From positions 1 to 37,987 of the forward strand of contig NZ_PVWO01000006.1 in the NCBI RefSeq assembly GCF_003003845.1: a stretch of 37,987 nt of DNA. Direction: 5' to 3'. Made by a program: the position numbers and the translations under genes. The stretch is from Chamaesiphon polymorphus CCALA 037. Lineage in GTDB: Bacteria; Cyanobacteriota; Cyanobacteriia; Cyanobacteriales; Chamaesiphonaceae. This document shows, piece after piece, positions 1 through 37,987 of this stretch. The notes under the pieces were generated by a model. It was given only the letters and a program-made list of their open reading frames with translations. It was not told the DNA's origin and made no database searches. How positions within the stretch are numbered: position 1 is the stretch's first letter; each line of letters starts with the position of its first letter.

Positions 1-33
1 TCCACCCATCCACCCCTCCACTCCTCCACCCCT
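1..33. repeat. Octamer-like C-rich tandem repeat abutting the TetR start codon
   Basis: Degenerate 8-bp units of the type TCCACCCA/TCCACCCC run from the window edge up to the ATG at 34. The same unit, in the same orientation relative to the gene, precedes cheB (19905-19990). No Shine-Dalgarno sequence is visible between the repeat and the start codon. The left end lies outside the window, so the copy number is unknown. Confidence 0.7.
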
Positions 34-621
34 ATGGGTCGTCCACTCAAAGCCAACTCCCTCAGCCCGCAGCATGTAATCGATGCGGCGATCGCTTGTC
101 TCGATCGAGAAGGCGAATCTGCGTTGGGAGTAAATCGGGTAGCGCGAGAACTAGGAATCAAACCACCAGCGATCTACAAGCATTTAGATGGCAATACAGG
201 GTTACGCCGTGCGGTGGCATTGCAAATCTGGCATCAATATCTAGCAGATTGCCACAGCCAAACAGTGGGGATCGCTGACAAACGAACGTTATTTCTCGCA
301 GGTGCGCGAGCGACTCGCAACTTTGCCAAATCTTATCCCGCACGATATGCCGTAATGATGGAATATCAATTGCGTCCTACCGAGCCGCCAGAAGCCGAAA
401 TCATCCAGCACTCGCTCCGTTGGTTTCAAGATTCGTTGCAACTCTCAAGACTCAGCCCAGATGCACTCGTAGATACGATGCGGATGGTTAATGCGGCGAT
501 TTATGGTTTTATTATCAGAGAACGATCGGAATTAATGACACTCGATCGCGATCCCGATGCTAGTTATGAAGTGATGCTATCAGCTTTAGTCGTCGCGATC
601 GAGTATATTCAAGCCATCTAA
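34..621 (+). CDS. TetR/AcrR-family transcriptional regulator
   Basis: This 195-residue protein has an amino-terminal TetR-type helix-turn-helix. The recognition part is around residues 34-53, with GIKPPAIYKHLDG matching the family pattern in which a Tyr and a His end the second helix. The rest should be a helical ligand-binding and dimerisation domain with little sequence conservation. The length is typical for TetR proteins. The ATG at 34 is chosen because MGRPLK is a usual start for the family, although the preceding 33 bp are tandem repeat without a ribosome binding site. The next gene in the same direction is an aldo/keto reductase 119 bp downstream, a plausible but unproven target. The ligand is unknown. 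Confidence 0.85.
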   Translation: MGRPLKANSLSPQHVIDAAIACLDREGESALGVNRVARELGIKPPAIYKHLDGNTGLRRAVALQIWHQYLADCHSQTVGIADKRTLFLAGARATRNFAKSYPARYAVMMEYQLRPTEPPEAEIIQHSLRWFQDSLQLSRLSPDALVDTMRMVNAAIYGFIIRERSELMTLDRDPDASYEVMLSALVVAIEYIQAI

Positions 622-740
622 GAGCACACTTACTAACTTTTACGGTTATCGATCGTAAGATCGATCGCGATCGATGAAATTATGTACCAAGAGGGTTTTC
701 GTTAAAATTAAGGAATATTCTTCCTACTTTTCCTCAATAT

Positions 741-1670
741 ATGGCAACGACTATCCTTGGTAATACTGGCATTGAAGTGACACCGATCGGATTTGGTACC
801 TGGGCTTGGGGCGATTCTCTGTTCTGGGGATATGGTAAGGATTACGGCGAAATGGAGTTGCGGCAAGCTTTTCAAGCCGCAGTCAATAAAGGAATTACCT
901 TTTTAGACACCGCTGAGGTGTATGGTTTGGGTAAGTCTGAACAACTGATCGGTAAATTCGTCAAAGAGAGTAGCGCAACTACCCAAATTGCGACTAAATA
1001 CATGCCGCTCCCCTGGCGGTTTCGGAAAGAAGATGTAGCCGATGCTGTCACCGCCAGTCTCAAACGGCTGAGAATGCCCTCGATCGATCTATATCAAGTC
1101 CATTTTCCAGCTCCTTCATTTTTGAGTCAAGAAGGGTTGATGGATGCGCTAGCAGATGAGGTAGAGCAAGGGCGGATTAAGGCTGTCGGGGTGAGCAACT
1201 ATAGTGCCCAACAACTCCGCGAAGCCCATCGGTTACTAGCGCGGCGCGGCGTACCTTTAGCTGTCAATCAAATGCGCTATTCGCTCATCACCCGCGAAAT
1301 TGAAACGAATGGGGTACTTGCTGCCGCTCGCGAGCTAAATGTCACGATTTTGGCCTACAGTCCTCTAGCGCAAGGGCTATTGACTGGTAAGTATACTGCT
1401 GGCAACCCACCCACTGGCGCGCGGAGTCTGGACAAACGGTTTCAGACTGTTGGTTTGCAAAAAATTCAACCAGTCTTAAATAAACTGGCCGAACTGGGCG
1501 ACAAATATTCCAAAACGCCCGCTCAGGTGGCTCTCAATTGGTTGATGTGCCAGCCAGGGGTAATTCCGATCCCAGGGATTAAAACCGCCACTCAGGTGGA
1601 GCAAAATGCTGGGGCTATGGGTTGGGAATTGTCAGCAGAAGAAGTAATGGAGTTGCGCTATCTGAGTTGA
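741..1670 (+). CDS. Aldo/keto reductase
   Basis: This 309-residue NADPH-dependent oxidoreductase belongs to the aldo/keto reductase superfamily, a TIM barrel acting on carbonyl compounds. The catalytic tetrad is visible: Asp56 and Tyr61 in FLDTAEVYG, Lys86 in ATKYMP and His121 in LYQVHFP. The cofactor-binding end is also recognisable, with YSPLAQGLLTGKY and the late segment IPIPGIKTATQVEQNAGA. The length is normal and the protein looks intact. Substrate specificity cannot be read from sequence. The gene follows the TetR regulator in the same direction and ends just before a 50-bp palindrome that probably terminates transcription. Confidence 0.93.
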   Translation: MATTILGNTGIEVTPIGFGTWAWGDSLFWGYGKDYGEMELRQAFQAAVNKGITFLDTAEVYGLGKSEQLIGKFVKESSATTQIATKYMPLPWRFRKEDVADAVTASLKRLRMPSIDLYQVHFPAPSFLSQEGLMDALADEVEQGRIKAVGVSNYSAQQLREAHRLLARRGVPLAVNQMRYSLITREIETNGVLAAARELNVTILAYSPLAQGLLTGKYTAGNPPTGARSLDKRFQTVGLQKIQPVLNKLAELGDKYSKTPAQVALNWLMCQPGVIPIPGIKTATQVEQNAGAMGWELSAEEVMELRYLS

Positions 1671-1684
1671 GACGCAATCGATCG

Positions 1685-1734
1685 AAATTAGGAGACAAGG
1701 GGTAATTCATGAATTACCCCTTGTCTCCTAATTT
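1685..1734. terminator. Perfect 50-bp palindrome, probable bidirectional terminator
   Basis: Bases 1685-1734 form a perfect palindrome centred on AT (1709-1710). The outer ends are AAATTA and TAATTT, so a transcript from either side gives a long stem with A/U ends. It lies exactly between the convergent aldo/keto reductase and methyltransferase genes, where a shared terminator is expected. Such a long perfect palindrome could also form a cruciform. Confidence 0.75.
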
Positions 1735-1752
1735 TGCACCAGCGTTAAACTG

Positions 1753-2814
1753 CTAGCTCAACGGCTTTTTAGCTACCAAATACTTGCTCATAAAATGCAC
1801 TTCCGTGGGCAAGACTTCGGCAAAGCCAGCCTTGTACAGCCGCTCTACCAGGTTATCGTCCATGTAACTGCGATAATAAGGCTCGTGGAAAGTTTCGTAG
1901 AACATGTGCATCATGGCTTCAAATTCTGGCGAATCGCTCATCTGAATCGAATCGCAAATCACGAACGTGCCACCAGGTTTGAGTACGCGGTAACATTCCT
2001 CGATCGCTCTTTGACGTACCGCAGGCGGGAGTTCGTGGAATAAGAAGACGCAGGTAACGGCATGGAAGTAGTTATCGACATAAGGCAACTCTTCAATATT
2101 GCCTTGCAATAACTGCACCAACTCTCCTGGCATGTCGGCGAGCTGCTCGTTAGCTTTGCGTAGATATGCTCCAGATAAATCGACGCCAAATAGCGAAGCT
2201 TGGGGCAACATCGCCCGGATACCACGGAGGGTGCGCGCCGTACCACAGGCAGCATCGAGAATCCGAATTTGCTTGGCAGGAACGTCGCTAAAGGCTTTTA
2301 AACCAGCTTTGAGCGGAGCCAAGATCCGACGCCGCATCGCATCAGCACTGCCACCGAACAAAATCTCCACTTGGAGATCGTACAAGTTAGCAGACATGTC
2401 ACTTAGGTATCCGCCAGTCTGATGGTGAAAATTCTGAACGTAGTAGCTGGGATAGCCATCAGTTTCGATCGTGCGATCGAAATCTTGATACTGCTTCGAG
2501 TCGGCACGCTGCCAAATGCTGGGCAGATCGATGACTAAAGAGGGATATTGGCGCAGATAATCTACCCAAGGTTCGTCGAATAGCAAGCTGGTGGGATATA
2601 CACCGTTTTCTGCATCTTGCCAGTCTACTGCCTGGAGGTTGTCAACACGCTGCTGAAGCTCGGTAATTAATTGTGGTGGTACCGGGATCGTTGACAACTC
2701 GTTGGGCTTGAGAGCCTTACGAGCCTGAATACTGAGAACTTTGTGGGCGAAGCTCAAGTAGCTCTTGCCTTGTTGAAGCGTCTGGTAAGTTAGCTTGGTG
2801 AGTGTAGCGGCCAT
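1753..2814 (-). CDS. Class I SAM-dependent methyltransferase
   Basis: This 353-residue protein carries a Rossmann-type methyltransferase domain in its second half. Motif I is at about 184-194 (IRILDAACGTA), the acidic end of strand 2 is in LFGVDLSGAYL, and the post-motif segment VLKPGGTFVICDS is typical of ubiE/type-11 methyltransferases. The first ~150 residues are a separate, probably helical extension containing YPSYYVQNFHHQTGGYLS, a segment I associate with a cyanobacterial and plastid methyltransferase subgroup. The substrate is unknown. The start ATG at 2814 gives MAATLTK. It is convergent with the aldo/keto reductase and divergent from the HNH gene, with about 235 bp of shared upstream space. 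Confidence 0.88.
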   Translation of the reverse strand: MAATLTKLTYQTLQQGKSYLSFAHKVLSIQARKALKPNELSTIPVPPQLITELQQRVDNLQAVDWQDAENGVYPTSLLFDEPWVDYLRQYPSLVIDLPSIWQRADSKQYQDFDRTIETDGYPSYYVQNFHHQTGGYLSDMSANLYDLQVEILFGGSADAMRRRILAPLKAGLKAFSDVPAKQIRILDAACGTARTLRGIRAMLPQASLFGVDLSGAYLRKANEQLADMPGELVQLLQGNIEELPYVDNYFHAVTCVFLFHELPPAVRQRAIEECYRVLKPGGTFVICDSIQMSDSPEFEAMMHMFYETFHEPYYRSYMDDNLVERLYKAGFAEVLPTEVHFMSKYLVAKKPLS

Positions 2815-3049
2815 GGTAGTGAGAAGATTTTTATCAGTATTGTAAATAAATCTAACGAATTCTGAGGAGTTTGTAAATTAAATGCGGTTATATGAGTTTC
2901 AAGGTTTCTCTAAAAATAGAGGTCGATCGAACCGATCGAGACGGTCAACTAACCCGATCGCAGGCTATGATGGAGGGCCGCTATATCTAAATAATTAATT
3001 AAGTTTGTGTTAGGATTGGGGGAAATAGGTTTCAAATCCTAACGTAAAC

Positions 3050-3547
3050 ATGAGCAAAGTGCTGGTGTTAAATGCTTCCTATGAGCCGCTCAACATCACT
3101 GGTTGGCGACGTGCGGTAATCTTGATGCTCAAAGGCAAGGCAGAACAGGTCGAACACAATGGTAAATATTTAGCCAAAGACTTTCCGCTCCCAACGGTAA
3201 TTCGCCTGCGGCATTACATTACAGTGCCATACCGAGAAATTCCCCTCACTCGTCGCAATGTGCTCAATCGCGACAATCACTCCTGTCAGTACTGTGGTTA
3301 TAAGGGTGACGGTTTGACGCTAGATCATGTGATTCCCCGATCGCGTGGTGGCCCAGATACCTGGGAAAATTTGATTACGGCGTGTATGCGTTGCAATGTC
3401 AAAAAGGGCAACCGGACGCCCAAGGAAGCTAATTTACAGCTTTATACCCAGCCGCGCCGACCTTATAGCAGTCTGCACTATGAGGCTGTGACTCACATTA
3501 ATAATGGCTCTCATGTGGAGTGGCGTAAGTATATTATTGGCATTTAG
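3050..3547 (+). CDS. HNH endonuclease-domain protein
   Basis: This 165-residue protein has a zinc-type HNH fold. The zinc cysteines are C79 and C82 (CQYC) and C112 and C115 (CMRC), and the metal/catalytic part is LDHVIPRSRGG (D92-H93) with N107 further on. The amino-terminal segment MSKVLVLNASYEPLNITGWRR is characteristic of the small chromosomal HNH proteins found in nearly all cyanobacteria. Their role is not established; a house-keeping nuclease role is more likely than homing because the gene stands alone without an intron or partner. The start is ATG and the length is full for the family. Confidence 0.92.
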   Translation: MSKVLVLNASYEPLNITGWRRAVILMLKGKAEQVEHNGKYLAKDFPLPTVIRLRHYITVPYREIPLTRRNVLNRDNHSCQYCGYKGDGLTLDHVIPRSRGGPDTWENLITACMRCNVKKGNRTPKEANLQLYTQPRRPYSSLHYEAVTHINNGSHVEWRKYIIGI

Positions 3548-3611
3548 GATAATTGGACTGGTTGAGCAACTCTAAATACTATTAATTTGCACCATAACTC
3601 TGGGTTGCCAA

Positions 3612-4133
3612 TCATTTTAAACTAATTTTTAGGCCAAAGTCTTCTTTTAGTTGTAAAAGTGCTTCGGCATTGCCTTTAGCATCATCTAGCGCATTGTGCG
3701 TATGTGCAGTTTTTCGTAAATGCTTAAAATTTACAAATGTATCTTTAACAAGTCCTTTGTAAAGGGAACCGAGATTATTGGACGTGTGTCCAAACGGATT
3801 TTGCCCGCAGAAATGGTGAAAATACCAATTGATAAACTGCCAATCAAACCCATTATTATCGGCGATAAACAAGGCTCGCCCAGAACTTGAGGTTTCAATC
3901 CAGGCGGCAAATCTTGACATTACAACTTGCGGATCTTCAAATGTTAATGTTTCCTCGCGGGTAAATTTACTAATTTCTAGAGCTTGGGGAATCCACTTAT
4001 CTGAAATTGGTTTGAGTTGTGCGTAGAATGTTTTAGTTAGCGATGGCTCAACAACTACAGCCCCAAAGGAAATCATTGAATAATCACCTGGAATTGGGCC
4101 ATCAGCTTCTACATCGATCGATATATAGCTCAT
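3612..4133 (-). CDS. DEDDh 3'-5' exonuclease / exoribonuclease
   Basis: This 173-residue protein resembles RNase T and DnaQ-epsilon-type exonucleases. Motif I is D7-x-E9 in SIDVEADGP, motif II is probably D97 in NNGFDW, and motif III is H146 with D151 in HNALDDAKGNAEAL, giving the DEDDh set. It should remove nucleotides from 3' ends using two metal ions; whether RNA or DNA is the substrate cannot be decided here. The start ATG at 4133 is the only reasonable one because motif I begins at residue 7. It is downstream of infB on the same strand, with a hairpin at 4165-4189 between them, so co-transcription is doubtful. Confidence 0.87.
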   Translation of the reverse strand: MSYISIDVEADGPIPGDYSMISFGAVVVEPSLTKTFYAQLKPISDKWIPQALEISKFTREETLTFEDPQVVMSRFAAWIETSSSGRALFIADNNGFDWQFINWYFHHFCGQNPFGHTSNNLGSLYKGLVKDTFVNFKHLRKTAHTHNALDDAKGNAEALLQLKEDFGLKISLK

Positions 4134-4164
4134 TCAATACTTCACCAAATTATTAACACTAGAA

Positions 4165-4189
4165 ACCCAACTTCTGTGAGAAGTTGGGT
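4165..4189 (-). terminator. Hairpin downstream of infB
   Basis: An 11-bp perfect stem, ACCCAACTTCT (4165-4175) with AGAAGTTGGGT (4179-4189), has a 3-nt loop. A short T-rich stretch follows on the minus strand. It lies 28 bp after the infB stop codon and before the exonuclease gene, which fits a terminator. The stem sequence also resembles the dispersed AACCCAAC repeats of cyanobacteria. Confidence 0.6.
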
Positions 4190-4217
4190 GTTTAAAAAGC
4201 AAAGATCGAGTTACACT

Positions 4218-7200
4218 CTACACGGGCGATAGCGTCCGACGCTTGCTGACCATTTGGAAGGTTTCGATAATGTCGCCTTCTTGCCAGTCATTAAACTTGT
4301 CTAAGCGGATACCGCATTCAAAGCCAGCATTGACTTCGCGCACGTCATCTTTGACACGCTTGAGGGAGTCGAGCGTACCTTCGTACACCAACGCACTTTT
4401 GCGGAGAACGCGAATGCTACAGTTCCGCAGGGCTTTACCTGAAAGGACATAACATCCGGCAATGTTGCCCCGTCCGGCTTGGAATACCGCCCGAACTTCC
4501 ACTTGACCCAAGGGTTCTTCGACTTGTTCGGGGTCGAGGAGACCTTCCATCGCGCCTTGAATGTCGCTGAGGAGGGCGTAGATGATGTTGTATTCGCGGA
4601 CATCGACACCAGCCTCATCAGAGGCCGCACGCGCGCCGCTGGCTAAGGTAGTATTGAAGCCGATAATGACGGCACCACTGGCTGCTGCTAGATCGACGTC
4701 AGTTTCAGTGATTTCGCCTGCTGCGGAGAGCAGTACGCGTACCTGGACTTCGTTTTGAGGTAGCTGACGCAGCGAACCGAGAATTGCTTCGACGGAACCT
4801 TGAACGTCTGCTTTGAGGATCAGGTTGAGTTCTTTGAGTTCGCCTTCTTGTGCCTTAGCAGACAAGCTGTTCAGGGTAACGCGGCGGGAAGCCATCATCT
4901 GTTGGAGTCGCGATTGACGGCGTTCGGCAGAACGGACATCGGCAATAGCACGAGCTTCTTTTTCGACGAAGACTTCAAACTCATCGCCAGCTTGCGGGAC
5001 ATCGCTCAAACCGAGGACTTCTACGGCAAAAGAGGGGCTAGCTGCCTCGACGCGCGCTAAACGATCGTCTACCATCGCCCGAACTTTCCCGAAGACGTGT
5101 CCGGCAACTAAAGTTTCACCGACGCGCAGGGTACCGTTTTGTACCAAGAGAGTTGCAACGGGGCCTTTGGCTTTGTCGAGGTGAGCTTCAATGACGGTAC
5201 CGCGAGCGGTACGATCGGGGTTAGCGTGGAGATCTTCAATATCGGCGACTAACAGAATCATTTCGAGCAGGGTATCGAGATTCTCGCCTTTGAGAGCACT
5301 AACTTCGACCATGATCGTATCGCCACCCAGATCTTCCGATTGGAGGTTGAAGGCGATTAATTCCTGTTTGACGCGAGCGGGGTTGGCACCTGGTTTATCG
5401 ATTTTGTTGATAGCGACGATAATCGGTACTTCGGCGGCTTGAGCGTGCCGAATTGCTTCGATCGTTTGCGGACGGACGCCATCATCGGCAGCTACGACCA
5501 GGATGGCAATGTCTGTCACCCGCGCACCGCGAGCGCGCATAGCGGTGAAGGCTTCGTGACCTGGCGTATCGAGGAATACGACCTGTTGAGTTTCGCCTTC
5601 ATGTTCCATATCGACGTGGTAAGCACCGATATGTTGGGTAATTCCTCCGGCTTCTCCCTGAGCTACTTTGGTCGATCGAATGGCGTCGAGTAATGTGGTC
5701 TTACCATGATCGACGTGACCCATGATCGTGACTACTGGCGGACGACGTTGGAGTAGGTCTAAATCTTCAACATCGAGCATTTCGGTAACTTTAGTGGCCG
5801 CAGCTTGTTCGACACCCGTCACGACGGCGACGTCCATTTCTTCAGCGACCATGGTGGCTGTATCGACATCGAGAATCTGCGTGACGCTAATCGCCATGCC
5901 TTTGAAGAAAAGCTGTTTGACGATTTCCGTTTCCGGTACCATCAGCATTTCTGCTAAATCTCGGACGGTGATACTACCCATTAGGGTAATCGACTCTGGT
6001 TTTTCAACAGTGTTCTTTTGTTCGCGCTTGTTATTACTACTGCGTTCTTTAGCCTGTTGATCCCCCTTCATTACGGGTTTTTTGCGCTGCGCGGGAACTG
6101 CGGCTGGGCGAATGCCGCCGCCAGTGCCGATCTTCTGCTTGGCTGGTCGCGCGATCGACAGGCTGACGATCGTTTCTGTCGCGTTGTCGTTACCATCAAA
6201 ATCGTCATCTTCATCATCTTCGTCGATGACAACTGTTTTGACGCGTTTCCCTTTGGCCGGAACTTTGGCCTTGGCGGTTTCGACTTCTTCTTCTTCTTTA
6301 CTCCAGCCTTTGCCTTTGTTGACTGGCTTCCGCAGCGGTGGCCGCTTGAGTTCGAGATCGATGGGCGTTGGCACATCATCTTTCTCGGTAGCCGCACCGT
6401 CTTTCCCTGGTGCGCCCGGTCGAGTGGGGCCTGTGCCTTGGGGTTTGATCTGCACGATCCGAGCGGGCGGACGGTTCAGCGGTGGAGCCTCAGCTTCAGT
6501 TTTGGCAACTGGCTTGCGCGGGGCACTAGTCCCCGGACTGCGGGTGGGCGCACCAACAGCAGGGCGGTTGCTCGGCGGTTCGTTCTTAACTAGCTGAGAT
6601 TTGGGAATCGGTTTATTGGGAACTGGGGGGCGAACTCCTGGCACCGCAGGGGCGTTCTCGCCGCTATCATTTGTCGGCTGAGTCGGCGCATTATCGCCAG
6701 CAGTAGGGCGGGCTGGAGGGCCTGATAATTGGGGTTTGGGTGCTGGCGGCTGCACTGGCGCGGTCGCTCTGACCGCCCGATTGGGGTTCGCTGTTTCACC
6801 AGCAGTTTCTGGGCGGCGCACGGGAGTGGCACCTTCACCCACAGGTGTCGGACGGACGACTGGTCGGCTGACCGCAGGCGCGGGCGGTGCGGCAGGTCTC
6901 GATGGCGGTTGCTGTGCTGTCACAGGCGGTTGTGGCATCAAGGATGGTTTGGGCTGGCTGTCGCTCTTGTGTTCGATTTGCAAAATTCTGGTTTTGGGTT
7001 CGGTTGGTCGTTGTGGTGCGGACGGATTGGCAGGGGCGGTATTTGGGGCTAGTGATTTGGGCGGCTCGGTTTTTTGGGCAATGGGAGACTCTCCCTTGTC
7101 AATGGAAATCTGACGGGGAGGCTTGTTGTGACGATCGGGGAATTTCTCGTTGGCGGCTTTGACGATCTGCTCTGCTTCTGCTTCAGAGATACTGCTGCTG

Positions 7201-7307
7201 TGGCTTTTGACTACAATATTTAAGCCTTCGCAAATCCCCAATAAATCTTTATTATCCAAATTCAATTCCTTTGACAATTCGTAAATTCTGACTTTGCCGT
7301 TGTTCAT
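4218..7307 (-). CDS. infB: Translation initiation factor IF-2
   Basis: This 1029-residue GTPase places initiator fMet-tRNA in the ribosomal P site. Residues 1-55 form an IF2_N-type domain ([19 protein letters not shown]). Residues ~60-430 are a proline/alanine-rich, low-complexity linker typical of cyanobacterial IF-2. A second IF2_N domain covers ~440-495. The GTPase follows with G1 GHVDHGKT (530-537), G3 DTPGHEAF (from 580) and G4 NKID (634-637). Domains II to C2 follow and the protein ends normally. The long linker creates long open frames on the opposite strand (about 6018-7160), which are shadows. The upstream neighbour is the divergent cobA-hemD; the usual rimP-nusA-ylxR set is not next to it. 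Confidence 0.98.
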
Positions 7308-7879
7308 CCACTATGTCCCTATTTATAAAACCGATCGAGCGTCTAGATTATGACTTGATGTTGGCAAGACCATATATTTATCTACACAATATTAATTTTT
7401 GATTATCTAACTAAGTATATTTAATGAAAGCTCTTACCTGGTAGTGGGTTCCTAGCATCGTACTCAAGTGTACGTAATGCTTGCGACTTATCCCCATCCG
7501 TTATCGACTAACTCGTTAGCGTTTGCACGGCATCTTGAAGAGCAGATCGGTTTCTCCTGGTGGAGAATTGCGGTCTTTATCTTACTGCCACGATCGGGAG
7601 AACCCGACGGTTGCTAGATGCTGTTGCACGGTTTTTCTTAACGTTCGGTGGTGCCGATCGTCAACGGGGAATCATATTATATTCTTACACCAATTTGTCA
7701 TGATTGGCGAGTCCGATCGACAATTTGTGATACTGTGATAGGTTTATCCGATTCTCCGGGGAGTGGTTGTACCAGCCTGGATTGTCGCAGATCGTACCAC
7801 CGATCGATCGTGAGATCGAGAGCGGAAAAAAGGTCAGACAAAGGGGTCTTCACAATTAATAATTAATTAATTCTTTTCG
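7308..7879. other. Long divergent spacer between infB and cobA-hemD
   Basis: This 572-bp stretch holds the leaders of two divergent genes. Small hairpins are visible: TTTCTCC with GGAGAA at 7551-7567 and CGGG-AGAA-CCCG at 7593-7604. An 8-bp direct repeat, CAATTTGT, occurs at about 7689 and 7722. I looked for a cobalamin riboswitch upstream of cobA-hemD and for the missing ylxR upstream of infB and found neither. Short open frames on the plus strand (7523-7738, 7648-7866) lack recognisable protein character. Confidence 0.5.
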
Positions 7880-9424
7880 ATGAGCAAAGTATATATTGTG
7901 GGTGCAGGGCCAGGAGATGTCTCTTTTCTAACGCTCCGCGCGCAACAAATTCTCACCCAAGCAGAAGTATTAATTTATGATGCTTTGGTCGATCGCGGGT
8001 TGCTAGAGTTGGTGCCAGAAACTTGCGTGCTGGTAAATGTTGGCAAGCGCGGCGGACAGCCGAGTATGCTCCAATCAGAAATCGATGCCTTATTGGTAGA
8101 ATACGCCCGCACCGAGCGAACGGTGGTGCGGCTCAAGAGTGGCGATCCGTTTATCTTCGGGCGCGTCACTGCCGAGATCGATGCCCTGACTGCTGCCAAC
8201 TGCGATTATGAAGTAATTCCTGGATTATCTACGGCTTTAGTTGCCCCCTTACTTGCTGGCATTCCCCTCACCGATCCCGTGTTGAGTAGGGGTTTTGCGG
8301 TAATTACGGCTCATCTCCCCGACGATCTCGATTGGGACGCCCTAGCTAGAATCCCGACAGTGGTAATTTTAATGGGCACTAGGCAACTAGCCGAAGTAGT
8401 CGCTCAATTTTTGAAACACGATCGATCGATTAATACTCCCATTGCGATAATTCGCTGGGCGGGAACCTCCCAGCAGCAAATCTGGGTATCAGATTTGGGC
8501 GGAATCGTGGCCGAAACTGATGGTTTCGATCTGTCACCATCGGTAATTGTCGTCGGGCAAGTGGTGCGATTGCGAGAGTATATTAACTGTGACGCATCGA
8601 CTTCGCCGATTAGTAACGAACTTGTCTTAACACACTCGCATCCGAGTCCGCTCGCTGGCAAAACCGTCCTGGTAACCCGCGCCGCCGGACAAGCCAGCGA
8701 TTTTTCGCAGATGCTACGATCGCGTGGCGCGCGCGTCATCGAAATGCCCACATTAGAGATCGTGCCCCCCAGTAGCTGGCAGGATCTCGATCGCGAAATC
8801 GATCGATTGAACGCGTTTGATTGGTTAATCCTCACTTCTACCAATGGCGTCGATGCCTTGTTTGCACGGCTGGCTGTAGCTGGTAAAGACAGCCGCGCCC
8901 TCGCAGGCGTAAACATCACCGCAGTCGGTCAAAAAACCGCCCAATCGCTTCAACAGCATGGGATTACGCCCGACTTTATCCCGCCAGATTTTGTTGCCGA
9001 TGCGTTGGTGAGTAACTTCCCTGTCGATCCTCACGGACAAAGAATTTTATTTCCGCGCGTCGAAACTGGCGGACGCGAAGTGTTAGTGAGAGAATTTACC
9101 AATCTGGGCGCAACGGTAGTCGAAGTTGCCGCGTATCAATCGCAATGCCCTCAGGAGATCGATCCCGCCGTTGCCATGGCATTACAACAGCAGCAGATCG
9201 AGATCGTTACCTTTGCCAGTTCCAAAACCGTGAAGAACTTTTGCCGATTAATTGGAAATAGTTTACCAATAGATTGGCAGCAACAGGTCTGTATTGCCTC
9301 GATCGGCCCCCAAACTTCGGCTACTTGTAGGGAGTTATTGGGCAAAGTCGATATCGAAGCGACTGAATATACGTTGCCCGGTTTGGTTGCGGCTTTAGAG
9401 TTAGGCTTGGGAGTACGTAAATAG
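7880..9424 (+). CDS. cobA-hemD: Fused uroporphyrinogen-III C-methyltransferase / uroporphyrinogen-III synthase
   Basis: This 514-residue bifunctional protein acts at the tetrapyrrole branch point. Residues 1-~240 are the SAM-dependent methyltransferase making precorrin-2 for sirohaem and cobalamin, with KVYIVGAGPGDVSFLTLRA at the start, VNVGKRGG near 55-60 and RLKSGDPFIFGR near 94-105. Residues ~255-512 are uroporphyrinogen-III synthase, starting at AGKTVLVTRAAGQASDF and ending with PQTSATCRELLG and TLPGLVAAL. The order methyltransferase-synthase on one chain is known from several bacteria, including cyanobacteria. The ATG start gives the canonical first residues. The protein looks complete. 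A repeat element follows 43 bp after the stop. Confidence 0.95.
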   Translation: MSKVYIVGAGPGDVSFLTLRAQQILTQAEVLIYDALVDRGLLELVPETCVLVNVGKRGGQPSMLQSEIDALLVEYARTERTVVRLKSGDPFIFGRVTAEIDALTAANCDYEVIPGLSTALVAPLLAGIPLTDPVLSRGFAVITAHLPDDLDWDALARIPTVVILMGTRQLAEVVAQFLKHDRSINTPIAIIRWAGTSQQQIWVSDLGGIVAETDGFDLSPSVIVVGQVVRLREYINCDASTSPISNELVLTHSHPSPLAGKTVLVTRAAGQASDFSQMLRSRGARVIEMPTLEIVPPSSWQDLDREIDRLNAFDWLILTSTNGVDALFARLAVAGKDSRALAGVNITAVGQKTAQSLQQHGITPDFIPPDFVADALVSNFPVDPHGQRILFPRVETGGREVLVREFTNLGATVVEVAAYQSQCPQEIDPAVAMALQQQQIEIVTFASSKTVKNFCRLIGNSLPIDWQQQVCIASIGPQTSATCRELLGKVDIEATEYTLPGLVAALELGLGVRK

Positions 9425-9467
9425 CTGGCAGCTAGAAGATCGACGCTCTCTAGCAAGCCGCTCTTAT

Positions 9468-9670
9468 AAAACCGATTTGAGATCTTTCGATCGCTCCTGG
9501 TGGGGGAGGGCGGGTTTTGTTCGCTATCCAACAGTAAAATCGACATTGAATAGCATAAACCCGCCCCTACAGTTGGTCTGTAAGGGCGGGTTTATGCTAG
9601 AAATTATCATCTAACACTATCATCTCCAAACAAACCCGTCCTCCCCCATCAGAAGATCTCAAATGGGTTT
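9468..9670. repeat. Nested inverted-repeat element (MITE-like) between cobA-hemD and ssb
   Basis: The outer arms match in two blocks: ATTTGAGATCTT at 9475-9486 is exactly complementary to 9653-9664, and 9498-9517 pairs with 9632-9651 with two mismatches (core TGGGGGAGG). An inner hairpin has 21-bp arms, 9551-9571 and 9579-9599, with one mismatch. The whole ~203-bp unit could fold into one long structure and act as a two-way terminator between the convergent genes. The organisation resembles a non-autonomous mobile element; no transposase is present and no target duplication was clear. Confidence 0.75.
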
Positions 9671-9677
9671 CATAGAG

Positions 9678-10130
9678 CTAGAACGGAATATTATCGCCGT
9701 CCTCAGCATCAAAAGCCGGACGCTCCTCAACCCGAGGCGCAGGTGTCGCAGCACTCCGGCTCGGTGAGGACGAACTCTGAGCCGCAGCGGTCGCTGTTGG
9801 TGCCGCTGCGGGCACGTCCACAGTACTCATGCGGTAAATGTGACTGGCGATTAATTGAGCGCGTTTTTCCTTATAACCATCTCGCTCGATCGTATTCATT
9901 TGCAGACGACCTTCGATCGTCACTCGATCGCCTTGTTTGTAATTTTCCTTCATGTCTGTGGCTACAGTATTCCAACCCACAACTTCGATCGTCGGAGACC
10001 GCTCTCCAGGGCGGCTACCCAATGGTGGCGCAAATTGGACGACCATATTCGCTATTTCCATCTGGTTGTCAGGTGTGGAACGCAACTCGGGATTTTTGAT
10101 AATCTCCGCCATTAAAATGCAGCTATTCAT
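9678..10130 (-). CDS. ssb: Single-stranded DNA-binding protein
   Basis: This 150-residue OB-fold protein covers single-stranded DNA in replication and repair. The chosen start at 10130 gives MNSCILMAEIIKNPELR, the usual start of cyanobacterial SSB; an upstream in-frame start would add 29 unlikely residues. The OB domain contains ANMVVQF, VEVVGWNT, YKQGDRVTIEGRLQM and RAQLIASHIYRM. After about residue 110 comes a disordered Ala/Pro/Ser tail, ending in the acidic tip DGDNIPF that binds partner proteins. It is convergent with cobA-hemD. Upstream it faces the convergent end of the PEP-CTERM gene region, about 350 bp away. Confidence 0.93.
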   Translation of the reverse strand: MNSCILMAEIIKNPELRSTPDNQMEIANMVVQFAPPLGSRPGERSPTIEVVGWNTVATDMKENYKQGDRVTIEGRLQMNTIERDGYKEKRAQLIASHIYRMSTVDVPAAAPTATAAAQSSSSPSRSAATPAPRVEERPAFDAEDGDNIPF

Positions 10131-10351
10131 AATGTCAGGTAATGAGTAAATTTGAGGGAAAGTGACATCTATACGACTAGAAGCTTCCCCACTCGTGCGT
10201 TGCACCAAGCAAAACACGAGGTCAAGATTTTGGGCTATCTTACTATTTTAGTATAAAATTACTGTTTTGCAACTAGCACAGTTAGTTATATTACCACTGT
10301 CGAGCGCGAACAGATCGGCAGCTCGGCGTAATCTTAACTCGATTCGATCGC

Positions 10352-10390
10352 AAAAAAGCACATTGGGCAAAATCATCCCATGTGCTTTTT
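10352..10390 (-). terminator. Rho-independent terminator of the PEP-CTERM gene
   Basis: A stem pairs AAAAAAGCACAT plus GGG on the left (10352-10367) with CCCATGTGCTTTTT on the right (10377-10390). Read on the minus strand, the stem ends in a run of six T residues. It lies about 90 bp after the stop codon of the gene at 10480-11448. Confidence 0.7.
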
Positions 10391-10479
10391 ACAATATTTG
10401 CCAACAGCATCGAGGCATTAATACCAAGATTACTGAGACTAAACGCGCTCTCGATCGATGCCAATTCGCATTATATTGA

Positions 10480-11448
10480 CTACTCAATAGGTTGTTGTTT
10501 GCGCTTAATTACAAAGCGTGCGCCAAAACAAGCACCTAAAACTACAAAACCTGGTAAGAAACTGGGTTCTGGAACTGCGGTTGCTGCTACAGTACTGGGT
10601 GAAGATGCTGCGCCGCCAATCAATAAATTACTACCGTCAGTAGGATTTGTATTAATTCCCGCAAGCGGTAGAAAAGCAGTTACATTTCCTGTCGCTGAAT
10701 CGATGGTAATTTGTTGTTTATTGGTGGTATAACCGCGTAAAACGCCGTTATCAAATGTTAGCCCAGCAACAAATGGTACGGGATTATTACTAGCCGTAAT
10801 ATTGCCGACGATCGTAGTTGCTCCAGTTGTGGGATCGATCGTAAAAAGTGTCGGATTTGCATTTCCAGATACTGCTAAGAATTGATTCGTACTTGGATTA
10901 AATACGAGGTCGCTAGTATCGCCAGTACTGTTGCCACCAGCAAAACCAAAGGTGGTGGGAGTCAACGCACCTAACCCACTACCAATGAGAGTAACAGCAC
11001 CATTGGTGGTGTCAATCTTGTAAAAACCACGACCTGCTAAATTACCACTTAAGTCTGTGTCTAAAGGGGCACCTGCTAGTCCAAAAAGATTGTTATTGTT
11101 ATCAAAGGCTAGACCGTTAAAGCCAGTAATACCTCGACCGCCTAAGGTGAGATTTCCAACGATCGATTGAGTCTCAGTTCCTGGATTGATTATATATAAC
11201 TGTTCGTAAGTGGTGCCAAATAACTGGCCGCTATTATTGACTGCGATATCTGTTAGCTGTAGAGAGCTACTACCAAAAAAAGTGTTAGCTCCGGTTGTGG
11301 GATCGATTTGATAAACATCCGTGCTATTACCAGGCGGACGGAAAGTACTGACAAATGAAACTGCGCCTACGGGAGTGACTTCAGCAATAGCAAGCAGAGT
11401 TACTGCTCCACCTACTAAATATTTGATATTTTTTTGTAAGTCGATCAT
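10480..11448 (-). CDS. Exported PEP-CTERM anchor protein with repeat (propeller-like) body
   Basis: This 322-residue protein has an amino-terminal signal peptide (hydrophobic stretch about residues 9-28, then AVS). Its carboxy-terminal PEP-CTERM signal comprises the VPEP motif at 292-295, a hydrophobic helix and a basic end (RFVIKRKQQ). Such proteins are recognised by an exosortase and moved to the envelope or matrix; no exosortase gene is in the window. The body contains repeated blocks of the type IDPTTGA / IDTTNGAV followed by IVGN or LIGSG, about five times, suggesting a beta-propeller like DUF4394-type proteins. No enzyme motif is seen. The ATG start is followed directly by the signal peptide. 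Confidence 0.85.
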   Translation of the reverse strand: MIDLQKNIKYLVGGAVTLLAIAEVTPVGAVSFVSTFRPPGNSTDVYQIDPTTGANTFFGSSSLQLTDIAVNNSGQLFGTTYEQLYIINPGTETQSIVGNLTLGGRGITGFNGLAFDNNNNLFGLAGAPLDTDLSGNLAGRGFYKIDTTNGAVTLIGSGLGALTPTTFGFAGGNSTGDTSDLVFNPSTNQFLAVSGNANPTLFTIDPTTGATTIVGNITASNNPVPFVAGLTFDNGVLRGYTTNKQQITIDSATGNVTAFLPLAGINTNPTDGSNLLIGGAASSPSTVAATAVPEPSFLPGFVVLGACFGARFVIKRKQQPIE

Positions 11449-11729
11449 TTTTGTTATGCTTAAACAGTATATTCATCGCTCCGAAATTTGGTAAAGATGC
11501 TTTTAGTTTTGAGTGAGTACTTTTTTGTGAAATACACTCACTAATAGCTTATTGTTTTTACAGAAAGTTGTGAATGAGACTAATTACGGATTTGTGACAA
11601 GATATCGCTCGAAATACAGTACTTTTGAACAGTGTCGATCGGATAAAATGCGAGTAGCGTGAATCGTGGCGACAAGATAGTTCTAGTCGCAGCAAGGGAA
11701 TGAACGCGACGAGCTATCTTTTAGTCTTG

Positions 11730-11824
11730 ACTGCTGTCGATCGACATCTTCGTCAATATCGATCGACAGCAGTTAACTCGATCGCGACAACATACATGTC
11801 TCCGCTGCTGTTGTCGCGATCGAG
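11730..11824. repeat. Two adjacent perfect inverted repeats
   Basis: Hairpin 1 pairs ACTGCTGTCGATCGA (11730-11744) with 11759-11773 over 15 bp with a 14-nt loop. Hairpin 2 pairs CTCGATCGCGACAAC (11777-11791) with 11810-11824 over 15 bp with an 18-nt loop. Both contain CGATCG HIP1-like cores. They are separated by 3 bp, and no T-run follows either, so simple termination is not obvious. Confidence 0.75.
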
Positions 11825-11944
11825 ACAAGACCCGATCCATAGCACTTCAATGGGTAGAAATTTGGTTGGACAAACAAACTTTTGCGCTCTCAATCGCCGA
11901 GTTTTGGGGTGGGATGACGATCGAGTCATTCGCTAGATCGCGGG

Positions 11945-11972
11945 TTGTGACGATCTGACGAACAGCTACAAT
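11945..11972 (+). promoter_or_regulatory. Candidate sigma70-type promoter for the TerC-family gene
   Basis: TTGTGA at 11945-11950 and TACAAT at 11967-11972 are separated by 16 bp, close to the -35/-10 consensus. It is the best match in the spacer, about 215 bp ahead of the chosen start codon, implying a long leader. Confidence 0.35.
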
Positions 11973-12188
11973 AGTTAAGTAATCCTAAATTTAGGTAAAA
12001 TGGCGATCGCTAGAGCAATAATAAATCTCCATGCGTAAACCTGCGGGGATATAGCTAGTTAGCAACAACTAGATCGAATACTTCAGTGAATCGCGTTGCT
12101 AAATTTGAAATCTAGCCTTCTGGCTTTGCAACAAAATCATCAAATCTATTCCCTGAGCCTCTTTCATTTAATTCCATTCACCTTATCG

Positions 12189-12878
12189 ATGATAGACAAA
12201 CCGCTTGAGTTACCAGTAGACATTGGTCTGTCCACACCAATTCTGCTCTTAGTTTTAGTCGCACTAGAAGCAGTATTATCCGCCGATAATGCGATCGCCC
12301 TAGCATCCATTTCCCAAGGCTTAGTTGACGAAAAGCTTCGTCCCAAAGCACTCAATCTCGGCCTAATTTTTGCCTATGTTTTACGGATGACGTTGATTGT
12401 AGGCGCGACGTGGGTAGTCCGTTACTGGCAATTTCAAGTCTTGGGCGCGGTTTATCTCCTTTGGCTGGTGTTTAAGTATTTTACAGCCGGAAAAGACGAA
12501 GATGGCGAACAACAACGTCCTCAGTATGAGTCGCTGTGGCAAGTAATTCCGATTATCGCGTTTACAGATTTAGCTTTTTCGCTAGATAGTGTGGCAACAG
12601 CGATTGCGGTCTCTAGCGATACTTGGTTGATAATCAGCGGTGCGACGATCGGAATTATCTTGCTGCGGTTTATGGCAGAATTATTTATCAGGTGGTTGGA
12701 AGAATACTCGCATCTCGAAGACGCTGGTTATATTGCTGTCGGTTTGGTGGGCATTAAGTTGTTGGTACGAGCAGTCTACCCCGATTTAGAGATTCCCGAA
12801 TCAATCACGATCGGCATGGTGGCAATTATCTTTACCTGGGGATTCTCCGAGCGTAAAGAATCGACATCCAAGGAATAG
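12189..12878 (+). CDS. TerC-family integral membrane protein
   Basis: This 229-residue polytopic membrane protein carries the two TerC signature sites: EAVLSADNAIALASI near residues 20-34 and FTDLAFSLDSVATAIAV near 114-130, each with acidic residues inside a membrane helix. About seven hydrophobic segments are visible. TerC proteins are linked to tellurite resistance and, in several bacteria and in plastids, to manganese export or thylakoid biogenesis; which role applies here is not shown. I chose the ATG at 12189 (MIDKPLELP), because the longer frame would need a TTG at 12096 and adds 31 residues without family character. alr follows 78 bp downstream in the same direction. Confidence 0.9.
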   Translation: MIDKPLELPVDIGLSTPILLLVLVALEAVLSADNAIALASISQGLVDEKLRPKALNLGLIFAYVLRMTLIVGATWVVRYWQFQVLGAVYLLWLVFKYFTAGKDEDGEQQRPQYESLWQVIPIIAFTDLAFSLDSVATAIAVSSDTWLIISGATIGIILLRFMAELFIRWLEEYSHLEDAGYIAVGLVGIKLLVRAVYPDLEIPESITIGMVAIIFTWGFSERKESTSKE

Positions 12879-12956
12879 TCGATTACCCACAAGCGATGCG
12901 CGATTCTCCTTTTGAATCTGGATGAGATATATCAACAGCAAATTCAAGCATGAGTT

Positions 12957-14108
12957 ATGGCATCGATCGATCGTGAGTGGGAACAGCAACGGGCATGGGT
13001 GGAAATCGATCTGGCTGCGCTAGTGCATAATGTCCGTCAGGTGCGAGGTTTATTGAAGCCCGATACCAAAATGATGGCCGTAGTCAAAGCCGATGCTTAC
13101 GGGCATGGTGCGATCGTAGTCGCTCGGACTCTAGTCGCTGCTGGTGTCGAGTGGTTGGCAGTGGCGACGGTGCCAGAAGGCATCGAACTCCGAGCCGCCG
13201 GAATCGGTGCGCCAATTCTCTTGCTCGGTGCGATCCATACCGATATGCAGGTACGCGCGATCGTCGAGTGGGATTTGCAACCCACAATCTGCACCATTCC
13301 CCAAGCAACTACCATCTCGAAATCTATTGCTAAATTAGATCTAGATAAACCTCTGAACGTTCATCTCAAACTCGATACGGGGATGTCCCGATTGGGGACA
13401 AATTGGCAGCAGGCGGAGAGTTTTTATCGCGAAGTAAGTAGTTTGCCATATTTGAAGATCGGTAGCTTGTACTCTCATTTAGCTACCGCTGACGCGATCG
13501 ATCCGACGGTCATGGAAATGCAACTCGATCGGTTTGCCCGATCGATCGCGGCAATTGAGAGTGCTGGCTATGTGCCACCCTTACTACATTTAGCAAATTC
13601 CGCAGGCATTTTAGCAACCGATCGATCGCATTACCACTTAGTGCGCCCGGGGTTGATTTTATATGGATTGTGCCCAGCACCACATTTGCAATTCAAAATC
13701 GATCTTCAGCCAGTATTGAGTGTTAAAGCCAGAGTTACTCAAGTGAAAGAAATTGCGGCGGGAACTGGCGTCAGTTATGGGTATCGGTTTATTGCCGATC
13801 GAGATTTGCAGATTGCCGTCGTCGAAATCGGTTATGCAGATGGGATCCCGCGTCGATTGTCAAATCGGATGCAAGCGATCGTCAGAGGGCAACTCGTGCC
13901 CCAAATCGGTACGATTACCATGGATCGACTGATGCTCGATGTCAGTCAGATCCCCGATCTTCAGGTAGACGAGATCGTTACAATTTTGGGTAGAGACGGG
14001 AGCGCATACATTAGCGCAGATGACTGGGCAAATGAGTTAGAGACGATTTCTTGGGAAATCTTATGCGGATTTAAGCCGCGATTGCCGCGCGCGAGCAAAA
14101 ATGAGTAA
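12957..14108 (+). CDS. alr: Alanine racemase
   Basis: This 383-residue PLP enzyme interconverts L- and D-alanine for peptidoglycan synthesis. The PLP lysine is K44 in AVVKADAYGHG, and the second catalytic base is Y274 in GVSYGYRF. The barrel motifs LKLDTGMSRLG and HLANSAG are present, as is the late DRLMLDVSQIP segment. The length is normal. It lies on the same strand as the TerC-family gene, and a basal operon is possible. The start ATG at 12957 is followed by MASIDREWEQQRAWVEIDL, where AWVEIDL is the conserved beginning. Confidence 0.96.
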   Translation: MASIDREWEQQRAWVEIDLAALVHNVRQVRGLLKPDTKMMAVVKADAYGHGAIVVARTLVAAGVEWLAVATVPEGIELRAAGIGAPILLLGAIHTDMQVRAIVEWDLQPTICTIPQATTISKSIAKLDLDKPLNVHLKLDTGMSRLGTNWQQAESFYREVSSLPYLKIGSLYSHLATADAIDPTVMEMQLDRFARSIAAIESAGYVPPLLHLANSAGILATDRSHYHLVRPGLILYGLCPAPHLQFKIDLQPVLSVKARVTQVKEIAAGTGVSYGYRFIADRDLQIAVVEIGYADGIPRRLSNRMQAIVRGQLVPQIGTITMDRLMLDVSQIPDLQVDEIVTILGRDGSAYISADDWANELETISWEILCGFKPRLPRASKNE

Positions 14109-14316
14109 TCGAAAAATGCCTAGAAGTTATGTTTCTGAGTAAGAATTGAGAGTAATGAGGTGTTAAGCTTATTAATGAACCCCACATTTTACCTGCTTTC
14201 CACTCCACCGCAGTTGTGACAATTGCGATCGAGTGTCAAAAGTAATGTAAATGTTTTTTAGGTAAGTGACATTACCAAAATGTTAATAAATATCAACGGC
14301 AAGGAGGCGATCGCGA

Positions 14317-15102
14317 GTGGACGAGTCTTATCATACTTATCTCAACCGCGTGGCAAAGATGACCCTACCCGCCACCTACGAGTCTCAAATCAAAAATATC
14401 CAAGAATCGCCTAAGTTTCGTTTAACAGCGGATGGAACTCGCGAACCAGTGGCTTTTCCGGGATATTCAGCGATCACCCCACCAGGAGCGGAAGATCCTG
14501 CTAATAGTGCAGTCTTTAAAGAGCTTGCAGCCTGCCAGCAACAGCTAGTCAAGACATTGGAACCGGATTTATTAGTTTTAGTCGATCCAGCTAGTTTTCA
14601 CTTTACCCTCGCCGATCTGATTTGGGATAGTGCTTATCGGGTGGCAACTGACGCAAATGCTGACTTTGAAGGTGAATTAGTCGATCGAATTGAAGATAGT
14701 TTTAAAATCTATCAAAGTACTGGTGTTGGTACTCAACCTATCCGCTGGCAGATCGTCGGACTGACAGTCAGACCTCGCGCGATTGAAGTAAGTTTAGTAC
14801 CCAAAGATGAGTATAGCTACAATCGAATTATCGCTTTTAGGCGGGCTATTTATCAAAATTCCAGTTTGATTTCATTGGGCATCGAGCAGCAATATTATTT
14901 TACGGCACATACGACTCTAGCTTATTTTGCTAATGTCGATCGGGAGATCGATCGGGCCAGATTGAGCGATACTCTCCAAGAATATAATATGCGCTGGCTC
15001 GATCGTCCTCAAGAAGTTATTCTCTCCGAAGGACAGTTGCGTAAGTTCTCCGATATGTATAGCTACGAACGAAAACCGCATTTTCCGATCGTGAAGTTGT
15101 AA
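14317..15102 (+). CDS. DUF1868 protein of the 2H phosphoesterase (LigT-like) superfamily
   Basis: This 261-residue protein has two H-x-T motifs, H95-F-T97 (FHFTLADLIW) and H198-T-T200 (HTTLAYF). These are spaced as in 2H phosphoesterases such as 2'-5' RNA ligase-like enzymes and cyclic phosphodiesterases. The overall pattern, with FPGYSAITPP and the ADLIW segment, matches DUF1868. The natural substrate is not known. The start is GTG at 14317, supported by a strong ribosome binding site AAGGAGG at 14301-14307, 9 bp upstream. It is probably a single-gene unit with a hairpin terminator just after the stop. Confidence 0.82.
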   Translation: MDESYHTYLNRVAKMTLPATYESQIKNIQESPKFRLTADGTREPVAFPGYSAITPPGAEDPANSAVFKELAACQQQLVKTLEPDLLVLVDPASFHFTLADLIWDSAYRVATDANADFEGELVDRIEDSFKIYQSTGVGTQPIRWQIVGLTVRPRAIEVSLVPKDEYSYNRIIAFRRAIYQNSSLISLGIEQQYYFTAHTTLAYFANVDREIDRARLSDTLQEYNMRWLDRPQEVILSEGQLRKFSDMYSYERKPHFPIVKL

Positions 15103-15109
15103 GCAATCG

Positions 15110-15144
15110 AAATAGCTCTCGCCTTAACTGGTGGGGGCTATTTT
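15110..15144 (+). terminator. Probable terminator after the DUF1868 gene
   Basis: AAATAGCTCTCGCC pairs imperfectly with GGTGGGGGCTATTTT. The hairpin starts a few bases after the stop codon and ends in a short T-run. Confidence 0.5.
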
Positions 15145-15300
15145 GCTTATAAGGCGCGCTTGTATTTCGATCTAAAAAACGCCGCCGTCAACGATCCAGT
15201 CTAGCGTCTCCTCACTAACCTTCAACCTAGCAAAACCATTCCACACCAACTTTTGCAAATTTGCGCGAGTGGGTAAGAGTAAATAGTTAAAAAATAGATA

Positions 15301-15756
15301 TTATCCACCAGGAATACCAATAACAACAGAGAATTCACCCGATTCAACGGGATGAAAATCTCGATCGCTGCGAGCGTAAACAGACCACGTTCGACCTCGA
15401 CTATCTTTAATCTTATAGGACACTAAACCAGTCATGCGGCCATCGATTTTTATCCCTGCCGATCGTAACTGTGCTGCATAGACACTTATGGCTGCATCAC
15501 CAACGCCATAGTACTCACTCTTACCGACTCTTTGTAATTCAGCTTTAATTTTGGGATGATTGGGGTCAGCACGATATACTCCCATCCATCGATAGGCTGT
15601 AGTGCGATCGCCAACGGTTTCTCGTACAGATAAAACCCCAATCGGGTGGATATAACTTTTGAATGGATACTTCGCTCTGACCTTGACTGCTGCTACTGCT
15701 GTCAAAGATAAGCCAGCAATCGCGATCGAGATCGTCAAATTAGTGATGGTTTTCAT
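15301..15756 (-). CDS. Small exported protein of unknown function
   Basis: This 151-residue protein starts with a signal peptide: KTITN, then a hydrophobic segment ISIAIAGLSLTAVAAV with likely cleavage near AVA or VRA. I recognise no family. The mature part is mixed alpha/beta with YRWMGVYRADPNHP and a late YKIKDSRGRTWSVYARSDRD, and ends in SVVIGIPGG. The start ATG at 15756 is supported by GGAG nine bases upstream; the longer frame would use TTG at 15771. It is convergent with the DUF1868 gene and divergent from argD. The function is open. Confidence 0.72.
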   Translation of the reverse strand: MKTITNLTISIAIAGLSLTAVAAVKVRAKYPFKSYIHPIGVLSVRETVGDRTTAYRWMGVYRADPNHPKIKAELQRVGKSEYYGVGDAAISVYAAQLRSAGIKIDGRMTGLVSYKIKDSRGRTWSVYARSDRDFHPVESGEFSVVIGIPGG

Positions 15757-15771
15757 TTGGTAAAGCTCCAA

Positions 15772-16154
15772 AATACCTGTGAGTCTCGATCGATGCTATA
15801 ACAGATGGTACGACATAGTATAAATTACCTCTGGCTGGTTTTTAAAAAATGCACAGTTTCCTAGATCGGTGCCGCTACACCCACAACCTGAATGGCTCCG
15901 CATTGCGCGAGTCACAGATCGATCTATCCCAACTCGTAGCTAAAATTTCTCGTCGCAGCCGACGACGTTTTCTTGTCTTGACGCGCTTTTTACGGCGGGA
16001 AACCCGCCGAGCGCACGTCGCTGGTGTAACACATGCGGAGGGAACCTCCGCGCGATTACATCCGCAATCTAATTTGGCATAGCTGCGCGAAGCGTAGCAA
16101 AAGATCGAACGCGGAAGGATTTCTAGCGTTACGATTGTTGTTTAATGAATATTT
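15772..16154. repeat. Repeat-rich leader upstream of argD with three tri-loop hairpins
   Basis: Within ~110 bp three hairpins of 7-bp stem and 3-nt loop occur. They are CGGCGGG-AAA-CCCGCCG (15993-16009), GCGGAGG-GAA-CCTCCGC (16035-16051) and GCTGCGC-GAA-GCGTAGC (16082-16098; one non-Watson-Crick position). A fourth small stem, TCGTCG-CAGC-CGACGA, is near 15950-15965. They resemble REP-like dispersed palindromes of cyanobacteria. An open frame at 15849-16082 runs through this stretch and is not protein-like. Confidence 0.7.
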
Positions 16155-16167
16155 TAGGAGTAATTTG

Positions 16168-17424
16168 ATGAGCTTGGATACCACGATCGCGCAACCGACG
16201 ATTCATCCAGAATTGTTGGCAGCTTTTAGTCAGGATGAGTTTAATAGTCATGTGATGACTACTTACGGACGGTTTAATCTCGCCTTGATTAAGGGTGAGG
16301 GTTGTACCGTTTGGGATACAGATGGCAAGGCTTATTTAGATTTTGTAGCAGGGATTGCCACATGTACCCTGGGACACGCACATCCAGCCGTTATCGATGC
16401 AGTGACAGCGCAAATTCAGACGCTGACTCATGTTTCCAATCTTTATTACGTCCCCGTGCAAGGTGAATTGGCTAAATGGTTAGTCGCACATTCTTGTGCC
16501 GATCGCGTATTCTTTTGTAACTCTGGTGCCGAAGCAAATGAAGGTGCGATCAAATTAGCTCGGAAATACGCTCATACGGTCTTAGGAATTACCGAACCAG
16601 TAATTTTGACAGCCAATGCCAGTTTCCACGGACGGACGCTAGCAACGATTACAGCCACCGGACAGCCTAAGTACCAACAAAATTTTAGTCCGTTGATTCC
16701 AGGTTTTGAGTACGTACCATACAATGATTTTGCCGCGATCGAGTCCGCAGTCGCCAAACTAGATGGACGGGTAGCCGCAATTATGCTCGAACCGCTCCAA
16801 GGGGAAGGCGGTGTAAATCCAGGGCAAGTTGACTATTTCCAACAAGTGCGGAAACTCTGCGACGAGAAAGGAATTCTGCTGATCCTCGACGAAGTACAAG
16901 TTGGGATGGGACGTTCGGGTAAATATTGGGGTTACGAGCAACTAGGCATCGAACCAGATATTTTCACCAGTGCCAAAGGTTTAGGCGGCGGTATTCCCAT
17001 CGGCGCGACAATGTGCAAAGCATCCTGTAATGTCTTCCAACCAGGCGATCATGCCAGTACCTACGGTGGCAACCCGTTTGTGTGTGCGGTAGCTTTAGCT
17101 GTTTGTCAAACATTAGAACGGGAAAATATTCTCGCCAATGTCCAAGCACGAGGCGAACAATTACGGGCGGGTTTACAACTATTAGCCACCAAATATCCAC
17201 AAACAATCTCCGAAGTTCGGGGTTGGGGTTTAATTAATGGTTTGGAATTGCAAGCCGATAGTACCGTAGGTGCAATTGATGTAGTCAAAGCAGCGATGGC
17301 CGCAGGATTATTATTAGTCCCCGCAGGTGCAAAAGTCGTTCGGTTCGTGCCGCCATTAATCGTTTCAGCCGCAGAAATCGATCGGGCGGTAAGTATCCTC
17401 GATCGGGTGTTAGCTGCAATGTAG
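16168..17424 (+). CDS. argD: Acetylornithine aminotransferase
   Basis: This 418-residue class-III PLP aminotransferase makes N-acetylornithine in arginine synthesis. The PLP lysine is K270 in FTSAKGLGGGIPIG and the cofactor aspartate is D241 in LILDEVQVGMGRSG. The phosphate-site segment FFCNSGAEANEGAIKLARK covers ~115-133. I start at the ATG at 16168, with TAGGAG eight bases upstream. The longer open frame from 16033 reads through the dispersed hairpins and adds 45 unlikely residues. The family also contains ornithine- and succinyl-diaminopimelate-related enzymes, so dual activity is possible. A hypothetical gene follows 61 bp downstream in the same direction. Confidence 0.94.
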   Translation: MSLDTTIAQPTIHPELLAAFSQDEFNSHVMTTYGRFNLALIKGEGCTVWDTDGKAYLDFVAGIATCTLGHAHPAVIDAVTAQIQTLTHVSNLYYVPVQGELAKWLVAHSCADRVFFCNSGAEANEGAIKLARKYAHTVLGITEPVILTANASFHGRTLATITATGQPKYQQNFSPLIPGFEYVPYNDFAAIESAVAKLDGRVAAIMLEPLQGEGGVNPGQVDYFQQVRKLCDEKGILLILDEVQVGMGRSGKYWGYEQLGIEPDIFTSAKGLGGGIPIGATMCKASCNVFQPGDHASTYGGNPFVCAVALAVCQTLERENILANVQARGEQLRAGLQLLATKYPQTISEVRGWGLINGLELQADSTVGAIDVVKAAMAAGLLLVPAGAKVVRFVPPLIVSAAEIDRAVSILDRVLAAM

Positions 17425-17485
17425 TAGTTTCAGAGTGGGTAATTACCCACTCTCCATCGGGCTTTATAGACAAATATTTAATTGA

Positions 17486-17941
17486 GTGCAAATTGAGTTC
17501 AAACCATTACCTGCTCATTGGAGTTATCTCTTAAGTTGTAAAGTAGTCAAGCAACTTGTGGCCGATCTCGATATCGATTGCCGTCTAGTTCAATATTTAG
17601 GAACGAGTAATAAACCATCCAAAATAACTTCTGGACTTTATAGTGCTGGAGGACTCGACGCGCGTAGCATGGAAACAGGCTGGTGTTTTCGATTACAACT
17701 ATGGGGTTTACCCGATCGCATTTTAGCCGATCGACAAGAAGAACTTAGTATACTCCTTCAGGAAGATATTCAAGCATTCGTTCTCGATCGACACCGAGAT
17801 CTTCCCGCCGCACTTTATCCCCCGTTGGATCGTAGATTCTTTCTCCGATTTAAAGATAATAATTTGGTAACAGACTTTAGTACCTGGACGCTCGAAGAAA
17901 TAGAGGATAAGTGGGCTAATAGATCGCCATGGTGGACTTAA
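17486..17941 (+). CDS. Hypothetical protein, probably conserved in cyanobacteria
   Basis: This 151-residue soluble protein starts with GTG at 17486. I do not recognise a named family. Visible features are a hydrophobic first third (HWSYLLSCKVVKQLVADLDIDC), the central GLYSAGGLDARSMETGWCFRLQLWGLPDRI, a charged helix ADRQEELSILLQEDIQ, and an end rich in aromatic residues (ANRSPWWT). No signal peptide or membrane segment is seen. Codon use is like its neighbours and the frame is uninterrupted, so I take it as real. It lies 61 bp after argD and may be co-transcribed. Confidence 0.6.
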   Translation: MQIEFKPLPAHWSYLLSCKVVKQLVADLDIDCRLVQYLGTSNKPSKITSGLYSAGGLDARSMETGWCFRLQLWGLPDRILADRQEELSILLQEDIQAFVLDRHRDLPAALYPPLDRRFFLRFKDNNLVTDFSTWTLEEIEDKWANRSPWWT

Positions 17942-17959
17942 TTTAGTAAAGTATATTCA

Positions 17960-18107
17960 AGTAGGGTGGGTAGTGCCCACCATCCAGGTGTCAGGTGTTT
18001 TCTTGGATCTTCGATCGCGAAAATAACAGTACAAATTGCCAGTGTTATCGATCGAGATAATATAGATTGTACGTGAAACTTAGATGGTGGGCACTGCCCA
18101 CCCTACT
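17960..18107. repeat. Inverted-repeat element with 23-bp arms
   Basis: The arm at 17960-17982 (AGTAGGGTGGG then TAGTGCCCACCA) is complementary to 18085-18107 with one mismatch. About 100 bp lie between the arms. Each arm also contains its own GGTGGGCA-type palindrome. The sequence family GTAGGGTGGGCAxTGCCCACC is a common dispersed repeat of cyanobacteria. It sits between the convergent hypothetical gene and the HD gene and can serve as a terminator for both. Confidence 0.72.
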
Positions 18108-18139
18108 AGTAATAAAATTATCTATTATTACAACATTGC

Positions 18140-18868
18140 TTAAAGTGAAGCTATTTCGCACTCAAGATTGAGACGAGCGATCGATTCTAATTCATCAAAC
18201 AAAACATCTGTACAATAAAGCCTGTCGCGCTCTAAAAAACTTTCTAATACCCGGATGCGTCCAGCTCGATAGTCGGCATCGGAAACCCAACTATATTCGC
18301 GACGAATAGCTCGCGCGTAGGCTTGATATCGCTCTGGATCTGTACCTAGAATCGCCAGGTCGGCATCTAAAAAGATACACAGGTCTGAATCGTTAGGATC
18401 TATTTGATGGCCGCATGTGGCTAAAATAAGCTGTTGAATGCGATCGATTTTTGGTGCGATTTGCTGCATAAAGGAATCATTAACCTGACAGATATTTGTT
18501 AATAACTCTTTGGCTGCATTAGCACTTTGCAATTCGTTATCTGAAGCTTGAGAATCGTAAATAAAATCGTGAAACCAGGCAGCTAATGAGATAGAAATTG
18601 GATCTTGGAGTGTAGGGAAAGATCGATCGCCATCAGTGGTAGTAAACCGATAGCTACGCTGTCCTAACGGATCGAGAATAGTCAGGAAATGGTCGATGTG
18701 ATGGAGATTATGGTAGTGCCGATCGGGTTGGGTATAAGCAGCAACAAGTAACTGAAAAACTCGGTCGATCTCTTGGCGATCGTCTGGACGCACGAAAGAC
18801 TCGATCGAGATGGATCGATCGAGCCAGCACTGTTGCCACTTGTGAGCTAATTTAGGCAGATCGAACAC
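18140..18868 (-). CDS. HD-superfamily metal-dependent phosphohydrolase (COG4339-like)
   Basis: This 242-residue protein has a metal-binding pattern of the HD fold. It consists of HYHNLHHIDH (H51, H53, H56, H57), then AAWFHDFIYD (H100-D101), and FLDADLAILG carrying a later aspartate near 171. This is the layout of the predicted HD phosphohydrolase group COG4339. The substrate is unknown. The start is GTG at 18868, and the first 17 bp overlap the end of cheB, so it is probably translated from the cheB mRNA. Whether it works on a nucleotide signal connected to the CheB-like protein is only a guess. Confidence 0.8.
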   Translation of the reverse strand: MFDLPKLAHKWQQCWLDRSISIESFVRPDDRQEIDRVFQLLVAAYTQPDRHYHNLHHIDHFLTILDPLGQRSYRFTTTDGDRSFPTLQDPISISLAAWFHDFIYDSQASDNELQSANAAKELLTNICQVNDSFMQQIAPKIDRIQQLILATCGHQIDPNDSDLCIFLDADLAILGTDPERYQAYARAIRREYSWVSDADYRAGRIRVLESFLERDRLYCTDVLFDELESIARLNLECEIASL

Positions 18869-19904
18869 TGGAATTAATCTTGCTCAGGAGAAAAGGTGCG
18901 ATCTCGGAGAGGCTGAGAATGTGTTTGACAGATCCAGTCGCGATCGCTAATTTAGACATGCCAAAGACGAGGCAGCTCGATTGGTCTTGGGCGATGGTTA
19001 GTCCCCCTGCATTAGCAATCGCTTCGGTGCCAGCCACGCCATCAGTTCCGGCACCCGTGAGGAGCAGGCTAGCACTAGAGCGGCCATAGACGCGAGCAAC
19101 CGATCGAAACAGGGCATCGATCGACGGACAAGTACCAGTAGCCGCAGTGAAGTTACTATAGATAAATTTTCCTTCGGCATCAAATTCGAGATGCGCTCGT
19201 TCTGGGGCAAAATAAACTGTTTTAGGTTCTGGAGTTTCGCCAATTTGGGCGACTTTGACATTTAGTTTAGAGTCTTCCTTGAGCCAACTAATCAACCCTG
19301 TCAAAAAGCCATCGCCGATATGTTGAGCGCAAATTATCGGTACGGAGAGATCTTGAGGAAGTGCGGTCAGAATTTTGTGAATGGCTTGAGGGCCACCTGT
19401 CGATGCACCAATGGCGATCGCGCGTAAAGTGCTAGCATCATGGCCATTTGCCCCCGCAGACTGCGATGTTACTGACGTGGCAGCAGTTCTGGCTTTGACT
19501 TTTACCTGAGACAGCATGTGAATTTTGGCCAAGAGCCGATCTTTGACTCGCTCGTATTCGGTATAGTCTCCACTCGCAGGTTTGGGGAAGATATCTACAG
19601 CACCTGCTTGTAGTAACCCAAAAATGTTTCTGGTATCGTCTTCTTGGACGGAGTTACTAATCACCAAAATCGGTCGTGGGAACTTGGCCATGACTTCTTT
19701 GGTAAGCTCTAATCCATCGATCGGGGACATGTGTAAATCGGTGCAAATTACACTCGGATCTGCTTGGGGCATAAGTGCCAATGCTTCTCGACCATTGCGA
19801 GCCGTACCGACTACTTCAACTTCCGAGCTACTTCTCAATAAGCGTTGCAATAATTCAAGTGCGATCGGGGAATCGTCAACGAGTAGAACTTTGATAGGTG
19901 ACAT
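18852..19904 (-). CDS. cheB: Chemotaxis response regulator protein-glutamate methylesterase, CheB type
   Basis: This 350-residue protein combines a receiver domain (residues 1-~125) with a CheB methylesterase/deamidase domain (~160-345). The acid pocket is D10/D11, the phospho-acceptor D56 (CTDLHM), and the conserved Lys is in PKP near 108. The catalytic triad is S168 in GASTGG, H195 in AQHIGDGF and D288 in GAGTDGVAG. I start at the ATG at 19904 (MSPIKVLLVDD); the open frame extends 32 codons further upstream only because the octamer repeat happens to be free of stops. No cheA, cheR or receptor genes are nearby, so the target may be a type IV pilus chemosensory system elsewhere. Confidence 0.92.
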   Translation of the reverse strand: MSPIKVLLVDDSPIALELLQRLLRSSSEVEVVGTARNGREALALMPQADPSVICTDLHMSPIDGLELTKEVMAKFPRPILVISNSVQEDDTRNIFGLLQAGAVDIFPKPASGDYTEYERVKDRLLAKIHMLSQVKVKARTAATSVTSQSAGANGHDASTLRAIAIGASTGGPQAIHKILTALPQDLSVPIICAQHIGDGFLTGLISWLKEDSKLNVKVAQIGETPEPKTVYFAPERAHLEFDAEGKFIYSNFTAATGTCPSIDALFRSVARVYGRSSASLLLTGAGTDGVAGTEAIANAGGLTIAQDQSSCLVFGMSKLAIATGSVKHILSLSEIAPFLLSKINSSVRSA

Positions 19905-19990
19905 GAGTGGCTGGGTGGATGGGTAGATGGGTGGCTGGGTGGATGAGTGGATGGGTAGATGGGTAGATGGGTGGATGGGTAGATGAGTGG
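19905..19990. repeat. Octamer tandem repeat abutting the cheB start codon
   Basis: About ten degenerate 8-bp units of the type TGGATGGG (TCCACCCA in the cheB sense) end one base before the cheB ATG. The array is free of stops in the cheB frame and would encode a run of His-Pro-Ser/Thr-type residues. There is no Shine-Dalgarno sequence. The far end has a small inverted repeat, GATGAGT with ACTCATC, near 19984-20003. Confidence 0.75.
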
Positions 19991-20010
19991 ATCTACTCAT
20001 CCACCCTTCT

Positions 20011-20113
20011 GCCTAAAGCCTAAAGCCTAAAGCCTAAAGCCTAAAGCCTAAAGCCTAAAGCCTAAAACCTAAAGCCTAAAGCCTAAAGCCTAAAACCTAA
20101 AGCCTAAAGCCTA
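20011..20113. repeat. STRR heptamer array (GCCTAAA), 14 full units
   Basis: Fourteen consecutive 7-bp units run from 20011 to 20108, with a partial GCCTA to 20113. Units 9 and 13 read ACCTAAA; all others are identical. It lies between the receiver-only gene (upstream) and cheB (downstream) on the minus strand. There are no spacers, so it is not a CRISPR array. Heptameric short tandem repeats of this kind are known from cyanobacteria. Confidence 0.93.
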
Positions 20114-20131
20114 CCCTCTACCGTCTACTCC

Positions 20132-20560
20132 CTAGTTTAAAGGTCTAGCTTTGACACTCATCCCAGAGAGGAGCTTAATTTTCGAGAGGATCTTTTGTTT
20201 GATGGCTTCGTACTCGGCATATTCGCCACCCAGCGGTTTGGGGTAAATATCTGAGGCTCCGGCTTGTAAAAGTGCGAAGACATTTTTGGTATCGTCGGCT
20301 TTGACAGAGTTGCTTAATACAAGAATCGGACGCGGATAGTTGGCCATCACTTGTTTGGTGAGTTCCAATCCATCGATCGGTTCCATGTGGAAGTCAGTAC
20401 AAATCACTGTCGGATTAACACGGGGAATCATTGCTAGAGCTTCTTGTCCGTTACGAGCGGTACCGACGATTTCAACTTCGGGAGTGCTTTTAAATAGGCG
20501 TTGGAGTACTTCCATTGCGACGGGAGAATCTTCAACAATCAGAACTTTAGTAGGAGCCAT
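20132..20560 (-). CDS. Receiver-only response regulator, paralog of the CheB receiver
   Basis: This 142-residue protein is a single CheY-like receiver domain with D11, the phospho-acceptor D56 (CTDFHM) and K108 (PKP). It aligns with the first ~140 residues of the neighbouring CheB along its full length (shared [16 protein letters not shown] and LLQAGA blocks). It stops at KARPLN, just where the CheB linker begins. It therefore looks like a duplicated cheB that lost the methylesterase domain, or a receiver that evolved as a phosphate sink. It lies upstream of cheB in the same direction, with about 230 bp of mostly tandem repeats between them. Confidence 0.88.
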
Positions 20561-20590
20561 AGGATTAGATTTTGGTAAGGGTTTTCGGGG

Positions 20591-20668
20591 TGGGAAGTTG
20601 GGAGTTGGGAGTTGGGAGTTGGGAGTTGGGAGTTGGGAGTTGGGAGTTAGGAGTTGGGAGTTAGGAGT
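20591..20668. repeat. STRR heptamer array (TGGGAGT)
   Basis: From 20599 there are ten consecutive 7-bp units: eight TGGGAGT and two TAGGAGT, preceded by one degenerate unit. In the sense of the response regulator gene this is an ACTCCCA array starting about 30 bp upstream of its ATG. The same heptamer occurs at 26142-26188 and inside the element at 32815-32914. Confidence 0.93.
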
Positions 20669-21015
20669 ATGTAGGTTGGGTAGAGCAACGCGAAACCCAA
20701 CAGCACCAACGTTGCAGGTACCTTCTAAATCGATAGTTCAGAGCATCTCGTGCTTGTGAGTGTTACCCAGGATTGAGTGAGATCGGACAGGGAGTTAGAA
20801 CTGAGGGGTGGCTAGCATTTTCGGCAAGATGCGATCGAGTAGTAATTTCCGTAAGGAAAGAATCATAAAATATCCCGTTTTGCAACGTTAATTGTGCTGA
20901 ATTTGATGTAAAGTTACCAATTAAGCTACACCACAATCGTCGAGCTTAATTCCCCGTTTAAACTCGACGATCGAGTTTGAACCAGAGCGTAACCCAACTC
21001 CCAATTCCCAACTAA
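20669..21015. other. Spacer upstream of scpA
   Basis: This stretch contains a GTTGGGT...ACCCAAC inverted repeat (20675-20701), a type of dispersed repeat frequent in cyanobacteria. It also has a hairpin GTTTAAACTCG (20956-20966) with CGAGTTTGAAC (20972-20982). About three degenerate CCCAACT heptamers (about 20993-21013) end directly before the scpA ATG. No gene is seen. Confidence 0.55.
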
Positions 21016-21861
21016 ATGGTTGCCACCCCTCATCGGGAGAACTTTTCTCCTTCAGTCGAACCACAAGTAGATCCCCATGCCCTCGCGCAGATGGGAATTG
21101 CCATGCTCATCGATCTGGCTCAACGCGGCGAAATCGATCCTTGGGATGTCAAAGTAATTGACGCGATCGATCTACACTTAAGCAAACTGCCACTCCAAGC
21201 CAATCAAACTCTAGCGCACAAGCAAGCTAACCTCTCTCAATCCGGGCAAGCCTTTCTCTGGGCGGCAATGCTAGTGTTACTCAAAGCCCAGAGTTTGGAA
21301 CAAAGTCAATCTCAAGCAGAAGATTTTGACTTTATCGAAGAAGATATCGAATTTGAAGAGATCGGGACTACAGGGCTACCGCGTAATTTGGAGCGACACA
21401 TTCGGCGCAGACTGACCTCGCCCCCGCCCCAAAAGCGTCCGGTAACGCTCCAAGACTTGATCCTACAACTGAGCCAAATCGCTGATAAAATTGCCGAACC
21501 AACGTCGTTGCGGCGTCGCTCGATCAAGAGCAAAGCGATGTCGGTGAAAAAAGCGACTCAAACCATCGTCGGACTGGCTCACGATGAGAATTTAACCGAG
21601 ATGGCGGCACTTGTGGCAGAGTTTCTAGTCACATATACTAGTGAAACCGATTGCTGGACTCTAGAAGATCTAGTCAACATCTGGTCTGCCAAGTTTCCAC
21701 CCGCCCCCGGACAAGAACATGGAGCCAATCACGATCGAGTCGGTGTATTCTGGGCACTATTACTACTATCGGCTCAATCCAAAGTCGAACTCTATCAAAC
21801 AGACTTTTATCAAACCCTGACTATCCGCAGACTGCACGAAGAATCGGTAGAAATGAACTAG
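21016..21861 (+). CDS. scpA: Segregation and condensation protein A
   Basis: This 281-residue kleisin links SMC heads in the bacterial condensin complex and is needed for chromosome partition. The amino-terminal part has the ScpA pattern MLIDLAQRGEIDPWDVKVIDAIDLHL and a following helical segment SQSGQAFLWAAMLVLLKAQSL. An acidic linker FDFIEEDIEFEEIG and the carboxy-terminal winged helix (GVFWALLLLSAQSKVELYQTDFYQTLTI) complete the layout. The length is normal for cyanobacteria. The partner gene scpB is not in this window. The start ATG lies right after heptamer-like repeats, without a clear ribosome binding site. Confidence 0.88.
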   Translation: MVATPHRENFSPSVEPQVDPHALAQMGIAMLIDLAQRGEIDPWDVKVIDAIDLHLSKLPLQANQTLAHKQANLSQSGQAFLWAAMLVLLKAQSLEQSQSQAEDFDFIEEDIEFEEIGTTGLPRNLERHIRRRLTSPPPQKRPVTLQDLILQLSQIADKIAEPTSLRRRSIKSKAMSVKKATQTIVGLAHDENLTEMAALVAEFLVTYTSETDCWTLEDLVNIWSAKFPPAPGQEHGANHDRVGVFWALLLLSAQSKVELYQTDFYQTLTIRRLHEESVEMN

Positions 21862-21958
21862 CTATCTGCTCTAGATTACGAGTAATAGCGTGGTGCAGAT
21901 AACAATCGATCGCTGCTACAGTAGATGGGACAGGGAGTTCAAGTATTCAAGATTAAAT

Positions 21959-23152
21959 ATGAAAGCAATGATTCTGGCTGCTGGGAAAGGTACCCGAGTG
22001 CGTCCCATTACCTATACTATTCCCAAACCCTTAATTCCCATCCTACATAAGCCAGTGATGGAGTTTTTGGTGGACTTGCTCAAGCAGCATAACTTCACCG
22101 AAATCATGGTCAATGTCAGCCATCTTGCCAAGGAAATTGAAAGCTATTTCCACGACGGGCAAAGATTCGGAGTCCAAATTGCCTATTCTTTTGAAGGGAC
22201 GATTCGGGAAGACGGGGAATTAGAAGGACAAGCTTTGGGTTCGGCGGGTGGGATGCGCCGGATTCAGGATTTTTATCCTTTCTTTGACGATACTTTCGTG
22301 GTGTTATGCGGCGACGCACTGATCGATCTCGACCTCACCGCCGCTGTCAAATGGCATAAAGAAAAAGGCTCCTTGGCGACGATCGTCACTAAATCGGTAC
22401 CGCGCGATGAAGTGTCCAGTTATGGGGTGGTAGTGACCGATGAAAATGGTCGGGTGCAAGCGTTCCAAGAAAAACCGACCGTAGAAGAAGCACTGAGTAC
22501 GAATATTAATACAGGTATTTATATTTTTGAGCCAGAAGTACTAAACTATATTCCTTCAGGTCAAGAATATGACATTGGGGGCGATTTATTCCCCAAACTT
22601 GTCGAAATGGGCGCGCCTTTTTATGCAATCCCGATGGATTTTCAATGGGTAGATATTGGAAAAGTGCCCGATTATTGGCAAGCAATTCGTAGCGTATTAA
22701 TGGGCGAAGTCAACAATGTGCCGATTCCCGGACATCAAGTCGCACCAGGCATTTATACCGGAATTAACGTAGCGGTAAACTGGGATAAAGTCGATATTAC
22801 AGGCCCCGTTTATATCGGCGGGATGACTAAAATTGAAGATGGTGCCAAAATAACTGGCCCAGCTACGATCGGCAGGAATTGCCATATTTGCAGTGGTGCC
22901 CACATCGATAATAGCGTGATCTTTGAGTACTCGCGGATTGCCTCTAATGTGACTCTAACTGATAAGTTAGTATTCGGACGCTATTGTGTAGACAAAGATG
23001 GGGCGACGATCGACGTCCAAGCCGCTTCGCTAGATTGGTTGATTACCGATACCCGTCAACCGATCGAGAATATCACCAAAAAATCATCACTAGCGGCCAA
23101 ATTTGTCGCCCAAGTGTTTGAATCGGAAGAAACGCCAATCTCGATCGGTTAG
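21959..23152 (+). CDS. NDP-sugar nucleotidyltransferase (mannose-1-phosphate guanylyltransferase-like)
   Basis: This 397-residue two-domain protein begins with a Rossmann-like nucleotidyltransferase domain. Its signature at residues 1-18 is MKAMILAAGKGTRVRPIT; FVVLCGDALIDLDL and INTGIYIFEPEVL are further landmarks. From about residue 250 there is a left-handed beta-helix (PVYIGGMTKIEDGAKITGP...IGRNCHI). The pattern fits enzymes making GDP-mannose or glucose-1-phosphate-derived NDP-sugars for envelope polysaccharides; the exact sugar is not decided. I start at the ATG at 21959, because the signature begins there; the longer frame adds 23 residues. It follows scpA by 97 bp on the same strand. 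Confidence 0.9.
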   Translation: MKAMILAAGKGTRVRPITYTIPKPLIPILHKPVMEFLVDLLKQHNFTEIMVNVSHLAKEIESYFHDGQRFGVQIAYSFEGTIREDGELEGQALGSAGGMRRIQDFYPFFDDTFVVLCGDALIDLDLTAAVKWHKEKGSLATIVTKSVPRDEVSSYGVVVTDENGRVQAFQEKPTVEEALSTNINTGIYIFEPEVLNYIPSGQEYDIGGDLFPKLVEMGAPFYAIPMDFQWVDIGKVPDYWQAIRSVLMGEVNNVPIPGHQVAPGIYTGINVAVNWDKVDITGPVYIGGMTKIEDGAKITGPATIGRNCHICSGAHIDNSVIFEYSRIASNVTLTDKLVFGRYCVDKDGATIDVQAASLDWLITDTRQPIENITKKSSLAAKFVAQVFESEETPISIG

Positions 23153-23217
23153 ATTCGAGAATGCTAAGAAAAGGTACCCCTACACAAGTAGGCGTTACCG
23201 ATCTGGGGTATTATTTG

Positions 23218-23321
23218 CCCTGAAATTTAGAGTAGGGGCAATGTCTTGTCGCACACAAACGGGAGGGAACCTCCCGTTCGATGCGCCGCTTCATGAATTG
23301 CCCCTACTCTAAATTTCAGGG
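23218..23321. repeat. Mini-element with perfect 25-bp terminal inverted repeats
   Basis: The arm 23218-23242 (starting CCCTGAAATTTAGAG) is the exact reverse complement of 23297-23321. Inside is a second hairpin, AACGGGAGG-GAA-CCTCCCGTT (about 23258-23278). The total length is 104 bp, with no coding capacity. It fits a miniature inverted-repeat element or a large terminator structure after the nucleotidyltransferase gene. Confidence 0.8.
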
Positions 23322-23328
23322 TTCGTCA

Positions 23329-23374
23329 GCGACTGAAGTCGCCGCTGGTGATGCAAAGTCCGCCTACGCGGACT
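23329..23374. repeat. Two short REP-like palindromes
   Basis: GCGAC-TGAA-GTCGC (23329-23342) and AGTCCGC-CTAC-GCGGACT (23357-23374) lie between the 104-bp element and the AraC-type gene. The second matches a short palindrome commonly dispersed in cyanobacterial genomes. Confidence 0.6.
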
Positions 23375-23421
23375 AATTTGAGGCAAAAAATTAAGCTAAC
23401 CGAGCGTCACCGCCGACAGCC

Positions 23422-24249
23422 ATGTCCGATCTCGAACCCGAACACATCCACCTCGCAAGTAGCTTTGAATCCGGCTGGGAAGGGGTGAATTTAATTTTAG
23501 AGCGGGAACCGCGCGGGGAAATGCCCGCCGCGACAATGGATTTTCATTTTCTAACGATCGCGCTCGATAATTTTAGCTGTAGCTACAAAACAGCCAATGG
23601 GTGGCAATGCGTGGACTATCAAGCAGGCGATGTCGCCATCGTCCCCCAGACAGAATTATTTCCACACGTCTATATCGAGTCTGAAGTATTGCTCTTAGAA
23701 CTATTTTTGCATCCAGCACAGACTGAGACTCTAGCTCCGGGCAAACAATTGGTACCGCAGATCCAGGTGCGAGATCCGTTAATCGTCCAGATGGGATTGG
23801 CACTGTATCGAGAGTGGAAATCTAGCGGCGCAGAAGGCAGACTCTATGCAGATTCCATGTCAATTGCCCTTTCCGCACATCTAGCCCAAAATTACAGCAC
23901 GACGAAGATCGCGCCTGTCGGGGGCATATTATCGCCGCGAGATACCGATCGCATTAAAGATTATATCGACGCTCATTTAGGTGAAGAACTGACAGTAGCC
24001 CGATTGAGTCGAGTAGTCGATCTGAGCGTTCATCACTTTGCTACCGTATTTCGCCGCACGTTCGGACTCACACCGCATCAATACATCCTCAAATTACGGA
24101 TCGCACGATCGCAAATCCTGTTAAAAACCACATCTCAACCAATTATCGCGATCGCCCATCGAGTCGGGTTTCAAACTCAAAGTCATTTTACCCGTATTTT
24201 TCACCAACACACCCACTGCACCCCCAAACAATATCGCGATCGCCTCTAA
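23422..24249 (+). CDS. AraC-family transcriptional regulator
   Basis: This 275-residue regulator has an amino-terminal sensor region of cupin-like character (CVDYQAGDVAIVPQTELFPH). Its carboxy-terminal double helix-turn-helix of the AraC type runs from about 172 to 275 (RIKDYIDAHLGEELTVARLSRVVDLSVHHF, then IAIAHRVGFQTQSHFTRIFHQHTHCTPKQYR). Both HTH motifs look intact. The effector is unknown. It is convergent with the Rieske oxygenase gene, with 161 bp between. Several repeats lie just upstream, so its promoter may be within or beside the 23218-23374 repeats. Confidence 0.9.
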   Translation: MSDLEPEHIHLASSFESGWEGVNLILEREPRGEMPAATMDFHFLTIALDNFSCSYKTANGWQCVDYQAGDVAIVPQTELFPHVYIESEVLLLELFLHPAQTETLAPGKQLVPQIQVRDPLIVQMGLALYREWKSSGAEGRLYADSMSIALSAHLAQNYSTTKIAPVGGILSPRDTDRIKDYIDAHLGEELTVARLSRVVDLSVHHFATVFRRTFGLTPHQYILKLRIARSQILLKTTSQPIIAIAHRVGFQTQSHFTRIFHQHTHCTPKQYRDRL

Positions 24250-24410
24250 GCATAATTCTGTTTGACAACCACTTTTTTATAGCACAACTCCTTCGCCCCG
24301 ATCGATAAAAGGATCGAGGGAAAAGGGCAAAGGAGCGAACATTTTACCTTTACCCTTTACCCTTTTCCCTTTACCCCTGACCCCTTCCCCTTTTCTAGCA
24401 ACTTGGACAA

Positions 24411-25799
24411 TTACTTGCGGTTGCGGGCGGGGGTGCGATCGCCTCGTTCTAGCTTGGTTTGAAGGCGATTTAAGCCCCACCAACCGATCGAACTACCTGC
24501 CACTATCCCGATCGAGATTAAGCCTGGAACTAGGGCATTCTCACCGCCAGTCAGTACCAAAACTGTCGTACTTAGCCAAGCGAGTAGCGCGATAATGACG
24601 ATCGCCCGTTTGGCGGTTTGGATATTTTTATATGCAGTGCTGCAACTGTGACAATGTTCGGTATGACTGTGATATCGATCGAGTAATTTTTCGGTATCTA
24701 AGGCTGGTTTGAAAGTTTGTCCGGGGAAAGGATCGGCTCGATAATCATTCAACCATTGCCGATATTCAAATACGAAGGCGTCGGCTTTAGTAGGCAAATA
24801 AAAAGATTGACTAAAAGTATTACTGCCACCACTTTGTTCTAGATAACGTTCTTGATGGTGCAAGAAAATTTGGTCGTCTTCTAAGATCGCATTATTATTT
24901 ATATGCGAGTACCATGCGGGCGTCGCTTTAATAAAAAATTCGGGAACCTTGCTAGCAAACTTGAAGGGAAATCTGGCAAAAATTCGACATTGCCCTTTGC
25001 GCGTCGGCGTGGCATAAACTACTGTAATCGTCTCGCCAAATTGCTTGGATTTCAGTTCGTGCCACATCAGACAGGGGGCGATAAAAGTGGTATTCTGTCT
25101 GCCTAGCGTACCTTTGCGCGGCCCATCCGCCCAAGTTCCGGTAAATCCTAATTTGTCGGATGAGGTTACTTCTAATTCTACCGGACTAGCATTCGATCGC
25201 TTGCCGACGCTACCGTGATGGGTATAGGGCAAATGGCTCGGATCGAGGACATTTTCGAGGAGGGTGAGCGCGTCATATGGCAAATCGCGGAAGGTATTGA
25301 GCACCAGCCAGCCATCTGTGGGCTTCCCATCTACCATCGGTACTGGAATTAACGGTATGGGTGTCTGCTCGGCTCTGGCTGGCGTCCCGGCATAGATAAA
25401 GAGCAATCCTTGCTCGACGGCGGTGGGTAGCGATTTGACGCAGGCGCGGCGGGAGGTTTCGGCTTTGGCGTCGGGTAATTGCTGGGGGATGCGATCGCAG
25501 GTACCATTACCTGTAAATGCCCAGCCGTGATACGGGCATTCTAATAAACCATCTTCAGCAATTCTCCCTTCGGATAGTCTTGCCAGACGATGGGGGCAGC
25601 GATCGTCAAATGCTCGCCATTCATTAGCTTGAGTATCCCACCAGATGACTAAATCTCGATCGAGTAATGTAAAGGGTGTGGGTGTGAGTTTATCTAGATC
25701 TTCAATATAGGCTACGGGATACCAGGACTCGATCGGGTCGAATCTGGTAGGATCGTCTCCACCTGCGGTCATTTGCGCTGCTATTACTGCTGTTGTCAT
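24411..25799 (-). CDS. Rieske non-haem oxygenase of the pheophorbide a oxygenase (PaO/Tic55) type
   Basis: This 462-residue oxygenase has a Rieske [2Fe-2S] site, C68-P-H70 and C88-P-Y-H91. A mononuclear iron site follows in LENVLDPSHLPYTHHG (D186, H189, H194/195). The PaO-type carboxy-terminal CxxC motif is HCHSCSTAYKN. The protein ends with two membrane helices (about 399-417 and 422-443) and a basic tail. This layout is that of chlorophyll-breakdown and chloroplast Rieske enzymes; cyanobacterial members mostly lack a proven substrate. The start is ATG at 25799. No ferredoxin or reductase gene is adjacent. Confidence 0.9.
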   Translation of the reverse strand: MTTAVIAAQMTAGGDDPTRFDPIESWYPVAYIEDLDKLTPTPFTLLDRDLVIWWDTQANEWRAFDDRCPHRLARLSEGRIAEDGLLECPYHGWAFTGNGTCDRIPQQLPDAKAETSRRACVKSLPTAVEQGLLFIYAGTPARAEQTPIPLIPVPMVDGKPTDGWLVLNTFRDLPYDALTLLENVLDPSHLPYTHHGSVGKRSNASPVELEVTSSDKLGFTGTWADGPRKGTLGRQNTTFIAPCLMWHELKSKQFGETITVVYATPTRKGQCRIFARFPFKFASKVPEFFIKATPAWYSHINNNAILEDDQIFLHHQERYLEQSGGSNTFSQSFYLPTKADAFVFEYRQWLNDYRADPFPGQTFKPALDTEKLLDRYHSHTEHCHSCSTAYKNIQTAKRAIVIIALLAWLSTTVLVLTGGENALVPGLISIGIVAGSSIGWWGLNRLQTKLERGDRTPARNRK

Positions 25800-25925
25800 T
25801 GTCGATCTTTAATCCTCAGCAAATCTTGGGGGTGGCTTCTCGATCGCTTAACACTTGTTTACATTTAGGATAACAATCGATCGTGGTTTGAGGCAAGTTC
25901 GGGTTGAGGATGGGTGCTGTTCGGG

Positions 25926-25983
25926 ATTTACTGGTGCTAGAAGAACCCGGATCTGGGGGAGGCTTCCCCCAGACCCCCCGCTG
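25926..25983. repeat. Dispersed repeat, copy 1
   Basis: This copy begins ATTTACTGGTGCTAG and contains the hairpin CTGGGGGA-GGCT-TCCCCCAG followed by ACCCCCCG. A nearly identical sequence is at 37928-37987 in the same orientation, with only a few differences (for example GGATCTG versus GGAGCTG). Confidence 0.85.
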
Positions 25984-26109
25984 AGGTGCGGGACGCCGCC
26001 CCTCAGACTCCCCTGCGTAAGGGTCGATCTGTGGGGATCGGATCGCGCTTCGCATTAGTGCTTTCAGTCAGTTATCTGTGATGCACGAGTTAGAGTGATA
26101 TTTCACACT

Positions 26110-26188
26110 CCCGAAACACCCGAAACACCCGAAACACCCGACTCCCAACTCTCACCTCCCAACTCCCAACTCCCAACTCCCAACTCCC
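26110..26188. repeat. Compound tandem array: CCCGAAACA nonamers then CTCCCAA heptamers
   Basis: Three full 9-bp units CCCGAAACA (26110-26136) and a partial one are followed by about six CTCCCAA heptamers, one of them degenerate, ending near 26188. The heptamer is the same as in the arrays at 20591-20668 and 32843-32885. Confidence 0.88.
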
Positions 26189-26286
26189 GACACGATAGTA
26201 CCTTTACTTATACTGAAGACTGCTGGCTCGATCGACTCACTTGGATATAATGCTATTAATGAGCCATTCGCCACTGTTACCGACCC

Positions 26287-27534
26287 ATGGATACCAAAGC
26301 TTTTAAAAGATCGCTCAACCAATCAGATAACTATCATCGCAAAGGATTCGGACATCAGGCTGATGTTGCTATCGTGCTGGAATCTGAATATCAAAGCAAT
26401 CTGATTCAAGAAATACGCGATCGCAACTATACCTTAACTCGCGGCGATGTCACGATTAAACTAGCCAAATCTTTTGGCTTTTGTTGGGGAGTAGAAAGAG
26501 CTGTTGCCATTGCGTATGAGACGCGCCAACACTTTCCCACCGAACGGATTTGGATTACTAATGAAATCATTCATAATCCTTCTGTCAATCAACGGTTGCG
26601 GGAGATGAATGTGAACTTTATTCAGGTTGAGAATGGGGTGAAAAATTTTGCTCTTATCGATCGGGGCGATGTGGTGATTTTACCTGCTTTTGGTGCTAGC
26701 GTCCAAGAAATGCAACTGCTTAATGACAAGGGTTGTACGATCGTCGATACTACCTGTCCGTGGGTGTCTAAGGTATGGAATACGATCGAGAAGCACAAAA
26801 AAATCGATTATACTTCGATTATTCACGGTCAATATAAGCATGAAGAAACTGTTGCTACTAGTTCTTTTGCGAATAAGTATTTAGTCGTGCTGAATATGGC
26901 AGAGGCGAATTATGTTGCCGATTATATTTTAAACAATGGCAATTCTCCTGAAGAGAAAATCCAACGCCGTAACGAATTTTTAGCTAAATTCAGCAATGCT
27001 TGTTCTGCTGGATTCGATCCGGATATCGATTTAGAAAAAGTCGGCATTGCCAATCAGACAACTATGCTCAAAACCGAAACTGAAGCGATCGGTAAATTGT
27101 TCGAGCGGACGATGATGAAAAAATATAGCACTGCCGAATTAAACGAACACTTCCAAAGCTTCAATACAATCTGTGATGCCACCCAAGAGCGTCAGGATGC
27201 CATGTTCGAGCTAGTAGATGAGAAACTCGATCTGATGGTCGTCATCGGTGGCTACAATTCATCTAATACCACGCATCTCCAGGAAATCTCGATCGAACAT
27301 CAAATTCCTTCGTATCATATCGATAGCGATATCCGTATTTTGGCTGATAATCAAATCGAACACAAACCGCTATTTAAAGATCTAGAAATCGCAAAAAATT
27401 GGCTCCCAGATGGCAAAATTACCGTTGGGGTCACATCGGGTGCTTCTACGCCAGACAAAGTAGTCGAAGCGGCGATCGAGCGGATATTTGCGACTAAAAG
27501 CGGAGCTACTACTACTGGTCACCCGATCGCTTAA
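26287..27534 (+). CDS. ispH: 4-hydroxy-3-methylbut-2-enyl diphosphate reductase
   Basis: This 415-residue iron-sulfur enzyme performs the last step of the MEP pathway, giving IPP and DMAPP for carotenoids, the phytyl chain and quinones. The three cluster cysteines are C66 (GFCWGVERA), C157 ([11 protein letters not shown]) and C296 ([13 protein letters not shown]). The segments [17 protein letters not shown] and [12 protein letters not shown] are typical. It is of the longer cyanobacterial and plant type, with an amino-terminal extension and an insertion near 215-245 relative to short bacterial forms. ATG at 26287 gives [13 protein letters not shown], a usual start. It is single, followed by a small membrane-anchored protein gene. 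Confidence 0.96.
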
Positions 27535-27710
27535 TGTGTCCGTTCATACCAATTGAAACTCAGGAGTCAGTAATCTTTAAAAGTTAAGACTCCCTGACAA
27601 AAGTGAAAAAAGACTAAAATTTTTCTAGATTATCTTAATCTTTAATAAAAGTACTGTTTTCTCTCTAAATTAGCAGGTTATGATATTAATTATGAATTGA
27701 GGTGCGATTG

Positions 27711-28010
27711 GTGCTCCACACACTATTAGCGATTTTTGCGGTTATTATCTTGGTGGTGACTTGGTGGTTGAGCTATTGTCAGCGGTTGCGCGCGCGCAGT
27801 CGGCGGCTGACGATGACGGAGCCTAGCTCCAATCGACGATTCTACAAGCGAGTAAATCGAGATCCTGAAGAGCAATACATTGAAGGAGTCGGGTATGTAA
27901 TTGGCGATTTAAGTTGCAGTTACAATGCCAGATCTCCATACATTCGCTGTGCTGTGAATCCAGATGGGCTATGTCAAGATTGTCGTCACTACCACAAAAA
28001 GGAAGATTAA
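27711..28010 (+). CDS. Small membrane-anchored protein, DUF6464-like
   Basis: This ~99-residue protein has one amino-terminal membrane helix (LLAIFAVIILVVTWWL). The cytosolic part ends in a conserved-looking domain: YIEGVGYVIGDLSCSYNARSPYIRCAVNPDGLCQDCRHY with four cysteines. I associate this pattern with DUF6464 of cyanobacteria; the function is unknown, and the cysteines may bind a metal. Two GTG starts are possible. I prefer 27711, because the best ribosome binding site (TGAGG, 27698-27702) lies 8 bp before it and would overlap the alternative at 27702. A terminator hairpin follows. Confidence 0.78.
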   Translation: MLHTLLAIFAVIILVVTWWLSYCQRLRARSRRLTMTEPSSNRRFYKRVNRDPEEQYIEGVGYVIGDLSCSYNARSPYIRCAVNPDGLCQDCRHYHKKED

Positions 28011-28052
28011 CAGTCCTTCGCTCGATCGCGATCGACCGAGCAATTTATCATC

Positions 28053-28109
28053 TTTCCCGCTGTGCGATGGTTACACTTAACTCGATCGCAGCGGGAATTT
28101 TTATATTTT
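28053..28109 (+). terminator. Rho-independent terminator after the DUF6464-like gene
   Basis: TTTCCCGCTGTGCGAT pairs with ATCGCAGCGGGA (28085-28096) across a ~16-nt loop, followed by a T-rich run to 28109. It lies about 40 bp after the stop codon. Confidence 0.7.
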
Positions 28110-28334
28110 AGCTCGATCTCCCATCGATACTCGATCTAGCGAACATCCCATCGTCCGTTCGCGTAGCATCGACTCTGCCGAATCGATAGAGCCAGGGGAA
28201 GAGTGGCGATGGTGCTATGTCGATCGAACCTTTATCTAATCGCTTGCCAGTCAAGACTCAGACTCGGTTTCTATGAATTAAAATCATATTATCGAATACG
28301 ATCGACGATCGTATTGTGAATGGCTAAGTGAACT

Positions 28335-29600
28335 ATGAGCCGAATCGTGCTAACCACCACCGGATCGCTAGGCGATCTGCATCCATTTATCGCGATCGGT
28401 TTAGGGCTAAGAGATCGCGGACATGATATCGTGTTTGCGACCATCAAAGACTATCGCACTAGAATTGAGTCGCTAGGATTTGAGTTTCATTCCATCCGTC
28501 CAGACCATATTGCCGTGGACGATCCGCAGATGCTGGCATTGATGATGGATCTCCAGAAAGGAACCGAGCGAGTTATCCGCGATTATCTGTTAGCTAGTTT
28601 TCGCGATACTTATACAGATCTGCTGGCTGCCTGCCAAAATGCCGATTTTATCGTCTCGCACGAACTTGTCTATGCAGCTCCCCTAGTAGCTGAAATCCTC
28701 AACCTGCGGTGGGCATTTTGCGCCTTAGCTCCAGGTGCCTTCTTGTCTGCCTACGATCCTTTTGTACTGCCACCCTTTCCCGCTTTAGTCAAATTACGCG
28801 GATTGGGTGCGGGGGTAAATCGATTGGTAGTAAATTTTGTCAAGTTTATCACTCGCGATTGGGGAGAACCAGTGCGCCAACTTCGACAGGAACTTGGTTT
28901 GGCAGCGGTTGGCAATCCCATTGTCGATGATAAGTTTTCGCCTTATTTGGTACTGGCACTATTTTCTTCAGTCATCGGCTCCCCTCAGCCAGATTGGGCA
29001 GCAAATACCGTTGTCACGGGATTTCCATTTTATGATGGCGATCGGGATCGAGGATTGGCACCCGATCTCAACCAATTTTTAGACAGTGGCGAGCCACCGC
29101 TTGTCTTTACGCTCGGCTCGGCGGCTGTGCTCTCTGCGGGAGATTTTTATACAGAAAGTGTCAAAGCTGCCAAAATACTCGATCGCCGTGCTGTGCTGCT
29201 CGTGGGCAAGAATCCGCCTCCTGCAAATTTACCCACAAACATGGTGGCGTTTGACTACGCACCGTACTCTAAAATCTTTCCGCGTGCATGTGCGCTCGTC
29301 CATCAGGGCGGGATTGGGACGACGGCTCAAGGCTTGCGATCGGGTCGTCCAACCCTAATTATGCCTTACAGTCACGACCAACCCGATAATGCAGCACGAG
29401 TTCAACGATTAGGAACTTCTCTGACGATTCCTCGCAAGCAGTATACAGCGGCGCGAGTCGCCAAGAAATTGGATCGGTTATTGCATAATTCTAGTTATGC
29501 AACTAAAGCGATCGAAATTAGCGGTATTATCCAAGCAGAGAAAGGTGTCAAGATGGCATGTGATGAAATCGAGCGGCAGCTAAATGGCAGAAATAATTAA
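28335..29600 (+). CDS. Glycosyltransferase, GT1/UGT-like (sterol or macrolide glucosyltransferase type)
   Basis: This 421-residue GT-B fold protein begins MSRIVLTTTGSLGDLHPFIAIG, a typical acceptor-domain start for UGT-like enzymes. The nucleotide-sugar site is near 323-360, with HQGGIGTTAQGLRSGRPTLIMPYSHDQPDNAARV. That is the signature of bacterial and fungal sterol-glucosyltransferase-like members. It probably transfers a hexose to a lipid or secondary metabolite; neither donor nor acceptor can be fixed. The ATG start at 28335 is clear. It is convergent with the DM13 gene, with 304 bp between. Confidence 0.88.
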   Translation: MSRIVLTTTGSLGDLHPFIAIGLGLRDRGHDIVFATIKDYRTRIESLGFEFHSIRPDHIAVDDPQMLALMMDLQKGTERVIRDYLLASFRDTYTDLLAACQNADFIVSHELVYAAPLVAEILNLRWAFCALAPGAFLSAYDPFVLPPFPALVKLRGLGAGVNRLVVNFVKFITRDWGEPVRQLRQELGLAAVGNPIVDDKFSPYLVLALFSSVIGSPQPDWAANTVVTGFPFYDGDRDRGLAPDLNQFLDSGEPPLVFTLGSAAVLSAGDFYTESVKAAKILDRRAVLLVGKNPPPANLPTNMVAFDYAPYSKIFPRACALVHQGGIGTTAQGLRSGRPTLIMPYSHDQPDNAARVQRLGTSLTIPRKQYTAARVAKKLDRLLHNSSYATKAIEISGIIQAEKGVKMACDEIERQLNGRNN

Positions 29601-30063
29601 ACCCGATTTACGATTGAGAAATGCGATCGAGAAAATCTATCTAGTGGATGAAGACTTCCAGCAAATCGAAACTCTAAGGCTGGCGATCGGGAATGTTCTA
29701 TGCTGCATAATAATCGACCAGGAGCTGGCGAAATTGGGCTGTTTCTCGATCGGATTCAGTTTGTGTCAGTACTGCGATCGAGTAGAGCGTATAATGCTTC
29801 GTCTAAACGATCGATCCCTTGGACGATCGAACGAGCAAGAGGTAACCTTGAATTTTACGTTCGGATCGCCAACAGACTATGACTGGGCTATAATTACATC
29901 AGTTTTAGCCCAATGCAGCAGCTCCAAAAGTAGCATTAAACTTGCGACACCAGATCGCGGCAGAGCGATAATTTGCGAGGTTGATATTGGCAGGAATGGC
30001 ATAAGTTTGGGCACCACTAAATTTTTTCAGGCGAGACAGAACTACATAGTCACCGCTTTTTAG
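29584..30063 (+). CDS. Doubtful open reading frame after the glycosyltransferase
   Basis: A 159-codon open frame starts at an ATG 17 bp inside the end of the glycosyltransferase gene and runs 159 bp antisense into the conserved DM13 gene. I recognise no family, and the predicted protein has an even, unstructured-looking composition. The first ~107 codons (29584-29904) are not explained by another gene, so a short real gene or a decayed remnant cannot be excluded. The antisense overlap with a conserved domain argues against it. Confidence 0.2.
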   Translation: MAEIIKPDLRLRNAIEKIYLVDEDFQQIETLRLAIGNVLCCIIIDQELAKLGCFSIGFSLCQYCDRVERIMLRLNDRSLGRSNEQEVTLNFTFGSPTDYDWAIITSVLAQCSSSKSSIKLATPDRGRAIICEVDIGRNGISLGTTKFFQARQNYIVTAF

Positions 30064-30525
30064 TGCATAATTGGGTGCTTGGGTCGAACCGATAACATTA
30101 CCAGAACGATGTAAAATAACTACCAAATCTGGCCCTTGGCTGGAAGTTTTGAATGCTGAATCTAGTTGGAGAAAAGATCGACCGTTTTTGGTCACGATTT
30201 TGGCACCACCTCTGGTTGCATGTTCGCCACGAACGAATGTACCGGATTTGATAGTTGCTGCCACGCCTTTCATGGCATCGCCCTTCATGGCATCGCCTTT
30301 ATCTTTCATGGCATCGCCTTTCATCGCACCACCTTTATCTTTCATCGCGTCGCCCTTCATCGCGTCGCCTTTCATCGCATCACCTTGTTGCATCGCGTCA
30401 GGGGTTGCAGTTGGTGTAGTCGAGCAAGAAGTGAGAGTAGTAGCCAGAATGAGTCCAGTGATGAGAGCTAAGACTTTCCAGTTTTTGGCATAGTTGACAC
30501 TTGCGAATAGAGAAGCTGATTTCAT
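29905..30525 (-). CDS. DM13-domain lipoprotein with DAMKGD repeats
   Basis: This 206-residue protein has a lipoprotein signal (hydrophobic 19-31, lipobox LTSC with C34). A low-complexity stretch at ~49-87 is made of DAMKG/DAMKD units, eight or so in a row. The rest is a DM13 domain (~93-206) with GTFVRGEHATRGGAKI, GPDLVVILHRS and the conserved cysteine C193 in AAIWCRKFNATFG. DM13 domains have been proposed to take part in envelope redox chemistry. The repeat is rich in Met, Lys and Asp, so it exposes many oxidisable methionines. It is the last of the minus-strand redox genes, 184 bp after msrA. Confidence 0.88.
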   Translation of the reverse strand: MKSASLFASVNYAKNWKVLALITGLILATTLTSCSTTPTATPDAMQQGDAMKGDAMKGDAMKDKGGAMKGDAMKDKGDAMKGDAMKGVAATIKSGTFVRGEHATRGGAKIVTKNGRSFLQLDSAFKTSSQGPDLVVILHRSGNVIGSTQAPNYALKSGDYVVLSRLKKFSGAQTYAIPANINLANYRSAAIWCRKFNATFGAAALG

Positions 30526-30709
30526 GGATTACTCCCGATCGATTGTCGATCGATAAAATGTGTTCGAGCGAACTAAATGTGTTCGACAATTTACAGTATC
30601 TCGAATTAAACTGAAACCTGTCTGAACTAAACCCTAAAATTGCCTAAATTTATTCTGAGAGCTTTATTATGCTAATCTCAGCAATTTCTCAGATTACTCT
30701 TACGTTAAG

Positions 30710-31432
30710 TTAATTTAAAACTCTAACTTTTTTAATCAGATTGGGAAATTGCTGGCGCAGTTGTGCGAGCTTCGGTAGATCGAATCTTACGACATAGGCT
30801 TGAGTAGGATTGCGATCGATGAAATTCTGATGGTAATCTTCTGCCGCATAGAACTTAGTCAACGGCACTACTTTAGTTGCAATTAGCTTGGGGAAAACAC
30901 GAGATCGATCGAGTCGATCTATATAAGCTTTCGCTACTTTTTGTTGATCGGAATTAGCAAAAAAGATCGCCGATCGATATTGAGTACCAATGTCTGGTTC
31001 TTGACGATTTACCTGCGTCGGATCGTGAGCGATTAAAAAGTAAACTTTTAGGAGTTTTCCGAGAGAAATTTTCTGAGGATCGTAGGTGATTTTGACAGCT
31101 TCTGCATGATCTGTTCTGCCACGACTGACCGCATCATAGTTAGCAGTTTTCGCAGTTCCGCCAGAGTACCCAGAAACAACATTAGAAACACCTGTGAGCT
31201 TCTCAAATACTGCTTCTACACCCCAAAAACAGCCCCCAGCTAAGACGATCGTTTGTTCGCCTTTGGCTCTATGTTCGGGAATATCGACTGGTGGATCGAT
31301 TTTCATACCTGCTGCCAATGTGGGAGTAGAATCAGCAGGAGGGCTAGACAAAATCGTGTGTGGAACGCTACAAGCAACTGCGATTAGTGACACGATCGAG
31401 AGGCTAAATAAAAAGCGATATTTGTTTGACAT
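30710..31432 (-). CDS. msrA: Peptide methionine-(S)-sulfoxide reductase, exported form
   Basis: This 240-residue MsrA repairs oxidised methionine (S epimer). The catalytic cysteine is C68 in GGCFWGVEAVFEKL, and the downstream segments GRTDHAEAVKITYDP, IGTQYRSAIFF and AEDYHQNF are all present. Unlike cytosolic MsrA, it has a 20-residue hydrophobic start and a lipobox-like AVAC (C21), so it is probably a membrane-anchored periplasmic lipoprotein. It lies 90 bp upstream of nothing else on its strand except the MsrP-like gene that precedes it, suggesting joint work on envelope proteins. The recycling thiol could come from the thioredoxin-fold/CcdA pair at 33047-34332. Confidence 0.94.
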   Translation of the reverse strand: MSNKYRFLFSLSIVSLIAVACSVPHTILSSPPADSTPTLAAGMKIDPPVDIPEHRAKGEQTIVLAGGCFWGVEAVFEKLTGVSNVVSGYSGGTAKTANYDAVSRGRTDHAEAVKITYDPQKISLGKLLKVYFLIAHDPTQVNRQEPDIGTQYRSAIFFANSDQQKVAKAYIDRLDRSRVFPKLIATKVVPLTKFYAAEDYHQNFIDRNPTQAYVVRFDLPKLAQLRQQFPNLIKKVRVLN

Positions 31433-31522
31433 AGTGGAGAAACGATCGAGTTTAGATGGTATGAATTTAACTTTTAATTGACGGAGAAACGATCGTTGCG
31501 ATCGAGATCTAATTTAGGCTCT

Positions 31523-32242
31523 CTAAATACCCCCAAACCATTCATATCCTTGTTCTTCCCAGTAACCTTTACCGCCCTTGGGAATTTGACTGGTGAAGGT
31601 AACTTTTGTCACCCATTTTGATAGTTTATAACCCAATTTAATCGGCGTAGCTAGACGGAGGGGAGCACCATTATCGTCGGGGAGCGGCTCTCCATTCATT
31701 TGGTAAGCTAACAGGGTTTGCGGGTGGATCGCCGAGGCTAGATCCCAACTTTCGGTATATTTATCTGCCGATTCAAATAAGACATATTTAACACTATCTT
31801 GCGGCTGTACCATTTTGGCGAGATCGCGCAAGCGAACCCCTCCCCACTGGACTATTGCTGCCCAACCTTCGACACAAACGTGTTGCATCACTATTGAGGC
31901 TGGCGGGATTTGTTTTAAGGCTGCTAACTTCAGTTCGATCGGAAATTTTACTTCGCCATCAACAGTTAAGCGATATTTGTCGGGGTCAATTTCGGGAGTA
32001 CCTTCATAACTATTGATTAGTAATGCTTTGGGATCGATCGCACTTTTGGAAAACTCTGGAATGAGCAATTGCTTTTTGATGAGTAGTTCGCCAAATGACT
32101 GATTTAATGGTTCTGATATTTCACCGACTTTAGTAGTCAATTCGCTGCTACAACTGCTTAGTAGATAACCGATGCTTGACATTCCCAGTAGTTGAATAGC
32201 TTGCCGACGAGTGAGATAATTTGGAAGTTTAATGTGATTCAT
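31523..32242 (-). CDS. MsrP/YedY-like molybdopterin-dependent oxidoreductase
   Basis: This 239-residue protein of the sulfite-oxidase fold has an amino-terminal twin-arginine signal (TRRQAIQLLG, R12-R13). A possible lipobox LLSSC (C31) follows. The molybdenum ligand is C123 in QHVCVEGWAAIVQWGG. By analogy with E. coli MsrP/YedY it may reduce methionine sulfoxide in periplasmic proteins, taking electrons from a membrane cytochrome b. That partner would be the interrupted gene just upstream (32313-33022). The start ATG at 32242 is preceded within 5 bp by a heptamer array and has no Shine-Dalgarno sequence. The catalytic domain looks intact. Confidence 0.88.
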   Translation of the reverse strand: MNHIKLPNYLTRRQAIQLLGMSSIGYLLSSCSSELTTKVGEISEPLNQSFGELLIKKQLLIPEFSKSAIDPKALLINSYEGTPEIDPDKYRLTVDGEVKFPIELKLAALKQIPPASIVMQHVCVEGWAAIVQWGGVRLRDLAKMVQPQDSVKYVLFESADKYTESWDLASAIHPQTLLAYQMNGEPLPDDNGAPLRLATPIKLGYKLSKWVTKVTFTSQIPKGGKGYWEEQGYEWFGGI

Positions 32243-32247
32243 TGGAG

Positions 32248-32299
32248 AGTGAATAGTGAATAGTGAATAGTGAATAGTGAATAGTGGATAGTGGATAGT
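32248..32299. repeat. STRR heptamer array (AGTGAAT) abutting a start codon
   Basis: Seven consecutive 7-bp units occur: five AGTGAAT (32248-32282) and two AGTGGAT (32283-32296), then AGT. The array fills most of the 70 bp between the cytochrome b stop and the ATG of the MsrP-like gene. Read in the gene sense it ends 5 bp before the ATG. Confidence 0.93.
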
Positions 32300-32312
32300 T
32301 AAATATAATGTT

Positions 32313-33022
32313 CTAGGGTTGGAACATCGATCGAGTCAATCTCAAACCACCAGCTCTAATGCCCATGATGATATGTACCAAGACAAATAATAGAGAAATT
32401 GGTACAGTCAAAAAATGTACTATGCGTAAAATATCCCAATTTATAAATAGCCCAGCTAGCCAATGTAATTGAGCGGGTTTATACATCGCCAATCCTGAAA
32501 AGATTGCCAGGATTAATACTGGGATAATTCCGGTATATATCAATCGGTGCCAAGAATATGTCCGTCGCTTGGAATTTTGTCCGACTTGTAATGCTTTGAG
32601 ATCTTGTCCAGAAAAAAACTTTCTTTTCCATCGCTGGGTAAGAAAGATATAAATGCCATAAATTAGTAAGGTAAAAGCATATACCCACATTGCTGCAAAG
32701 TGCCAATTTCTTCCCCCAGCCAACCAACCGCCTAAAGTCGCCCATTTCGGAAATGTCCAACCGTCTTTGCCACCAAATACTGGCGTGGCATTGTAGATCT
32801 GCAAGCCACTAGTAGTCTCCGGCATAAATAAACCTACTATTTGGGAAAGTTGGGAGTGAGGAGTTGGGAGTTGGGAGTGAGGATTAAATACTAGCCTTAC
32901 TTATGCCGCTCAGTACTAGTAATCATGATAAATAGACTGATAATAATTAACCCGTGAAGAATTTTAACGAACTGCGTCTGTGGTGGAATGGGTGGAGACT
33001 TTTTTGGTTGTTTATTATTCAT
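32313..33022 (-). pseudogene. Cytochrome b (b561-like) gene split by a 100-bp insertion
   Basis: The 3' part (32825-32313) encodes 170 residues beginning MPETTSGLQIYNATPVFGG. It has three membrane helices and the haem-ligand candidates NWHFAAM, YSWHRL, RIVHFL and FVLVHIIMG. The usual first helix is missing there. It is found upstream: an ATG at 33022 opens 36 codons ending KILHGLIIISLFIMITS, followed by a frame that soon stops. Joining 33022-32915 to 32807-32313 removes 107 bp (100-bp insert plus one 7-bp copy) and gives a continuous 200-residue protein reading ITSGLQIYNA across the joint. The intact protein would be the quinol-linked membrane partner of the MsrP-like enzyme. The gene is 24 bp after the ccdA-like gene. 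Confidence 0.85.
32815..32914. mobile_element. 100-bp mini-element with imperfect TIRs, heptamer core and 7-bp flanking duplication
   Basis: The element is flanked by ACTAGTA at 32808-32814 and again at 32915-32921. Its ends are inverted: 32820-32842 matches the reverse complement of 32886-32908 at 19 of 23 positions. The core contains TGGGAGT-type heptamers like those at 20591-20668. There is no coding capacity, so any movement would need a transposase in trans. It interrupts the cytochrome b reading frame. Confidence 0.8.
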
Positions 33023-33046
33023 AGTAAATATCTCGTTATTCCTTAA

Positions 33047-33739
33047 TCAAAGGGGAAGTTTGGGAAACAAAGGAGCCAACCAAAGTTGCAGTTCCACATC
33101 CCAACCTAATAAAATTGCGATCGCCGTTCCTGCCATTAATATCCCACCAATGCGTTGAAATGCCCCCGTATAAGGTAACAATCGCCGCGAAGAATTCGTG
33201 ATGTGACGACTGCTATAGGCGATCGCCAGCAACGGAATTCCCGCCCCCAAGCCGTAGACAGTCAATAATGCCAGCGCACCCAAAACCTCATGTTTGACGG
33301 CTGCGAAGACTAAAATACTGCCCAATGCTGGCCCCGCGCAGGGTGTCCAGAGGAGTCCCAATTGAGTGCCGATCCAAAATTCGCTCCATAAGCCTGGAGC
33401 CTTGGGTTCCCAAGCTTTACCGAATCGCACATAACTCATCACCCAGTAACTCAACGCAGGAAAGATTGCCAGTACGCCAAGTCCGAATAGTAGCCCCACC
33501 GCCACATTCCGCAACAAATTGGCAAAACCGACAAACCAAGAACTAGCTACCCCCAACAAACTTCCGATCGCCACAAAACCACTAACCAAGCCTAATACCA
33601 GCATCACAGGGCCGAGTCGATGGGATGCAAACGATCGACCCAATACTAATGGGATAACAGGCAAGACGCAAGGCGAGAGAATGGTTAAGAATCCCCCACC
33701 GAGGGCGAAACCGAAGGTGAGGAGCGAGATTTCATTCAT
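33047..33739 (-). CDS. CcdA/DsbD-like thiol:disulfide electron carrier
   Basis: This 230-residue protein has six membrane helices and the paired cysteines of the CcdA/DsbD-beta family: C24 in LSPCVLPVIP and C134 in WTPCAGPALG. It passes electrons from cytosolic thioredoxin across the membrane to a periplasmic acceptor. The acceptor is probably the thioredoxin-fold protein encoded directly upstream; the two genes overlap by 4 bp (ATGA, 33736-33739), a sign of translational coupling. A role in cytochrome c maturation is the classical alternative. The genomic context here points more to supply of reductant for methionine sulfoxide repair. Confidence 0.9.
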   Translation of the reverse strand: MNEISLLTFGFALGGGFLTILSPCVLPVIPLVLGRSFASHRLGPVMLVLGLVSGFVAIGSLLGVASSWFVGFANLLRNVAVGLLFGLGVLAIFPALSYWVMSYVRFGKAWEPKAPGLWSEFWIGTQLGLLWTPCAGPALGSILVFAAVKHEVLGALALLTVYGLGAGIPLLAIAYSSRHITNSSRRLLPYTGAFQRIGGILMAGTAIAILLGWDVELQLWLAPLFPKLPL

Positions 33740-34332
33740 GCCGATTGTCCCAATAATTGCCGAATTTTCGCCTCAGTTTCGGCGTAGGCTCCTTCGCCAA
33801 TATGGTCGTAACGAACGATGCCCTGACGATCGGCTAAAAATAAATGCGGCCAATATTCATTTTTATATGCCTTCCAAGTTTGAAAGTTATTATCTACACC
33901 AACTGGATAGGTAATACCGTATTTAGTCATCGCCCGACGAATATTTTTAACATCGCGCTCGAAGGCAAATTCTGGCGTGTGAATCCCGATCGTTTGTAAG
34001 CCTCGATCGGCATATTTTTTATGCCAACTGGTAATGTAAGGCAATGTTCGTTGACAATTGATACAACCTAGCGTCCAAATTTGAACTAAGACAACTTTGC
34101 CGAGTAAATCTTTGGTCGTTATGAGTGATGCTGAATTCAGCCACTCACTGATGCCTTGAAATTCTGGTAATCGATTTGCGGCTGCGGTAATAGTTTCAGG
34201 TTCAATAATCTTAGATTCAGGCGCAATAATGCGGGATGCAGATGAGAGACTCGCAAAGTTCGCTATTTGCCAGCCGAGTGTGCCTAGTCCTAGATAAGTT
34301 AACAATTTTCGGCGTGGTAATGATAAAGGCAT
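33736..34332 (-). CDS. TAT-exported thioredoxin-fold (TlpA/redoxin-like) protein
   Basis: This 198-residue protein has a redox pair C90-x-x-C93 in WTLGCINCQRTLP. The surrounding thioredoxin fold has KVVLVQIW before it and GIHTPEFAFE, TYPVGVDNNFQTWKAY and HLFLADRQGIVRYDHIGEG after it. The start at 34332 gives MPLSLPRRKLLTYLGLG, a twin-arginine-like signal for export or anchoring; a longer frame to 34452 runs through a repeat and is rejected. It is the first gene of the minus-strand redox set and overlaps the ccdA-like gene by 4 bp. It probably receives electrons from that protein and reduces periplasmic targets. Confidence 0.9.
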   Translation of the reverse strand: MPLSLPRRKLLTYLGLGTLGWQIANFASLSSASRIIAPESKIIEPETITAAANRLPEFQGISEWLNSASLITTKDLLGKVVLVQIWTLGCINCQRTLPYITSWHKKYADRGLQTIGIHTPEFAFERDVKNIRRAMTKYGITYPVGVDNNFQTWKAYKNEYWPHLFLADRQGIVRYDHIGEGAYAETEAKIRQLLGQSA

Positions 34333-34408
34333 AATTTTGTTAATTAATGAATGTTTGCGCCAATCCTTTGATTCAAACAGGCTTCTTATTGCTAGTAATA
34401 TCCTGTCG

Positions 34409-34480
34409 CCCTCTCCCTGCCATCGCCTCCGGCTCTGGCTCCCCTCTCCCAAGCTTGGGAGAGGGGTTGGGGGTGAGGGC
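34409..34480. repeat. Inverted repeat with 26-bp perfect palindrome
   Basis: The core palindrome CCCCTCTCCCAA-GC-TTGGGAGAGGGG is at 34441-34466. It is flanked by further complementary GCCCTCTCC / GGTGAGGGC sequence, giving a longer imperfect stem. This sequence type is widely dispersed in cyanobacteria. It lies between the EamA transporter stop and the thioredoxin-fold gene start. Confidence 0.7.
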
Positions 34481-34503
34481 GAGGTTGCTGAGTTTTACAG
34501 GTA

Positions 34504-35553
34504 TCAGATCCCTCGAAACCCCATTTTCCCTTCAATTTCTTGTTCTGTTTCGATCGAGTTAACACCGATACTTTTGAGTCGATCGGTTTTAGCTCTCATC
34601 CCCACTTGGCCTAAAAACAGACCTAGCAAAATTACAATTCCCCCGATATATTGAGCTTCGGTTGGGACTTCGCCCAAAATTAAATAGGCTGCTAAAATAC
34701 CGACGATCGGCGCAAAAGAACTAACTAGTGAGGCAGTGGCGATCGATGAATTCCGAAAGCCAATATTCCATAATGATTGGCCGATGACGACAATAACCGT
34801 CCCGTATAACAACATCCATTGCCACAGAAACGGCGACAGCACGCCCATAAAATGGTCGAAACCATACATCCATAACGCCAATCCAAAATACACGATCGTG
34901 CCCAATCCCGTTCGCACGGTATTATGAATGCCTAATGGCACCTGAGTAAGGTACTTTTTAGCAACGATCGTCGCAATGGATAAAAAGATCGCCCCCGACA
35001 CCGCCATTAATTCCCCGACTCCAACCTGAAATCCATCCACTGGAGTATCGGTTTGCAGCACGATTGTCAGTACCACCCCAGTAAAAGCAACGATCGATCC
35101 CAGCACTTCCCAACGATTCAGCCGTTCCCGCAACAGCCAGATCGATAATGCCAGTGTCAATGGCGGCTCCAATCGACCGAGCAGCAACACATTCGTCACG
35201 GGAGTTAATGACAATGCTTGAAAAATCAAGCCTGGAGCCAGTGCGCCCGCTAAGATCGCTACGATAACCAAACCCATCCATTCCCGCCCCGATATTTGCC
35301 GCCAAGTATTCCGGCTCCACTGGTGGCGGTGGATTGCGACTAACACCAGCAACGCACAAAGATTTCCGGTAAATAGGACATTACAGTAAGAAATCGGATT
35401 GTGCCCATCTACGAAATGCTGGGCACCGATTTCGGTAATTTTCCGCGTGAGGGCACTGGAAGAACCAAAGATCGGGATTGCCAGCCACAAATAGATGTAG
35501 CCAGGGATGCGGGAGGTTAAGTTTGTCAATTGTTGGGGGAATGTAGGCATCAT
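34504..35553 (-). CDS. DMT-superfamily (EamA) transporter
   Basis: This 349-residue protein has ten predicted membrane helices in two EamA halves: about 18-165, with IYLWLAIPIFGSSSALTRK and LEPPLTLALSIWLLRERLNRWEVLGSIVAFTGV, and about 180-325, with SSFAPIVGILAAYLILGEVPTEAQYIGGIVILLGLFLG. The duplicated ERLxxxExxG / GEVPTxxQYxGG pattern is diagnostic. It exports or imports a small metabolite; the substrate is unknown. The start ATG at 35553 gives MMPTFPQQL. It lies upstream of the redox genes in the same direction, but with a repeat between, so it is probably a separate unit. Confidence 0.9.
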   Translation of the reverse strand: MMPTFPQQLTNLTSRIPGYIYLWLAIPIFGSSSALTRKITEIGAQHFVDGHNPISYCNVLFTGNLCALLVLVAIHRHQWSRNTWRQISGREWMGLVIVAILAGALAPGLIFQALSLTPVTNVLLLGRLEPPLTLALSIWLLRERLNRWEVLGSIVAFTGVVLTIVLQTDTPVDGFQVGVGELMAVSGAIFLSIATIVAKKYLTQVPLGIHNTVRTGLGTIVYFGLALWMYGFDHFMGVLSPFLWQWMLLYGTVIVVIGQSLWNIGFRNSSIATASLVSSFAPIVGILAAYLILGEVPTEAQYIGGIVILLGLFLGQVGMRAKTDRLKSIGVNSIETEQEIEGKMGFRGI

Positions 35554-35689
35554 GAGTACGGGGGAATAACGGCATCGACGATCGGATGCAGGTATAGACC
35601 GAGTTTAAACTCACAACCTGAGTTTCCCCTGAGAAAACGATTAATGATTCCGAATAGCCCGTTCGCGGAGCACCAATCCGTATCGTTTT

Positions 35690-35698
35690 TGGTACAAT
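35690..35698 (+). promoter_or_regulatory. Extended -10 promoter candidate for the toxin-antitoxin remnant
   Basis: TGGTACAAT (TG-N-TACAAT) matches an extended -10 element and lies 33 bp before the small antitoxin gene. No good -35 is seen. A ribosome binding site AAGGAG follows at 35720-35725. Confidence 0.4.
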
Positions 35699-35730
35699 AC
35701 AGATCGTATAGGGAAATTTAAGGAGCTAAG

Positions 35731-35958
35731 ATGATGGTTTTTCAAGAAATCGTCGATCGCGTTCGAGCCTTATCTGTCGAGGAGCAAGACAACCTCATTG
35801 AGTTAATCCGACAACAGCGAGAAGAACAGCGGGGTAAAAAGTTCTGGGATGGATTCCAGAAACTGAGAGCAACACTGGAACGAGAAGGAATCTCTTTTAA
35901 TGATGAGGACTTTGCTGACTTGAGAGATCGGTCGCCAGGGCGTGAAATAAATCTATGA
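35731..35958 (+). CDS. VapB-like antitoxin (putative)
   Basis: This 75-residue protein has a helical start FQEIVDRVRALSVEEQDNLIELIRQQREEQR. It ends in DFADLRDRSPGREINL, an ending I associate with small cyanobacterial antitoxins encoded directly before PIN-type toxins. The stop codon overlaps the next ATG by 4 bp (ATGA at 35955-35958), the usual coupling in vapBC operons. The ribosome binding site is AAGGAG at 35720-35725; the second ATG at 35734 has the better spacing (8 bp), so the protein may be one residue shorter. Its toxin partner seems to be reduced to a fragment (see next gene). Confidence 0.72.
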   Translation: MMVFQEIVDRVRALSVEEQDNLIELIRQQREEQRGKKFWDGFQKLRATLEREGISFNDEDFADLRDRSPGREINL

Positions 35959-36341
35959 GTCTAAAATATTTACTCGATACCAATATTTTTTCAGAGTTGA
36001 TGCGTCCAGCTCCAAACCCAAAAATCGTCAATATAGTCGATCGATCCATGAAAAGTTCTAATCCCCAGATCGGCTCGGCTTTTGATGATTACTTGGAAGC
36101 AGAAGATTTGCTAACCGAAGCTAATGAAATTGCCATTAAAAGAGTCATCGCTTGGCAGCTTCAGCAAGAAATTACCTCCAAGCAAATGACTAAAACCAGC
36201 GTAGCTAAAGCAATGGGTACTAGCCGCGCCGCAGTTGACAGGCTCCTCGATCCAACTAATACCTCAGTTACTCTCAATACCCTTGGTAAAGCAGCTAGCG
36301 TTCTAGGCAAACGGATTAAGATCGAGCTGGTTGAAGGCTAA
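35955..36341 (+). CDS. Chimeric ORF: VapC PIN start fused to HigA-like XRE antitoxin
   Basis: This 128-residue reading frame has two unrelated parts. Residues 1-31 (MSLKYLLDTNIFSELMRPAPNP, then KIVNIVDRS) are the beginning of a VapC PIN-domain RNase, including its first catalytic aspartate in LDTN. From residue 32 (ATG at 36048) the sequence is a full HigA-like helix-turn-helix antitoxin: MKSSNPQIGSAFDDYL, then SKQMTKTSVAKAMGTSRAAVDRLLDPTNTSVTLNTLGKAA as XRE HTH. The rest of the PIN domain is absent, so no toxin activity is expected. The internal ATG has no ribosome binding site, so translation of the XRE part likely depends on the fused frame and on coupling to the antitoxin gene. The joint lies at a CGATCGATC sequence. 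Confidence 0.8.
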   Translation: MSLKYLLDTNIFSELMRPAPNPKIVNIVDRSMKSSNPQIGSAFDDYLEAEDLLTEANEIAIKRVIAWQLQQEITSKQMTKTSVAKAMGTSRAAVDRLLDPTNTSVTLNTLGKAASVLGKRIKIELVEG

Positions 36342-36480
36342 TAAGTTTAAGATGCTGTCTTTCTCAGCAAAAATTAATCTTGCTATTAGGGTCGCCTCAT
36401 GTCGATCGCAAGTCTTTAGATTACAGTGAATAAATACAAGGCTCGAATTGCTTGCAGGAACGGCTCCACAGGATTTTTCA

Positions 36481-37902
36481 ATGAAACCGATCGCTAAACT
36501 TAAGGAGACGTTCCGCCAACTCAGACAGCGGCATCTCGATCCGGATTCGCTCCAATTTCGACTGACGCTCGAAATCTCTCTGCTATCAATTCTCGGCTTG
36601 AGCAGCGTTGCCGCGTGGACGAGTTGGAAAATGCAACAGCTTTTAATCACAACTCATACCCAGAAAGTCGAGTATATTGCCAATCGATTTCCGCGCGATG
36701 TCGAACTCTATAGTGACATGCTACCAGTTGCAGAGGGGCTACAAAAAACGATCGATAATGTCTCGGTGCCAGGGTTGTCAATTTGGTTCAAGAGTACTGA
36801 TGGCACGATGACTCTTGCCAAATCCAGCGAGGTAACTGATGAATTGATGTCGAGTGGCGAGATGCCCCTCAAACCCCAGGTATATCGGGTTGGCGATCGA
36901 TATAAGATCTTGTATCGTGGGGACGTAGCGGTGAAAAACAAGCCGCTGGGGAAGGTGTACATGGCACAGGATATCACCGCAGAACAACATCAATTAATTG
37001 CGGCGATTCAAGGTCTAACTGCTGTTTGCATTTTAGCAACTCTGGCTACGATCCTGGCGATCGCGATGCGAATTCGGCGATCGCTCCAACCCTTGCAGGA
37101 AATGAGCCGGATGGCGGGGGCAATCTCCGCAGCAGATCTGAATAATTCCCAATTGCAACTCAATAATGCACCGACTGAAGTTAAGGAATTAGCCCAAACT
37201 TTCAACATGATGCTATCGCGGCTGGGGGATGCGTGGGAACAACAGCGGCAATTTATCGGCAATATTTCCCATGAGTTACGCACGCCCTTAACGGTAGTAT
37301 CGGGTTATTTACAGAGCCTATTACGGCGGAGTAATAACCTCAACGATTATCAACGCGAAGCTTTAGCAACGGCAGGTGCCGAAGCAGATCGCACTATCAA
37401 ATTACTTCAGGATTTATTAGATTTAGCACGGGCTGATAGTGGTTATACACGCTATCATCTAGCACCTGTATTATTAAACGATTTGGTATCGGAAGTGGCC
37501 GATCTGACTGGAGAATTTGGAGATCGAACCGTTCGAGTTGCCGCAAAAGTCAATGTTGAAGCGATGGTCGATCGCGATCGATTGAAACAGGTGTTAATCA
37601 ATCTCTTAGATAATGCGATTAAATATTCTGAAGCGGCACAACCGATCGAATTAATTGTCGAACAAATCAATAAACAGGCAATCATTCGCGTCCGCGATCG
37701 CGGCATCGGGATTCCGCTGCAAGATCTAGGGCGGATTTTCGATCGCTTTTATCGAGTGGATGAAGATCGCGCGCGCACTACTGGCGGATATGGATTGGGG
37801 TTGGCGATCTCCAAAACGTTGGTAGAAGGAATGGGCGGTAAGATTATGGTGCGATCGACGTTAGGTGAAGGTAGCGAGTTTTCGATCGTGTTTCCGAAAT
37901 GA
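36481..37902 (+). CDS. Two-component sensor histidine kinase
   Basis: This 473-residue membrane kinase has TM1 at about 28-48, an extracytoplasmic sensor of ~125 residues, TM2 at about 176-197 and HAMP at ~198-250. The HisKA phospho-acceptor is H264 in NISHELRTPL. The HATPase follows with the N-box NLLDNAIKYS, G1 DRGIGIP, the F-box FDRFYR and G2 GGYGLGLAIS. I start at ATG 36481; an upstream TTG at 36448 is less likely. No response regulator is adjacent on either side within the window; one may lie beyond the right edge. Domain order resembles metal- or envelope-stress sensors such as ManS or BaeS, but the signal is unknown. Confidence 0.92.
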   Translation: MKPIAKLKETFRQLRQRHLDPDSLQFRLTLEISLLSILGLSSVAAWTSWKMQQLLITTHTQKVEYIANRFPRDVELYSDMLPVAEGLQKTIDNVSVPGLSIWFKSTDGTMTLAKSSEVTDELMSSGEMPLKPQVYRVGDRYKILYRGDVAVKNKPLGKVYMAQDITAEQHQLIAAIQGLTAVCILATLATILAIAMRIRRSLQPLQEMSRMAGAISAADLNNSQLQLNNAPTEVKELAQTFNMMLSRLGDAWEQQRQFIGNISHELRTPLTVVSGYLQSLLRRSNNLNDYQREALATAGAEADRTIKLLQDLLDLARADSGYTRYHLAPVLLNDLVSEVADLTGEFGDRTVRVAAKVNVEAMVDRDRLKQVLINLLDNAIKYSEAAQPIELIVEQINKQAIIRVRDRGIGIPLQDLGRIFDRFYRVDEDRARTTGGYGLGLAISKTLVEGMGGKIMVRSTLGEGSEFSIVFPK

Positions 37903-37927
37903 AAATTCGGGCGAGTGCTTGGTCTTA

Positions 37928-37987
37928 ATTTACTGGTGCTAAAGAACCCGGAGCTGGGGGAGGCTTCCCCCAGACCCCCCGTTGAAG
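37928..37987. repeat. Dispersed repeat, copy 2 (cut by the window end)
   Basis: This is the same sequence as 25926-25983 in the same orientation: ATTTACTGGTGCTA, then the hairpin CTGGGGGA-GGCT-TCCCCCAG and ACCCCCCG. It begins 25 bp after the histidine kinase stop codon and may act as its terminator. Confidence 0.85.

Follow-up and report, generated by a model that had tools for sequence, protein, structure and literature searches.

In Chamaesiphon polymorphus CCALA 037 a b561-like cytochrome b gene (PF01292) is interrupted right behind its first transmembrane helix, and we put at about nine in ten the probability that the interruption is a MITE of about 105 bp which was mobilised in trans by a transposase of the IS630 family. 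Its target would have been a TA within CTAG, and this TA would have been duplicated on insertion; for this exact target and for the duplication we depend on comparison with other copies of the element. Helix 1 with its invariant histidine would thus be severed from helices 2-4, and this copy of the cytochrome would lose its function. The window, that is, the whole stretch of DNA that was analysed, is contig C533 with 37,987 bases, from a genome of 6.09 Mb in 756 contigs. The housekeeping genes found in it (IF-2, HemD, alanine racemase, LytB and ScpA) suggest a chromosomal contig. In the following, G stands for genomes (G000 is the own genome), C for contigs and L for loci. The element and the two parts of the gene are as follows.

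32313-32825, minus strand: cytochrome b 3' part, 164 native codons with helices 2-4; 170 aa from the element's ATG; Pfam Ni_hydr_CYTB
32808-32842, plus strand: left terminal inverted repeat including flanking bases, 27/35 positions matching the right one
32809-32919, plus strand: MITE plus both flanking CTAG copies, 111 bp; 112/112 bases identical to G000:C51:2081-2192
32848-32883, plus strand: internal G-rich repeats (GGGAGTT/GGGAGTG type), whose number differs between copies
32886-32920, minus strand: right terminal inverted repeat including flanking bases
32897-33022, minus strand: cytochrome b 5' part, 36 native codons with helix 1 and the conserved His23, then 5 element codons and a stop

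The direct repeat ACTAGTA lies at 32808-32814 and 32915-32921 with a spacing of 107 bases, where an earlier note on this DNA had placed it. That note had counted 19 of 23 matches between the inverted ends of the insert; the inverted ends are real, with measured values of 18/23 and 27/35. Among the 827 seven-base direct repeats standing 60-200 bases apart in the window, the ACTAGTA pair has the best inverted ends (18/23; runner-up 16), and the left-end pattern with at most three mismatches has a single match in the window, compared with none in 100 shuffles. When the insert and one ACTAGTA copy are removed, 36 codons (from the ATG at 33022) come in frame with 164 codons and read ITSGLQIYNA at the join, just as had been proposed. 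The joined frame gives 200 residues, runs without stop or frameshift across 200 codons and has four hydrophobic stretches. As assembled, the 5' frame holds 36 native codons and 5 element codons before a stop at 32897-32899 (41 residues), and the 3' frame starts at an ATG within the element at 32823-32825 (170 residues).

If the rule for IS630 is applied, the element itself would span 32812-32916 (105 bp), and the TA at 32810-32811 and 32917-32918 would be the target duplication. That CTAG might be a part of the element, with nothing duplicated, was disfavoured: the in-frame reading needs four bases and the relatives have four there. The earlier note had spoken of a precise scar; no excision is seen, and what is seen corresponds to a target duplication. 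Repeats of the same kind as those inside the element occur elsewhere in the window: a (GGGAGTT)n array at 20592-20652 and a decayed element-like copy bearing GGGAGTT-type heptamers at 26151-26227. There is also an AGTGAAT array at 32248-32300, between the cytochrome b gene and the MsrP-like gene. In the own genome (GGGAGTT)3 with at most one mismatch has 414 matches, overlapping registers counted. Quadruplex formation was studied for G-rich heptamers of Xanthomonas and Nostoc (PMC4692102).

According to the earlier note, homologs carrying the same insert, naturally starting at the MPETTS position or lacking such a first helix would speak against an insertion. Cytochrome b homologs were found at 106 loci; 102 of them span the insertion site (all except L194, L196, L204 and L210), and 95 are distinct as aligned. 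None of the 102 covering loci carries the insert, and a first helix with His23 is aligned in 95/95 distinct homologs. A natural start at MPETTS is rejected, since in the covering homologs the alignment extends further upstream, across helix 1, and none begins there. At L198 there is a two-column gap at the border of the stretch checked. The four named sequences nearest to the broken protein (86-87% identity) come from an uncultured cyanobacterium and from three MAGs of Chamaesiphon.

In six sister orthologs with 81-88% identity, the coding strand reads GGTAGT (5/6) or GGCAGT (1/6) at this place, against ACTAGT in the window; the L132 row is the same G006 gene as L029 and was excluded from the six. 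The uninterrupted site expected in sister strains was therefore seen, but the single ACTAGTA that had been expected with it stands in none of the six orthologs. Because no sister ortholog reads ACTAGT, the CTAG of the ancestral empty site is our deduction. In a BLAST comparison with G006:C3 the window matched in two pieces which overlap by 4 bases at the insertion site. A second empty site was found upstream of another cytochrome b copy, where G006 has a 133-base element (CTAGs included) against a single CAAG in our strain. Its right flank agrees at 19/20 bases and its left flank at 13/15, after which the left flank diverges (14/20); MAFFT placed this left flank differently. Thus both empty sites examined are single 4-base sites, GTAG/GCAG at the first and CAAG at the second, and neither of them is CTAG, so that the support for the CTAG target and the TA duplication comes for the most part from the occupied copies and from the known behaviour of IS630. 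Empty sites other than CTAG are unsurprising at 80-90% identity between species, but with them the duplication of the target is a putative one.

The occupied copies are numerous. The insert has what defines a MITE: a length of about 105 bp, no transposase gene, inverted ends (27/35) and multiple copies. The own genome has 15 exact left ends, the window copy among them, and 53 matches with at most three mismatches, right ends among them; a reversed pattern, used as control, gave 0. BLAST with a 171-base query found at least 60 matches in the own genome, many of them limited to the internal G-rich repeats. A second copy (C51:2081-2192) is identical across 112 bases and has different flanks. With a broader end pattern the family is present in 8 of the 9 genus genomes, the own genome counted, with 68 ends in G006 and 67 in the own genome (controls 0); G007 is the one of the nine in which this pattern found no ends.

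Sixteen BLAST-found copies besides that of the window were read at their flanks. CTAG stands at both sides in 11/11 two-ended copies and, with five partial copies included, at 25/27 ends, the exceptions being CTTG and ATAG; the left end of the C168 copy was read by eye for these counts. Pattern searches that require CTAG do not count as evidence for it. Neighbouring copies that touch each other have one CTAG in common. A left half and a right half of a MITE of this type, at L010 (G000:C223) and L023 (G000:C604), both continue into TGCAGTGTCAA-like ends next to an internal CTAG; read by eye, it looks as if another element split one MITE copy there.

A regular expression gave 25 complete placements at the loci examined (92-167 bp; 18 in the own genome and 7 in sisters), and it overlooks some BLAST-found copies such as that of C753. 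When the flanks were joined across each of the 25, an open frame of at least 150 codons appeared only at the window copy (208), so within this sample it is exceptional for the element to have landed in a long open frame. Three other placements gave joined frames of 85, 93 and 125 codons, and two of the 25 have less than 200 bases on one side. For the identical copy on C51 the empty site was not located, the relatives matching at most to 9 bases before the element. For the C716 copy it was not located either, with five relatives matching to within 6-12 bases of the element; matches of G002 into the C716 element suggest a shared, older insertion. Rfam and tRNA scans of the window gave no matches, the plasmid collection held no record with 80% query coverage, and among the papers listed for Chamaesiphon with MITE or transposase no title or abstract opening was about such an element.

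A transposase that could act on these ends is encoded in the same genome. The element G000:C741:1209-2510 has 1302 bp and carries CTAGTACTGGGCGGCATAAATA at both ends, and the right end of the MITE is CTAGTACTGAGCGGCATAAGTA, so the MITE ends resemble the ends of a transposase-carrying element. Similar-ended full-length elements of 1301-1303 bp are present at G004:C359, G000:C741 and G006:C1:1937282; in the transposase piece the G004 relative (1301 bp) is 91% and the G006 relative (1303 bp) 89% identical to the C741 element. Seven more transposase matches at 77% lie in G006, and around 5/7 of them the two ends were recognised. The C741 element, the one element scanned, has HTH_32 (51.9 bits) in one frame and DDE_3 (81.4 bits) in the other, which is the domain pair of an IS630-family transposase. 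The top NCBIfam match of both frames is transpos_IS630 (65.4 and 91.4 bits), each below the cut-off of 100, which applies to a whole protein while the C741 protein is split over two frames. In both translated elements, G000:C741 and G006:C1:1937282 (L099:542-1743 and L131), the transposase is spread over two frames, and this suggests programmed frameshifting. None of the transposase-carrying elements found is the exact parent of the MITE; they are related to it and have similar ends.

A known cyanobacterial element for comparison is ISY100 of Synechocystis, likewise IS630-type, which is described as having a helix-turn-helix transposase and 24 bp inverted ends, as inserting at TA and as duplicating it (PMC2170065). 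The MITE of the window has no transposase, and its full-length relatives differ from ISY100 in carrying the transposase in two frames. IS630 itself reportedly prefers TA within CTAG, as Tenzen and Ohtsubo are said to have found in 1991.

The insertion sits directly behind helix 1 (residues about 18-36) and parts the histidine of this helix from helices 2-4. Of the histidines, His23 is kept in 95 of the 95 distinct homologs, His72 in 93, His167 in 90 and His181 in 86, the rest being mostly unaligned. The 170-aa fragment still matches PF01292 Ni_hydr_CYTB with 45.2 bits against a cut-off of 30.1. Against the six sister orthologs the 3' half has Ks 0.66-1.16 and Ka 0.07-0.11, and the short 5' half Ks 0.38-0.93 and Ka 0.07-0.16; Ka is smaller than Ks in both halves. 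From the 112 identical sites of the C51 copy, the rule of three would bound the divergence at roughly 3%, which is small beside the Ks of the 3' half. Because the second copy is identical and there are no further lesions, a recent age appears probable. It had been claimed that a non-autonomous element jumped recently into a b561-like gene and left both halves undecayed; this reading is supported, and the word recently fits the data, which carry no date. Two other homologs, one from an Alkalinema MAG (L189) and one from the complete chromosome of Calothrix sp. NIES-3974 (L192), are apparently divided between two frames, and these are either other broken copies or sequencing errors.

It could be thought that the element gave the gene a new start codon and that the cell makes the 170-residue protein with helices 2-4 and uses it as a cytochrome of reduced length. 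The frame does agree with the ATG at 32823-32825, and AGTAGG seven bases upstream resembles a ribosome-binding site. But such a protein would be without the helix-1 histidine found in all 95 distinct homologs. Moreover, in the predicted hairpin of the element RNA a 13-pair stem holds all three AUG bases (z -2.69; 2/200 shuffles fold as well), and promoter-like sites are no more frequent than chance would give (1 vs 0.9 expected), which makes a working short form very improbable. An outward start codon as a kept function of the element was rejected, with ATG in 39/91 distinct ends examined. The histidine cut off with helix 1, the AUG in a predicted stem and the chance-level promoters together make loss of function likely for this cytochrome copy, as judged from sequence.

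There is likewise little to be said for an interruption present in only a part of the population, where the element would come and go as a reversible on/off state. ISY100 is reported to move by cut and paste (PMC2170065) and both halves of the gene are undecayed; however, the one assembly searched has no uninterrupted allele, and excision is nowhere indicated. Still harder to credit is an assembly artefact in which an abundant repeat was misplaced inside an intact gene. The assembly is fragmented, several contigs start with ends of these repeats and an identical copy exists in C51, but the element is flanked by the halves of a single gene, which stand in the right order, and both junctions are unlike those at C51. 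Hardly more credible is a natural split cytochrome, in which the 41-residue piece (helix 1, histidine) and the 170-residue piece (helices 2-4, other histidines) reassemble: both are open frames with starts and stops and the element stands at the end of helix 1, and if this were true the MITE would be a spacer supplying a stop and a new start and the pieces could form a working heme protein.

The genes around the cytochrome are as follows.

30710-31432, minus strand: MsrA (peptide-methionine (S)-S-oxide reductase), next in the cluster
31523-32242, minus strand: MsrP-like molybdopterin enzyme (Oxidored_molyb), full-length in comparison with homologs and 88% identical to the G006 copy
33047-33739, minus strand: CcdA/DsbD_TM-like membrane protein, whose end stands 24 bases before the start of the cytochrome
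33736-34452, minus strand: thioredoxin-like (Redoxin/ResA-type) protein of the same cluster

The gene at 31523-32242 is called only MsrP-like because its best match, PRK05363/MsrP with 98.4 bits, is below the cut-off of 207 of the NCBIfam MsrP equivalog. Neighbours were counted at L140-L193, which are 54 of the 72 named loci; most of the 18 left out are partial matches or come from outside the cyanobacteria. At 48 of these 54 loci (48/51 of those with room) the cytochrome has an MsrP-like gene less than about 500 bases behind it, and at L178, L184 and L192 there is room and the gene is absent. Upstream on the same strand a CcdA match, in some cases partial, is present at 38/54. These counts mean that the linkage of cytochrome and MsrP-like gene, which the earlier note had guessed, is real. 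The region 30710-34452 is a conserved cyanobacterial cluster of thioredoxin-like protein, CcdA, b561-type cytochrome, MsrP-like enzyme and sometimes MsrA; among the titles that literature searches listed none was about it. The orthologous cluster of G006 (L132, L250; G006:C3) is on a contig of 446,651 bases, and here the cluster stands beside housekeeping genes. In G006:C3 the cytochrome is followed first by another gene. That G006 might therefore have lost the MsrP-like partner was rejected, for the MsrP-like gene was found about 660 bases further on, behind this other gene.

The cytochrome b/MsrP-like pair is present three times in the own genome. Two more cytochrome b genes, on C205 (L135; 74%) and on C11 (L136; 59%), are uninterrupted and each is followed by an MsrP-like gene; the C205 pair is also followed by MsrA. 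So the electron supply to the MsrP-like enzymes need not be lost, and the loss is probably buffered at the level of the cell by these two pairs; this weakens the earlier note's proposal that the insertion would cut that supply.

MsrP is a molybdoenzyme for methionine sulfoxide which pairs with a membrane partner, the heme-b protein MsrQ. The cluster described here likewise has an MsrP-like molybdoenzyme beside a predicted heme-b membrane protein; this protein belongs to PF01292, however, and the cluster also includes CcdA and a thioredoxin-like gene. For Limnospira an MsrP without readily identified MsrQ match has been reported (PMC8400943), so that the b561-type cytochrome is a candidate electron donor or partner.

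Disruption of genes by MITEs is already known in cyanobacteria. In Anabaena sp. 90, 147 MITEs were reported, 132 of them intergenic and 15 in disrupted genes; those of Anabaena were called type II, as they do not evidently resemble the ends of IS elements of that genome, whereas related IS630-type elements are present here (PMC3542288). Inactivation of mcy genes by MITEs in Anabaena has been reviewed, and the same source describes the Chunjie MITE of Geobacter uraniireducens, which disrupts one of two phosphate operons and has 37 other copies in intergenic positions (PMC10969869); host, element and gene are all different from those of the window. The present case is therefore a further example of an ordinary mechanism. 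It shows a MITE family, together with related IS630-type elements, which is present in several Chamaesiphon genomes and is able to land in a conserved gene, and it provides a natural interruption of one copy of the conserved cluster of MsrP-like enzyme, b561-type cytochrome, CcdA and thioredoxin-like protein.
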